This document shows positions 1 through 64,000 of a stretch of DNA of 64,000 nucleotides, one piece after another (the first letter of the stretch is position 1; each line of letters starts with the position of its first letter). This stretch comes from an uncultured Pelagibacteraceae bacterium (GTDB lineage: Bacteria; Pseudomonadota; Alphaproteobacteria; Pelagibacterales; Pelagibacteraceae), in NCBI GenBank assembly GCA_902574035.1, contig CACGMC010000001.1, positions 1 to 64,000 of the forward strand, given 5' to 3'. Below the pieces are notes generated by a model. That model searched no databases, was not told the origin of the DNA, and saw nothing but the letters and a program-made list of their open reading frames with translations. The position numbers were made by a program, and so were the translations under genes.

Positions 1-264
1 ATATTTTTAATTATTTTACTACTAGTCTTCCTAATGATTAAATCAAATACACGTGAAAAGATTTTTTTTTCTTTTATAATAGGAGGTGCATTAGGAAATT
101 TATATGACAGGATAATTTTCAAAGCAGTTCCAGATTTTATAGATTTTCATGTACAAGAATTTCATTGGTTCACTTTTAATATCGCAGATATTTTTATATC
201 ATTAGGTATAATTTTCATGATATTAAATGAGTTAGTATTTACAAAACAAAAAGATGAAAACTAA
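1..264 (+). CDS. lspA: Signal peptidase II (lipoprotein signal peptidase), C-terminal part, truncated by window start
   Basis: Reading frame open from base 1; GGALGNLYDR...DFIDFH...FNIADIFISLG motifs typical of LspA. Confidence 0.9.
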   Translation: MFLIILLLVFLMIKSNTREKIFFSFIIGGALGNLYDRIIFKAVPDFIDFHVQEFHWFTFNIADIFISLGIIFMILNELVFTKQKDEN

Positions 265-544
265 AATTATATTTCTATTTTTTCTTTTAGTAGCATGTGG
301 TTCTCTCGATGAAGCTGGGAAAGCCTTAAGAAATGAAAAAGTTAGAACAACAGATGAATTTTTAATTGAAAAAAGAGGCCCTTTATCTGTCCCACCTAAA
401 ATGGGTGAGCTACCAAAACCAAATTCGAGTGGAGAAATTAAAAAAGAAAATAAAGATATTTTAGGAAATTTAGGTGAAGATGGAGGGCAAAAAGAAAAAT
501 CCGAGCTCGAAAACATTTTTTTGGAGGAAATTAGAAAAAATTAA
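254..544 (+). CDS. Small lipoprotein, DUF3035-like
   Basis: Lipobox-like LLVACGSL signal; EKRGPLSVPP... pattern; directly follows lspA. Confidence 0.6.
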   Translation: MKTKIIFLFFLLVACGSLDEAGKALRNEKVRTTDEFLIEKRGPLSVPPKMGELPKPNSSGEIKKENKDILGNLGEDGGQKEKSELENIFLEEIRKN

Positions 545-1767
545 TGTCTAATTTAAAGAATATTAATTTTGAGAACTTTATCCCGAATGATAAATTTAAA
601 GCATCAAAAAGTTCAAATAAAAAAACATTTTATAACTTACTTAAAAAAATAAACAAAAAGATAAAAGAAAAAAACAATATTTTTAATTCCTTTTCTCATG
701 ATTTTAAACTTAACTTTAATTTTAAAGAAATTAAAAAATTTAAAAAATTCAAAAGAATTATAACTATCGGATTTGGAGGATCAATTTTAGGTGCACAAGC
801 AATAAATTCATTCTTGAAAAGAAAAACAAGTAAGGAACTTATTTTTATAAATAATCTTGATTTTGATCAGATAAAAAAACTTAATAAAATAAATAATTTA
901 AGAAATTCACTTTTTGTTATAATATCTAAGTCAGGGAACACAATCGAAATTTTATCAATAATTGATTCTCTAAGAAAAAGTGCAAATTTTAATAAGAATA
1001 ACTCTGTGGTAATTACTGATGACAAAAATAGTTATCTAAATTCTTTTGCAAAAAAACTTAAAATAAAAATATTTACTCATAGAAAATTTATTGGAGGAAG
1101 ATATTCAGTTTTTACCGAAACAGCTCTGATCCCCTGTTATTTAATGGGAGTGAATATTTTTAAATTCAAAAAAAATATTCTTAATTTTCTAAACAAAAAA
1201 AAATATACACTAATTGAAAATTTAACTAATTTATCAAAAATATATGACTCCAAAAAAATTAACTCTATTGTTTTATTAAATTATTGCAATAATCTAGAAT
1301 ATTTTTTGTTGTGGTGCCAGCAACTTATTGCTGAAAGTTTAGGTAAGAAAGGAAAAGGAATAATACCGTTAATATCTTTAGCGCCTAGAGATAATCATAG
1401 TCTTCTTCAGCTTTATCTAGATGGACCTAGAGATAATTTTTTTTATATATTTTCTTCAAAGGAAAGAAAAAAAACGAAAAAAAACAAAGGACTATTTGTT
1501 GAGGCGTTAAATAACAAAAAAATGGACGAAATACTTGAAAATCAAAGAAATGCAACGATTTCATTATTTAAAAATAAAAAAATACCTTTTCTTTCTATAG
1601 AGATCAATAAGAGAGACGAAGAAACTCTTGGAGAATTATTTTCATATTTTATTTTGGAAACTGTTCTTATCGCCGAAAAATTAAGAATTAATCCCTATGA
1701 TCAACCCGCAGTGGAACAATTAAAAAAAATTTCAAAAAAAATTTTATTTACAAAGATCCAAAAATAA
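544..1767 (+). CDS. pgi: Glucose-6-phosphate isomerase
   Basis: GFGGSILGAQAI, SKSGNTIEIL, NPYDQPAVEQLK motifs. Confidence 0.85.
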   Translation: MSNLKNINFENFIPNDKFKASKSSNKKTFYNLLKKINKKIKEKNNIFNSFSHDFKLNFNFKEIKKFKKFKRIITIGFGGSILGAQAINSFLKRKTSKELIFINNLDFDQIKKLNKINNLRNSLFVIISKSGNTIEILSIIDSLRKSANFNKNNSVVITDDKNSYLNSFAKKLKIKIFTHRKFIGGRYSVFTETALIPCYLMGVNIFKFKKNILNFLNKKKYTLIENLTNLSKIYDSKKINSIVLLNYCNNLEYFLLWCQQLIAESLGKKGKGIIPLISLAPRDNHSLLQLYLDGPRDNFFYIFSSKERKKTKKNKGLFVEALNNKKMDEILENQRNATISLFKNKKIPFLSIEINKRDEETLGELFSYFILETVLIAEKLRINPYDQPAVEQLKKISKKILFTKIQK

Positions 1768-2308
1768 TTTTTGATCTACCATAATTTTTTTCTAGTTCTA
1801 CTTTAAAAAAATTATCTAGTTTTTCCTTACATTTTCTCTCACGATGTATAATAATTTTGTTTTCTTTATTAAATATTTTTTTTTCTTTTATAATCTTAAT
1901 AACCTCAATATATGAGAGATCTTTGTACGGAGGATCTAGAAAGATTAGGTCAAATTTATCTTTGAAACTTAATTTTTCAAGATAATATTTTATATCCTGA
2001 GTTATAAGTTCAGTTTTACTTGTTAAATTTAAATCACTTATATTTTTTTTTAAAATTGAAAAGGCCAAAGGATCTTTCTCTACAAATACAACTTTATTTA
2101 CATTTCTAGACAAACACTCAATTCCAAAGGAGCCTATTCCTGAGTATAAATCTAAAATATTTGCTTTTTCTAAACTTAATTTTGTCTTTTTTCCATGAAC
2201 AATAACATTAAAAATATTTTCTCTGACATAATCTCTGAGTGGTCTAGTTTTGAGTGATTTAGTATATAATATTTTTTTTCCTCTGAGTTTACCACTTATT
2301 ATTCTCAT
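1748..2308 (-). CDS. rsmD: 16S rRNA (guanine966-N2)-methyltransferase
   Basis: MRIISGKLRGKKI...RPLRDYVRENIFN, DPPY motif; internal ATG at 2308 preferred over ORF start. Confidence 0.88.
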   Translation of the reverse strand: MRIISGKLRGKKILYTKSLKTRPLRDYVRENIFNVIVHGKKTKLSLEKANILDLYSGIGSFGIECLSRNVNKVVFVEKDPLAFSILKKNISDLNLTSKTELITQDIKYYLEKLSFKDKFDLIFLDPPYKDLSYIEVIKIIKEKKIFNKENKIIIHRERKCKEKLDNFFKVELEKNYGRSKIIFGSL

Positions 2309-3570
2309 AATTTTTGTATTACTCTCCAACCAATATCTTTTCGATAAAAACCATCTTGCCAATTAATTTTTTTTATCAATTTAATAATTTTCTTTCTTAT
2401 TTGTTTAAAATTATGTCCTTTACTAACGATATTTAAAACCCTTCCCCCAGAGGAAATAATATTTTTTTCATTTTTTTTTGTTCCAGCATGTAAAATAAAT
2501 AAATCTTTTTTATCTTTAATCTTTTTTAATTTAATAATTGAACCCTTTTTATAATTTCCAGGATATCCTTTTGAACATAAAACGATAGTCATACATTTAT
2601 CTTTTTCCCAATTTAATTTTAATTTATTTAATTGATTTTTGAGAGAATAATTTATTACTTTAATCAAATCAGTTTTTAGTCTAGGTATTATAACCTGACA
2701 CTCAGGATCTCCCATTCTAACATTATATTCAATTAAATATGGGTCTTTGTTTTTAATCATTAAACCAACATAAAGAAAACCCCTATAAAATTGTTTTTTG
2801 TCTTTTAAAGCTTTTAAAGTTGGTTTAACAATTCTCGAGATAATTTTTTTTTCTAATTCTTTATTGATAATTGGTGCTGGAGAATATGCACCCATACCAC
2901 CAGTATTTGGTCCTTTTTCTCTCTCATAAACTTTTTTATGATCTTGAGCTGAACCGAATTTGATAAAATTATTTTTATCAACCACTAGAAAGTAACTTGC
3001 CTCTTCTCCTTCTAAAAATTCTTCAATTACAACTTTACTTGAACTTTTAAACTTTCCTTGAAATATTTGTTCAGAAATATTGAAAGCTTCTCTTTTGGTT
3101 TTGCATATGACTACACCTTTCCCAGCAGCCAAGCCATCTGCCTTTATAACAACAGGTAAACTAAATTTATTTATAGAAAATTTAAAATCTTTTTTATTTT
3201 TACAAATCTTAAAATTTGCAGTTGGTATCTTATATTTCCTACAAATTAATTTCATAAACGCTTTTGAACCTTCAAGCTGAGATGCGAACTTATTTGGCCC
3301 AAAGGCTTTAATTTTGTTTTTCTCAAGAAAATTTACTATACCCTTTACCAAGGGTTCCTCAGGGCCTACAACAACTAACTGAATCTTAAAATACTTGAGA
3401 GTTTTAAGTAATAATTTAAAATTAAGAAAATTTATATCCAAATTTGTAGCTATTTTTGCAGTCCCAGCGTTACCAGGTATACAAAATATCTTATTGATTT
3501 TTTTGGAGTCTTTCAGCTTTCTACACAAAGCGTCTTCTCGACCTCCACTACCAATTAAAGCAATATTCAT
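2305..3570 (-). CDS. purD: Phosphoribosylamine--glycine ligase
   Basis: GSGGREDALCRKL, GPEEPLV, KADGLAAGKGVV, NTGGMGAYSPAP motifs. Confidence 0.95.
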   Translation of the reverse strand: MNIALIGSGGREDALCRKLKDSKKINKIFCIPGNAGTAKIATNLDINFLNFKLLLKTLKYFKIQLVVVGPEEPLVKGIVNFLEKNKIKAFGPNKFASQLEGSKAFMKLICRKYKIPTANFKICKNKKDFKFSINKFSLPVVIKADGLAAGKGVVICKTKREAFNISEQIFQGKFKSSSKVVIEEFLEGEEASYFLVVDKNNFIKFGSAQDHKKVYEREKGPNTGGMGAYSPAPIINKELEKKIISRIVKPTLKALKDKKQFYRGFLYVGLMIKNKDPYLIEYNVRMGDPECQVIIPRLKTDLIKVINYSLKNQLNKLKLNWEKDKCMTIVLCSKGYPGNYKKGSIIKLKKIKDKKDLFILHAGTKKNEKNIISSGGRVLNIVSKGHNFKQIRKKIIKLIKKINWQDGFYRKDIGWRVIQKL

Positions 3571-3580
3571 ATTAAAAGAT

Positions 3581-3793
3581 ATGTTATATATTACTAAAAT
3601 TATGGGTGGAATTAAAGCAAAGTTGAAATATTTAGCTAACAGTTTTAAAATTATTGAAAATGGCGATCATGTTGTATGTGCTGTTTCAAAAAAAAAAATC
3701 CCACTTGAAAATTTAAATTACTGGAATGTTGAGCTTCAAGAAGCATATTTTTCACCTGTAGAAGTTAAGAAAAGATTTGAAGAATTAAAGTAA
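3581..3793 (+). CDS. DUF2093 family protein
   Basis: YLANSFKIIENGDHVVCAVSKKKIPLENLNYWNVELQEAYFSPVE matches the DUF2093 pattern; start may be 3581 or 3602. Confidence 0.7.
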   Translation: MLYITKIMGGIKAKLKYLANSFKIIENGDHVVCAVSKKKIPLENLNYWNVELQEAYFSPVEVKKRFEELK

Positions 3794-3804
3794 TTAATTT
3801 TTAG

Positions 3805-4668
3805 TTATTTCCATCTATTATGTGTTAAAATCCATTGACCGGGATCTCTTAAAATTAACTTCTCTATAATATTATTAATTTTTTTCATTATCAATTCTTT
3901 GTTTTTTTTTTCACTTTCTAAAATATTAATTGGGCTTAGTATTTCCATTTCGAATCTATCATTCTCATCTCTCGATATATAAACTGGAACTATATCACAA
4001 TTAAAGCGAGAGGATAATTGCGCAGGTAAAGTTGTGGTGTGAGCCATACCATTGAAAAAACTTATTCTTGGTCCTTCACTTACTCTTTGATCTACCATTA
4101 ACGCAACGCTATAACCATTTTTCATATATTCTAATGACTCTTTTACACCATTTAAACCTTTTTTAATTTGGTTTTTACATACAAAAGTTTTTCTTAGGTA
4201 TTCCATAAAAGGATTTAAAAACATATTATTTAGAGGCCGGTAAATTGTTGCCAGTTTAATTTTAGCCCTAGTCAATTCCATGGACATTAATTCATAATTT
4301 GCAAAGTGACCAGAAACGAATATTACAGGTTTATTTTTTTTTAATATTTCATCTAAAAATTCTCTATTTTTGATACTTATGTGCTGAGATTTTTTTTTAA
4401 ATGCATCAAGATAAATATACTCTATAAATGTCTTACCATAGTTGGACCACATTTTTTTAATTATTAGTTTCCTTTCTAATTCACTCATCTCAGGCTTTAT
4501 TCTATTTAAATTATTATCAATAATTTTTTTAGATTTAAATAAACTTCCTAATTTCTCAAAAACGAAAGAAAAAAAAATTCTACTTAATTTTAAACCGATT
4601 ATTTTTGATATAATATAAAAAAAATAAATAATTACCGACTGAAAAAAATAATAAATTTTTTTTATCAT
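3805..4668 (-). CDS. lpxL: Lipid A biosynthesis lauroyl/myristoyl acyltransferase (LpxL/HtrB family)
   Basis: GHFANYE, VDQRVSEG, NGMAHTTTLPA motifs; neighbours lpxK/waaA. Confidence 0.85.
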   Translation of the reverse strand: MIKKIYYFFQSVIIYFFYIISKIIGLKLSRIFFSFVFEKLGSLFKSKKIIDNNLNRIKPEMSELERKLIIKKMWSNYGKTFIEYIYLDAFKKKSQHISIKNREFLDEILKKNKPVIFVSGHFANYELMSMELTRAKIKLATIYRPLNNMFLNPFMEYLRKTFVCKNQIKKGLNGVKESLEYMKNGYSVALMVDQRVSEGPRISFFNGMAHTTTLPAQLSSRFNCDIVPVYISRDENDRFEMEILSPINILESEKKNKELIMKKINNIIEKLILRDPGQWILTHNRWK

Positions 4669-5591
4669 AAACTTCTCAATAGTTCCTTTTCAAAATTTTT
4701 ATTATTTACTATTTTAAGATCCACAGAAATATAATCAATTTTTTTTAAACCCAATTGTTTAATTCTAAAAAAATCTTTTTCTGTTGTAATTAATTTTAGA
4801 CCGTCCTCTTTTGCTTTTGACACTAATCCTTCTATATCTCTTTTAGTATAATTATAATGATCAGGAAATGAAATCTGTTCTTTAATTTTAAAACCAGTAT
4901 CTTTTAATAATCTAAAAAAATTTTCCGAATTTCCTATTCCAGCAAACGCTAGTACTTTTCTACTTTTAAACTTCTTCAAATTTCTAACTACATATTTTGA
5001 TTGATAAATTTCAATGCCATTTGATATAGATTTTAATTTTTTTTCAAATGCAATATTACGTTTTCCATTAATCACTGCTATTTTACAACTTTTAACTTTT
5101 CCTAATTGTTCTCTTAGTGGACCTGCCGGTAATAAAAAACCATTACCTATCAGATCAAAACTATTAAAACATATTATATTACAATCTTTAGCAATGGAGA
5201 CATCCTGCAGACCATCATCCATTATAATTACATTATTATTTTTTGCTTCTGCTTTTGAAATTGATAAAGATCTCTGTTTATCAGTAAAAAAATGTTTGAC
5301 CTTACTTTTTGTAAAACTGATCTCATCTAAATGAGCGGTGTAATACTTTCTTACAATTGCAGGTTTAAAGTTTTTCTTTTTAAGTAAGTTATAAATATAA
5401 ATACTTAAAGGAGTTTTGCCTGTTCCACCAATGAAGATATTTCCTACACAAACTACCGGAACTCTAGGTCTATATTCCGTAATCAAATAAGATTTTAAAA
5501 TATTAAATGTTAATGTTATTAAAGATAGAGGAAATAAACAAATAGAAAAAAAATTAATATTATTCCAAAACTTAGGTTTTTTAAATTTCAT
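4665..5591 (-). CDS. lpxK: Tetraacyldisaccharide 4'-kinase
   Basis: VGNIFIGGTGKTPL Walker A and DDGLQ motifs. Confidence 0.93.
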   Translation of the reverse strand: MKFKKPKFWNNINFFSICLFPLSLITLTFNILKSYLITEYRPRVPVVCVGNIFIGGTGKTPLSIYIYNLLKKKNFKPAIVRKYYTAHLDEISFTKSKVKHFFTDKQRSLSISKAEAKNNNVIIMDDGLQDVSIAKDCNIICFNSFDLIGNGFLLPAGPLREQLGKVKSCKIAVINGKRNIAFEKKLKSISNGIEIYQSKYVVRNLKKFKSRKVLAFAGIGNSENFFRLLKDTGFKIKEQISFPDHYNYTKRDIEGLVSKAKEDGLKLITTEKDFFRIKQLGLKKIDYISVDLKIVNNKNFEKELLRSL

Positions 5592-6853
5592 TTACTTAAC
5601 TCTAAGACTTCTTTAGTTGTTAAATCCAATATATTTTCACCGTATTGATTCAGTGCATCAATATTTTTTTTATTTATTTCTATCTTGTTATTAAAATCTC
5701 TAATTAAATTTTGTGATAATTCAATTTCACTTTTTACTTCATGGGCAATCTTTTTATTTTTCAAAAACTCATATATTTCCTTAAAGTTAGAGATATACGG
5801 ACCATGATAAATTTTACATCCACATTTAGCTGGTTCTATTGGATTTTGACCACCAACTTTAATTAATTTTTTAGACAACGATTTTCCCATAAATATACTT
5901 TCACAATTATAAAAATAATTAATCATTTCACCTATTGAATTTATAATTAAGATCTCAGAATCTTTAGATATATCCTCAAATCTATCTATAATCTGACTTT
6001 TAGTTTTAAAGACATTGCAGATATCATCAATTTCTTTTGAACGATTAATATGACGGGGAATGATTATAGTAACTACTTTGATACCCTTTTTTTTTATTAA
6101 ATTATGCGTTTTAAGTATCATTTCTTCCTCCTCTGGATGAGTACTAGCCGCGCACCAAATTTTATAACTATTAAAAATAGATTTAAGCTCACTATATTTT
6201 TTTTCACTATTCACATTTGTGCAAAATTTTAAGTTTCCAATAAATTTTACATTTGTTGCCCCAAGAGATTTTAAATTATTTTCAGACTCCTTGCTTGATG
6301 AAAGACATAAGTTGTATAAGCTAAATAACTTTAATGACAAATATGAGAGGAACTTCCATCTTTTAAATGTTTTCATTGTTATCCGTCCATTAAGTAATAC
6401 TAAAGGAATTTTTCTTTGAGATATTTCAATTAAGTAATTTGGCCAAATTTCAGAGTCAACAAATATTACCAATTCTGGTTTCCAATGATTTAAAAATTTT
6501 TTTACCAAAAAATTAATATCTAAAGGAAAAAAACGATGTTGAAAATTATTTTTATTATACTTTTTTTTTTCAATAAGTTTACTGGAACTCAAAGTAGTTG
6601 AAGTAAGTAAAATAAATATATTATCATCATTTTTTATTAACCTAGAAATCAAAGGGAAAACACTATTTGTTTCACCTATACTTGCAGCATGAATCCAAAT
6701 AATTTTTTTGTTATTCGGAAGAAAAGACTCATCGATTGATATTTTTTCTTTAAATCTTATTTTATCTTCTTTATTAAAATATATTCTTAGAATAGTAATT
6801 AATACAAATAATGGAAACAAAAAAAAAGTTAAAATTCTGTAAAAGAAAATCAT
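5588..6853 (-). CDS. waaA: 3-deoxy-D-manno-octulosonic acid transferase
   Basis: HAASIGE, DSEIWPN, LNGRI, GGQNPIEPA motifs. Confidence 0.92.
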   Translation of the reverse strand: MIFFYRILTFFLFPLFVLITILRIYFNKEDKIRFKEKISIDESFLPNNKKIIWIHAASIGETNSVFPLISRLIKNDDNIFILLTSTTLSSSKLIEKKKYNKNNFQHRFFPLDINFLVKKFLNHWKPELVIFVDSEIWPNYLIEISQRKIPLVLLNGRITMKTFKRWKFLSYLSLKLFSLYNLCLSSSKESENNLKSLGATNVKFIGNLKFCTNVNSEKKYSELKSIFNSYKIWCAASTHPEEEEMILKTHNLIKKKGIKVVTIIIPRHINRSKEIDDICNVFKTKSQIIDRFEDISKDSEILIINSIGEMINYFYNCESIFMGKSLSKKLIKVGGQNPIEPAKCGCKIYHGPYISNFKEIYEFLKNKKIAHEVKSEIELSQNLIRDFNNKIEINKKNIDALNQYGENILDLTTKEVLELSK

Positions 6854-6859
6854 AAATCT

Positions 6860-8602
6860 CTATTTTAATTGTTTTTCATATAATAATTTGTAGTAATCAC
6901 AATTTTTTATAAGTTCTTCATGAGTACCTGAGTCTATCAAAATCCCTTTTTTTATTACAAAAATTTTATCTGCGTTATGTATGGTCGACAACCTGTGCGC
7001 TATTACAAGAGTAGTTTTATTTTTTGTCAAATTTTTAATAGCGCTTTGTACTACTTCCTCAGACTCAGCATCTAAAGATGAAGTTGCTTCATCTAAAAGA
7101 ATTATTGGAGATTTTTTAAGAATTGCTCTTGCTATCGAAAGTCTCTGTTTTTGACCCCCTGAAAGTCTTATTCCGTTTTCACCTATCAAAGTATCATGTT
7201 TTTGAGGTAAATCTTGTATAAATTCTTCTGCAGCAGCAAATTTACAAGCCTCACTGAACTCTTCCTCAGAGGCATTTTCATTAGCATACAATATATTTTC
7301 TCTTACAGAATTATCAAAAAGAATTACATCTTGACTGACAAGTGAAATCGATTTTCTAAGTGATTTTAAGTTTACAGACCGAATGTCTTGTTCATCTATT
7401 AGAATTTTACCGTTTTGAGGATCGTAAAACCTTGGAAGTAAATTAATAATTGTACTTTTTCCTGCTCCACTATGACCTACAAATGCAGCCATTGTACCGC
7501 CCTTAATGTTTAAATTTATATCTTTGACTGCTCTTTCATTTGAATTTTCATATTCAAAACTGACATTTGAAAATTTAATATCGCCTTTTGAGGGTTTAAG
7601 ATCTGAAAGATCTTTATCGTTATTAATTTTTATTGGTTGATCAATTACACTGTAAATTCTTTTAGCTCCTGCAGCTCCAGAAAATACTACCATGTTAATT
7701 GTAGCTAGAGACCTAATTGGTTGGTAAGCAAGCATCATTGCGGCCAAAAAAGAAAAAAATTGATTTACTTGTAACTCTCCAGAAGAAATTAATGAACCTG
7801 AAAAAAATATGAAACCTGCAATCATAAATCCTGTTAATATTTCCATTAAAGGTGTAGCCCTCACAATAATAGAAGATATTTTTGCCCCCTTATTTACCAT
7901 TTCAAAAATAATATTTTTAGACTTTTGAAATTCAGCGTCTTCTTTTTGATAGATTCTTATCATTTTTGATGCCTTTAGAATTTCTGATAAATTAGCTGTT
8001 AGTCTCCCAGAAATTTCACCAGCCTCTGTAACAGCTTTACCTATCCGTTTTCCAAGTGATTTAGCAAGTCCTGCTGCCAATGGCATCATTATTAATGCAA
8101 ATAATGTAAGCTTCCAATTTTGGTAAATCATGACACCAACTAAAGCTATTAATGTCATAGAGTCTTTCATAGAATTAAGTATGCCTGTGCTACATAAAGA
8201 GTTTACTTGTCCAGCATCAAAATTAATATTTGATATAAACTTACCTGAGTGTTTTTTTTCAATTGTCGCAATATCGGTGTTTAAAATATACTTTGCAACT
8301 TTTGTTTGAAGTTCCCCAGAAATTTGTTGACCAGTTTTTATTAGTAGAATTCTTGCAAAATACAAACAAATACCTTTAGATGAAAATGCTAATATAATTG
8401 CCAATGGAATAACCCAAGCATAAGTTTGATTGTTTTCAATAAATATTTTTTTTACTGCAGGATCTAACAACCAAGCAATTGCTGAGGTGCTTAAGGAAAC
8501 TATTAAAGATAAAAAGAGTGATAAGAAAATACGATTTAGATATCTATTAACATGATCCCTATAAAGTCTTTTCAAAATTAATTTTAATTCTTCAAATTTC
8601 AT
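6860..8602 (-). CDS. msbA: Lipid A export ABC transporter, permease/ATP-binding
   Basis: 6-TM ABC exporter with GHSGAGKST Walker A, LSGGQKQRLSIARA signature; sits in the lpx/waa operon. Confidence 0.9.
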   Translation of the reverse strand: MKFEELKLILKRLYRDHVNRYLNRIFLSLFLSLIVSLSTSAIAWLLDPAVKKIFIENNQTYAWVIPLAIILAFSSKGICLYFARILLIKTGQQISGELQTKVAKYILNTDIATIEKKHSGKFISNINFDAGQVNSLCSTGILNSMKDSMTLIALVGVMIYQNWKLTLFALIMMPLAAGLAKSLGKRIGKAVTEAGEISGRLTANLSEILKASKMIRIYQKEDAEFQKSKNIIFEMVNKGAKISSIIVRATPLMEILTGFMIAGFIFFSGSLISSGELQVNQFFSFLAAMMLAYQPIRSLATINMVVFSGAAGAKRIYSVIDQPIKINNDKDLSDLKPSKGDIKFSNVSFEYENSNERAVKDINLNIKGGTMAAFVGHSGAGKSTIINLLPRFYDPQNGKILIDEQDIRSVNLKSLRKSISLVSQDVILFDNSVRENILYANENASEEEFSEACKFAAAEEFIQDLPQKHDTLIGENGIRLSGGQKQRLSIARAILKKSPIILLDEATSSLDAESEEVVQSAIKNLTKNKTTLVIAHRLSTIHNADKIFVIKKGILIDSGTHEELIKNCDYYKLLYEKQLK

Positions 8603-8603
8603 T

Positions 8604-9464
8604 TTACAAAGAAAAAGTTAAAAAAGTTAAAAAAAGATAAAATCCTGAAAAATTATTGATTTTAAATGCCTGCATACAAGTTTTAGGTTTTTTTTTATCA
8701 AAAATATATATTTGGTAAAGTAAGGTAATAAAAAAAGCTGAGAATGGAATCAAAAAATAAAAAGATGCTGCGTTTAAATAAAAAAATATTAAAAGAACAA
8801 CTAGACTGATTACGTAACTGAAAAAAACAAATATTTTTATCATAGACTTAAATTTAATTGATGTTGATTTTACTCCTATTATCTCATCATCTATAATGTC
8901 CTGAGCGCCATAAACTGTGTCATAACCCAATGTCCAAAATATGGCCGCAGTGTAAACCAAGAATATATCTAGTGTTAAAAAATTACTCATCGCTACCCAT
9001 GCCATTATAATCCCCCAATTAAATGTTAAGCCTAGAAAGAGTTGTGGCCAGTAAGTAATCCTTTTCATGTATGGGTAAGTGAAAGCCAAAGTCATAGAGG
9101 CAAGACCAAGAATTATCGTAAAAAAATTAAATTGAATTAAAATTATAAAAGCAAAACTACACAGAATTAGAACATACATTAATGCTTTTTCTACTGATAT
9201 TAAATTTGCCGCTAGAGGTCTATTACGAGTCCTTTTTACTTTTTTATCTAATTTTTTATCTACTATATCATTTACAATGCATCCAGCACTTCTCATTAAT
9301 ACTGAACCTAAAAAGAATAAAACAATATAGAGCAAAAAAATTTCTATATTCTTGTTATATGAATACGCATAGGCCAACCCCCAACTACAAGGCCAAAACA
9401 ATAGTAAATAGCCTATCGGTCTATTTAGTCTTGTGAGATCGATGAATATTTTTAAATCTTTCAT
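8604..9464 (-). CDS. ubiA: 4-hydroxybenzoate polyprenyltransferase
   Basis: DLTRLNRPIGYLLLFWPC, NDIVDKKLDKKVKRTRNRPLA motifs. Confidence 0.92.
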   Translation of the reverse strand: MKDLKIFIDLTRLNRPIGYLLLFWPCSWGLAYAYSYNKNIEIFLLYIVLFFLGSVLMRSAGCIVNDIVDKKLDKKVKRTRNRPLAANLISVEKALMYVLILCSFAFIILIQFNFFTIILGLASMTLAFTYPYMKRITYWPQLFLGLTFNWGIIMAWVAMSNFLTLDIFLVYTAAIFWTLGYDTVYGAQDIIDDEIIGVKSTSIKFKSMIKIFVFFSYVISLVVLLIFFYLNAASFYFLIPFSAFFITLLYQIYIFDKKKPKTCMQAFKINNFSGFYLFLTFLTFSL

Positions 9465-9501
9465 TTAAATATGACTTGTAAATATCAAACGTAATATACA
9501 T

Positions 9502-9514
9502 AATCAATTTGATT
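9502..9514. promoter_or_regulatory. Perfect inverted repeat AATCAA-T-TTGATT in the ubiA/DUF2721 divergent gap
   Basis: Direct reading; function unknown. Confidence 0.25.
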
Positions 9515-9518
9515 CGTT

Positions 9519-9929
9519 ATGGATATTGATTACACAGTAGCAGCCCTTATGTTCCCTGCTATTCCCTTGATGATGACGATGTATAGCAATCGTTTTCACA
9601 CTCTTAGTGCGCTCATAAGGAAAATTCATGATCAATATACTTTTGAAAAAAAAATACCACCGGAGTGGGAAAATCAATTACACGTCCTGAATAAAAGAAC
9701 AAACTATTTGAAATATGTTATGGGCTTCGCATCCTTTGGTTTTCTTTTTAACATGCTAACAGTTTTATTGCTTTATCTAGATCTTGTTTTTCAAGCTAGA
9801 TTAAGCTTTGCTTTTTGTTGTCTTTGTATGATTTTTTCAATATTTATATTTTTACAAGAAGTAAGACTATCTAATGAAGCACTAAAGTACCATTTAAGTG
9901 ATATGGCCTCAATGAAAAAAGATTTATAA
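9519..9929 (+). CDS. DUF2721 family membrane protein
   Basis: AALMFPAIPLMM..YSNRFHTLSALIRKIH plus C-terminal TM segments. Confidence 0.7.
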   Translation: MDIDYTVAALMFPAIPLMMTMYSNRFHTLSALIRKIHDQYTFEKKIPPEWENQLHVLNKRTNYLKYVMGFASFGFLFNMLTVLLLYLDLVFQARLSFAFCCLCMIFSIFIFLQEVRLSNEALKYHLSDMASMKKDL

Positions 9930-10190
9930 TTTTTTATTTAATAAGTTCTTTTTAAATAAAGAAATGCCATTTTTAATTTTATAATTGTAAGACTCCCTGA
10001 AGGTATTTAGTTGCCAACCTTTCATTCTAGAAATAACTTCGTCTAAGTTTTTTGATTTCCATTCATTGGTTGTTTTCTCATCTTTCCACAAAATTTTTTC
10101 TTCATTGGTTCTTGCGCAACCATAACAGTATCCTGTTACTGGATCAGTTTTACAAATACTAATACATGGAGAAATTATTTTTTCATTCAT
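9924..10190 (-). CDS. DUF1289 domain protein (small Cys-rich)
   Basis: SPCISICKTDPVTGYCYGCARTNEEKILWKD. Confidence 0.8.
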   Translation of the reverse strand: MNEKIISPCISICKTDPVTGYCYGCARTNEEKILWKDEKTTNEWKSKNLDEVISRMKGWQLNTFRESYNYKIKNGISLFKKNLLNKKL

Positions 10191-11164
10191 TAAGGAATTA
10201 AAATTGCTGGACCTAATAATTTTCGAGCTTCCAAGTCAGCATGTGCTTGTCTAGCTTCTGCTAACTTATATTTTTTTGATATTCTAATTTTTATTTTCCC
10301 AAATTTTATTTTTTCAAATATTGTGTCTGCACCTGCCTGAAGTTCTTTTCTATTAGTAAAATATTGTGCAATTGAAGGTCTTGTCAAATATAAACCTTTT
10401 GGCTGAATATCTTTTGGCACATTTACAGGATCTAACGGACCAGACGCATTACCGAAACTTATCATCATACCCCTGGTTTTAAGACAGTTTAAAGATCCAT
10501 AAAAAGTTTTTTTACCCACACCATCGAATACAGCAGGTACACCCTCGTTATTTGTAATTTTTAAAACTTCTTTTGCAAAATCAACTTTGGTATAATTTAT
10601 AACATGTGAATAACCATTTTCTTCAGCAACTTTTATCTTATCATCTGATCCTACTGTTCCAATTACTTTCGCCCCTATGCTATTAGCCCACTGAGCAAAG
10701 ATTTGGCCTACACCTCCTGCAGCTGCATGAAATAAAACTAATTCACCAGCTTTCAACTGATAAGTTTTTGTTAACAAGTAGTTCGTTGTTAAACCTTTTG
10801 TAATTAACGTAGCGGCAATTTCGTGAGAAATACCATCTGGAACTTTTATTGCAATTTTTGCAGGAATTATTCTTTTTTGAGCGTAGGCCCCGAGCGGAAT
10901 AGAAGCATATGCAATGTTATCCCCTTTATTAAATTCAGTTACATTACTTCCAACTTCATCTACTTTTCCTGCAGCTTCTAGACCAATACCACTTGGTAGT
11001 TTTACAGGATACAAACCTGATCTATGATAAGTATCAATGTAATTTAAGCCAATGGCATGATTAGTCACTTTAATTTCATCTGGGCCAGGAGTACTTACAT
11101 TTACATCTTGTAACTCTAAAACTTCAGGACCACCATTCTTTGTAATAATTATTGATTTAGGCAT
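10190..11164 (-). CDS. NADPH:quinone reductase / zinc-independent MDR oxidoreductase
   Basis: GLNYIDTYHRSGLYPVKLPSGIGLEAAG, HAAAGGVGQ motifs. Confidence 0.9.
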   Translation of the reverse strand: MPKSIIITKNGGPEVLELQDVNVSTPGPDEIKVTNHAIGLNYIDTYHRSGLYPVKLPSGIGLEAAGKVDEVGSNVTEFNKGDNIAYASIPLGAYAQKRIIPAKIAIKVPDGISHEIAATLITKGLTTNYLLTKTYQLKAGELVLFHAAAGGVGQIFAQWANSIGAKVIGTVGSDDKIKVAEENGYSHVINYTKVDFAKEVLKITNNEGVPAVFDGVGKKTFYGSLNCLKTRGMMISFGNASGPLDPVNVPKDIQPKGLYLTRPSIAQYFTNRKELQAGADTIFEKIKFGKIKIRISKKYKLAEARQAHADLEARKLLGPAILIP

Positions 11165-11188
11165 GTGAAGAGAAACGTACTTGAACTT

Positions 11189-12031
11189 TTAATATTTAGC
11201 AAATGTTCCGTTATTATAATCTTGAATAGCTTGAAGTATCTCTGCTTTTGTGTTCATTACAAATGGACCACCCCTTGCAATAGGCTCTCCAATAGGCTTA
11301 CCTGCTATAAATAAAAACTCTGTGTTTTTTTCTGCTTTAACTTTAATTTCACTACCCCGTTCTAATAAAATTAAATTTGAGTCACCGGCCTTTTCGTGAC
11401 TCTTTTTTCCAATTTTTAAATCTCCTTTGAGAATATAAATAAAAGAATTATGACCAGATGGAACCTCACATTTAAATTCTTTTCCCTCTTTCAATATTAC
11501 ATGAAAATAAATTGGCTCAACATTATGGTTTTTTTCCGGCCCCTCTACATTTGCATATTTTCCTGCTATTACTTTTATAGTTTTTTCATTATCTGAGTGA
11601 ATACCAAGCTCTTTACTTTTAATATAAATGTATTCTGGTTTATTTTTTTTCAATTTAGCTGGCATGTTTATCCAAAGTTGAAAACCTAATAATTTTCCTC
11701 CAGACATTGCTGGCATCTCTGAATGAATAATTCCTCTTCCAGTCTTCATCCATTGAACATCTCCCGGAGCCATTATACCTTTTGCGCCAGTACTATCTTG
11801 ATGTTCAAATTCACCATTTAACATATAAGTAACTGTTTCAATTCCTCTATGAGGGTGAGGAGGGAATCCTGCAATATAATCATCTTTATTTTCGGAACCA
11901 AACTCATCGAGCATTAAAAACGGATCAATATAATCTGCTTCTGGTGTTCCAATGCTTCTTTTTAACTTTACCCCAGCACCATCTGAAGCATTAATAGCTT
12001 TGATAATTTTTTTTATTTCAATTTGTGACAT
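11189..12031 (-). CDS. Pirin family protein
   Basis: FPPHPHRGIETVTYMLNGEFEHQDS...GDVQWMKTGRGIIHSEMP. Confidence 0.93.
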   Translation of the reverse strand: MSQIEIKKIIKAINASDGAGVKLKRSIGTPEADYIDPFLMLDEFGSENKDDYIAGFPPHPHRGIETVTYMLNGEFEHQDSTGAKGIMAPGDVQWMKTGRGIIHSEMPAMSGGKLLGFQLWINMPAKLKKNKPEYIYIKSKELGIHSDNEKTIKVIAGKYANVEGPEKNHNVEPIYFHVILKEGKEFKCEVPSGHNSFIYILKGDLKIGKKSHEKAGDSNLILLERGSEIKVKAEKNTEFLFIAGKPIGEPIARGGPFVMNTKAEILQAIQDYNNGTFAKY

Positions 12032-12051
12032 GGGTAAAATATATCTTAAGT

Positions 12052-12711
12052 TTAAACGATATCAAGTAGCTGCGTTAAGTTGCCAATCTCATTTTTTGGA
12101 TGATAATCAAGGTTATCGAAATGGGATCTATTTCTGTTTACCCAAACTGAGTTATATCCGTAGTTACCACCACCTGACACATCCCAGGTATTAGCACTTA
12201 AAAAAACTATTTCTTCAGGTTTTATTTTATATTTTTTTATTGGAAGATCATAAACTTTAGAGTCAGGTTTATAAATTTTTACTTGTTCTATAGAAAAAAG
12301 GTCATCAAATAAATTATCTAAATTATTTTCTTTTACAAGCTCTTCAAGAAGTTCTGGTGTTCCATTCGAAAGAATTGCCAATTTAAATTTCTTTTCTTTC
12401 AAATTTGTTAAAACTTTTTTTACTTCTGGATATGGAGATAAAATCTTGTAAAGATTTAACAATTCTTTTTTTAAACTATTGTCAATATTAAAAACTTTCA
12501 TCGACTTATCTAAACTATCTTCAGTTACTTGCCAGAAATCTTTATGTTTTTTCATTAAACTTCTTAGCCAAGTATATTCAAGTTGAGTAGTCCTCCAAAA
12601 ATTTGCAAAACTTTCCCATTTATTTCCTATTTTACTTTTGCATTTTTCTGCTGCTGAGTTGACGTCGAAAAGAGTACCGTATGCATCAAATACAATGGCT
12701 TTCGGTTTCAT
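12052..12711 (-). CDS. Haloacid dehalogenase type II
   Basis: KAIVFDAYGTLFDVNSA, LSNGTPE, SANTWDVSGG motifs. Confidence 0.9.
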   Translation of the reverse strand: MKPKAIVFDAYGTLFDVNSAAEKCKSKIGNKWESFANFWRTTQLEYTWLRSLMKKHKDFWQVTEDSLDKSMKVFNIDNSLKKELLNLYKILSPYPEVKKVLTNLKEKKFKLAILSNGTPELLEELVKENNLDNLFDDLFSIEQVKIYKPDSKVYDLPIKKYKIKPEEIVFLSANTWDVSGGGNYGYNSVWVNRNRSHFDNLDYHPKNEIGNLTQLLDIV

Positions 12712-12714
12712 AGA

Positions 12715-12954
12715 TTATTTTAAGTTGTGCGACCCATCACACAACGGTTGATCCTTAGTTTGTTTACAAGTACAGAAAAAAACTTTTTTAGATTGCTCAG
12801 CCTTAAAAACAAAAGGTGAAAATTCTGTTCCTTTATGAGATCCATCGCAAAAAGGCTGCTTTAAACTTTTTCCACATGTGCACCAGAAGTATGATTTTCC
12901 CTCTACCACATCAACTCCTATTGGATTGTCTCCCGCCCTTAATGCTTTGGTCAT
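12715..12954 (-). CDS. Tandem CDGSH iron-sulfur domain protein (79 aa)
   Basis: Two motifs: CTCGKSLKQPFCDGSHKG and CTCKQTKDQPLCDGSHNLK. Confidence 0.93.
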   Translation of the reverse strand: MTKALRAGDNPIGVDVVEGKSYFWCTCGKSLKQPFCDGSHKGTEFSPFVFKAEQSKKVFFCTCKQTKDQPLCDGSHNLK

Positions 12955-13005
12955 AAAGTTTATTCTTTTATTAATTCAAATTTGTTTTTAGTATATAAAT
13001 TAATA

Positions 13006-13716
13006 ATGAATATTAGATTATATCATCCTAATAGTATAGTTGAAAACTCCACTAATTTATTATCAAAAGAGCACACCCACTATGTTGTAAATGTTATGAG
13101 ATTAAAGCGAGGATCTATTATAAATTTTTTTAATATTGAAGGTGAATGGGAAAGTGAAATAGTTTTTTTAGAAAAAGAAAGAGCAGAAGTAAAATTTTTG
13201 AAAAAAGTAAAAGAACCTCAAAAAAAAAATAAAATTGAACTCGCTGTCTGTTTAGTAAAAAAAAATCCTATGGAAATAATTTTACAAAAAGCAACAGAAC
13301 TTGGTGTCAGCAAAATTATTCCAATAATTTCAGATAGGACTGAAGTAAAAGAATTAAATTATGATAGAGCAAAAAAAATTATTATTGAGGCCACAGAACA
13401 ATCTAATCAAATGTCTCCACCTGAAATTTTAAAGGTGGTTAAATTAAAAGATTTTTTAAAAAATTTAGATCAAACTACTAAACTTTTATTTGGTGATGTT
13501 AATTCAAAAGATTATTTGAGTATTGAAAAACTTAAAAATTTGAAATCCTTAACTATTCTAATTGGCCCAGAAGGAGACTTTTCTCCATCTGAAAGAGAGT
13601 TTATTTTATCATTTTCTCAAGTTGTGCCATTTACAATATCAAAAAATATACTGAGATCAGATACCGCTGTTATAAGCGCTATTTCTCTAGTTAATTTTAT
13701 CAATAACTTACCTTAA
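13006..13716 (+). CDS. rsmE: 16S rRNA (uracil1498-N3)-methyltransferase
   Basis: HYVVNVMRLKRGS, KATELGVSKIIPI, LIGPEGDFSPSE, LRSDTAVISA motifs; internal ATG start. Confidence 0.93.
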   Translation: MNIRLYHPNSIVENSTNLLSKEHTHYVVNVMRLKRGSIINFFNIEGEWESEIVFLEKERAEVKFLKKVKEPQKKNKIELAVCLVKKNPMEIILQKATELGVSKIIPIISDRTEVKELNYDRAKKIIIEATEQSNQMSPPEILKVVKLKDFLKNLDQTTKLLFGDVNSKDYLSIEKLKNLKSLTILIGPEGDFSPSEREFILSFSQVVPFTISKNILRSDTAVISAISLVNFINNLP

Positions 13717-13734
13717 TTGTCGCATTTATTGAAT

Positions 13735-13762
13735 TTGTTAAAGTATTAAAAAGTTGTATAAA
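13735..13762 (+). promoter_or_regulatory. Candidate sigma70-type promoter for coxB (TTGTTA-16 bp-TATAAA)
   Basis: Elements at 13735-13740 and 13757-13762; ATG at 13770. AT-rich background makes false positives likely. Confidence 0.3.
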
Positions 13763-13769
13763 AAATAAA

Positions 13770-16201
<2,432 letters not shown>

Positions 16202-16202
16202 A

Positions 16203-17126
16203 TTGATACAAGCAAGCATTAGAGCAAAAAATATTAAGCAATCTAGCTTATACATTGACTCATTTTTCAATTTAATGAAACCAAGAGTAATGTCGTTGGT
16301 TCTTTTCACTTGTATGGTTGGACTTATCATTGCACCAAACAATGTAAGTTATTTAAATTCTGTTTTATCTTTAATAGCAGTTGCATTGGGCGCTGGCGCA
16401 GCTGGAACTTTAAATATGTGGTATGAGTCTGATTTAGATGCTTTGATGACTAGAACGTGTTTAAGACCCATACCAACTGGTCAAGTAACTAAGAACCAAG
16501 CATTATTTTTTGGTATTTCACTATCAATAGGATCTATCTCTCTATTATATTATTCATCTAATTTAATGTCTGCATCTTTATTATTGTTAACTATATGTTT
16601 TTATTTTTTCATTTACACAGTTTGGTTAAAAAGAAGAACACCACAGAATATTGTTATAGGCGGAGCTGCTGGTGCTCTTCCTCCAGTGATAGGATGGACT
16701 ATTGCAACCGGTTCATTAACTATTGAACCTTTTATTTTATTTTTAATTATTTTTCTATGGACCCCATCTCATTTTTGGGCATTGAGTATCTATAAGTCCA
16801 ACGATTACAAGAAAGCGAAGATACCTATGCTTCCTATAATTTACGGCATTGAAAAGACAAAAAAAAATATTTTTATTTACTCTCTTTTAATGTTGCCTAC
16901 AATTTCCGCTCCATATTTTATAAGTTTTCTCTCTAAAATATATTTTTATCCAGCTTTAGCTTTAACTATTTATTACATCTATTTATGTGGAACACTTTTA
17001 AAAGTTAAAAAAAATAAAGAAATAAATACTTTAGCTAGAAGAATATTTTTGTACTCTATTTTTTACTTGTTCATAATATTCTTATTGATTTTATCAGACC
17101 ATTTTTTTATGAGGCTTTATGGATAA
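16203..17126 (+). CDS. ctaB: Protoheme IX farnesyltransferase (heme o synthase), TTG start
   Basis: NMWYESDLDALMTRTCLRPIPTG; in cox operon. Confidence 0.93.
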   Translation: MIQASIRAKNIKQSSLYIDSFFNLMKPRVMSLVLFTCMVGLIIAPNNVSYLNSVLSLIAVALGAGAAGTLNMWYESDLDALMTRTCLRPIPTGQVTKNQALFFGISLSIGSISLLYYSSNLMSASLLLLTICFYFFIYTVWLKRRTPQNIVIGGAAGALPPVIGWTIATGSLTIEPFILFLIIFLWTPSHFWALSIYKSNDYKKAKIPMLPIIYGIEKTKKNIFIYSLLMLPTISAPYFISFLSKIYFYPALALTIYYIYLCGTLLKVKKNKEINTLARRIFLYSIFYLFIIFLLILSDHFFMRLYG

Positions 17127-17229
17127 AAAAAAGAAAAATTTAATTACAGCGCTTTTGTTAATTGCATTTATGCTGTTTTTATTTTTGCTAACTTTTTATA
17201 ATATTGGAATATATAATAGAGAAATTTAA
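17119..17229 (+). CDS. Small single-TM protein between ctaB and ctaG (CoxF-like position)
   Basis: ATG at 17119 in frame to TAA ending 17229: MDKKKKNLITALLLIAFMLFLFLLTFYNIGIYNREI; overlaps the end of ctaB and abuts the ctaG ATG; below the length cutoff of the ORF track. Confidence 0.7.
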   Translation: MDKKKKNLITALLLIAFMLFLFLLTFYNIGIYNREI

Positions 17230-17775
17230 ATGAACAAAAAAACTCTTACACCAATTATACTCGCTGGAATATTTTTTTTAATGCTGGGCTTATCTTTTGC
17301 AGCAGTTCCACTTTACGATTTGTTTTGTAGAGTCACTGGATTTGGAGGCACAACACAAAATGCTGAAAATAAAGAGATACCTAAAATTGTTATAAATAAA
17401 GATTATAAAATACGATTTGACACAAATTCTAATGGAGCTTTAGATTGGAAATTTTATCCAGAAAAAAATACAATGAGTTTGAAACCTGGAGAGGTACATA
17501 CTGTAAAATTTTTTGTAGAAAATGAGTCTAATCAACCTACATCCGGGTCAGCTACTTTCAACGTTTCTCCATCACCTTTTGGTATATATCTTAATAAAAT
17601 CGGTTGCTTTTGTTTTGAAAAACAAACTTTAAATCCGGGGCAAAAAAGAAATTTTGTATTAACATTTTTCTTGGACCCAAAAGTTGTAGACGATAATAAA
17701 ACAAATAATATTTCTGATGTTACTTTATCATTTACTTTCTTTTCGTCAGATTATTACAAAAAGGATAACGCCTAA
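17230..17775 (+). CDS. ctaG: Cytochrome c oxidase copper-chaperone CtaG/Cox11
   Basis: AAVPLYDLFCRVTGFGGTTQ, NKIGCFCFEKQTL. Confidence 0.95.
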   Translation: MNKKTLTPIILAGIFFLMLGLSFAAVPLYDLFCRVTGFGGTTQNAENKEIPKIVINKDYKIRFDTNSNGALDWKFYPEKNTMSLKPGEVHTVKFFVENESNQPTSGSATFNVSPSPFGIYLNKIGCFCFEKQTLNPGQKRNFVLTFFLDPKVVDDNKTNNISDVTLSFTFFSSDYYKKDNA

Positions 17776-18567
17776 ATGTCATCAGGAGAAAAAAAGCACG
17801 ATTACCACTTAGTTGATCCCAGTCCGTGGCCAATATTCACTTCCTTTGCTTGTTTGGTTTTAGCAGTAGGTGCGGTTTATTATTTTCACACTAAAGCTTT
17901 GTGGTTATTACTAATTGGAACAGCATTGTTAATTTATGGGTCTTTCATGTGGTTTAGAGACGTTGTTGATGAAGCTGAAAAACAGGGTCATCATACTATG
18001 GTAGTTCAAATAACTCATAGATACGGCATGACACTTTTTATAGCGTCAGAAGTTATGTTTTTTGTAGCTTGGTTCTGGGCATTTTTTAATGCAAGCTTAT
18101 TTCCAACTGAAGCAATAGGAAAAATATGGCCACCAGCAGATATAAAAACTTTTGATCCATGGGACATACCACTAATAAATACATTAATTTTATTACTGTC
18201 AGGTACGACAGTAACCTGGGCGCACCATGCGATGATTGAAAATGATAGAAAAGGGTTGGTTAATGGTTTAATCGCAACTGTTTTTTTAGGTTTTATTTTC
18301 TCGTGTTTCCAAGCTTATGAATACCATCATGCCTCATTTACGATAGATGGAAATATTTATGGATCAACTTTTTATATGGCCACAGGTTTTCATGGTTTCC
18401 ATGTTATCATAGGAACAATTTTTTTAGCAGTATGTCTTTACAGATCAATTAAAGGTCACTTTAAACCCGATCATCACTTTGGATTTGAGGCAGCAGCTTG
18501 GTACTGGCACTTTGTAGATGTGGTTTGGTTATTCCTTTTTGCTGCAATATATATTTGGGGCAGTTAG
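17776..18567 (+). CDS. coxC: Cytochrome c oxidase subunit III
   Basis: HDYHLVDPSPWPI, SEVMFFVAWFWAFF, GFHGFHVIIGT, WYWHFVDVVWLFLF. Confidence 0.97.
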   Translation: MSSGEKKHDYHLVDPSPWPIFTSFACLVLAVGAVYYFHTKALWLLLIGTALLIYGSFMWFRDVVDEAEKQGHHTMVVQITHRYGMTLFIASEVMFFVAWFWAFFNASLFPTEAIGKIWPPADIKTFDPWDIPLINTLILLLSGTTVTWAHHAMIENDRKGLVNGLIATVFLGFIFSCFQAYEYHHASFTIDGNIYGSTFYMATGFHGFHVIIGTIFLAVCLYRSIKGHFKPDHHFGFEAAAWYWHFVDVVWLFLFAAIYIWGS

Positions 18568-18573
18568 AAATAT

Positions 18574-19227
18574 TTGAGAAAGATATCTTTTAGTATTTTT
18601 GTTTTTTTTTCCATAATACTTTTTTGTTCACTCGGTACTTGGCAAGTCTATAGATTACAATGGAAACTCGATCTCATTAATGAAATAAATTTCGGCCTTA
18701 ATTCTGAACCAGTATTTTATTCAAACTCAAATTTAGTCAATTATCAAAAAGTAAAATTTAGTGGAATTTTTGACTTTGAAAAACAAATATATCTTTATAG
18801 TTTAAATAATAAAGGAGCTCCAGGATTTGACATAATTACCCCAATAAAAATTAATTCTAATGAAATTCTTTTGGTTAATAGAGGATGGATCAATAAAGAT
18901 CTTAAGGGCAATAAAAATATTAACAATATTAAATCTAAATCTTTTGAAGGTGTAGTAAAAAAGATTACTGAACCCAATGTATTTAAACCTGCAAACGATA
19001 TAAAAAATAATATATGGTACTCTTTAGAATTAGAGGATCTTGAGAATTTTACAGGATATAAACTTAGTAACTTTGTTCTATTTTTGCAAAACAGTCAAAA
19101 TAATTTAATTAAGAATAAAATTATCAGCCCGGATTTGCCTAACAATCACCTCAAATATGCTATAACTTGGTATTCTGTAGCTCTTTCAATATTATTATAT
19201 TTTTTATATTTTAGAAAAAGACAATGA
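18574..19227 (+). CDS. surf1: SURF1 family cytochrome oxidase assembly protein, TTG start
   Basis: LGTWQVYRLQWK, LVNRGWI motifs; cox operon context. Confidence 0.9.
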   Translation: MRKISFSIFVFFSIILFCSLGTWQVYRLQWKLDLINEINFGLNSEPVFYSNSNLVNYQKVKFSGIFDFEKQIYLYSLNNKGAPGFDIITPIKINSNEILLVNRGWINKDLKGNKNINNIKSKSFEGVVKKITEPNVFKPANDIKNNIWYSLELEDLENFTGYKLSNFVLFLQNSQNNLIKNKIISPDLPNNHLKYAITWYSVALSILLYFLYFRKRQ

Positions 19228-20594
19228 ATTACATAAGCACTAGAAATAAATCTTTAAACTTTGACTTTAGTAGTATTTTTTTAAGAGGCTTAGCTCCAGA
19301 TGGAGGCCTATTTCTACCTAGCGAAATAAAAAAATTCAGTGAAAACGAATTAAATGAATTGAGCAAACTGAATTACATAGATTTAGGTGTTGAGATTATA
19401 TCCGAGTTTTGCGTACCTGCTTTAAATAAGAATAAAATTAAATTAATTCTTGATGAAGCTTATTCAAGTTTTGATACAAAAAATATTGTTGAAATTAAAA
19501 AAATAGATAATATTAATTTACTCGAGCTTTACCATGGCCCAACTTTAGCATTTAAAGATATTGCTATGCAGGTGATTGGACTAATGTATGAAGCTTTGAA
19601 TTTAAATAAAAAAAAAATAAATATAATTGTCGCAACTTCAGGTGATACTGGTTCTGCAGCAATAGCTGCCTTAAAAGAAAAAAAAAATATCAATCTTTTT
19701 GTTTTACACCCTCACGAAAAAATTTCTAATATTCAACGAAAAATAATGACAACATGTGACTCTAATAATATTTACAATATAGCTGTTAAGGGAAATTTTG
19801 ATGACTGCCAAAAAATTGTTAAACAAATGTTTAGCGATGAACAATTTAGAGAAAAAATTAATATGTCTGGTGTAAATTCAATTAATTGGGCGAGGATTAT
19901 TTGCCAGGTCGTTTATTATTTTTATGCATATTTTCAAATGACTTCTAAACTAAATTTTTCTGTTCCAACTGGAAATTTTGGGGATGTATATGCAGGTTAT
20001 ATTGCCAAAAAAATGGGATTACCCATAGACAAGTTAATAGTAGCTACAAATGAAAATGACATATTATGTAGAGTGATAAACTCTGGAGAGTATAGGCCAT
20101 CTGAAGTAAAACCATCTCTTTCCCCAAGTATGGATATTCAAGTAGCGAGTAATTTTGAAAGGTTGTTATTCGATGTATTGAACAGTGATGATCAAAAAGT
20201 CTCAAAATCAATGAAAGATTTAAATAATAATGGTTTTTTTAAATTAGAAAATGATGAACTAAAAAAGATAAGAGAAAATTTTTCTGCTGAAAAAATTAAT
20301 GATGCAGATACTTTAAGAATTATTAAAGATTTTTTTATTAATTACGGTTTTATCTTAGACCCACATACTGCAACTGCTGTAGGCGCCTCATATAAAGTAA
20401 AAAATAATTCAAAAACTATTGTATTAGGCACGGCACATCCTTACAAATTTTTAGAAACAATTAAATTAGCTATTGGAAAAAATGTTGATCCTCCCAAACA
20501 GTTTTCGAATTTATCGAAAAAAATTGAAAAATTTGAAATAGTTGATAACAAATTAGATGATATAAAAAAATATATTATTGAAAAAATTAAATGA
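19224..20594 (+). CDS. thrC: Threonine synthase
   Basis: RGLAPDGGLFLP, HGPTLAFKDIAMQ, ATSGDTGSAA. Confidence 0.95.
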   Translation: MNYISTRNKSLNFDFSSIFLRGLAPDGGLFLPSEIKKFSENELNELSKLNYIDLGVEIISEFCVPALNKNKIKLILDEAYSSFDTKNIVEIKKIDNINLLELYHGPTLAFKDIAMQVIGLMYEALNLNKKKINIIVATSGDTGSAAIAALKEKKNINLFVLHPHEKISNIQRKIMTTCDSNNIYNIAVKGNFDDCQKIVKQMFSDEQFREKINMSGVNSINWARIICQVVYYFYAYFQMTSKLNFSVPTGNFGDVYAGYIAKKMGLPIDKLIVATNENDILCRVINSGEYRPSEVKPSLSPSMDIQVASNFERLLFDVLNSDDQKVSKSMKDLNNNGFFKLENDELKKIRENFSAEKINDADTLRIIKDFFINYGFILDPHTATAVGASYKVKNNSKTIVLGTAHPYKFLETIKLAIGKNVDPPKQFSNLSKKIEKFEIVDNKLDDIKKYIIEKIK

Positions 20595-21079
20595 AAATAA
20601 AAGTTGGAGAAAAACTACCAAGTTCAGAATTATTTTATCTTGATAAAAATAATGATGTCAAAAAAGTTGATATTTTAGATTTATGTAAAGACAATAAAAC
20701 TATAATTTTAGGTATGCCAGGTGCATTTACCAAAACATGTTCAGCAATCCATTTGCCTGGTTTTGTAAAAAATTTTGATCTAGCCTTAAAAAAAGGAGTA
20801 ACAAAAATTATTTGTATAGCAGTAAATGATCCTAATGTTATGAAAGCGTGGGGTGAAAATCAAAACGTAGAAACAAAAATTTTGATGGCTGGTGACCCTT
20901 TTTTAAAATTTACGAAATCTATAGGCGCTGAAGTTGACAAATCAGCTAAAGGATTAGGTGTGAGATCAAATCGGTATACAATGCTGGTAGAAAATCAGGT
21001 TTTAAAAAAAGTAGTAGAAGAAAAAGAAACAGCTACTTGTGAATTATCTGGAGCAGAAAATTTTTTGAAATCTATTTAG
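20591..21079 (+). CDS. Peroxiredoxin (Prx5-like/redoxin)
   Basis: MPGAFTKTCSAIHLPGF, RSNRYTMLVE motifs. Confidence 0.9.
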   Translation: MKIKVGEKLPSSELFYLDKNNDVKKVDILDLCKDNKTIILGMPGAFTKTCSAIHLPGFVKNFDLALKKGVTKIICIAVNDPNVMKAWGENQNVETKILMAGDPFLKFTKSIGAEVDKSAKGLGVRSNRYTMLVENQVLKKVVEEKETATCELSGAENFLKSI

Positions 21080-21494
21080 CTTTTGAAACAGCTAACTCGT
21101 CCGCTAAATTATTTAGTTTATTTCCTGCATGCGCTTTAACCCATTTCCAGCTTACCTCGTGTTTTTGGCAGCAATTATCTAATTTAACCCATAGATCTTT
21201 ATTTTTAACTGGTTTTTTATTTGAACTTTTCCAATTATTTAATTTCCATTTTTTTATCCAATCAGTTATCCCATCTTTGACATATCTTGAATCTGTATAA
21301 ATTGTAATTTCTGACTTAGATTTAATTTTTTTTAAGGCCATTATAGGCGCCATTAACTCCATTCTATTGTTTGTAGTGTTATTTTCACTACCAGAAATAT
21401 TTGATTGATTTTCTCCTTCTATAATAATTGCGGCCCAACCTCCTTTTCCTGGATTTCCTGAACAGGCTCCATCAGTGTAAATTTTAAACTTCAT
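21072..21494 (-). CDS. rnhA: Ribonuclease HI
   Basis: IYTDGACSGNPGKGGWAAI, NNRMELMA, YTDSRYVKDGI. Confidence 0.96.
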   Translation of the reverse strand: MKFKIYTDGACSGNPGKGGWAAIIIEGENQSNISGSENNTTNNRMELMAPIMALKKIKSKSEITIYTDSRYVKDGITDWIKKWKLNNWKSSNKKPVKNKDLWVKLDNCCQKHEVSWKWVKAHAGNKLNNLADELAVSKAK

Positions 21495-22463
21495 TAAAAG
21501 AAATAATCCTCGTAATTTTTTGAATTTTTATGAAATTCTAATCTCTTTAAATATTCAATTGGATCTTTAATTTTGACCATAGCTCCTTCAACAGTATTAA
21601 GTGCATCAAATACCCTAGTGAGCAAAAACCTTAAAGCCGCTCCTTGAGATAGTACTTTTATATTATTTTTTTTCTTCTTCATTAAGCTTTCTTACAGAGG
21701 TATATCCATCAATGAAATTTTTTGCTTTTGTAACATTAAAACTTAGGTTTTCTTTTAATCCATCAAAACAAAGCGCGTTAAAACAAATAGCTATTTCAAA
21801 AGCAAAATAATCTTCACAAGAAAAATAAAAATCAATTATGCCACTAAATTTGTCTTTTAGAAAAAAAATATTATCATGAAATAAATCTGCATGGATGATC
21901 CCACGCGGTAAATCCTTTGGCCAATTTTTTTCCACATCTTTTAGATTTTCTTCTATTAATTTTGGAAGATCTTTATGAATTTTTGAACACTTGTCTTTGA
22001 CAGAGTCAAATAAATTTCTCCAAGATTTTACTGAAAGATCGTTTTCTCTTCTAAATTTAAAATCTTTGGTAAGCTTATGCATTTTTGCGACTTCAGCTCC
22101 AACAGATTTACAGTTTAAAGGAGACAAATTTTTCTTTGCTTTGCCCTCAAGAAAAGAGACTATCATTAATTTTTTTCCTTCAAAATCAGTAATTGTTTTT
22201 TTTTGTTTGTTTAATATTGGTGCAGGGCACTTAAAATTCGATTTATTTAACAAAGACATGAGATTAGAAAAAAACGGTAAATCCTCAGATTTTACTCTTT
22301 TTTCGTAAATTGTGAGAATAAATTTTTTATTTTTAACTGATAAAAAATAATTTGTATTTTCTATTCCTTCCTCAATACCTTTGAATTGATTTAATTTACC
22401 TAAATCATAGGAAGATAAGATTTTTCTTATTTTTTCATCATCAATTTTTGTATAGACAGCCAT
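21494..22463 (-). pseudogene. thrB: Homoserine kinase (ThrB type) split by a frameshift at an A8 tract; may be pseudogene, slippage-decoded gene, or sequencing error
   Basis: ORF 21663..22463 has the N-terminal and catalytic part (GIENTNYFL, GIIHADLFHDN) and stops at EEEKK*; ORF 21494..21682 carries the C-terminal LSQGAALRFLLTRVFD. Removing one A from the run (T8 on + strand, 21666-21673) restores one frame. Confidence 0.88.
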
Positions 22464-23407
22464 TAGCTTAGCTCTTTTGGTAATTTAAAAATTACTTTTT
22501 CTTCAGCAACCACTACCTCTTCTATAGATACTTTCCTATCTTTTTTAATATTATTAAGTAATGTTTGTACTAATTTTTCAGGTGCAGATGCTCCTGAAGA
22601 TATTCCAATAGTTGTAGAATTGTCTATTTCTTCGAATGGGATTTCTTTTTCCGAATGCATCAAATGTGAATTTTTACATCCTGCTTTTTTTGCCACCTCT
22701 ACTAATCTAACTGAGTTAGATGAGTTCCGACTTCCTACGACAAAAAACATATCACACTTTGAAGCTATTTTTTTTACTGCTGACTGCCTGTTGGTTGTTG
22801 CATAACAAATATCTTCCTTTATTGGACCTTTTATATTTGGAAACTTATTTTTTAGATAGCTGATTATTTCTGCCGTATCATCTACTGAAAGTGTAGTCTG
22901 CGTTATATAAGCTAAAGGTTTTTTAAAATTTTTAATTTCAAGTGCTTCAGCATCTTGTTTTGTTTCAATTAATTTTATAGATCCCTCTGGTAACTGACCC
23001 ATTGTGCCTATAACCTCAGGATGATTTTTGTGTCCAATAAGTAAAATTTCAAAACCTTTTTTGTATAATTGTTCAGACTCCCTATGAACTTTAGATACCA
23101 AAGGGCAGGTAGCGTCTACAAAGGACAAATTCTTTAATTTTGCTTCTTGTGGTACAGACTTGGGGACACCATGTGCAGAAAAAATTACTGGTCTTTTTTC
23201 ATCCTCTATATCAGATAATTCATCAACAAAAATTGCTCCTTTATTTTTAAGCTCTTCAACAACTTGCTTATTATGAACTATTTCGTGTCTAACATAAACT
23301 GGAGATCCAAACTTGTTGATTGATTTTTCAACAATGTCTATTGCTCTTTTTACCCCAGCACAGAATCCTCTAGGTGATGCTAAATAAATTTTAAGTTCTT
23401 TTTTCAT
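22463..23407 (-). CDS. ispH: 4-hydroxy-3-methylbut-2-enyl diphosphate reductase
   Basis: ASPRGFCAGVKRAIDIVE, ATCPLVSKVH, SSNSVRLVEVA. Confidence 0.96.
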   Translation of the reverse strand: MKKELKIYLASPRGFCAGVKRAIDIVEKSINKFGSPVYVRHEIVHNKQVVEELKNKGAIFVDELSDIEDEKRPVIFSAHGVPKSVPQEAKLKNLSFVDATCPLVSKVHRESEQLYKKGFEILLIGHKNHPEVIGTMGQLPEGSIKLIETKQDAEALEIKNFKKPLAYITQTTLSVDDTAEIISYLKNKFPNIKGPIKEDICYATTNRQSAVKKIASKCDMFFVVGSRNSSNSVRLVEVAKKAGCKNSHLMHSEKEIPFEEIDNSTTIGISSGASAPEKLVQTLLNNIKKDRKVSIEEVVVAEEKVIFKLPKELS

Positions 23408-24296
23408 TTTTTTCTAAAAGATATTCTAACAATATATGCGGAAAAGTAAGTGACGCCAAACCAATAAAAATCACCTTATAAATAGCCTCATCAAGCTTAT
23501 AAAAATTAATTAAAAAAAATATTGCAAGTAAAAATATTACTCCAGTAGCGATAGTTAAAGGGATGGCTTTTTTTATAAATTTTTTAAGCCCTGGTTTAAA
23601 AGATTTGTCCAGTTCAAAAATAAGAGAGATCGAATGTCTTATTGAGTGAAGAAAACAAAAATAAATAGTAAAAGCTAAAATAGGTGACAAAAGAAGATTT
23701 AATATGATTAAAGAAAAAAAGTCTACAATCATTACACTTTTTAGGTCTACATTTTCCTTTTTTGAAATATAAAAAGAAGATAAAAAACTTAGACATAACA
23801 TAGTAATTAAAAATTCATCTCCAAAAAATTCTGCTTCAAAAAAATTAAAATTTAGAATTCTAAATATTTCATTTGTTTCCTCTCTCTTAAACAATAATGG
23901 AGATATAATAACTGCTGAACCTTTTAAGAAGAATAAACACTCAGATATGAAAAATTTTTTTCTAAAAGAAAATACTGTGTCCTCTTTTCCAAAATGATAG
24001 GCTGCAACAAATAAAAATAATAATAAAACCGTATTGGGAAAAATTAACCAAAATATTATTATTAATAACGAAATGAATATATAGGCAAGATAAAAGGAAA
24101 TTGTTTTTTTATATCCAAATAATTTTAAAAGTTTCTTTCCTTTAATATTATCCAACGCTCCATGAGAAATTCCTAGAATTAAGATTAAAAACAAACAAAA
24201 TATTATTGGTTCAAAATTAAGCATTAGATAAAGCGGACTTATCAAAATACAAAAATTAAAAAATATAATTGAGTGTTTAAAGTTTATTTTTTCCAT
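23391..24296 (-). CDS. blh: Brp/Blh family beta-carotene 15,15'-dioxygenase (retinal-forming)
   Basis: GISHGALD, AAYHFGKED, LHSIRHS, FPHILLEYLL histidine motifs; multi-TM; adjacent to crtY. Confidence 0.88.
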   Translation of the reverse strand: MEKINFKHSIIFFNFCILISPLYLMLNFEPIIFCLFLILILGISHGALDNIKGKKLLKLFGYKKTISFYLAYIFISLLIIIFWLIFPNTVLLLFLFVAAYHFGKEDTVFSFRKKFFISECLFFLKGSAVIISPLLFKREETNEIFRILNFNFFEAEFFGDEFLITMLCLSFLSSFYISKKENVDLKSVMIVDFFSLIILNLLLSPILAFTIYFCFLHSIRHSISLIFELDKSFKPGLKKFIKKAIPLTIATGVIFLLAIFFLINFYKLDEAIYKVIFIGLASLTFPHILLEYLLEKNEKRT

Positions 24297-25363
24297 TAAT
24301 TAAATAACGCCTTAAAAAAAATTAATTTTGGCATTTTGCTTATAATGTTCATATCTTCAATTAAATTACTTTTATTAGATAAAAATTTTATAATTGTATT
24401 TGAGGAAGTTTTAAACATATTAAAAAATATTTTTGGCATTTTTTCAGGATGTTTTTCTAAAACTCTAAGAAATACTTTATCTAAAAACTGATATTTTTTT
24501 CCTATATTGAATGTTTTTACTTTATCAATTTTATCAATATTCTTTACAATATACTTACTATGTTCTTGTATATTTAAAAAGGTATAACCAGTGCTTAACC
24601 GGGTCATACCTCCAGCTGATCCAATATTAATTACTTTGTTATCATTTCTTAATGAGGGGTGAAAAAGTGGAATAGCACCTTTTTCAGTAAAATTTATTTT
24701 ATAATTTTTTATACCAAGATTATTTTTTATATAATTTTCTAATTGGAGGTCGTAATCCATAAGGCTCTGATCCTCTAAATCTGATAACCAAGTTGTTTCA
24801 ACTAAAGCTTTATTTTTACTGAATGGCAATGTGTAGAAAAAATGTACATCATTTTTCTGATCGCAATTAAAATCCATTAAATTTATTATTTCCTCATCAA
24901 AAATTTTCATCGGTGTCTCTATCTCAATACCTTGAAAGTGTTGCCACAAATTTGATTTATCAAGTCGTTTTTCAAAAACACTATTAAAAATTATTGAATT
25001 TTCTGATTTGATTTCGTTAAGATTATTATAAAAACTGACGTTAGAATTAGTAGAAAGCTTAGAATTTATTTTGTTATAAAATTTACCACTATCAATGCTT
25101 TGATAAGGAAATTTTTTATTTGTTAATTCATAAGAACTTTCTGAAGTATTAATTGTAAAATTATTCCAACTTTTAATTACACAATCATGAAAGTTATGAT
25201 CAAAGACCTTCCAGAAAGACCATGTTTTATCTCGTTTATAATCTTTACGATTTTCAATAATTGCAAGGGTTTTGTCATTCAACCTATTATTAATTTCTAG
25301 TTCATAAGCCAAAGACAATCCAGCACACCCACCACCAATTATTACGTAGTCAAATTCTTTCAT
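24296..25363 (-). CDS. crtY: Lycopene beta-cyclase
   Basis: DYVIIGGGCAGLSLAYEL, GIEIETP, GSAGGMTRLSTGYTFLNIQ. Confidence 0.92.
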   Translation of the reverse strand: MKEFDYVIIGGGCAGLSLAYELEINNRLNDKTLAIIENRKDYKRDKTWSFWKVFDHNFHDCVIKSWNNFTINTSESSYELTNKKFPYQSIDSGKFYNKINSKLSTNSNVSFYNNLNEIKSENSIIFNSVFEKRLDKSNLWQHFQGIEIETPMKIFDEEIINLMDFNCDQKNDVHFFYTLPFSKNKALVETTWLSDLEDQSLMDYDLQLENYIKNNLGIKNYKINFTEKGAIPLFHPSLRNDNKVINIGSAGGMTRLSTGYTFLNIQEHSKYIVKNIDKIDKVKTFNIGKKYQFLDKVFLRVLEKHPEKMPKIFFNMFKTSSNTIIKFLSNKSNLIEDMNIISKMPKLIFFKALFN

Positions 25364-26198
25364 TTAAATTTACTTCCTTTTCCAGAATAGTATGATTAGT
25401 ATGATTTTTGTAATTTAATTCTTTTACAAATAATAATTTAACAAAGTCAAAAAAAGATAAAAAAGTCTGAAATATTTTTTCAAAAATTGGTACATATATC
25501 TTTCCTGCATTATTATAATTTTCGATATTTTTTTGTTTGAGGATATAGTCACCAATTTTTCTATAAACGCGTCTAGCTACAATAACTGAAAATCTTGATT
25601 TTAGTGGAATACTACTAATTGAGTGAAAAGATTTATTATAAAATATTTGAGATTCATTTATTATTTCTTTTATTGAGGAAAAATCATGATTAACATATTG
25701 CCTATTACGCGCCTTATCTTCACAAACATCACGAGCGATATTTGTAAGCTGCATTGCAATTCCAAGATCAATAGCACCTTTAAGAGCTTCTCTATTATTT
25801 ACTTTTAAAATTTTTGACATCATCAAACCAACTGTTCCAGCAACTCTATAGGAATATATTAACAATTCCTTTTTTGAATTAATTTTAACTTTTTCTTCTA
25901 AGTCCGTTTGAACTCCGTTAAATAAGTCCATTACTACCTTTTTAGAAATTTTCTCTTCATTTATTATCGACCACATTTCTTTAATTATTGGGTTATTGTT
26001 ATTTTTATTGATAAAATCTTTTTTAAACTTTAAAAAGTTTTCTTTTTTAGTTTCCAGTTTTTTATCATCGTCAACTATATCATCTAAAGTTCTACAAAAA
26101 TTATATAAAGATGAACATTTATTAAATATTGGTTTTGTTAAAAAAAAACTTGCCCAGTAAAAAGATTTTGCGTGTTTTTTAATCAAATTATTCATCAA
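25350..26198 (-). CDS. crtB: Phytoene synthase
   Basis: LYNFCRTLDDIVDD, YSYRVAGTVGLMM, AMQLTNIARDVCED. Confidence 0.94.
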   Translation of the reverse strand: MMNNLIKKHAKSFYWASFFLTKPIFNKCSSLYNFCRTLDDIVDDDKKLETKKENFLKFKKDFINKNNNNPIIKEMWSIINEEKISKKVVMDLFNGVQTDLEEKVKINSKKELLIYSYRVAGTVGLMMSKILKVNNREALKGAIDLGIAMQLTNIARDVCEDKARNRQYVNHDFSSIKEIINESQIFYNKSFHSISSIPLKSRFSVIVARRVYRKIGDYILKQKNIENYNNAGKIYVPIFEKIFQTFLSFFDFVKLLFVKELNYKNHTNHTILEKEVNLNERI

Positions 26199-27661
26199 AA
26201 TAGCCTATCCAATACTTTAGCAGATGAGAGGACCCCGGGCATTCCTGCTCCTGGGTGTGTTCCAGCTCCTACAAAGTATAAATTATTAAAAACTTCTGAT
26301 TGATTGTGAAATCTAAAATAAGCTGATTGTGAGAATTTTGGCTGTATTGAAAATCCTGATCCATGTAAAGTTGCTAAGTCTTTTTCAAAATAATCAGGTG
26401 TTAAATAAAAATCACTTACAACATTTTGTTTTATCCCGGGAAGTACTGACTTATCCATTTTATCTAAAATTAGATTTTTAAATTTTTCTCCCTCTTCAGA
26501 CCAATTTATATTAGATAAATTATTTGGAACTGGAACTAAAACATAAAATGCATCTTGATTTTTTGGTGACATATTAGGATCTGTAGCGGATGGCCTGTGT
26601 AAATAATAACTAAGATCTTCAGATAGAACTTTTTTCTCGAAGATTTTATCTAAATGTTTTTCATAAGATTTACCAAAGTAAATAGTATGATGAGCTACAT
26701 TATTGTATTGTCTTTTGGATCCAAAATAATAAACAAATAACCCCATTGAATAATCCATTCTTTTCATTTTTTGTTTAAACAAAAAATTGTAATTATTTTT
26801 GGATTTTATCAAATTTCGATAAACATTCGGTGGATCAGAATTACAAATGACATAATCACAATTAATAACTTTAGAATTATTTATTTTAACACCTTGCACT
26901 TTACTACTGCTTGAAATTATTTCAGTTACTTCTGCATTTTTAATAATTTCTATATTTTCTTCTCTCATTAATTTTTCAAGAGCCAAAACTACATTTCCTG
27001 TACCACCCATTGCATAATGAATGCCCCATTTTTTTTCTAAAAATAATATCAAAGTATAAATTGAAGTTGTTGTAAAAGGATTGCCGCCAACTAAAAGAGG
27101 ATGCATACTAAATACTCTTCTTAGTTTTTCATTTGAAATATAATTTGAAACCAATTTATAAACAGATTTATAGCTTTTCAAAGATAACAACGAAGGAACT
27201 TGTTTAAGCATGAAAGAAAGATTGTTGAAAGGTTTATCTGATAAATCTGTAAAGCCCTTATTAAAAATTTTTTCGGTGAAATTCACTAAATTATTGTATC
27301 CCTCAAAATCTTTATCTGAAAACTTTTTGACTTCCTTTTCCATAGATTTCTCACTACCAGAGTAATCAAAAGTTTGCCCATCGCTGAATACAAAACGGTA
27401 CCACAAATCTAATGGCACTATTTTAACGTAGTCAGCAATTTTCTTATTAAATAGAGAAAATAATTCTTCGAAAAGATAAGGAGCAGTAATTACTGTTGGG
27501 CCACCATCATAAATAAAATTTCCTTTTTTAAATACCCTTGCTCTGCCACCTAAATCAGGATGTTTTTCTACCAAAGTAACATTATACCCTTTAGCTTTTA
27601 ATCTTAGAGATGCAGCTAAACCACCAAAGCCTGAGCCTATAACTATTATTTTTTTTGCCAT
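26195..27661 (-). CDS. crtI: Phytoene desaturase
   Basis: IVIGSGFGGLAASLRLKAKGYNVTLVEK, YDGGPTVIT, GAGTHPGAGMPGVLSSAK. Confidence 0.96.
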   Translation of the reverse strand: MAKKIIVIGSGFGGLAASLRLKAKGYNVTLVEKHPDLGGRARVFKKGNFIYDGGPTVITAPYLFEELFSLFNKKIADYVKIVPLDLWYRFVFSDGQTFDYSGSEKSMEKEVKKFSDKDFEGYNNLVNFTEKIFNKGFTDLSDKPFNNLSFMLKQVPSLLSLKSYKSVYKLVSNYISNEKLRRVFSMHPLLVGGNPFTTTSIYTLILFLEKKWGIHYAMGGTGNVVLALEKLMREENIEIIKNAEVTEIISSSSKVQGVKINNSKVINCDYVICNSDPPNVYRNLIKSKNNYNFLFKQKMKRMDYSMGLFVYYFGSKRQYNNVAHHTIYFGKSYEKHLDKIFEKKVLSEDLSYYLHRPSATDPNMSPKNQDAFYVLVPVPNNLSNINWSEEGEKFKNLILDKMDKSVLPGIKQNVVSDFYLTPDYFEKDLATLHGSGFSIQPKFSQSAYFRFHNQSEVFNNLYFVGAGTHPGAGMPGVLSSAKVLDRLF

Positions 27662-27676
27662 TTTATGTTGGCTATT

Positions 27677-28174
27677 TTAACTAGATTTCTTTTGAAGTGC
27701 TAACTTTGTTTCCTCTATACTTTGATTGTAAATCTTATCTAATTTACTTTTATCTAAAGAATTTAACATCAATTTCTCTATACTTTCAAAAGCTATATTA
27801 ACAGAGGCATTTTTTACGTCTTTAATTGCCTGGTTTTTTAATTGTTTAATTTTTTCCTCTGTATTTTTCTTTTTAATATCCATTTGTTGATGAAAAATTT
27901 CGTTTGATTTAATAATATTTTTCTCAGCAAGTTCATTGGCTTCTCTAATCATTTTTTGAATCTCAGACTTAGAGCCGACTATTTTTTTTTCATGTTCAGC
28001 TAGTTTATTTTTAGCCTCTTCTTTAAGTTTTTCAGACTCCTCAACCTGAATTTTTATTTTGTTAATATTTTCGTCTAATATATTTTTCACTTTTGAGGGA
28101 ATCTTAAAATATAATAAAAGCAAAACAAAAATAAAAAATGATATAGCTACCCAAAATGTTGCATCAATTGTCAT
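27677..28174 (-). CDS. atpF: ATP synthase F0 subunit b
   Basis: Single N-terminal TM plus long charged coiled coil; position in F0 operon. Confidence 0.85.
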   Translation of the reverse strand: MTIDATFWVAISFFIFVLLLLYFKIPSKVKNILDENINKIKIQVEESEKLKEEAKNKLAEHEKKIVGSKSEIQKMIREANELAEKNIIKSNEIFHQQMDIKKKNTEEKIKQLKNQAIKDVKNASVNIAFESIEKLMLNSLDKSKLDKIYNQSIEETKLALQKKSS

Positions 28175-28746
28175 AAGTATTTATCCATCTTAATTTTTGA
28201 AACTTCTTCTATTGATGCTTTAATACTACTATTGTTTAACTTTTCACCAGTCAAATTTTCAATAACTTTTTCAGAAATTTCCTCTGCAATACTATTGATC
28301 GATTTTGAAGAATTTTTCTTTAAATTTAAAATTTCTTTTTCTGCCTTATTTATTTCTTTCTCTAATTCTTTTTCAAATTCGTTCTTTTTTTTATTAATAT
28401 TTTTATCTAATTGTTTTTTTGACTCATTGATAATCTTGGCGACCTCTTTTTTCGCATTGGAAATCTCATTATCATAGTCTAATTTTTTTTTATCTGCCAA
28501 GTCTGTAAATTCTTTAGCTGCATTTAAATTTTCTTCAATTTTTTTTTCTCTATTGTCTAAATTATCTTTTATTTTTGGAATAAAAAATTTTGATAACGAC
28601 AAATATAGAGCCAAAAATATTAGAATTAACCAAAATGATTGTGAAAACCAATATTTAGAGTCCAGCTGAGGCATCCCCGCCTCAGCTGCAAATAAAAATG
28701 TTTCAAACCAAAATATAAAAATAATTAAAGGTATTTCTCTCCTCAT
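28171..28746 (-). CDS. atpG: ATP synthase F0 subunit b'
   Basis: GMPQLDSKYWFSQSFWLILIFLALYLSLSKFFIPKI; tandem b/b' arrangement. Confidence 0.88.
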   Translation of the reverse strand: MRREIPLIIFIFWFETFLFAAEAGMPQLDSKYWFSQSFWLILIFLALYLSLSKFFIPKIKDNLDNREKKIEENLNAAKEFTDLADKKKLDYDNEISNAKKEVAKIINESKKQLDKNINKKKNEFEKELEKEINKAEKEILNLKKNSSKSINSIAEEISEKVIENLTGEKLNNSSIKASIEEVSKIKMDKYL

Positions 28747-28754
28747 ATTTATTT

Positions 28755-28982
28755 TTAAAACGCAAATAAGATAATCAGCGCAACCACAAGTCCGAACAAA
28801 CCTGTCGCTTCAGCTAAAGCGAAACCTAAAAGTAAATTAGGGAATTGCTTTTGAGCTGCAGACGGATTTCTCATGGCTCCTGATAAGTAGTTACCGAAGA
28901 TAATTCCGATACCAACTCCAGCTCCTGCCAGTGCGATTGCAGCCAATCCTGCCCCAATCATTTTTGCCGCTTCTAACTCCAT
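28755..28982 (-). CDS. atpE: ATP synthase F0 subunit c
   Basis: GAGLAAIALAGAGVGIGIIFGNYLSGAMRNPSA...FALAEATGLFGLVVALIILF; internal start giving 75 aa. Confidence 0.97.
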   Translation of the reverse strand: MELEAAKMIGAGLAAIALAGAGVGIGIIFGNYLSGAMRNPSAAQKQFPNLLLGFALAEATGLFGLVVALIILFAF

Positions 28983-28996
28983 TTTTCCTCCTTTTT

Positions 28997-29731
28997 TTAA
29001 TGGTGAAGATTTAGTGCATCGTTTAAATAGATGCAGGTTAAAATTGCAAAAACATAAGCTTGTAAAAAAGCTACTAATATTTCCAAACCGGTTAATGCAA
29101 CCGAAAAACTTAATGGTAACCAACCACCCAGTAAACCTAAACTAATAACAAAGCTTCCAAAAACTTTTAGCATAGTATGACCTGCCATCATGTTTGCAAA
29201 TAATCTAACAGACAGACTTACAGGTCTACTTAAATACGATATAATCTCAATCACTGTAATTAACGGTAGCAATACAACCGGAACGCCTTTGGGTACGAAA
29301 ATAGATAAATACTTTAAACCGTGCTTAACAAATCCTATTATCGTTACTGCAATAAATATAAACACTGCCATTACAAGTGTAACAATAATATGACTTGTGA
29401 CTGTAAAAGAATAGGGAAGCATTCCCACCATATTACAAAGCAAAACAAACATAAATAGTGTAAATATAAAAGGAAAATATGGTTTGGCTTTAGATCCAGC
29501 TGTGTCACTAATCATTTTTGCGATGAAATTATAAAATATCTCTGCGACTAGCTGCAATCTGCTAGGTATTATTCCTTTTTTTTTTGATCCGAAATATAAA
29601 AATATACAAATTGACAAAGCGCTTATAAGCATAAATAAACTTGAATTTGTAAAAGATAAATCAACGTTTCCTAACTTAATCTCAGGACCAAGTCTGTAGA
29701 CTTGAAATTGATGCATCGGATTAGCTGCCAT
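28997..29731 (-). CDS. atpB: ATP synthase F0 subunit a
   Basis: LSRPVSLSVRLFANMMAGHTMLKV, LEILVAFLQAYVFAILTCIYLNDA. Confidence 0.97.
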   Translation of the reverse strand: MAANPMHQFQVYRLGPEIKLGNVDLSFTNSSLFMLISALSICIFLYFGSKKKGIIPSRLQLVAEIFYNFIAKMISDTAGSKAKPYFPFIFTLFMFVLLCNMVGMLPYSFTVTSHIIVTLVMAVFIFIAVTIIGFVKHGLKYLSIFVPKGVPVVLLPLITVIEIISYLSRPVSLSVRLFANMMAGHTMLKVFGSFVISLGLLGGWLPLSFSVALTGLEILVAFLQAYVFAILTCIYLNDALNLHH

Positions 29732-29746
29732 AATTTGATACTCCCA

Positions 29747-30028
29747 TTAATCTTTTTTTTGCATATTATTCGCAACTCTTATAACGTTAACTATTCCAGC
29801 AATTACACCTAAAAAAAAGAATGTAATAATAAACCAAGGTTTAGTATCAAACCAATTATCTAAAATAAACCCAATAATTGTCCCAACTACCACTGCGGCA
29901 ACTAATTCGGATCCAAGCCTAAAGGCAGAGCCCATAAAATGCCCTCTTTTATCCTCATCATTTGAATTATTTTTTAAAATTTTTTCCTTTGCAATTTTGA
30001 GGCGAGTTTTAAAATCTTTATTATCCAT
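29747..30028 (-). CDS. atpI: AtpI/AtpZ-family protein
   Basis: GSAFRLGSELVAAVVVGTIIGFILDNWFDTKPWFIITFFFLGVIAGIVNV. Confidence 0.85.
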   Translation of the reverse strand: MDNKDFKTRLKIAKEKILKNNSNDEDKRGHFMGSAFRLGSELVAAVVVGTIIGFILDNWFDTKPWFIITFFFLGVIAGIVNVIRVANNMQKKD

Positions 30029-30032
30029 TGAA

Positions 30033-32468
30033 TTAGGCTACAAGCTCTTCAGCTTTTTCTAAATCAACCGCAACTAATTGACTGACACCTTTTTCGGGCA
30101 TTGTAATTCCATATAAACGATGCATTCTTGACATAGTTAACGCATGGTGAGTAATTATGATAAATTTTGTTTTTGTTATGTTGGTTAATTCATCTAATAA
30201 AGAACAAAAGCGAGTTACATTCGCATCATCCAAAGGAGCATCAACTTCATCTAAAACACAAATCGGGGAAGGATTAACTAAAAAAACTGCAAATATTAAA
30301 GATAAAGCTGTTAGGGCCTGTTCACCTCCAGAAAGCAAAGTAATAGATTGCAATCTTTTTCCAGGAGGAGAAACAAACATTTCTAATCCAGCTTCTAATG
30401 GATCATCTGAGTCAACCAATTCTAGTTTGGCACTACCTCCGCTAAAAAGCTTGGTATAAACCTCGTTAAACTTTCTATTTACTTTTTCAAAGGCATCCAA
30501 AAGTCTTTCCCTACCTTTTTGATTTAACTCTTCAATACTTGATTTAAGTTTTATTATTGCAGAGTAAAGATCCGCTCTATCATCCTCCATTTTTTTTATT
30601 TCTTCTTCAAATTTTTTAGTTTCAATATCTGCTCTAAGATTTACAGTGCCCATTGACTCTCTTTCTTTTTTATTTTTTTCGACAATAGAAATTTGATTTT
30701 CTACACTAGGCAACTCTTCAGTATTTAATTCTGACAATAATAGTAACTTAGTTTCATCGTTAATATTTAATTCTGCATTAATAGAATAAAACAAATCCTT
30801 TTTCCTAGTTTCGATACCTTCTAAAGTTGCTTCATTTCTAGCTTTATTTTCTCTTATAATCGTAAGTTTCTCTTGAACATCTTTTATGTTGTTATTTATT
30901 TTATTAAATCTCTCCTCAGCAGCACTTAATTCCTCTGCTAGTTCTTCACTTCTTTTTTTTGTGTTCTCTAAATTTTGTATGTTTTGGCCTTTAGTAGTAG
31001 CAATTATTTCAGGGTTTTTTTGGTTTTCTTTCATTTCATTTTTTATTTTTTTTCTTCTCTCTTGTAAGTCATTTATCATTTTTTCAGAATTCACTTTCAA
31101 ACTTTTCCAATTTTCTAACTCTATATCTATATTTTTAATTCTCTCTTTTCTTTTTATAGAATCACTTTTTACAGTCTCATTTTTACTGAAATTAGTTGCA
31201 TAATTTTCATGAGCCGATGTTATTTTGTCAACAAGACCTTTAAGATTGTTAAATAGATTTTTTGGTATTTTACTCTCTTCCTCTATAAGTTTTCCTATTT
31301 CAAAAATTAAACTGTCCAGTTCTTTTTTTAGGCTATTTAAATTCCTTTTTGATAATTCTAAATTTTCATAAATCTCTATTTCTGTATTACCAAAAGATTT
31401 CTCAGTTTTTAACAATTCATCTTTTTCCCCCAAAATTCTTTTCTCATTTAAAGATGCGTCTAAAGAAATACTTTTCTCTCTTTCTAAATCAGAGTCTATT
31501 GTTGACAAAGAATTTTCAAGTTTCGAGGATAATTTTTTAATTCTTTTTTCTTCTTCTTCTAAATTAGTCATATCCAAATTTATTTTTTGAAGTTTTGCCA
31601 AACTCTCTAATTTTCTATCTCTAAGAGGAGCTAATTTTGCGTTTTCCTCACTTAGTAATTCGGTATTATGGTTTAAATCTATTTTTATAGCGCTTATCTC
31701 ATCATCTTGTTCACTTACATTTTCAGTAATTTCTTTCTTGTTTTTTTCTATTTCTTTTAACTTTAAAAAATACAAACCTGCTTCGGCCTTTTTAACTTCT
31801 TTTGAAATTTCCTTATATTTAGTTGCCTCTTCAGCTTGTTTTTTCAAATTATCTAATTGTTTTTGCTGTTGCTTTTTAAGTTCATCGGCTCTTTTGAGAT
31901 TATTTTCTGCAGCATTTAATCTTGTCTCTGCCTCATGTCTTCTCGCATGTATGCCCGCTATACCAGCGGCCTCCTCCAAAATTGCTCTTCTTTCTACAGG
32001 TTTAGCTGTAACTAACTGGCCTATTTTACCTTGACTAATTAAAGATGGAGAATGAGCACCAGTGGACAAATCAGCAAAAAAAGTTTGGGCATCCCTTGCC
32101 CTAACTTCTTTTCCATTTAAGTAATACTTCGACCCTTTGTTTCTCTCAATTTTTCTTGTTATTAAAATTTCATCTAATTTGTGATATTGCTCCGGGCCAT
32201 CTTTATCTTTATTATCAATTAACAGAGAAACTTCTGAGAAATTTTTCTCAGGCCTATTCGAAGTTCCAGCGAATATAACATCTTCCATACCAGTTCCACG
32301 CATACTTTTTGCAGAAGTTTCACCCATGCACCATCTTAATGACTCGACAATATTTGATTTTCCACAACCATTTGGACCAACTATCCCAGTTAAACCATTC
32401 TCTATAAAAAAAGTTGTTTTATCAAAAAATGATTTAAAGCCTGTGAGCTCTAATTTTTTAAACCTCAT
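30033..32468 (-). CDS. smc: SMC-family chromosome segregation ATPase, short (811 aa)
   Basis: LTGFKSFFDKT, GPNGCGKSN Walker A, LLSGGEQALTALSLIFA signature, VLDEVDAPLDDANV Walker B. Confidence 0.95.
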   Translation of the reverse strand: MRFKKLELTGFKSFFDKTTFFIENGLTGIVGPNGCGKSNIVESLRWCMGETSAKSMRGTGMEDVIFAGTSNRPEKNFSEVSLLIDNKDKDGPEQYHKLDEILITRKIERNKGSKYYLNGKEVRARDAQTFFADLSTGAHSPSLISQGKIGQLVTAKPVERRAILEEAAGIAGIHARRHEAETRLNAAENNLKRADELKKQQQKQLDNLKKQAEEATKYKEISKEVKKAEAGLYFLKLKEIEKNKKEITENVSEQDDEISAIKIDLNHNTELLSEENAKLAPLRDRKLESLAKLQKINLDMTNLEEEEKRIKKLSSKLENSLSTIDSDLEREKSISLDASLNEKRILGEKDELLKTEKSFGNTEIEIYENLELSKRNLNSLKKELDSLIFEIGKLIEEESKIPKNLFNNLKGLVDKITSAHENYATNFSKNETVKSDSIKRKERIKNIDIELENWKSLKVNSEKMINDLQERRKKIKNEMKENQKNPEIIATTKGQNIQNLENTKKRSEELAEELSAAEERFNKINNNIKDVQEKLTIIRENKARNEATLEGIETRKKDLFYSINAELNINDETKLLLLSELNTEELPSVENQISIVEKNKKERESMGTVNLRADIETKKFEEEIKKMEDDRADLYSAIIKLKSSIEELNQKGRERLLDAFEKVNRKFNEVYTKLFSGGSAKLELVDSDDPLEAGLEMFVSPPGKRLQSITLLSGGEQALTALSLIFAVFLVNPSPICVLDEVDAPLDDANVTRFCSLLDELTNITKTKFIIITHHALTMSRMHRLYGITMPEKGVSQLVAVDLEKAEELVA

Positions 32469-32472
32469 GGGG

Positions 32473-33075
32473 TTATAATAATTTATCTATGTGTTTTTTA
32501 AAAGATTTGAATTCGTGCTTATCCTCATATTTTTTCTCATTTATGTAGATAGTGGGCGTAGAAGCTATATTAAATTTCTTTTGAGCCTCAATTCTCTCTT
32601 TTAAAATAATATCTTGTGAATTTTCATTTTCTAAACATTTTTCTAACTTGCTTTGCTCCATCCGAGACTCAACTCCAATTTTTATCAAAGTCTCATTAAT
32701 TTTTCTTATATCCGAACCTACCGCCCATTTTTTTTGCTCTTCATACATTTTGTTCAAAAGTTTAAATTTTGCCTCAGGGCTAGAGGCGCATCTCACTATT
32801 TTTTCTGCATTAAGAGCCGCTAAATCTAATGGGAAGGCATGATGCTCAAATTTGACTTTATTTGTGTCAATATAATTTACTTTAAGTTTTTCAAATATTT
32901 TTTTATGAAAAGATGCACAGTGAGGACAAGTTAAGGATGAAAAAACTTTAACTGTAATTTTTGCATTTTCATTACCTATTTTTAAAGACTCACTTAATAC
33001 ATTTGTGGCTATGAAAAATTGAGTCATAGCGAAAAATATAATAATGGAGTATTTATTTTTTTTTATTAAAAGCAT
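32473..33075 (-). CDS. DsbA-family thiol:disulfide oxidoreductase
   Basis: Signal peptide, FSSLTCPHCASFHKK (CPHC), ASTPTIYINEKK cis-Pro loop. Confidence 0.88.
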   Translation of the reverse strand: MLLIKKNKYSIIIFFAMTQFFIATNVLSESLKIGNENAKITVKVFSSLTCPHCASFHKKIFEKLKVNYIDTNKVKFEHHAFPLDLAALNAEKIVRCASSPEAKFKLLNKMYEEQKKWAVGSDIRKINETLIKIGVESRMEQSKLEKCLENENSQDIILKERIEAQKKFNIASTPTIYINEKKYEDKHEFKSFKKHIDKLL

Positions 33076-33547
33076 TAATTAAATTTTCGAGTTTATTTTT
33101 CAAATTCGTATTTTTAATATTGTCTAATCTAATACTATATTTTTTTTTATCTTTTATTTCGATATGATCTTTATGATCTTTTTTCAATTTATTATAGTCA
33201 GTGTTCATTATTTTAATCTGTAAATTGTTAATAAAAGTATAACCGAAATGAGAGTTGATTTTATCAATAATGTTTTTCTTATTATACTCAATATCAATTT
33301 CTTTTCCATGGATCACATTAACTATTAAAGTTACTTCTTTTGAACCACCCTGAGCTTTTATATTAGATGGATAACAATTATTTGAAATTTCGTTACCAAC
33401 AATTTTAGTCCAATTATCAACAAGCGAGGATAAATTAAATCCATTTTTCTTTAAAATTTTTTTAATTTGCTGAGGCAAAGTGTTAGCTAATGGCCTAAGA
33501 CCTTGAATGAAGTTTTTAGTTAAACTATTATTATTTTTTTTATGCAT
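33053..33547 (-). CDS. dciA: DUF721/DciA family protein
   Basis: WTKIVGNEISNNCYPSNIK, INSHFGYTFINNLQI. Confidence 0.75.
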   Translation of the reverse strand: MHKKNNNSLTKNFIQGLRPLANTLPQQIKKILKKNGFNLSSLVDNWTKIVGNEISNNCYPSNIKAQGGSKEVTLIVNVIHGKEIDIEYNKKNIIDKINSHFGYTFINNLQIKIMNTDYNKLKKDHKDHIEIKDKKKYSIRLDNIKNTNLKNKLENLINAFNKKK

Positions 33548-34540
33548 ATTAATTTTAATTTATCAAAAAAAATTTTAGCTTGGTATGATAATAACAAGCG
33601 CATTTTACCTTGGCGTATAAGCAAAAAATCCAAAAATTTGCTTTATTATCGAGTTTTAAGTGAATTTATGTTGCAACAAACTCAAGTAAAAACTGTTATC
33701 CCTTATTTCAAAATATTTACAAAAAAATTTCAAACCCTTGAGTCTTTATCTAAAGCAAGTGAAAAGAAAGTATTAAAACTATGGGAGGGCCTAGGTTATT
33801 ATAGAAGAGCAAGAAACCTTTTGGCTTCATCTAAAATCTTGGTCAACAAATATAATTCAAAACTTCCTGAAGATATATTCGAAATAAAAAATTTACCAGG
33901 TATTGGAGAATACACTTCAAATGTATTAATTGCTCTAATATATAATAAACCAACACTTGCATTAGACGGTAACGTGAAAAGAGTTATTTCTAGAATTTTA
34001 AACATAGAAGAAAAAAAAATTGATTTTAATTATTTTAAAAATTTGAATAGCAATTATATATTTAATACCAATAGAAATTCTGACTTAGTTGAGGCCTTGA
34101 TGGAGTTCGGTGCTCTAGTTTGTAACTCAAAATTACCAAAATGCATTGAATGCCCAATTAAAAAAAATTGTAAATTTTTTAACTCACCTGATAAAATTAA
34201 AAAAATTAAAAAAATTAAAATCAAAGAAAATATAAATATTTTTTGCTACTTAAATAAAAATGGTCAAATAGCTTTGACTAAAAAAAATGATTTAGGTTTT
34301 TTAAACTCATTTAATTTACCACATATCGAAAGTGCAAAATGTAAAAAATCTTTTAAGAGTTGGAAATTGCTCTCAAAATATAAAAACTCAATATCAAATA
34401 AAAAATTAAATATAAATTTATATTACAAATTCTCTAAAAATATTCCAATGGATTATACATGGCACTCCATTAAAAAAAATGATGATTTTGTGCCTTCGTT
34501 TACAAAAAAAATATTTGAACAAGTTTCAGTTTTATTTTAA
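33542..34540 (+). CDS. mutY: A/G-specific adenine glycosylase
   Basis: LPWR, EFMLQQTQVKTVIPYF, LPGIGEYTSNVL, Fe-S ligands C-X6-C-X2-C-X5-C intact (CNSKLPKCIECPIKKNC). Confidence 0.95.
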   Translation: MHINFNLSKKILAWYDNNKRILPWRISKKSKNLLYYRVLSEFMLQQTQVKTVIPYFKIFTKKFQTLESLSKASEKKVLKLWEGLGYYRRARNLLASSKILVNKYNSKLPEDIFEIKNLPGIGEYTSNVLIALIYNKPTLALDGNVKRVISRILNIEEKKIDFNYFKNLNSNYIFNTNRNSDLVEALMEFGALVCNSKLPKCIECPIKKNCKFFNSPDKIKKIKKIKIKENINIFCYLNKNGQIALTKKNDLGFLNSFNLPHIESAKCKKSFKSWKLLSKYKNSISNKKLNINLYYKFSKNIPMDYTWHSIKKNDDFVPSFTKKIFEQVSVLF

Positions 34541-35670
34541 TGAAAAAAAAAATTGCAATAATTGGATCTGGAATTGCTGGGTTAACTTTAGCAAATTTTT
34601 TATATAAATACAAAAAACACGACTTTATGGTTTATGAAAAAAATGAAACTCTGCCCTTAGACGAAGGTTATGGCATACAAATTTCAAACAATGGCATTAA
34701 AATTTTAAATGAAATTAATTTTAGTAAAATTGGTGATGAGAAAATTTATCACCCAAGAGGTATCGATATTTATAATATTCAAAATAACAAAATATGTGAT
34801 TTAGATTTGACTCAATTTAATGCTATTGGTAGCAAGTATACAACTTTGCAGAGGTCCACTTTAATTGAATTTTTAAAAGATAATATTTATACTCAACACT
34901 TAAGGTTTGGAAAAAGAATTAGAGAAGTTTCTGAGTTAAAAAACAAGATACTAATTAAATTTGATGATAATACAAATGACCTTGTAGATTTTGTAATAGG
35001 TGCAGATGGAATTTTTTCTAACACTCGTACATTCTTTGAAAAGAAAAAAAACAAACCGATATTTAAAAATGCTATTGCAATTAGGACGATTCTTAAGCCC
35101 TTTCCTGAATTAGACATAGATCAGTCCAAGATTAGTCTTATGATGGGAAGAAATTGTCATTTGGTTTTTTACCCAATTAATAAAAAAAAAGAACTTAATC
35201 TCGTTTGTATAGTAAGACATAAGAAATATGACCCTGGTAATATTGAAATCTTGATTGAGAAAGTTGTAAAACAAAATCAGAATTTAAAAAAAATTTTTGA
35301 AAAAGATTTAAAATCTTTTCCATTATACGCTAATTCTAAAATACTTCCCTCAACTAATAGTAAAGTTTTTTATATTGGAGATGCATTTAATGGAATTCTA
35401 CCAACATTAGCTCAAGGCGCAGGACAATCGATAGAAAGTGCTTTCGAATTATTTAATTTAATTAAAGATGATAAAGAGAATAAACAAAATATTTACTTTC
35501 AACAAAGATCTAAAAGAGCAAAAATAGTTAGAAGAAGAACAAACTTTAATTTTTTGATATTTCATTTTTCAAGTAAATTTATGCAAAGAATAAGAAACTT
35601 TTTCATGAAATCTTTAATTAAAAGAAAAAGTTTTATTAATTCTTATTTGGGCACAGTTTATAAAAACTAG
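34540..35670 (+). CDS. FAD-dependent aromatic-ring monooxygenase (UbiH/salicylate hydroxylase-like)
   Basis: IIGSGIAGLTLANFL, DFVIGADGIFSNTR, YIGDAFNGILPTLAQGAGQSIESA. Confidence 0.88.
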   Translation: MKKKIAIIGSGIAGLTLANFLYKYKKHDFMVYEKNETLPLDEGYGIQISNNGIKILNEINFSKIGDEKIYHPRGIDIYNIQNNKICDLDLTQFNAIGSKYTTLQRSTLIEFLKDNIYTQHLRFGKRIREVSELKNKILIKFDDNTNDLVDFVIGADGIFSNTRTFFEKKKNKPIFKNAIAIRTILKPFPELDIDQSKISLMMGRNCHLVFYPINKKKELNLVCIVRHKKYDPGNIEILIEKVVKQNQNLKKIFEKDLKSFPLYANSKILPSTNSKVFYIGDAFNGILPTLAQGAGQSIESAFELFNLIKDDKENKQNIYFQQRSKRAKIVRRRTNFNFLIFHFSSKFMQRIRNFFMKSLIKRKSFINSYLGTVYKN

Positions 35671-36740
35671 ATTTGTTTTTCTGCAATAAATTTTTGTCTT
35701 AGACTATCAATTAAAACAGTTGAACCATTTACTCTGTAATGCCAGTAGGTCCAACCATTATAGCTATCCGCACCCATTATTTTTGCAGCAATTTTATGAA
35801 TTGAACCCTCCGAGTCCTTATATTTAATGCTTCCATCTACCATTATTTTTGCATTTATTTTTTTCTTTGGATCAAATAAAGATGTTCCAGGTTTAAGTAT
35901 ACCTAACTCCACTAGTGAACCAAAAGGTATTCTAGGTTTAGATTTGTTATTTTCAATTGTATCAAGATAACAATCATCAATAACTTTTGTTTTTTTTATC
36001 CTTTCTCTAGCAGCTTTAAAATATTTTATTTGTTTCTCTATTCCGTAGTAATTTCTGCCCAACTTCTTTGCGACAACAGCTGTTGTACCGGTACCTAAAA
36101 AAGGATCGAATATACGATCACCTTTATTAGTAGTAGCTAGTATAATTCTATGAAGTAATGACTCTGGTTTTTGAGTAGAATGAATTTTTTTTCCATTTTT
36201 CTTTAATCTTTCTTTTCCATTACAAATTGGAAAAGTCCAATCAGACCTCATTTGCAAATCATCGTTTAAACACTTAAGTGATTGATAATTAAACGTATAT
36301 TTTGAGTTTTTATTTTTTGATGCCCAAATAAGAGTTTCGTGCGCATTAGTAAACCTAGTCCCTCTAAAATTTGGCATCGGATTGTTTTTTCTCCAAATGA
36401 CATCATTGAGAAGCCAAAATTTTAAATTTTGTAAGTGGTAGCCTAATCGAAAAATATTATGATAAGAACCTATCACCCAAATACTTCCGTTGTCTTTTAA
36501 GATCCTTTTGCATTCAGTTAACCACAATTTACAGAAGTCATCGTAATCTTTAAAACTGTCAAACTGATCCCATTTGTCGTTTACTCCATATACTTTGCTT
36601 GCGTCTGGACGAGTTAACCTTTCTCCTATTTGCATGTTATATGGAGGGTCAGCAAAAATTAAATCAAAAGAATTTTCTGGAATTTTTTTTAATTCTTTTA
36701 AACAATCTCCATTAATAATTTTGTTTAAAAACTTTGACAT
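35667..36740 (-). CDS. ccrM: Adenine-specific DNA methyltransferase, CcrM type (predicted GANTC)
   Basis: DLIFADPPYNMQ, FLGTGTTAVVAKKLGRNYYGIE, C-terminal extension IPFGSLVELGILKPGTSLF... as in CcrM; start MSKFL preferred at 36740. Confidence 0.93.
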   Translation of the reverse strand: MSKFLNKIINGDCLKELKKIPENSFDLIFADPPYNMQIGERLTRPDASKVYGVNDKWDQFDSFKDYDDFCKLWLTECKRILKDNGSIWVIGSYHNIFRLGYHLQNLKFWLLNDVIWRKNNPMPNFRGTRFTNAHETLIWASKNKNSKYTFNYQSLKCLNDDLQMRSDWTFPICNGKERLKKNGKKIHSTQKPESLLHRIILATTNKGDRIFDPFLGTGTTAVVAKKLGRNYYGIEKQIKYFKAARERIKKTKVIDDCYLDTIENNKSKPRIPFGSLVELGILKPGTSLFDPKKKINAKIMVDGSIKYKDSEGSIHKIAAKIMGADSYNGWTYWHYRVNGSTVLIDSLRQKFIAEKQI

Positions 36741-36816
36741 ATCAAGATTCAACCTTAAATTGAATCCTTGGTCAATTATTTTTACGTGAAAAAATAGATT
36801 TTTAGTCGTTTAAAAA

Positions 36817-37437
36817 TTATTTTAACAACATCTTGTGTATTGGTCTAAAATTTTTCCTATGTAATGTTGTCAGTCCATGTTTTTTTAGTCCCGCAATATG
36901 CTGTTTAGTTCCGTACCCAAAATTTTTGTTCCAGCAATAGTGTTTAAATTTTTTAGACATTTTGATCATTAATTTGTCCCTGTAAACCTTGGCCAAAATA
37001 GAAGCTGCGCTTATACACTTAATCTTCTCATCACCTTTTACTATAGTTTTACATTCACTCACTACCTGAGGAGCAAAAATACCATCAATAAGTATCAAAT
37101 CTGGTTTTTTTGATAAACTTAAAATAGCTCTTTTCATCGATAATAAAGAAGCTTGTAGTATGTTTAATTTTTCAATTTCTTTTACTGAAGCTATTCCTAT
37201 GGAAAAAAAAGCGTTTTTTTTTATATGTTTAGACAACCTTAATCGTTGATTAAAGTTAAGTTTTTTTGAGTCTTTAATATGTTTTAGTCGATTTCCTTTT
37301 TTTAAGATTACTGCTGCCGAAACTACAGGGCCGGCTAAACTTCCTCTGCCCACTTCATCAACCCCAGCTATTATTTTTTTTTCAAATTTATTCAAATTTT
37401 TTTTAATTTTTCCCTTATCATTTTTAGGTCTATCCAA
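36817..37437 (-). CDS. rnhB: Ribonuclease HII
   Basis: IAGVDEVGRGSLAGPVVSAAVIL, DSKKL, KGDEKIKCISAASILAKVYRD. Confidence 0.95.
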   Translation of the reverse strand: MDRPKNDKGKIKKNLNKFEKKIIAGVDEVGRGSLAGPVVSAAVILKKGNRLKHIKDSKKLNFNQRLRLSKHIKKNAFFSIGIASVKEIEKLNILQASLLSMKRAILSLSKKPDLILIDGIFAPQVVSECKTIVKGDEKIKCISAASILAKVYRDKLMIKMSKKFKHYCWNKNFGYGTKQHIAGLKKHGLTTLHRKNFRPIHKMLLK

Positions 37438-38087
37438 GAAAATTTCTTTTGATCTGGTTGTCTTAAAAGATAAGCTGGATGAAAAGATACTATAGTATAA
37501 ATTTTAAAATTGCTAATATGAACCTCAAACCATTTCCCTCTCATTTTTGAAATGACTTCTGTATTTTGCATTATGGCATTCATGGCTGTACTACCTAAAA
37601 GCAAAACTATTTTTGGACTTATTATTTCGATATGCTTTTTTAGATAAGGAAGATATTTTTGTACTTCTTTATCTGTGGGTTTTCTATTTTCTGGCGGCCT
37701 ATAATTAACAACATTAGTAATATAAACGTTTTTACGACTTAAGTTTATAGCATGAAGCATTTTATCTAAAAGTTGTCCCGCTCTTCCAACAAAAGGGAAA
37801 CCCTCTTTATCTTCGTTAGCGCCAGGACCTTCTCCAATTATCATTATTTTTGAGTCTGGATTACCATCTGAAAATACAAGATTTGAAGCATTTTCTTTCA
37901 ACTTACAGTTTTTAATTTCACTTATTTGCTCTCTAAGTTTTTGTAAATTTTTAACTTTCTCCTTTTTAATATTAGGTTGTTTTTGGTTATATCGATTTAT
38001 TGACTTATTATTAAAGATTAAATTGTAATTAATTAAACTATAGTATTTAATTAACTTATTTAATTTGTTATTTATATTTTTCGACAT
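37392..38087 (-). CDS. udg: Family-4-like uracil-DNA glycosylase
   Basis: GEGPGANEDKEGFPFVGRAGQLLDKML, NVVNYRPPENRKPT, SFHPAYLLRQP. Confidence 0.9.
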   Translation of the reverse strand: MSKNINNKLNKLIKYYSLINYNLIFNNKSINRYNQKQPNIKKEKVKNLQKLREQISEIKNCKLKENASNLVFSDGNPDSKIMIIGEGPGANEDKEGFPFVGRAGQLLDKMLHAINLSRKNVYITNVVNYRPPENRKPTDKEVQKYLPYLKKHIEIISPKIVLLLGSTAMNAIMQNTEVISKMRGKWFEVHISNFKIYTIVSFHPAYLLRQPDQKKFSWIDLKMIREKLKKI

Positions 38088-38088
38088 T

Positions 38089-39798
38089 ATGTATAAAATT
38101 TTTAAACTAATTAAAATACTTTTACAAACTCTCTTTTTATATATTTTGTTATTCACAAGTTCTAGCATGAGTTTAGAAAAATATTATAGAGGAGACTCAG
38201 TATCAAAATATTTCTCTGGTATTCTTTCTTTAAAAGAAAACAGATACGAGGATTCTTATAATTTTCTTAAAAATCTTACCAATCTCGAAGATAATCACTC
38301 TGAATATTCAAAGTCATATATTGAAGCTTTAGTAAACAATGCGAAAATAAATGAAGCTTTTAAATACTCTATTAAACTTAAAAAAAAGAACGTGAATTTT
38401 TTTCAGAGTGACATAGTCATAATAAGTAAATTTATAAAAAGTAATGATTTCATTAAATCTTATGATTTTTTAGTTTCAATCAACAAAGAAAATACTCCTT
38501 TACAAGAATTACTTAGACAAATTATATTTAGCTGGGTGCAAGTAGAAAAATATAAATTAAATTATAGCGATGCACTTAAAGTTTTTCAACAGGTCAGCCC
38601 TAAATATAAAAATATTAATAAGATAAATAATGTTTTTTTAAACTGTTACTATGAAACTTCAAATGTAGAAACAAAGTTTTTAAATTTAATCAACGATCAG
38701 GATACTGACTTCTCAAGATATACATTTTTTTATGCTGACTATTTGATAAAAAAAAATTTGACGGATAAAGCAAATTCTATTTTGGAAAAAAAACTTATTG
38801 ACGTCCCAAGAAATTTATTACTTAACCAATTTTATTCTGATATCAATCAAAAAAAAAAGAACTATCTACAAAATAATTTTAATTGTAACAATATCTCTCA
38901 TATTATTTCTGAATTATTTTATATAACTGCTAATGCTTTATCGACCCAAGGTTTGTACTCATTATCAAATTTTTATATTAATTTAGCAAAATATTTAAAT
39001 CAAAACTTCTTTTCATATAATACTTTACTCGCAGAAAATTTTGTAGGAATTGAAGATTACCGAAAAGCAATACAAATTTATCAAGTTTTAAAAAAATATG
39101 GAGAACATTATAGTTGGCATTCAGCAAAACAGATAGCTCTGATAGATTCGGAGAAATTAAAAACAGAAAAGGCAATCAAGATATTAGAAAAAAACTATAA
39201 GAGTTTAGATTTACCAAACGTTTACCAGACTTATGATTTGGCACAATTTTTAAAAAATAATCAAAAATTTACACAGTCAATAAAATATTACTCCAAAGTA
39301 TTGCAAAATATTTCAAAAACACACGAATTATATCCTAAAGCAAAAGATGGAAGAGGTATAGCATATGAGCAAACCGGAGAGTGGCCAAAAGCTGAAATAG
39401 ATTTTTTAGACTCCTTAAAAGCAAAACCAAATCAAGCCTATGTCTTAAATTATTTAGCGTATAGCTGGATTGAAAAGGGAATCAACATTGATAAATCACT
39501 TAAAATGTTAGAAAAAGCCGATCAACTAAGATCTAACGATGGTTATATAACAGACTCCTTAGGGTGGGCGTTGTATAAATTAAAAAAATATAAAAAGGCA
39601 AAAGAATTTTTAAAAAAAGCTGTTCAACTTATGCCCTCAGATCCTATTGTGAATGATCATTTTGCTGATAGTTTATGGATGAATGGAAAGAAATTACAAG
39701 CTAGATACTATTGGAAATACGTATTAGGTTTAGAGGATGTTGAAGAAGATCTCAAAAATAAGATTATGAATAAAATCCTCAACGGTCCAGCTACATAA
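38089..39798 (+). CDS. TPR-repeat protein, exported/membrane-anchored
   Basis: N-terminal hydrophobic segment; C-terminal TPR repeats (AYVLNYLAYSWIEKG, GYITDSLGWALYKLKKYKKAKEFLKKAVQLMPSDP). Confidence 0.85.
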   Translation: MYKIFKLIKILLQTLFLYILLFTSSSMSLEKYYRGDSVSKYFSGILSLKENRYEDSYNFLKNLTNLEDNHSEYSKSYIEALVNNAKINEAFKYSIKLKKKNVNFFQSDIVIISKFIKSNDFIKSYDFLVSINKENTPLQELLRQIIFSWVQVEKYKLNYSDALKVFQQVSPKYKNINKINNVFLNCYYETSNVETKFLNLINDQDTDFSRYTFFYADYLIKKNLTDKANSILEKKLIDVPRNLLLNQFYSDINQKKKNYLQNNFNCNNISHIISELFYITANALSTQGLYSLSNFYINLAKYLNQNFFSYNTLLAENFVGIEDYRKAIQIYQVLKKYGEHYSWHSAKQIALIDSEKLKTEKAIKILEKNYKSLDLPNVYQTYDLAQFLKNNQKFTQSIKYYSKVLQNISKTHELYPKAKDGRGIAYEQTGEWPKAEIDFLDSLKAKPNQAYVLNYLAYSWIEKGINIDKSLKMLEKADQLRSNDGYITDSLGWALYKLKKYKKAKEFLKKAVQLMPSDPIVNDHFADSLWMNGKKLQARYYWKYVLGLEDVEEDLKNKIMNKILNGPAT

Positions 39799-39802
39799 AT
39801 TG

Positions 39803-40633
39803 ATGATTATAAAATCTTTTTCTAAAATCAATTTAACTTTGAGAGTTTTAAATAAATCAAATAATGGATTGCATAATATAGAGACTAATTCAGTATTAGT
39901 AGATCTACATGATAAAATAGAAATTAAAAAAAATAAAAAAGATTTAATAATTTTTAAGGGAAAATTTAATAAAAAAATTGATAACAAAAAAAATACCGTT
40001 TTTACAACATTAAAATTACTAAGAAGTCAAAATATTATTAGTAATTTTTATAAGGTTCTTATAACAAAAAATATTCCTGTATTTGCAGGTTTAGGAGGGG
40101 GCACTGGTAATTCAGTAAGTATCGTAAAACATTTTTTAAAAAATAATATAAATGAAAAATTAATAAAAATTCTAGAAAAAAAAATAGGCTCTGATTTTAG
40201 GTTGTTTTTAAATAATAACTCATTTCAAAAAAAATTAGGCAAGGTTTTTAAAACTCAAAATAAAATTCAAACTTTTTTAACAATAATATTTCCATATGTT
40301 AATTGCAAAACTAAAAATATTTATAAATCTGTAAAAAATTTTAGTCGATCATCAGGTGGTCGTTACTTCAAAAAAATGCGTAATAGTGAGTTCTTAAAAA
40401 ACATTAAAAAAGATCAAAATGACCTTCAGAAAATTGTAGAGAAAAAATATCCAAAAATCTCATATTTAATAAAATTTATTGAGAAACAAAAAGGCTGTGT
40501 TTTGTCTAGAATGACCGGCTCAGGCTCTGCTTGTTTTGGAGTTTTTAAATCAAAAAAAACTGCTAAACTTGCAATTTCTAAAATAAAAAGAAAATACCCT
40601 AAATACTGGTGCGTTATTACAAAAACTATTTAA
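39803..40633 (+). CDS. ispE: 4-diphosphocytidyl-2-C-methyl-D-erythritol kinase
   Basis: SFSKINLTLRVL, PVFAGLGGGTGNS, RMTGSGSACFGVF. Confidence 0.92.
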   Translation: MIIKSFSKINLTLRVLNKSNNGLHNIETNSVLVDLHDKIEIKKNKKDLIIFKGKFNKKIDNKKNTVFTTLKLLRSQNIISNFYKVLITKNIPVFAGLGGGTGNSVSIVKHFLKNNINEKLIKILEKKIGSDFRLFLNNNSFQKKLGKVFKTQNKIQTFLTIIFPYVNCKTKNIYKSVKNFSRSSGGRYFKKMRNSEFLKNIKKDQNDLQKIVEKKYPKISYLIKFIEKQKGCVLSRMTGSGSACFGVFKSKKTAKLAISKIKRKYPKYWCVITKTI

Positions 40634-40666
40634 TTTAAATTTTTTATGATATATGAAGCAAAGAAT

Positions 40667-40740
40667 TGGGGCATAGCCAAGCGGTAAGGCAGTGGTTTTT
40701 GGTACCACCATCCTAGGTTCGAATCCTAGTGCCCCAGCCA
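40667..40740 (+). tRNA. tRNA-Gln (anticodon TTG), CCA encoded
   Basis: Acceptor TGGGGCA/TGCCCCA, anticodon stem GTGGT/ACCAC with loop TTTTGGT, T arm CTAGGTTCGAATCCTAG, 3' GCCA. Confidence 0.96.
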
Positions 40741-40745
40741 AAATA

Positions 40746-42014
40746 ATGAAAAAATATATTGAAAATTTAAACATTATTATTAATAAGTTTATTTTTCCTT
40801 TTTATAGAAATAAAGACATAAAACTCCTGTTTAAAAATTTAGAAGACGGCGAGTCAAGCAACAAGGATGTTGCGATGTTTGTTGGTGGTTGTGTAAGAAA
40901 TTATTTACAATCTAAAACTATAGAAGATATTGATATTGCAACAATTTTTACAACTGATGAGATTAAAAAAAAATTACAAAATTCAAAATTTAAGGTTATA
41001 GATACTGGACTTGAACATGGATCAGTTACTGTAGTTTCACAAAATAAAAAATTTGAAATAACAACATTAAGAAAAGATATTAAAACCGATGGCAGACATG
41101 CCGAGGTAGAGACAATAGATAACTGGAAAGAAGATTCGAAAAGAAGGGATTTTACAATTAATGCTATCTATTTAAATAAAAATGGGAAAATATTTGATCC
41201 TCAACAAGGAGTAAATGACCTTAAAAATAATCTGATAAAGTTTATTGGAGATCCAGAAACAAGAATTGAAGAAGATTTTTTAAGAATTATCAGATTTTTA
41301 AGATTTACAATTCAGTACAATTCATCAATAGAAAATTCTACAATAAAAGCAATTAAATTAAAATTGAACGGTATAAAAAATCTTTCGAAAGAAAGAGTAT
41401 TAACTGAATTATTTAAAATATTAAAACTTAAAAATTTTTTAAATATATTAGAAAATAATAAAGAGTTAATGGAAATTTTTACTCTAGTTTTTCCTGAATT
41501 TAAAAAAATTGACCGTCTCAAAAATTTTAGTTTAATTGAAAATTATATTGAAAAATCTGAAATTTTAATTTTAGCATTATTGCTAGTAGATTTAAAAGAT
41601 AATCATCAATATTTCTCTCATAAGTACAAAGTATCAAACAAAATTCAAGATAAATTAGATTTATTAGGAAAAAAATTTAAGGAATTAAAAAACGATAATG
41701 AGTTTTTTAAAAAGAAATTAGTAAGTAACTTGTATGATGTTGGAATTAAAAATTTAAAAATACTGTATTCCTTGCATCTATTGGACAAAAAGAAAATTTC
41801 TATGAAAGAAGTTACTTCTTTTCGAACACTAGACAAAATATCAATACCAAAATTTCCTTTTGATGGAAAATATTTACTAAAAAAAGGTATCCAAGAAGGA
41901 AAAAAAATCGGAATAATTTTAAAAAAAGCAGAAAAAATTTGGGTCGAAAACAATTTCAACTTATCTACAGAGGACTTTGAGAAAATCGTTAAAAAAAATA
42001 CTATTTCAAATTAA
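40746..42014 (+). CDS. cca: tRNA nucleotidyltransferase (CCA-adding) / poly(A) polymerase family
   Basis: FVGGCVRNYLQSKTIEDIDIAT, RRDFTINAIYL, EDFLRIIRFLRF. Confidence 0.93.
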   Translation: MKKYIENLNIIINKFIFPFYRNKDIKLLFKNLEDGESSNKDVAMFVGGCVRNYLQSKTIEDIDIATIFTTDEIKKKLQNSKFKVIDTGLEHGSVTVVSQNKKFEITTLRKDIKTDGRHAEVETIDNWKEDSKRRDFTINAIYLNKNGKIFDPQQGVNDLKNNLIKFIGDPETRIEEDFLRIIRFLRFTIQYNSSIENSTIKAIKLKLNGIKNLSKERVLTELFKILKLKNFLNILENNKELMEIFTLVFPEFKKIDRLKNFSLIENYIEKSEILILALLLVDLKDNHQYFSHKYKVSNKIQDKLDLLGKKFKELKNDNEFFKKKLVSNLYDVGIKNLKILYSLHLLDKKKISMKEVTSFRTLDKISIPKFPFDGKYLLKKGIQEGKKIGIILKKAEKIWVENNFNLSTEDFEKIVKKNTISN

Positions 42015-42487
42015 ATATAATCTACTTTTAAAATTTCAAAATTTCTCTCTCCAGATGGAGTTTTTACACTTATCATGTCATTACAATTTTTTCCAACTAA
42101 AGCTTTTCCTATTGGGCTTTGAAAATAAATTAGATTTAAACTGATATCAGCTTCATCTTTGCCTACTAACTTATATTTTATTTTTTTTTTGGTCTCCAAA
42201 TCCTCCACAGTAATTGTTGAGCCAAATATAACTTTACCGTCGTTCTCTAATTTAGTTACATCAATTACGTTTGCTCTAGCAATAGTGTCGTTAATAGATA
42301 AAACTCTACCCTCAATTTTTGCCTGTTGTTCTTTTGCAGCGTGGTATTCTGCGTTTTCTTTTAAGTCACCATGAGATCTCGCTTCTGAAATAGCTGCAAC
42401 AACTTTTGGACGTTCAATATTTTTAAGATTTTCTAATTCTTTTTTTAATTTTACTAGACCGTCTTTTGTTATAGGTTCTTTATTCAT
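42011..42487 (-). CDS. greA: Transcription elongation factor GreA
   Basis: ISEARSHGDLKENAEYHAAKEQQ, SPIGKALVGK. Confidence 0.97.
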   Translation of the reverse strand: MNKEPITKDGLVKLKKELENLKNIERPKVVAAISEARSHGDLKENAEYHAAKEQQAKIEGRVLSINDTIARANVIDVTKLENDGKVIFGSTITVEDLETKKKIKYKLVGKDEADISLNLIYFQSPIGKALVGKNCNDMISVKTPSGERNFEILKVDYI

Positions 42488-42492
42488 TCAAT

Positions 42493-43317
42493 TTACCATT
42501 TAGCTTTAGGTGGCAAAGACATTAAAATTGCTTTTGTATTACCTCCTGAATTTAATCCGAATTTTGTGCCTCTATCATATAATAGATTAAATTCAACATA
42601 TCTTCCCCTTTTTAAAAGTTGTTTCTCCTTATCTTGCTCTTTAAATTTAATATTAATTTTCTTTTTTATGATATTTTTAGATATTTCAATAAAACTAATT
42701 CCTACTTCTCTTACGAATTTAAAGTCTGTTTCCCAATTTTTATCTAAATAATCAAAAAAGATACCACCTATTCCTCTTGGTTCGTTTCTATGCGGTAAGA
42801 AAAAGTAATCATCGCACCACTTTTTATATTTCAAATAATTTTTTTTATTTTCTTTACAAATTCTTTTTAATTTTGAATGAAAGTATATTTCCTCCTTTTT
42901 ATCTTTAAAACATGGTGTTAAATCAATTCCACCACCAAACCAGTTTTGCGATGTCACAATAAATCTTGTATTAAAATGTATGGCGGGAATTTTTGGATTT
43001 CTCATATGAGCAACTACCGAAACACCTGATGCCCAATATTTTCCATTTTGTTGAGCTCCAGGAATATTTTTCCTAAACTTCTTAGAAAAAATTCCTGAAA
43101 CAGTCGATTTATTTACTCCAACTTTGTCAAATACTTTTCCGTTGCTCAATATATTATACGTTCCACCACCGCCATTAGATTTTTTATTCCAACTAGTTGA
43201 AATAAATCTTTTGAAACCATTTGCATCATTCTCAATTTTTTCAAAATGATTACATATTTGAGCTTGTAAATATGAGAACCATTTATCTGAATATGTTTTT
43301 TTATCTTCTATATCCAT
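42493..43317 (-). CDS. hemF: Oxygen-dependent coproporphyrinogen III oxidase
   Basis: NKKSNGGGGTYNIL, WFGGGIDLTPCF, RGIGGIFFDYL, VEFNLLYDRGTKFGL. Confidence 0.96.
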   Translation of the reverse strand: MDIEDKKTYSDKWFSYLQAQICNHFEKIENDANGFKRFISTSWNKKSNGGGGTYNILSNGKVFDKVGVNKSTVSGIFSKKFRKNIPGAQQNGKYWASGVSVVAHMRNPKIPAIHFNTRFIVTSQNWFGGGIDLTPCFKDKKEEIYFHSKLKRICKENKKNYLKYKKWCDDYFFLPHRNEPRGIGGIFFDYLDKNWETDFKFVREVGISFIEISKNIIKKKINIKFKEQDKEKQLLKRGRYVEFNLLYDRGTKFGLNSGGNTKAILMSLPPKAKW

Positions 43318-43318
43318 A

Positions 43319-43774
43319 TCAAATTTGACTAGTTTGTCTCAACGCTTCTGCTGCCGATATAGAGGCAGTTACCGCAACATTTAAAGATCTGGTATTGGCA
43401 GACATTGGAATTTTTAGTCTATTTTTGAGTTCATTATGTATATGTTCTGGAACTCCCTTACTTTCCCTACCTAAAAGAATAATATCATTATTTTTAAATT
43501 TAAATTTAAATAATGATTTTTTTGCTTTAGTTGTCATTAATATTATTCTTGATTTTTTATTTTTTTTTAAAAGTTCTTTGAAATTTACATACCTAATAAT
43601 ACTACTCTGGTTGATATAATCCATAATTACTCTTTTAAATCTAATATCATTTAAATTAAAACCACATGGCTCAATAATGTGCATTTTTAAACTAAAGCAA
43701 GCGCAAAGTCTTAAGATTGAAGCCGTGTTTTGAGGAATATCTGGTTTATAGAGAGCAATACTAATCATTATCAA
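43319..43774 (-). CDS. trmL: tRNA (cytidine(34)-2'-O)-methyltransferase
   Basis: ALYKPDIPQNTASILRLCACF, LGRESKGVPEHIH, SLNVAVTASISAAEALRQ. Confidence 0.93.
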   Translation of the reverse strand: MIMISIALYKPDIPQNTASILRLCACFSLKMHIIEPCGFNLNDIRFKRVIMDYINQSSIIRYVNFKELLKKNKKSRIILMTTKAKKSLFKFKFKNNDIILLGRESKGVPEHIHNELKNRLKIPMSANTRSLNVAVTASISAAEALRQTSQI

Positions 43775-43819
43775 TAATATTATGTGTCATTCTGACCCTA
43801 GAAAATGTTAAATTTCTAT

Positions 43820-43844
43820 CTTATTTAATAAATAAGAGTATAAA
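43820..43844 (+). promoter_or_regulatory. Candidate petA promoter -10 TATAAA (43839-43844) preceded by a 7-3-7 inverted repeat CTTATTT-AAT-AAATAAG (43820-43836)
   Basis: Read directly in the trmL-petA divergent gap; ATG at 43852. Confidence 0.35.
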
Positions 43845-43851
43845 CATCAAT

Positions 43852-44376
43852 ATGGACAAATCAGAAAAAAAAACAACAACTAGGAGAGATTTTTTATTTA
43901 CCACTAGTTACACAGTTGGGGCAGTAGGTTTAGGTGCAGTAATTTGGCCTTTGATAGACCAAATGAATCCTGATAAAGCTCAAAAGGCTTTAGCTACGAC
44001 TGAGGTAGACATAAGTCAAATTGAACCTGGTAAGTCCATTACTGTTTTGTGGCGAGGCAAACCTGTTTTTTTGAAAAGAAGAACGCAAGAGGAAATATTA
44101 GAAGCAAGATCAGTTTCTTTAAATGACCTTCCTCACCCGGAAAAAGATGAGGAAAGAGTTAAAAGTGGGAAAGATGAATGGTTGGTTATGCTTGGAGTGT
44201 GTACCCATCTTGGATGTGTTCCACTTTCAAATAAAGGGGATTACAAAGGATGGTTTTGTCCTTGTCATGGATCACACTATGATTTGTCTGGAAGGATTAG
44301 AAAAGGTCCAGCACCTAAAAATATGGAAATACCGAAATATGAATTTGTTGATGCTAACACAATTAAGATTGGGTAA
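43852..44376 (+). CDS. petA: Ubiquinol-cytochrome c reductase Rieske iron-sulfur subunit
   Basis: CTHLGCVP and CPCHGSHYD motifs; Tat-like RRDFLF. Confidence 0.97.
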
Positions 44377-44381
44377 AATTT

Positions 44382-45641
44382 ATGAGTGAACAAGAATACG
44401 TACCAAAGTCAAAGGCCGGAAAGTGGTTTAATGATAGATTGCCTTTATTATCTTTGGCATCTCATTTAACAGATTATCCTACTCCAAAAAATTTAAACTA
44501 TTGGTGGACGTTTGGCGGTATATTGACTTTTTGCTTATTAACACAAATTATAACTGGAATAGTTTTAGCGATGCATTATGTTGCTCATGCAGACCTAGCC
44601 TTCGCAAGTGTTGAACACATAATGAGAGATGTAAACTATGGTTGGCTAATTAGATATATTCATAGCAATGGTGCATCTATGTTTTTCTTAGCAGTTTATA
44701 TTCACATATTTAGATCTTTGTTTTATGGATCTTATAAATCTCCAAGAGAAATAATATGGATAATAGGTTTAATGATTTATCTTCTTATGATGGCCGCGGC
44801 ATTTATGGGTTATGTTTTACCATGGGGTCAAATGAGTTTCTGGGGAGCCACAGTTATTACAAATTTATTTAGTGCGATACCTTTGGTAGGAGATAGCATC
44901 ACTACATGGTTGTGGGGTGCTTACTCAGTTGATAATCCTACTTTAACTAGGTTTTTTAGTTTACATTATTTAATTCCGTTTTTAATATTAGGTCTAGTTG
45001 TTCTACACATATGGGCACTACATGTACCAGGAAATAATAATCCAGTTGGAATAGACATTAAAAAACCATCTAAAGATACAGTTCCCTTTCACCCATATAT
45101 TACAATTAAAGATGCTTTTGCTTTGCTTTTATTTATGATTATTTTTGCTGGATTTGTATTTTTTGCTCCTAATGTTTTAGGACATTCAGATAATTATATA
45201 CAAGCTAACCCAATGGTTACTCCAGCTCATATAGTACCCGAGTGGTATTTATTACCTTTCTACGCAATCTTAAGATCAGTTCCAGATAAACTTGGTGGTG
45301 TAATTCTTATGTTTGGTGCAATATTTATTTTATTTGTGTTACCGTGGTTAGATACTTCTAAAGTAAGATCAGCAGTCTTTAGACCGATTTACAGGCAATT
45401 CTTTTGGATCTTAATAGTTGATGTGTTGGTTCTTGGCTACGTAGGAGCAATGCCTGCCGAGGGTATTTACCTAGTATTAGCAAGAGTTGGAACAGTTTAT
45501 TATTTCCTACACTTTATTGTAATATTACCGGTGGTTGGATACTTGGAAAAGACAGAACCTGTTCCCCTAAGCATATCCGATCCAGTCCTCACGGGATCAG
45601 CTGATTATTCAATGGCGAAAAAGGATAATGAAAAAATTTAA
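44382..45641 (+). CDS. petB: Cytochrome b
   Basis: [42 protein letters not shown]. Confidence 0.98.
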
Positions 45642-46404
45642 AATATTTTTTTATATATTATTATCTTTATCTATCTTTAATACTATTAAATCAGCAGAAC
45701 AAATCGATCCCATAAAAGTAGATTGGAGCTTTAAAGGTTTATTAGGTAAATTTGATAGAGCGTCATTACAAAGGGGATATCAAGTTTACAACGAGGTATG
45801 CGCTTCTTGCCATTCTATGCAGTATTTAAGTTATAGAAACCTAGGAGAACCGGGGGGTCCTGAATTTTCAGAAGAAGAAGTCAAAGCTATAGCAGCAGGA
45901 TTTGAAGTGACTGACGGTCCAGATGCACAAGGTGAAATGTTTACTAGACCAGGTAGGCCCTCCGATAAATTTGTAAGCCCTTACCCAAATGTTAACGCCG
46001 CTGCGGCAGCTAACGGTGGAGCTTATCCTCCAGATATGTCCGTATTAGTAAAAGCGAGAAAAGGAGGGGCTAATTATATTTATTCAGTTTTAGTTGGTTA
46101 TGAAGATCCACCTCCTGGAGTAATATTAGACGAAGGGGTTTATTATAATAAATATATGATTGGCAATAAAATAAAGATGCCAAATAATTTATCCGATGGT
46201 TTAGTAGAGTATGCTGACGGCACAGAGGCAACAGTAGATCAAATGGCAAAGGATGTTACTACTTTTCTAAGTTGGGCTGCAGAACCAGAGTTAGAGAGCA
46301 GGCATAAAACTGGAGTAAAAGTAATTCTATATTTAGTTTTATTGTCAATTTTAGTTTTTTTGAGTATGAAAAGAATTTGGTCAAGGGTTAACCCTGAAGA
46401 ATAA
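45628..46404 (+). CDS. petC: Cytochrome c1
   Basis: [17 protein letters not shown] heme c motif; C-terminal TM anchor. Confidence 0.96.
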
Positions 46405-47451
46405 AACATCACCATCTTTTACAATGTAATCTTTACCTTCTATTCTTAATTTACCATTTTCTTTACACTTCTCAGCACTACCAAATTTTATGAAATCAGC
46501 GGTATCAATAGCTTCAGCTTTTATAAAGTTTTTTTCAAAATCAGAGTGAATAACCCCAGCAGCTTTTGGTGCTAAAGTTTTTTTCTTAACCGTCCAAGCT
46601 CTACTCTCTTCTTGACCAGATGTAAAAAAAGTTACTAGACCTAACAAATCATAGCCCTCTTTTATTAATTTGCTTATACCCATTTTTTCGAGACCTATCT
46701 CTCTCATAAATTTTGATTTTTCATCTTCTGTAAGACTTGAAAGTTGATCTTCAAAATCTGCACAAATTGTAATTACTTTCGATTTTGGGTAAGCTTTTTT
46801 AATATTTATAATATGCTCATTTTCACCTTTCAAAGTTTCTTCGTCAACGTTGCATACAATTATTTTTGGTTTTAAACTGAGTAAGCCAATTTGACTTAAA
46901 AATTTTAGAGATGAATTTTCAAAAGCACTTAGTTCTTTTCCATTATTAAGAGCTTCAAGGGATTTTTTTAGAATATCCACTTCCTTTTGAGACAGGAGTT
47001 TTTTTTTTGACTTTTCAAGTTTTTTTTGAATAGTTTCAATATCTGATAATGCAATCTCTGTTTCAATGGTTTTAAGATCTTCAACGGGATTTACCTTATT
47101 ATTTACGTGCTGAATATTTTCATTCTCAAAACATCTTACCAGGTGTATAATTGCATCAACTTCCCTTATATGAGATAAAAATTTGTTTCCTAAACCCTCT
47201 CCTTTCGACGCACCTTTTACTAAACCAGCAATATCTACAAAAGTTATTGTGGTATAGATTTTTTTTTTCGAATTTGACAATTTTGAAAGAATGTCTAACC
47301 GACTATCCGGTACATCTACAACACCAATATTTGGGTCAATAGTACAAAATGGAAAATTGGCAGCTTCAGCATTTTTTGTTGAGGTCAACGCATTAAATAA
47401 AGTTGATTTTCCAACATTAGGCAAACCAACGATACCGCACTTAAATCCCAT
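46381..47451 (-). CDS. ychF: Ribosome-binding ATPase YchF
   Basis: GIVGLPNVGKSTLFNALT, NFPFCTIDPN, RAWTVKKKTLAPKAAGVIHSDFE. Confidence 0.97.
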   Translation of the reverse strand: MGFKCGIVGLPNVGKSTLFNALTSTKNAEAANFPFCTIDPNIGVVDVPDSRLDILSKLSNSKKKIYTTITFVDIAGLVKGASKGEGLGNKFLSHIREVDAIIHLVRCFENENIQHVNNKVNPVEDLKTIETEIALSDIETIQKKLEKSKKKLLSQKEVDILKKSLEALNNGKELSAFENSSLKFLSQIGLLSLKPKIIVCNVDEETLKGENEHIINIKKAYPKSKVITICADFEDQLSSLTEDEKSKFMREIGLEKMGISKLIKEGYDLLGLVTFFTSGQEESRAWTVKKKTLAPKAAGVIHSDFEKNFIKAEAIDTADFIKFGSAEKCKENGKLRIEGKDYIVKDGDVLFFRVNP

Positions 47452-48013
47452 TTAAGTTTTGATTAACTTTGCTCGAGAATAAATCAATTTTTTTATCAAT
47501 TAAGGTAGGTACTAATTTTACAATACTTTCCGTAATTTCCTTAATTTTTTCTTCTTCCTCATCTTTAAAATCCTCTAGAACGTGCTTGTTGACTCTTCTT
47601 TTTTCCTTGGGATGACCTATACCTACTCTTACTCTTGAGTAATCCGTTCCTATAAATTTATCTATAGACTTTATACCATTGTGGCCAGCGCTAGAACCTC
47701 CTACCTTAGCTTTAACTTTACCAAAATCAATGTCTAGATCATCATGAAAAACTATTACATTTTTTGCATCAATTTTAAAATAATCTATCAATTCTTTTAT
47801 AGCTGTTCCTGAGTTGTTCATAAAGGTTAGCGGTTTGATTGCATAAACTTTTTTGGACTCAATATTGCCAGTAGTTAATAGACCTTTAAATTTAGGTTTT
47901 TGTTTTGAGAGTTTAAAATGAGAATTTATTGCATCAATTATTTTGAATCCGATATTATGTCTGTTATTCTCACTATCTGATCCAGGATTTCCTAATCCAA
48001 CAAGTAAAAGCAT
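47441..48013 (-). CDS. pth: Peptidyl-tRNA hydrolase
   Basis: LLVGLGNPGSDSENNRHNIGF, KPLTFMNNSGTAI, HDDLDIDFGK, GSSAGHNGIKSI. Confidence 0.96.
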   Translation of the reverse strand: MLLLVGLGNPGSDSENNRHNIGFKIIDAINSHFKLSKQKPKFKGLLTTGNIESKKVYAIKPLTFMNNSGTAIKELIDYFKIDAKNVIVFHDDLDIDFGKVKAKVGGSSAGHNGIKSIDKFIGTDYSRVRVGIGHPKEKRRVNKHVLEDFKDEEEEKIKEITESIVKLVPTLIDKKIDLFSSKVNQNLNGI

Positions 48014-48018
48014 ATAAT

Positions 48019-48783
48019 TTATTTTTTCTCAGCTGGTTTTTTCTCAGCTGGTTTTTTCTCAGCTGGTTTTTTATCCGAGGGTGTCTCTTTTCCTTTTTCA
48101 TCTTTTTTAGCTGCATCACCTTCTTTGCCTGTTGCTTCAGCAGTAGTTGCTGTTCCTTCAGCAGCAGCTTCTCCCTCAGCTCCTTCAGCCGTTTCCCCTT
48201 CAGCTGGTTTTTCTGGCTCTTTGATTATGGTAGGAGCTGCAACAGTTGCTATTACAAAGTCCCTGTCTGTAATAACTGGAGTAACATTTTCAGGTAATTT
48301 CACTGAAGAAATTTTTATACTTGTACCTATATCGGTACCGGCTAAATCAATTGTAATATCTTCGGGTATATTATCTGCTGGACATCTAAACTCAACTTTT
48401 CTTCTAACTATATTTAATACGCCACCCCTTTTTAGACCAGGAGAGTCATCATTGTTTATAAATTTTACAGGAATTTCTATTACAATTTTTGTACCAGAAA
48501 CAATTCTCATTAAGTCTAAGTGTATTGGTTCATTAGTAGTAACATGATATGCTACATCTCGCGGTAAAACTTTTTCTTTTTTCCCATCTAAGTCTATTTC
48601 GAAAACTGTAGACAAAAAAGACTCATTTTGAATAAAATTTTTTAAATCCTTTTTCGCAATGGATATTTTTTCGTTAGCATTTTTTCCACCATATAGAATA
48701 GCAGGAATAAAACCATCTAATCTCAATTTGTTAGTGTACCCTGTTGTAGATTTTTCTCTTTTATTAACTTTTATATTAATCAT
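48019..48783 (-). CDS. rplY: 50S ribosomal protein L25/general stress protein Ctc with long low-complexity C-terminal tail
   Basis: GFIPAILYGG, HLDLMRI, TVAAPT; tail EGETAEGAEGEAAAEG...KKPAEKKPAEKKPAEKK. Confidence 0.93.
   Translation of the reverse strand: MINIKVNKREKSTTGYTNKLRLDGFIPAILYGGKNANEKISIAKKDLKNFIQNESFLSTVFEIDLDGKKEKVLPRDVAYHVTTNEPIHLDLMRIVSGTKIVIEIPVKFINNDDSPGLKRGGVLNIVRRKVEFRCPADNIPEDITIDLAGTDIGTSIKISSVKLPENVTPVITDRDFVIATVAAPTIIKEPEKPAEGETAEGAEGEAAAEGTATTAEATGKEGDAAKKDEKGKETPSDKKPAEKKPAEKKPAEKK
48022..48066 (-). repeat. Three perfect 15-bp tandem repeats (ttttttctcagctgg on + strand) encoding PAEKK units in the L25 tail
   Basis: Direct reading of 48022-48066. Confidence 0.95.
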
Positions 48784-48837
48784 AAATAAACTATTTTGAA
48801 AATGCTATTTAACTCAACTTTAAAAATAAAACAAGTG

Positions 48838-49770
48838 TTAATTAAACAAATCTGACACAGAGGTAGAGTTAGAAATTCTTTTTATGGCCTCTGCCATTAA
48901 TGAAGATATAGATAATACCTCAATTTTATTGTTATTCTTTATTTTTTGTGAGTTATCAATTGTGTCTGTTATAATTAATTTTTTTATTTTTGACTTTTTA
49001 ATTTTGTTAGTAGCGTCACCACTTAAAACAGCATGAGTGATAAATACATAAACTTCGGTGGCTCCATTCTTTTTTAAAGCATCAACTGCATTTACAATTG
49101 TTCCTCCACTGTCAATTATATCATCAACAATAATACAAGTTTTGCCTTTTACATCACCTATTATATTCATCACTTGAGATTTACCTGGTTTGGGTCTTCT
49201 TTTATCAATAATTGCTAAGTCAGCTTTAATCTTTGTTGCAAGACCTCTAGTTCTTTGAACTCCACCAACATCTGGTGAAACACATATTAATTTTTTATTT
49301 TTTAATTTTTTTTTGATATACCTTGCAAATAAAGGGGTTGTAAAAAGGTTATCAACGGGCATATCAAAAAATCCTTGAATTTGACCAGCATGCAAATCAA
49401 CTGTAACCACTCTACTAGCTCCAGCATTTGTAATTAAATTAGCAACAACTTTTGCAGATATAGATGTTCTTGGAACTACTTTTCTATCCTGTCTAGCATA
49501 TCCATAGTAAGGAATAACTGCAGTGATATTTTTTGCCGATGATCTTCTCAAAGCGTCTATACACAATAGCAACTCCATTAAATTGTCGTTTGCTGGATTT
49601 GAAGTTGATTGAATTACAAAAACACTATTTCCTCTAATATTTTCATTTATTTCAATATAAATTTCTCCATCGGAAAATCTTTTAATATTCGTATTAACAA
49701 GTTTGAGTTTAAGAAGCTTTGAAATTTCTTTGCTTAGTTTAGGATTACTTGTTCCAGATAAAATTTTCAT
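48838..49770 (-). CDS. prs: Ribose-phosphate pyrophosphokinase
   Basis: NENIRGNSVFVIQSTS, PYYGYARQDRK, DLHAGQIQGFFD, IVDDIIDSGGT. Confidence 0.97.
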   Translation of the reverse strand: MKILSGTSNPKLSKEISKLLKLKLVNTNIKRFSDGEIYIEINENIRGNSVFVIQSTSNPANDNLMELLLCIDALRRSSAKNITAVIPYYGYARQDRKVVPRTSISAKVVANLITNAGASRVVTVDLHAGQIQGFFDMPVDNLFTTPLFARYIKKKLKNKKLICVSPDVGGVQRTRGLATKIKADLAIIDKRRPKPGKSQVMNIIGDVKGKTCIIVDDIIDSGGTIVNAVDALKKNGATEVYVFITHAVLSGDATNKIKKSKIKKLIITDTIDNSQKIKNNNKIEVLSISSLMAEAIKRISNSTSVSDLFN

Positions 49771-49841
49771 GAAATGTGATTATTTATACAATTATTTTTT
49801 AACCTTTTCCAGTTGTTCTTAATCAATTTGTTGTTGAAGAT

Positions 49842-49862
49842 TTAACGTTAAAGAGCTTTAAC
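49842..49862. promoter_or_regulatory. Overlapping palindromes TTAACGTTAA and GTTAAAG-AG-CTTTAAC upstream of prs (candidate operator)
   Basis: Perfect dyads read directly in the only sizeable gap upstream of prs; no T tract follows, so a terminator is less likely. Confidence 0.35.
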
Positions 49863-49879
49863 AATTATTAATATAACGA

Positions 49880-50650
49880 TTAATTTTGGCTAAACTTTGT
49901 CAAAGCAATTACAGAAATACATCTTCCATAATCATTTTGACCTAGTTTTTGGGACCTTCTGTAACTAAAAAAATTACGTCTATCTGTAAAGGTATCTCTA
50001 TGAATATTATCGACTATAACATTTAATTTAATTAATTTATCATTTACATATTTTCGTAAATTAAATAATTTTTTATTGTTCCTATTTTTAACAAAATAAA
50101 TTTTATTTTTTTTGGATTTTAAAATAAATTTTTTGTAAAAAGGAAAATCTACCTCATAACTTTTATGTCCAATACAAGGGCCTACAGCAGCATATATTTT
50201 GTTTTTAGAATTTAATCTTTTAATTTTTTTAATTGTATTTTCGATAATCCCAGATGAAGCACCTTTCCATCCAGCATGAATACAGGCAATAATATGATTG
50301 TTTACATCAAAAAGAATTATTGGGACACAGTCAGCTGTAACAACTCCTAAAGCCAAGCCTTTAATTTTTGTAATCAAGGCATCAGATTTATATTTTAATT
50401 TATTTTTATTTTTTGTGTTAATTACAACTACTTTATTACTATGTGTTTGATACATTAAGGCTAGTTTTTTTTTATTAACTTTAATTTTTTTTATTACAAG
50501 CTTTAAATTCTTGTAAATATTTTTTTTATTATCTTTTGATCCTTGACCACAATTAAGACTATAATAAATACCTTTAGAAAAACCGCCTTTTCTTGAAAAA
50601 AAACAGTGATTAATTTCTCTAAATTTTTTTAATTTTCGGGAAAAATACAC
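49880..50650 (-). CDS. pgeF: Multicopper polyphenol oxidase/laccase-like purine nucleosidase family (PgeF/YfiH)
   Basis: MYQTHSNKVVVI, TADCVPIILFD, CIHAGWKGASSGI, GPCIGHKSYEV. Confidence 0.93.
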   Translation of the reverse strand: MYFSRKLKKFREINHCFFSRKGGFSKGIYYSLNCGQGSKDNKKNIYKNLKLVIKKIKVNKKKLALMYQTHSNKVVVINTKNKNKLKYKSDALITKIKGLALGVVTADCVPIILFDVNNHIIACIHAGWKGASSGIIENTIKKIKRLNSKNKIYAAVGPCIGHKSYEVDFPFYKKFILKSKKNKIYFVKNRNNKKLFNLRKYVNDKLIKLNVIVDNIHRDTFTDRRNFFSYRRSQKLGQNDYGRCISVIALTKFSQN

Positions 50651-51696
50651 TAATAAAATCCTATTTTAAACTTTGTTTTTTTATTTGCTGCAAATATAAC
50701 TTTAAATAAACTACCCATTTTATTTTCACTTAAAAGTCTATCTAATCGATAATATAGATCAGACTTTTCTTTAAAGGTCTTTTTTTTTGATAAAATTTCC
50801 GCTCTCTCTATTATACCTAGTTTTTTTAAAAAGAAACTTTGATCAACTATATTATTAAAAAAAAGTTTTTTTTTAATAAAAAATTTATTTAAAAGCTCAA
50901 AATTTACTAAATATGTAATGTCTGCTTTTCCAATATTTTTATAATAAATATTTTTTTTCTGTGATTTTAATGATTGTAAAGTATCATTACCATGAGATTT
51001 TTTATAACCATAATCTATAAGCAAAATACCTCCTTTTTGCTTATGAATTTTTTTTACAATTAATTCTAAAATTTTCAATCCCTTTTGCGGATATTCAATA
51101 ATACCATTTTTTTTAAGTAAATTTAAATTATTTAATTTCTTTATAATCTTTTTAGATGTTTTTTTAAAAATAAATTTTTCAAATTTTCCTTTTTTCAAAC
51201 TAATAAATTTTTCAAAAACTTTTGAATTATTTACTTGAAACTGTTTAATTGGTATTGAATCAAAAAATTCGTTACCAAAAAAAAGAATTGGGCCATTCTT
51301 TACCTCTTTGAGATTTTTAATCCAGGTAATATTTTTATTCTTAATAAAACTTTTTTGTGTTTTGATTAGTTTTTGACTCTTTTCTAATAAATAAATTTTT
51401 ACTGACTTTTCAAACTCTGGAAAATTTTTTATAGTTCTACAAAAGATTTTACAGAAAGCTCCATTTCCTGGACCTAGTTCAACAAAAGAAAATTTTTTCG
51501 GTTTGCCAAGTGCAATCCAATAGGATATTGCCCATACAGTTATCATTTCACTAAATAATGAGGATATTAATGGGGCAGTTATAAAATCCCCCTTTTTCCC
51601 AAATGGATTTTTTTGTGAGTAGTATCCAAAGTTTTTATCGTATAAAGCTACTTCAATAAATTCATCTATCGGAAGGATCCCGTTTTGAAAAGTCAT
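50650..51696 (-). CDS. SAM-dependent methyltransferase, NDUFAF7/DUF185 family
   Basis: GDFITAPLISSLFSEMI, VELGPGNGAF, NEFFDSIPIKQF, LLIDYGYK. Confidence 0.9.
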   Translation of the reverse strand: MTFQNGILPIDEFIEVALYDKNFGYYSQKNPFGKKGDFITAPLISSLFSEMITVWAISYWIALGKPKKFSFVELGPGNGAFCKIFCRTIKNFPEFEKSVKIYLLEKSQKLIKTQKSFIKNKNITWIKNLKEVKNGPILFFGNEFFDSIPIKQFQVNNSKVFEKFISLKKGKFEKFIFKKTSKKIIKKLNNLNLLKKNGIIEYPQKGLKILELIVKKIHKQKGGILLIDYGYKKSHGNDTLQSLKSQKKNIYYKNIGKADITYLVNFELLNKFFIKKKLFFNNIVDQSFFLKKLGIIERAEILSKKKTFKEKSDLYYRLDRLLSENKMGSLFKVIFAANKKTKFKIGFY

Positions 51697-52472
51697 TTAA
51701 TCTTAAAATACATCGTTATTCCAATTACAAGCATAAAAAAACTTAGCAAAGATCCCATACTAATATAGTTTAAAATATATCCAACTTGTAGATCTGGCTC
51801 TCTATAAAATTCTGAAATAATTCTGAACATAGAGTAGAAGATTAAAAATGAAGCAGCAGTTATACCTTTTTTATATGTTAGTTTTCTTATCAAAAAATTT
51901 AAAATCAAAAATAATAACAAACCTTCTAGGAGAGCTTCATAAATTTGTGAGGGATGTCTCGCCTTAGGGTCAACTAATGGGAAAGTGACTGCCCAAGGAA
52001 GATCTGTTGGTTTCCCGTAAAGCTCACTATTTATAAAATTTGCTAATCGACCAAAAAATATTCCAATAGGAGCAACACAAGCAACCACATCAAGCAAGAC
52101 TAAATTATTAAAATTTTTTTTCTTCGAAAAAATAATTGTTGCAAAGATTAATCCTATGAGACCTCCGTGAAACGACATCCCCCCGTTCCAAATGAAAAAA
52201 ATTTCAATAGGATTTGCTATAAAATAGCTTGCATTATAAAAAAACACATAACCTAATCTTCCTCCTATAATTATAGAGATAATTACATAGGTGATAAAGT
52301 CATCAAACAGATTTAAATCGTAATTATTTTGACCTCGGTTATTTATAAGTGAAATAATTTTTTTTCCGTACCACCATCCGAGAAGAATGCCCGCTATATA
52401 AGCTAGTGAATACCATCTTAAAGACAGAATACCAAAATCAAAAATTATAGGATTTAAATTATGAGTATACAT
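51693..52472 (-). CDS. lgt: Prolipoprotein diacylglyceryl transferase
   Basis: GGMSFHGGLIG, GRLANFINSELYG, RHPSQIYEALLEG. Confidence 0.96.
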   Translation of the reverse strand: MYTHNLNPIIFDFGILSLRWYSLAYIAGILLGWWYGKKIISLINNRGQNNYDLNLFDDFITYVIISIIIGGRLGYVFFYNASYFIANPIEIFFIWNGGMSFHGGLIGLIFATIIFSKKKNFNNLVLLDVVACVAPIGIFFGRLANFINSELYGKPTDLPWAVTFPLVDPKARHPSQIYEALLEGLLLFLILNFLIRKLTYKKGITAASFLIFYSMFRIISEFYREPDLQVGYILNYISMGSLLSFFMLVIGITMYFKIK

Positions 52473-52524
52473 GTTAAATTAATAACATAATTGAAAAAAA
52501 TATACTTATCAAATAAGATATGGT

Positions 52525-52764
52525 GTGTCAGATAAAGAAAAAATAATGAAGACCATATCAAGCTTGTTAGAAGCTGGAATTTTAACTGCCAATGATGTTA
52601 AAAAAGAATTAATAACAAATTTTAAATTCAAAAAAGATAATATTGTTAGTAAACTAGATCTAGTTTCAAGAGAAGAATTCGAAGTGCTTAAAAAACTGGT
52701 AGAAAAACAAGATATACAAATAAAAAAAATGATAAAAAAAACTAAAAAGGCAAAGAAATCTTAA
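52525..52764 (+). CDS. ubiK: Accessory factor UbiK family protein (BMFP domain)
   Basis: Short coiled-coil protein ending REEFEVLKKLVEKQDIQIKKM (BMFP-like). Confidence 0.7.
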   Translation: MSDKEKIMKTISSLLEAGILTANDVKKELITNFKFKKDNIVSKLDLVSREEFEVLKKLVEKQDIQIKKMIKKTKKAKKS

Positions 52765-54061
52765 CTTGCAATCCACCCATGTTACTTTTCGATAATTGAA
52801 TTTTCCCCCCGTGGGAGTTTACAATGTCCTCAACTATAGCCAAGCCCAAACCAACCCCAGACTTGTTTAAACTTCTACTTTTATCTAATCTAAAAAAAGG
52901 TTTAAATACATTTTTATAGTGTTCTACTGGGATACCAGGCCCATTATCGTCAAATAAAATCACCACTCTATTTGAACTTTTTTCAACGTTAACATTTATT
53001 TTTTCTCCATATACAAGCCCATTATTAATTATATTTGAAAAACATCTTTGGAGAGCATTTTTTCTTCCGTACAAAGCAATTTCACTTTTAACATTTATTT
53101 TCAAATTTGAATTTTTGAATCTATTTTCAACAATTTGAAAAATATCTTTTAAATAAATTTTTTCGGTATTTTCCTTAGTCTGAGTTTTTGCGAACTGAAG
53201 ATAATCATTTAACATATTTTCCATTTCATCAATATCTTTTGACATATTATTTGAAATTTCTTTGTTATTGACCATGGCCAGTTGTAATTTTAATCTTGTT
53301 AAGGGTGTTCTTAAATCATGACTAATACCCGAGAGCATTTCAGATCTTTGATTTAAATGTCTATTAATTCTTTTTGCCATTCTGTCAAATTCATAAGCAG
53401 CATTTCTAATCTCTCTTGCACCTGAAGGTCTAAATTCATTTATATAGTCCCCTTTTCCAAACCTTTGTGCTGCTTTAGCAAGATTTGTAATTGGTCTAGT
53501 TTGATTTTTTAAAAAAAGTATTGCTATAAATATTAAAAGAATAGAAGGCAATGTTATCCATAAAACAAATAATCTGACAGAAGAAGTTGCTATTCTTTCT
53601 TTTGGAAAGAAAAACTGCAAGTTTTTATTTCCCGATCTTATTCTCACTTCAACGATATCTAAATAGTTTATAGTATTAAACCAATAGTTATCATTTCCAA
53701 AAGTTGATTTAAGCTCACGCCTTAAAGACCTATCCATTGGACTAAATCTTCTTTCGAAAACTTCAACTGGGAGAGGCTCATCTATAGAGTTAATGACAAA
53801 GTCAAAGTTTTTTTTATATATATCAGTAATGTAATTTATTTGGTCTTCATTATCTGAATTGTAAACATCGCTTAGTGTTTTTATCTCTCCCACTATTGAC
53901 CTTGTCATACCCTTATTTGCTTTAATCCATATACTGTCAAAAAAAACAATTGTCACGATTAGCTGTAAAAGAATTGTTGGTGCCGCAACTATTATCAAAG
54001 ATCTATAAAACAAACCTTTGGGTAAGATCTTTTTAAAATAATTATTCAATCCAGAGAACAT
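52742..54061 (-). CDS. envZ: Sensor histidine kinase, EnvZ-like
   Basis: Two TM + HAMP, GISHDLRTPLTRLKLQL H-box, DDNGPGIP, GVGLGLAIV. Confidence 0.9.
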   Translation of the reverse strand: MFSGLNNYFKKILPKGLFYRSLIIVAAPTILLQLIVTIVFFDSIWIKANKGMTRSIVGEIKTLSDVYNSDNEDQINYITDIYKKNFDFVINSIDEPLPVEVFERRFSPMDRSLRRELKSTFGNDNYWFNTINYLDIVEVRIRSGNKNLQFFFPKERIATSSVRLFVLWITLPSILLIFIAILFLKNQTRPITNLAKAAQRFGKGDYINEFRPSGAREIRNAAYEFDRMAKRINRHLNQRSEMLSGISHDLRTPLTRLKLQLAMVNNKEISNNMSKDIDEMENMLNDYLQFAKTQTKENTEKIYLKDIFQIVENRFKNSNLKINVKSEIALYGRKNALQRCFSNIINNGLVYGEKINVNVEKSSNRVVILFDDNGPGIPVEHYKNVFKPFFRLDKSRSLNKSGVGLGLAIVEDIVNSHGGKIQLSKSNMGGLQVKISLPF

Positions 54062-54716
54062 AGCCTGAGCCCCTTATTGTTTGTAAATATTTTGGATTCT
54101 TTGGGTCGATTTCAATTTTTTGTCTCAGACGAGTTATCATGACATCAATCGATCTCTCTTGTAGAATTCCAGACAGTTCCCCAATACGAGATCTTGAATA
54201 AGTTTTGCCTGGATTTGACAACATTTCAATTAAAATTTTTTTTTCAGTAACATTAATTTTTCTTTGGCTATTATTTAATTCTATTATCATTTTATTTAAG
54301 TCTATAGAAGCTCTACCTACATAGTATTTTTTTTCAAGATCAATCTTAAACTTTTTTGAAAGAATATTATTGATTCTTAGAAGCAACTCTTTAGGTTCAA
54401 ATGGTTTTCCAATATAATCATCCGCTCCAAGTTCAAGGCCTTTAATTCTATTTTCAACTTCACCTTTGGCGGTGAGAAGAATTATTGGTGGACTATTATT
54501 TCCCTTAATTTCTCTAGTAAGTTCATAACCACTTTGACCAGGCATCATTACATCAAGAATTATTAAGTCAAATCTGAAATGGTTTAATTTTATTTTAGCT
54601 TCTTTTGAATCTTGTGCTGTAGAAACTAAAAACTTATTTTCCTTAAGGTACTCTTTTAGAAGATTTCTAATACGATCATCATCGTCTACTACAAGAATAT
54701 GATTTAGGTTACCCAT
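54042..54716 (-). CDS. ompR: OmpR/PhoB-family response regulator (PetR-like candidate)
   Basis: ILVVDDDDRIRNLLKEYL, LDVMMPGQSGYEL, GADDYIGKPFEPKELLLRI, winged helix C-terminus. Confidence 0.9.
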   Translation of the reverse strand: MGNLNHILVVDDDDRIRNLLKEYLKENKFLVSTAQDSKEAKIKLNHFRFDLIILDVMMPGQSGYELTREIKGNNSPPIILLTAKGEVENRIKGLELGADDYIGKPFEPKELLLRINNILSKKFKIDLEKKYYVGRASIDLNKMIIELNNSQRKINVTEKKILIEMLSNPGKTYSRSRIGELSGILQERSIDVMITRLRQKIEIDPKNPKYLQTIRGSGYVLWIE

Positions 54717-55146
54717 TTATTATTTTTTTTAAAACCTCCTTAAATTTAACAACTGACTCTGGTTCAGAATTTTTTAAAGCATTAAAAATTCTTTTTTTTT
54801 GTTTTTTATAAATAATATCAAAAAAAATCTTACCATCTTTATCGAGAAATAATTTCTTTTTTCTAGTGTCCGAATCGTCTTTTTGCTGCTTTATCATTTT
54901 TGATTTTAATAAATCTCTAATTACTCTATTAATACTTTGTTTAGTAATTTTAAGTTTATATATTAGTTCCCCAAGACTTATACCCGGATTACTCTCAATT
55001 AAATTCAAAGCTCTTAAATGCGCAGGCCCAAAAAATTTTTTTGACAGTATATCTTTCGGATCAGAATAAGTTTCTCTGTAGGCATAATATAGTAATTGTA
55101 TAAAGTCTTTAATTTGCTCGTCTTTAAGATAAAGTAAGTCTTTCAT
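54709..55146 (-). CDS. MarR-family transcriptional regulator (PetP-like candidate)
   Basis: ESNPGISLGELIYKLKITKQSINRVIRDLLKSKMIKQQKDDSDTRKKKLFL wHTH. Confidence 0.88.
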   Translation of the reverse strand: MKDLLYLKDEQIKDFIQLLYYAYRETYSDPKDILSKKFFGPAHLRALNLIESNPGISLGELIYKLKITKQSINRVIRDLLKSKMIKQQKDDSDTRKKKLFLDKDGKIFFDIIYKKQKKRIFNALKNSEPESVVKFKEVLKKIING

Positions 55147-55225
55147 AATTGGTCAGCTATATTGACTTATGCTATTAAGAAATATACTTTTTTCTAACAA
55201 AAAAAAAGATATATTATTTTTTTCT

Positions 55226-56113
55226 ATGGAAATGATACCCTACGATAAAAGATCAGGTAAAATTTGGTTTAATGGCAAAGCAGTAAATTGGAAAGATGCT
55301 CAAATCCATGTGTTAAACCATGGACTGCATTATGCTAGCTGTGTTTTTGAGGGAGAAAGAGTGTATGACGGAGAAATATTTAAACTTGAAGAGCATACAG
55401 AAAGATTATTTTACTCTGCAAAAAGAATGGGAATAAAAGTTCCATACAATCAAAAAGAAATAAACGAAGCTTGTAAAAATATTGTAAATATACAAAAGGT
55501 AAAAAATGGATATGTAAGACCAGTGATTTGGCGAGGGAGCGAAATGATGGCAATATCAGCTCAAAAAAATAAAGTTCATGTGGCAATAGCAACATGGGAA
55601 TGGGGATCATACTTTGATCCAAAATTAAAAATAGAAGGAATTAAATTAAATATATCTAAATGGAGACGACCAGCTCCTAATACTATTCCTTGGGATACTA
55701 AAGCTGCTGGGTTATACATGATATGTACTTTGTCAAAACATGAAGCGGAAGAGCAGGGATTTACGGACTCTTTGATGTTAGATTTTGAGGGAAATATTGC
55801 TGAAGCAACAGGGGCCAATATTTTTTTTAAATCAAAAGATGGACAGTTACACACTCCAACACCCGACTCATTTCTTGATGGTATCACTCGAAGAGCAGTT
55901 ATTGAAATAGCTAAGGCTAAAAATATACAAGTGAATGAGAGAAAAATTGCACCAAATGAAATGGAAAGTTTTGTAGGTTGTTTTTTAACAGGGACAGCCG
56001 CGGAAATTACTCCCGTTTCTAAAATTGATAAATTTGATTTTAAAGTTTGTGAACTTATAAAAGATCTAAGTGATAGTTATCAAAACAAAGTAAGAAAAAA
56101 GTCTGCTGCTTAA
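55226..56113 (+). CDS. ilvE: Branched-chain amino acid aminotransferase
   Basis: IWFNGKAVNWKDAQIHVLNHGLHYASCVFEGER, GYVRPVIWRG, EATGANIFF; internal start at 55226 favoured. Confidence 0.93.
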   Translation: MEMIPYDKRSGKIWFNGKAVNWKDAQIHVLNHGLHYASCVFEGERVYDGEIFKLEEHTERLFYSAKRMGIKVPYNQKEINEACKNIVNIQKVKNGYVRPVIWRGSEMMAISAQKNKVHVAIATWEWGSYFDPKLKIEGIKLNISKWRRPAPNTIPWDTKAAGLYMICTLSKHEAEEQGFTDSLMLDFEGNIAEATGANIFFKSKDGQLHTPTPDSFLDGITRRAVIEIAKAKNIQVNERKIAPNEMESFVGCFLTGTAAEITPVSKIDKFDFKVCELIKDLSDSYQNKVRKKSAA

Positions 56114-56694
56114 GATTTATCATCTTCACTTAAAGCATGATCTATGCCTTTTGCCATATACCCATAACCTGTATATAGAGTTATGGCTGCTGATAGCCAT
56201 AAAAGAATAATGCCGATAGTTTGAGCGTTATAGTCTTGAAAATTTATAACCTTGTTACCAAAATCTCCTGTTAAAAGTACAGCTATTGCAAACATTTGTA
56301 TAAATGCCTTAAGCTTTGACAAGCTTGTCACCGGCATTGATATACTACCTTTAGCTAAGAATTCTCTTAAGCCTGAAATAATAATTTCACGGGTAATAAT
56401 TATTATAGCGGCAATTACTTCAAAATTTTTTATTGTTCCGTTCATTATAAGTAAAAGAAGGGCAGTGGAGACTAGAATTTTATCAGCAATAGGATCTAAT
56501 AATTCACCGAGTTTGGATTCCTCTTTAAATAACCGAGCTAATAGACCATCTAAATAATCCGTAAAACTTGCTAATACAAAAAGAAAAAAGGGTATAAGAT
56601 CACCAAAAAAACCAGGCAAGAAAAAAGTAAACACAAATATAGGAACTATAATAATCCTTCCTATTGTAAGTATATTTGGAATTTTAAACTTCAT
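56110..56694 (-). CDS. pgsA: CDP-diacylglycerol--glycerol-3-phosphate 3-phosphatidyltransferase
   Basis: IPNILTIGRIIIVPIF, DYLDGLLAR...GELLDPIADKI CDP-alcohol phosphotransferase motif. Confidence 0.95.
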   Translation of the reverse strand: MKFKIPNILTIGRIIIVPIFVFTFFLPGFFGDLIPFFLFVLASFTDYLDGLLARLFKEESKLGELLDPIADKILVSTALLLLIMNGTIKNFEVIAAIIIITREIIISGLREFLAKGSISMPVTSLSKLKAFIQMFAIAVLLTGDFGNKVINFQDYNAQTIGIILLWLSAAITLYTGYGYMAKGIDHALSEDDKS

Positions 56695-56696
56695 TT

Positions 56697-58535
56697 TTAT
56701 TCATGAAAGTAATCATATATTTTCTTTGCCATGCTTTCTTCAATACCTTCTACAGACTTTAAATCTTCTAAGCTAGCAGATTCTACTGATCTTGCTGACC
56801 CAAAATGATTTAGTAAAGATCTCTTTCTTTGTTTTCCTATTCCTTCAATTTGATCCAATAAAGATTTACTTAACCCCCTTTTCCTTTTTGCTCTATGCGT
56901 GCTTATAGCAAATCTATGAGCTTCATCCCGTAATCTTTGTATAAAAAATAGCAAAGGATCATTTTTTTTTAAAATATACTCTTTATTTTCGTGATATATT
57001 TTTTCTTCACCAGCATGCCTATTTTTACCTTTTGCAACAGCTAATATTGGCAAATCATGTAAACCTAACTCATTTAACACTTCTCTACTTACTGAATATT
57101 GACCCTTACCACCATCTATTAAAATCAATTCTGGCAAGGAAAGAGAACCCGATTTTTCTTTAATTGCTTTTGAAAACCTTCTAAATAAAACTTCTTTCAT
57201 CATACCGTAATCATCGTTTTTAACTTTTTCATTCTTAATATTAAATTTTCTATATCGTTTTTTGATAAAACCCTCATTACCAAAACATATTAAAGCTCCA
57301 ATTGAATCACTACCTTGAATATGACTGTTATCATAAACTTCAATAAGATTAATATTATTGTTTAAATCAAATTTGTTGGCTAAGGTTTCTATTAAATTGT
57401 TGTTACTTTCAGTTTGATAAAGTTTTTGGGTTAAAGCTTGTTTAGCATTTTTTTCTGCTAAATTTGATATACTTACTTCATCCTTACTCTTTGCTTTTTT
57501 TATTAAAACATCTCTTTTTTCTTTTAGGGAAAAGGCATTTTCTAAAAGCTTTAAATCTTTAACCTCAGTATTAGTTATTATCATACTTGGCACTACTTTA
57601 TTTTCATAAAACTGGGTTAAAAAAGAAGTCATGATTTCTTTTATATTGTCATCTGTATCGTGCTTCGGGAAAAAAGCTTGATTTCCCCAGTTTTGTTTTG
57701 ATCTAAAAAAGAAAACTTGAACACACGTTTTGCCTGACTCTTTATAAATACTTACCACATCAGCTTCATTTAAATTTGTTTGATTTATTTTTTGCGAGGT
57801 CTGAATTTGAGTTAAAGCTTTTATTCTATCTCTAGCTATGGCAGCTTTTTCAAAATCTAATTCTTTACTCGCTAGTTCCATGTCTTTTGATAAAGATTTT
57901 TGTATTCTTCTTGATTTTCCAGAGATAAAATCTATAGCATCCGACACAGTTCTTTTATATTGAGACTCTTCAATATGCCCGACGCAAGGACCAGAACATC
58001 TTTTAATTTGATATAAAATACAAGGTCTCTCTCTATTTTTAAAAACAGTATCGTCACAAACCCGTATTTGGAAAATCTTTTGTAAAATTTTAATTGTCCA
58101 ATTTGCAGATCCTATAGAAGCGAAGGGCCCAAAATAATAACCATTTCTTGATTTTTTTCCACGAAGTTTAGTTAATTGAGGCCATTTATCTTTGTGACCG
58201 ATATAAATATATGGAAACGATTTATCATCTCTCAACAAAATATTAAATCTTGGTTTATGTTTTTTGATAAGGTTAGCTTCTAGAAGAAGAGCTTCGCTCT
58301 CGTTACTAGTAGTAGTTACCTCTAGGTTATGTGTTAGAGAAAGCATTCTCTCGGTTCTTATTGGTAAGTTTGTATCGGAAACGTAACTTTTAAGTCTATT
58401 TGGAATATTTTTAGCCTTTCCAATATATAAAATTTCCCCAGAAACACTTATCATTCTATAAACACCAGGATTTTTCGGTGTAAGTGGAATTTTTTCTTTA
58501 ATAACTTTCTTTCCTAATTCTAAACTATTATTCAT
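56697..58535 (-). CDS. uvrC: Excinuclease ABC subunit C
   Basis: [51 protein letters not shown], HhH C-terminus. Confidence 0.97.
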
Positions 58536-58926
58536 CTCTGCTTTTTGACACCTCTATACCCACGGATTCTGTATTCTTAATTATATCTAATTTCTCTAAT
58601 TTAAGATTAATTTTTTTTACTATTCTGTTATCAAAAATTATATCAAAAATATTTTCTGCTAAATCTTCTAAAAGTTCATGATGTTTCTTTTCTGTAATAT
58701 ACGTTATTTTGTTTATAATATCCTCATAATTTACTATAGATGCCAAATTATTATTATTAGGCTTAATATTTGAGTAAGTCGAAATATCAATATTAAATCT
58801 CACTCTTTGCTTCTTTTTTTTTTCAAAATCATGAAGACCTACTGAAATTTTTAGTATTAAGTTTTTAATACTTACTTTTCTTTTGTATTTATATTTTTTT
58901 TTATCTTTTAATTTAATTATTTTCAT
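58528..58926 (-). CDS. folB: Dihydroneopterin aldolase
   Basis: [40 protein letters not shown]. Confidence 0.88.
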
Positions 58927-59678
58927 TCTTTTATGTTTATTATATCAGGTGTTAACCACGCGAGTCTTTGGCCGCTATCAACATTTATTATTTCTCCTGT
59001 TATATTGTCATTTTTTATAAGAAATTTTACTGTTTCAATGATGTTTTCTAAATTCACTTGCCTCTTCAATAAAACCGATTTCCATTGTTTTTTAAAATGA
59101 GATTCTGATTGTCTTTTATTCTTAAGAGTTGGACCGGGAGATATAGCATTCACTCTAATATTAGGAGCTAATTTCATGGCTGAAGTTATAGTAAGTGTTC
59201 CTAAAGCTGATTTACTTAAAGTGTAAGATAGAAAATAAGGTGTTAATTTTTTAATTCTTTGATCTATAAGATTAATGATAATCCCATAGTTTTTTTTTAC
59301 ATATTTTTTAAAATTTTGAGTTAATAAGGCTGGGGCTTTTAAATTAACATTCATGTGTTTTGAAAAGCTTTTATCGTTAAAGTTATTAAGGTTATCGTTT
59401 TCAAAAACTGAAGCGTTATTAATAAGACAGTCTAAACCTTTCATTTTATTAAAAGCATCTTTTATTAATTTTCGTACTTGATTGGAATTATTTAAGTCGG
59501 CCTTAATTAAAAATACATTGCTACCTAAATCTTCTAATTCTTTTTTTAATTTATCAGCCAAATTTTTTGATTTATTATAATGAATTGTGATACTAATATC
59601 GTAACCAGCTAAACTTTTCGCGATAGCGGCCCCAATTCTTGTTGCGCCACCTGTAATAATTATCTTTTTGGCTTCCAT
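58923..59678 (-). CDS. Short-chain dehydrogenase, pteridine reductase (FolM/PTR1)-like
   Basis: [29 protein letters not shown] (TGxxxRxG), [16 protein letters not shown]. Confidence 0.8.
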
Positions 59679-61831
59679 TTTTTTATTGCTTTTCTAGGCT
59701 TTGTGCCCGGCATCCCCATTGTTGATCTCCCTTTAGGGTATACTTTATTTTTTAATTTGTACTGGTTTATTTTTGGATTTAAAGATATCTCTAGCTCACT
59801 CGCTTCTAACTTTCTCATTTCATCACGAATTTTGGCAGCTTCTTCAAATTCCAAATTAGCAGCTGACTCTTTCATTTTTCTGTTAAGAGCTTTTAAATGT
59901 TTCTTAAGATTTCCACCAACATTTGAACCTTCGCTTATTTTTACATAGTCTTTCTCATAAACTGACTCTAAAATATCACTTATTTCTTTTTTAACTGACT
60001 CTGCTGTAATTTTATTTTTTTTGTTATATTGTAGTTGCTTATCTCTCCTTCTATCAGTTTCTTTGATAGCCTTGTCAATGCTTTTTGTAATTTTGTCTGC
60101 ATATAAAATTACCTTTCCATCTACATTTCTAGCAGCTCTTCCTATAGTTTGAATTAAAGATGTTTCTGATCTTAAGAAGCCCTCTTTGTCTGCATCAAGT
60201 ATTGCAACCAAGGCGCATTCAGGAATATCCAATCCCTCTCTTAATAAATTTATTCCAACTAAGATATCGAATACACCCATTCTCAAATCTCTTATAATTT
60301 CTATTCTTTCCAGTGTATCGATGTCAGAGTGCATATATCTTACCTTTAATCCATTTTCATGAAGATACTCAGTTAAATCCTCAGCCATTTTTTTTGTTAA
60401 CGTTGTAGCTAAAATTCTAAAACCTTTTTTTACGATTTCTTTTGCCTCGTGCATTAAATCGTCCACTTGAGTTTTTGCCGGCCTTATCTCTACGGGTGGA
60501 TCTATTAAACCTGTAGGACGGATAATTTGATCTATAAATTCATTCTTTGTTTGTTTCAATTCCCACGGTCCGGGCGTAGCAGATACGAATATTGTTTGAG
60601 TTCTCATTAAATCCCATTCTTCAAACTTTAAAGGTCTATTATCCATACATGATGGAAGCCTAAAACCATATTCAGCTAATGTACTTTTTCTTGTTCTGTC
60701 ACCTTTGTACATTCCATTAAGCTGTGGTACGGTTACGTGACTTTCATCAACAAAAATAATTGTATTATCAGGAAAGTATTCAAATAATGTTGGGGGAGGT
60801 TCCCCAGGTTTTCTTCCTGACAAAAATCGTGAATAATTTTCAATTCCAGCACAAGTGCCTGTAGCCTCAATCATTTCTAAATCAAATTTTGTCCTTTCTC
60901 TTAATCTTTGTGCCTCTAATAATTTGTTGTTATCCTGATGTTTTTTTAAAGTGATCTCTAGTTCTTTTTTAATCTCTTGAATAGCCTGATCGATTGTTGG
61001 TTTAGGAGTAATATAGTGACTGTTAGCATAAACTTTTATAATTGAAAAATCATTTGTCTTATCTCCAGTTAAAGGATCAAATTCTTCAATTTTTTCTAAT
61101 TTATTTAAATTTAAACTTAATCTCCAAGCTCTATCTTCTAAATGTGAAGGAAATATTTCCAAATTTTCCCCCCTAACTCTAAATGTTCCTCTAAAAAAAT
61201 TTTGATCATTTCTTTTATATTGCAAGTTAATAAATGCCCTAATTAATTGATCTCTGTCATATTCATAGTTTTTTTTTAGAGTTATAGTCATTTTTGAGTA
61301 AGCCTCTACAGATCCAAGACCGTAGATACATGAAACACTTGCAACAATTATTACATCATCTCTTTCCAATAGTGACCTAGTAGCTGAATGCCTCATCCTG
61401 TCTATTTGTTCATTAATAGATGCCTCTTTTTCTATGTAAGTGTCAGATCTTGGAACATAAGCTTCTGGAGTATAATAGTCATAATAGGACACAAAATATT
61501 CAACAGCATTATCAGGAAAAAAATTTTTAAACTCTCCATAAAGCTGCGCGGCCAACGTTTTGTTTGGAGCAAGTACCAAAGCTGGTCTATTGGATGCTTC
61601 AATGACTTTTGCCATCGTGAAAGTTTTCCCTGAGCCTGTAACACCAAGTAAGACTTGTTCGTTCTTTTGGCCTTTAAGATTAGTAATCAGTTTTTTTATA
61701 GCCTGAGGCTGGTCTCCAGCAGGTTGAAAATTACTTTTTATTTTAAATTTAATACCTCCCTCTAATTTTTTATTTATAGAGTTGTTAGTATTTTCTAAAT
61801 CTAATATTTTTTCTTGATACGTATTTTGCAT
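59660..61831 (-). CDS. uvrB: Excinuclease ABC subunit B
   Basis: [52 protein letters not shown]. Confidence 0.98.
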
Positions 61832-61865
61832 TCTGTGATATTAATAATTAAAAAAAACATTATAA

Positions 61866-64000
<2,135 letters not shown>

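Follow-up and report, generated by a model that had tools for sequence, protein, structure and literature searches.

The window, by which we mean the whole 64-kb stretch of DNA analyzed here, carries on its minus strand an unbroken run of genes in the order DUF721-dsbA-smc-atpI-atpB-atpE-b'-b-crtI-crtB-crtY-blh-ispH-thrB-rnhA (Table 1). Only 15 bp separate atpF from crtI, and 4 bp separate smc from atpI. An earlier note on this DNA had described the ten genes from atpI to ispH; its coordinates, strand, and overlaps (4, 14, 1, and 17 bp after crtI) proved right for all ten, and Pfam and NCBIfam profile searches confirmed the gene identities (ATPase_gene1, ATP-synt_A, ATP-synt_C, ATP-synt_B twice, crtI_fam, SQS_PSY, Lycopene_cycl, Blh (BCD), and LytB/IspH). 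The run is longer than previously described, extending through DUF721-dsbA-smc upstream and thrB-rnhA downstream. Short spacing is usual in this DNA, with a median same-strand gap of 0 bp and 79% of such gaps ≤20 bp, so the 15-bp atpF-crtI gap alone proves little. At the upstream end of the run, the divergent mutY and DUF721 genes overlap by 6 bp at their starts (33542-33547), and a promoter there must therefore lie within a coding region.

Table 1. Genes and sequence elements of the F0-retinal run, with positions in the window unless a locus is named
Feature	Position	Strand	Remarks
atpI	29747..30028	-	ATPase_gene1
atpI synonymous-constraint island	29834..29890	-	codons about 47-65; putative promoter/regulatory element for atpB onward
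atpB, F0 subunit a	28997..29731	-	profile matches
atpE, F0 subunit c	28755..28982	-	start at 28982; listed ORF begins at an upstream TTG
F0 subunit b'	28171..28746	-	profile matches
atpF, F0 subunit b	27677..28174	-	profile matches
crtI, phytoene desaturase family	26195..27661	-	TIGR02734, 513 bits
crtB, phytoene synthase	25350..26198	-	PF00494
crtY, lycopene cyclase	24296..25363	-	PF05834; under TIGR01789 cut-off
blh, beta-carotene 15,15'-dioxygenase	23391..24296	-	PF15461 and TIGR03753, over cut-off
blh-end/ispH-start constrained element	23393..23474	-	putative ispH promoter, TTGGCG-17-TATATT
ispH (LytB)	22463..23407	-	profile matches
thrB, homoserine kinase	21663..22463	-	shortened here by frameshift
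rnhA	21072..21494	-	run ends here
Inserted proteorhodopsins	L153 5043-5816; L172 13191-13964; L174 580-1350	opposite to atpF/crtI	

The profile searches found crtI, crtB, crtY, and blh all present together. Blh scored 186 bits against PF15461 (cut-off 28) and 188 against TIGR03753 (cut-off 95), and His-45, His-101, His-217, and His-221, which we take to be iron-binding, were invariant in 97/97 homologues. The FAD motifs of CrtI were fixed among 92 homologues, in CrtB, CrtY, and CrtI the key residues of the motifs were likewise fixed among homologues, and comparison with near relatives gave dN/dS values of about 0.04–0.19 from crtI to blh, indicating purifying selection. The fixed catalytic motifs and purifying selection suggest a pathway in working order. 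Of the 169 species of the genus, incomplete genomes included, 134 gave a hit for Blh and 127 for rhodopsin; one 98% complete congener (G192) has rhodopsin and does not appear in the list of Blh carriers. Carriage of such retinal genes by viruses was rejected, as an IMG/VR search found no related Blh.

No rhodopsin was detected in the window or in the whole assembly, which is 92.5% complete, and the usual rhodopsin neighbors trxB (best match 27% identity) and acs (best match 38%) are also missing from the assembly. In congeners, rhodopsin usually lies away from the retinal genes as rhodopsin-ferredoxin-trxB; at the locus of the relatives, acs is divergent from rhodopsin-ferredoxin-trxB-GST, with dksA, tolC, and recA beyond. 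An 18-kb recA-to-rhodopsin stretch from a close relative matches contig C6 of our assembly from the first base of that contig, at 87% and over the tolC-recA end only. Because the match stops at this first base, the rhodopsin locus is most likely located in a gap of the assembly, beyond the end of C6. We did not accept a true loss of rhodopsin from this genome, as trxB and acs are absent along with rhodopsin and the C6 match ends at its first base. The earlier note had remarked on the absence of rhodopsin from the window; this absence extends to the whole assembly, which is best explained by the gap.

The same note expected crtE elsewhere if the pathway works; no dedicated CrtE was found in this genome or in the congeners sampled. 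The genome encodes two PF00348 enzymes (no more than two per genome in 15 congeners), neither of which reaches the cut-off of the CrtE model. The first resembles octaprenyl synthases. The second, which has its best score as a farnesyl diphosphate synthase, retains the tyrosine typical of FPP synthases, five positions ahead of the first aspartate-rich motif, an arrangement that predicts FPP under the chain-length rule. Since no dedicated CrtE was found, GGPP for CrtB would come from one of these two general prenyl synthases. An IspA-like synthase gene (L002 1411-2286, plus strand), whose product has a tyrosine ahead of its first aspartate motif, adjoins an xseB-like gene.

Comparison of synteny across SAR11-like genomes gave a concordant result: order and strand were identical in 81/81 relative loci spanning atpB to rnhA, a set in which some genomes occur twice. 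The window belongs to a SAR11-type genome; among named records, those closest to it are single-cell genomes labelled uncultured Pelagibacteraceae, together with SAR11 cluster bacterium PRT-SC02, MED-G40, and SAG-MED05. The atpF-crtI gap measured 13–33 bp in 86 of 90 loci and 227 bp in one, and three loci have a rhodopsin gene inside it. The conserved F0-retinal gene order is more than chance. An assembly chimera at the atpF-crtI junction, named beforehand as a finding that would refute the linkage, might be suspected in a 12-contig draft; the 81 concordant loci rule it out, the same junction being present in dozens of single-cell genomes that were sequenced independently, and the probability of a chimera is negligible.

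In five genomes of a sister family within the same order, the locus reads mutY/DUF721-dsbA-smc-atpI-atpB-atpE-b'-b-thrB-rnhA-prx-thrC, with no crt gene, blh, or ispH between atpF and thrB. The crtIBY-blh-ispH segment was therefore gained in the family of the window or lost in its sister. The ispH-thrB adjacency, which we take to occur in other Alphaproteobacteria, may predate the crt genes. Rhodopsin was found in 22 of 24 genomes of the sister family (G037-G060) and Blh in 0 of 24; the CrtI-like proteins there are distant only and were ruled out as carotenoid genes by their 21–25% identity and non-carotenoid neighborhood.

Synonymous variation along the run was scored in 4178 windows of fifteen codons over fifteen genes (mean 1.01, S.D. 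0.22). The lowest value of all 4178, 0.24, was obtained in atpI from codon 48, within a constrained island whose 31-base core occurs once in the 64-kb stretch. A second island, with a value of 0.30 from codon 277, covers the blh 3' end and reaches the first ispH codons (0.27 over ten codons); a 39-base pattern taken from it has a single match in each of 120 loci, and the promoter-like TTGGCG-17-TATATT within it is our own reading of the sequence. The start of atpE has a 15-codon constrained stretch as well (0.40). Conservation of the protein as the source of the islands was ruled out (correlation 0.04), and recent recombination is unlikely for the blh/ispH island, which persists where both flanks have diverged. 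Rfam matched no known RNA family in the run, and neither island folded clearly better than its shuffles (z = −0.64 and 1.37).

The end of atpF, the site expected for a crtI promoter, was near average (0.84–0.87); the scan showed no constrained element before crtI, and no terminator-like site was found between atpF and crtI. At the level of sequence, looking for a promoter or transcript end at this junction thus came out in favor of the earlier note. However, a promoter in AT-rich DNA can function without being conserved, and the lack of constraint before crtI still allows one there.

The shared strand, the conserved short spacing, and the lack of a terminator between atpF and crtI are what is expected of a single operon, and the islands in atpI and blh/ispH, with none before crtI, point to one F0-crtIBY-blh unit. 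Our preferred reading, to which we give a probability of roughly 0.55, is that the retinal genes occupy a fixed address at which an F0 promoter inside atpI would drive crtI, crtB, crtY, and blh by read-through, with ispH partly separate, rhodopsin encoded elsewhere, and GGPP drawn from a prenyl synthase. Such read-through would give a steady, growth-linked supply of retinal for the distant proteorhodopsin, here presumed to lie in the assembly gap. The element inside the blh end would drive ispH and the genes that follow at least in part, and we infer a separate start for ispH-thrB-rnhA. The earlier description of the run as continuing into ispH therefore holds for gene order and need not imply co-transcription, as ispH probably has its own element.

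Our data also suggest that the retinal block appears to have been swapped between species at this fixed address, as judged from the contrast between the block and its flanking genes. When the window was compared with its nearest relatives, dS came to about 0.9–1.8 in smc and atpB and 0.2–0.6 from crtI to blh. One relative (L100) is 72% identical to the window in Smc and 58% in AtpF, whereas its CrtI is 94% identical; another (L167) shows the reverse, with 92% in Smc and only 69–74% in CrtB, CrtY, and Blh. In some species, Blh is roughly 50% identical, whereas the flanking neighbors are 81–87% identical. Loci L100, L167, L155, L156, and L176 were noted as cases of such exchange, involving either crtI-crtB-crtY-blh or blh by itself. 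High pN/pS has been reported for carotenoid and proteorhodopsin genes in a SAR11 genomospecies (PMC7318151).

Exchange of the crtI-blh alleles as a block is what would be expected if the genes were adjacent only passively in a compacted genome, the cassette having landed between F0 and ispH/thrB and being kept there by essential flanks suited to homologous exchange, with a weak crtI promoter inside atpF and no tie to ATP synthase. The abundance of gaps ≤20 bp in the window (79% of those on the same strand) and the uncoupling of crt from F0 in three species would fit as well. Yet the atpF end lacks a constrained element of the kind visible in atpI and blh, and the 13–33-bp spacing is kept throughout the genus, and we regard passive adjacency as rather doubtful. 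A genus-wide hard-wiring to ATP synthase, in which the unit would start from the atpI element, the blh element would start ispH, and retinal alleles, joined in one clade by rhodopsin itself, would be swapped in at this address, falls slightly short of an even chance in our judgment.

The three species in question (G024, G189, and G190) are the only ones found with rhodopsin beside crt/blh genes. In each, the opposite strand of the atpF-crtI interval carries a rhodopsin gene with leucine at the color-tuning position. Terminator-like inverted repeats, bidirectional in G190, separate this gene from atpF, and crtI is divergent from it. Because the closest kin of the inserted rhodopsins are those of the usual ferredoxin-trxB context, the simpler reading is that rhodopsin moved into the atpF-crtI site. 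The Smc tree groups G024 with G190 as sisters (SH-aLRT 100); in G024, a small CDGSH iron-sulfur-type protein, read from the sequence, is encoded between crtI and rhodopsin (L153 4629-4865). With rhodopsin and terminators splitting F0 from crt in these species, coupling of the two is dispensable.

The same loci bear on the suggestion that light or energy state regulates F0 jointly with the chromophore pathway, matching the levels of pump and synthase. The adjacency of F0 and retinal genes, and the presence of rhodopsin itself in the junction of three species, would be in agreement with it. Rhodopsin is normally elsewhere, however, the run is devoid of F1 genes, and in the three exceptions terminators split F0 from both rhodopsin and crt. 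Light- or energy-dependent co-regulation, toward which the earlier note had pointed, is unsupported, and we consider it improbable.

Parts of this arrangement have known counterparts. The cluster in the window shares crtI, crtB, crtY, and blh with the marine proteorhodopsin clusters (rhodopsin, crtEBIY, and blh) but has neither rhodopsin nor crtE and is joined to F0 and ispH. The congeners share the context of the rhodopsin-ferredoxin-trxB locus that we take to be that of cultured Pelagibacter (SAR11), flanked upstream by a divergent acs and downstream by GST and dksA; this locus is apart from the retinal genes except in the three species and is absent from our draft assembly. The F0 genes form the full set of the alphaproteobacterial split operon (atpI-B-E-b'-b) in the usual order, common to the sister family, whereas in the window the retinal genes follow instead of thrB. 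Shuffling and transfer of proteorhodopsin photosystem gene clusters have been described (PMC2889829). Retinal clusters and their transfer are thus already known, as are F0 operons; for the F0-retinal run, a search of the open literature found no published description. The run may be visible, unremarked, in annotated genomes of cultured SAR11.

SAR11 are among the most abundant cells of the sunlit ocean, and to our knowledge there is no settled view of how they control proteorhodopsin. Were the supply of chromophore linked to the housekeeping expression of ATP synthase, with rhodopsin transcribed elsewhere, the opsin gene alone would tune light harvesting. Further leads, independent of this one, are the lack of a CrtE, the pair of conserved elements within genes, and the swapping of retinal alleles in place.

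Finally, thrB carries a frameshift at a run of eight A (21666-21673, minus strand). Its product has 266 amino acids in the window, compared with about 311–323 in nearly all relatives, and the lost C terminus is legible in another frame; the frameshift may reflect a sequencing error, slippage, or a real loss.
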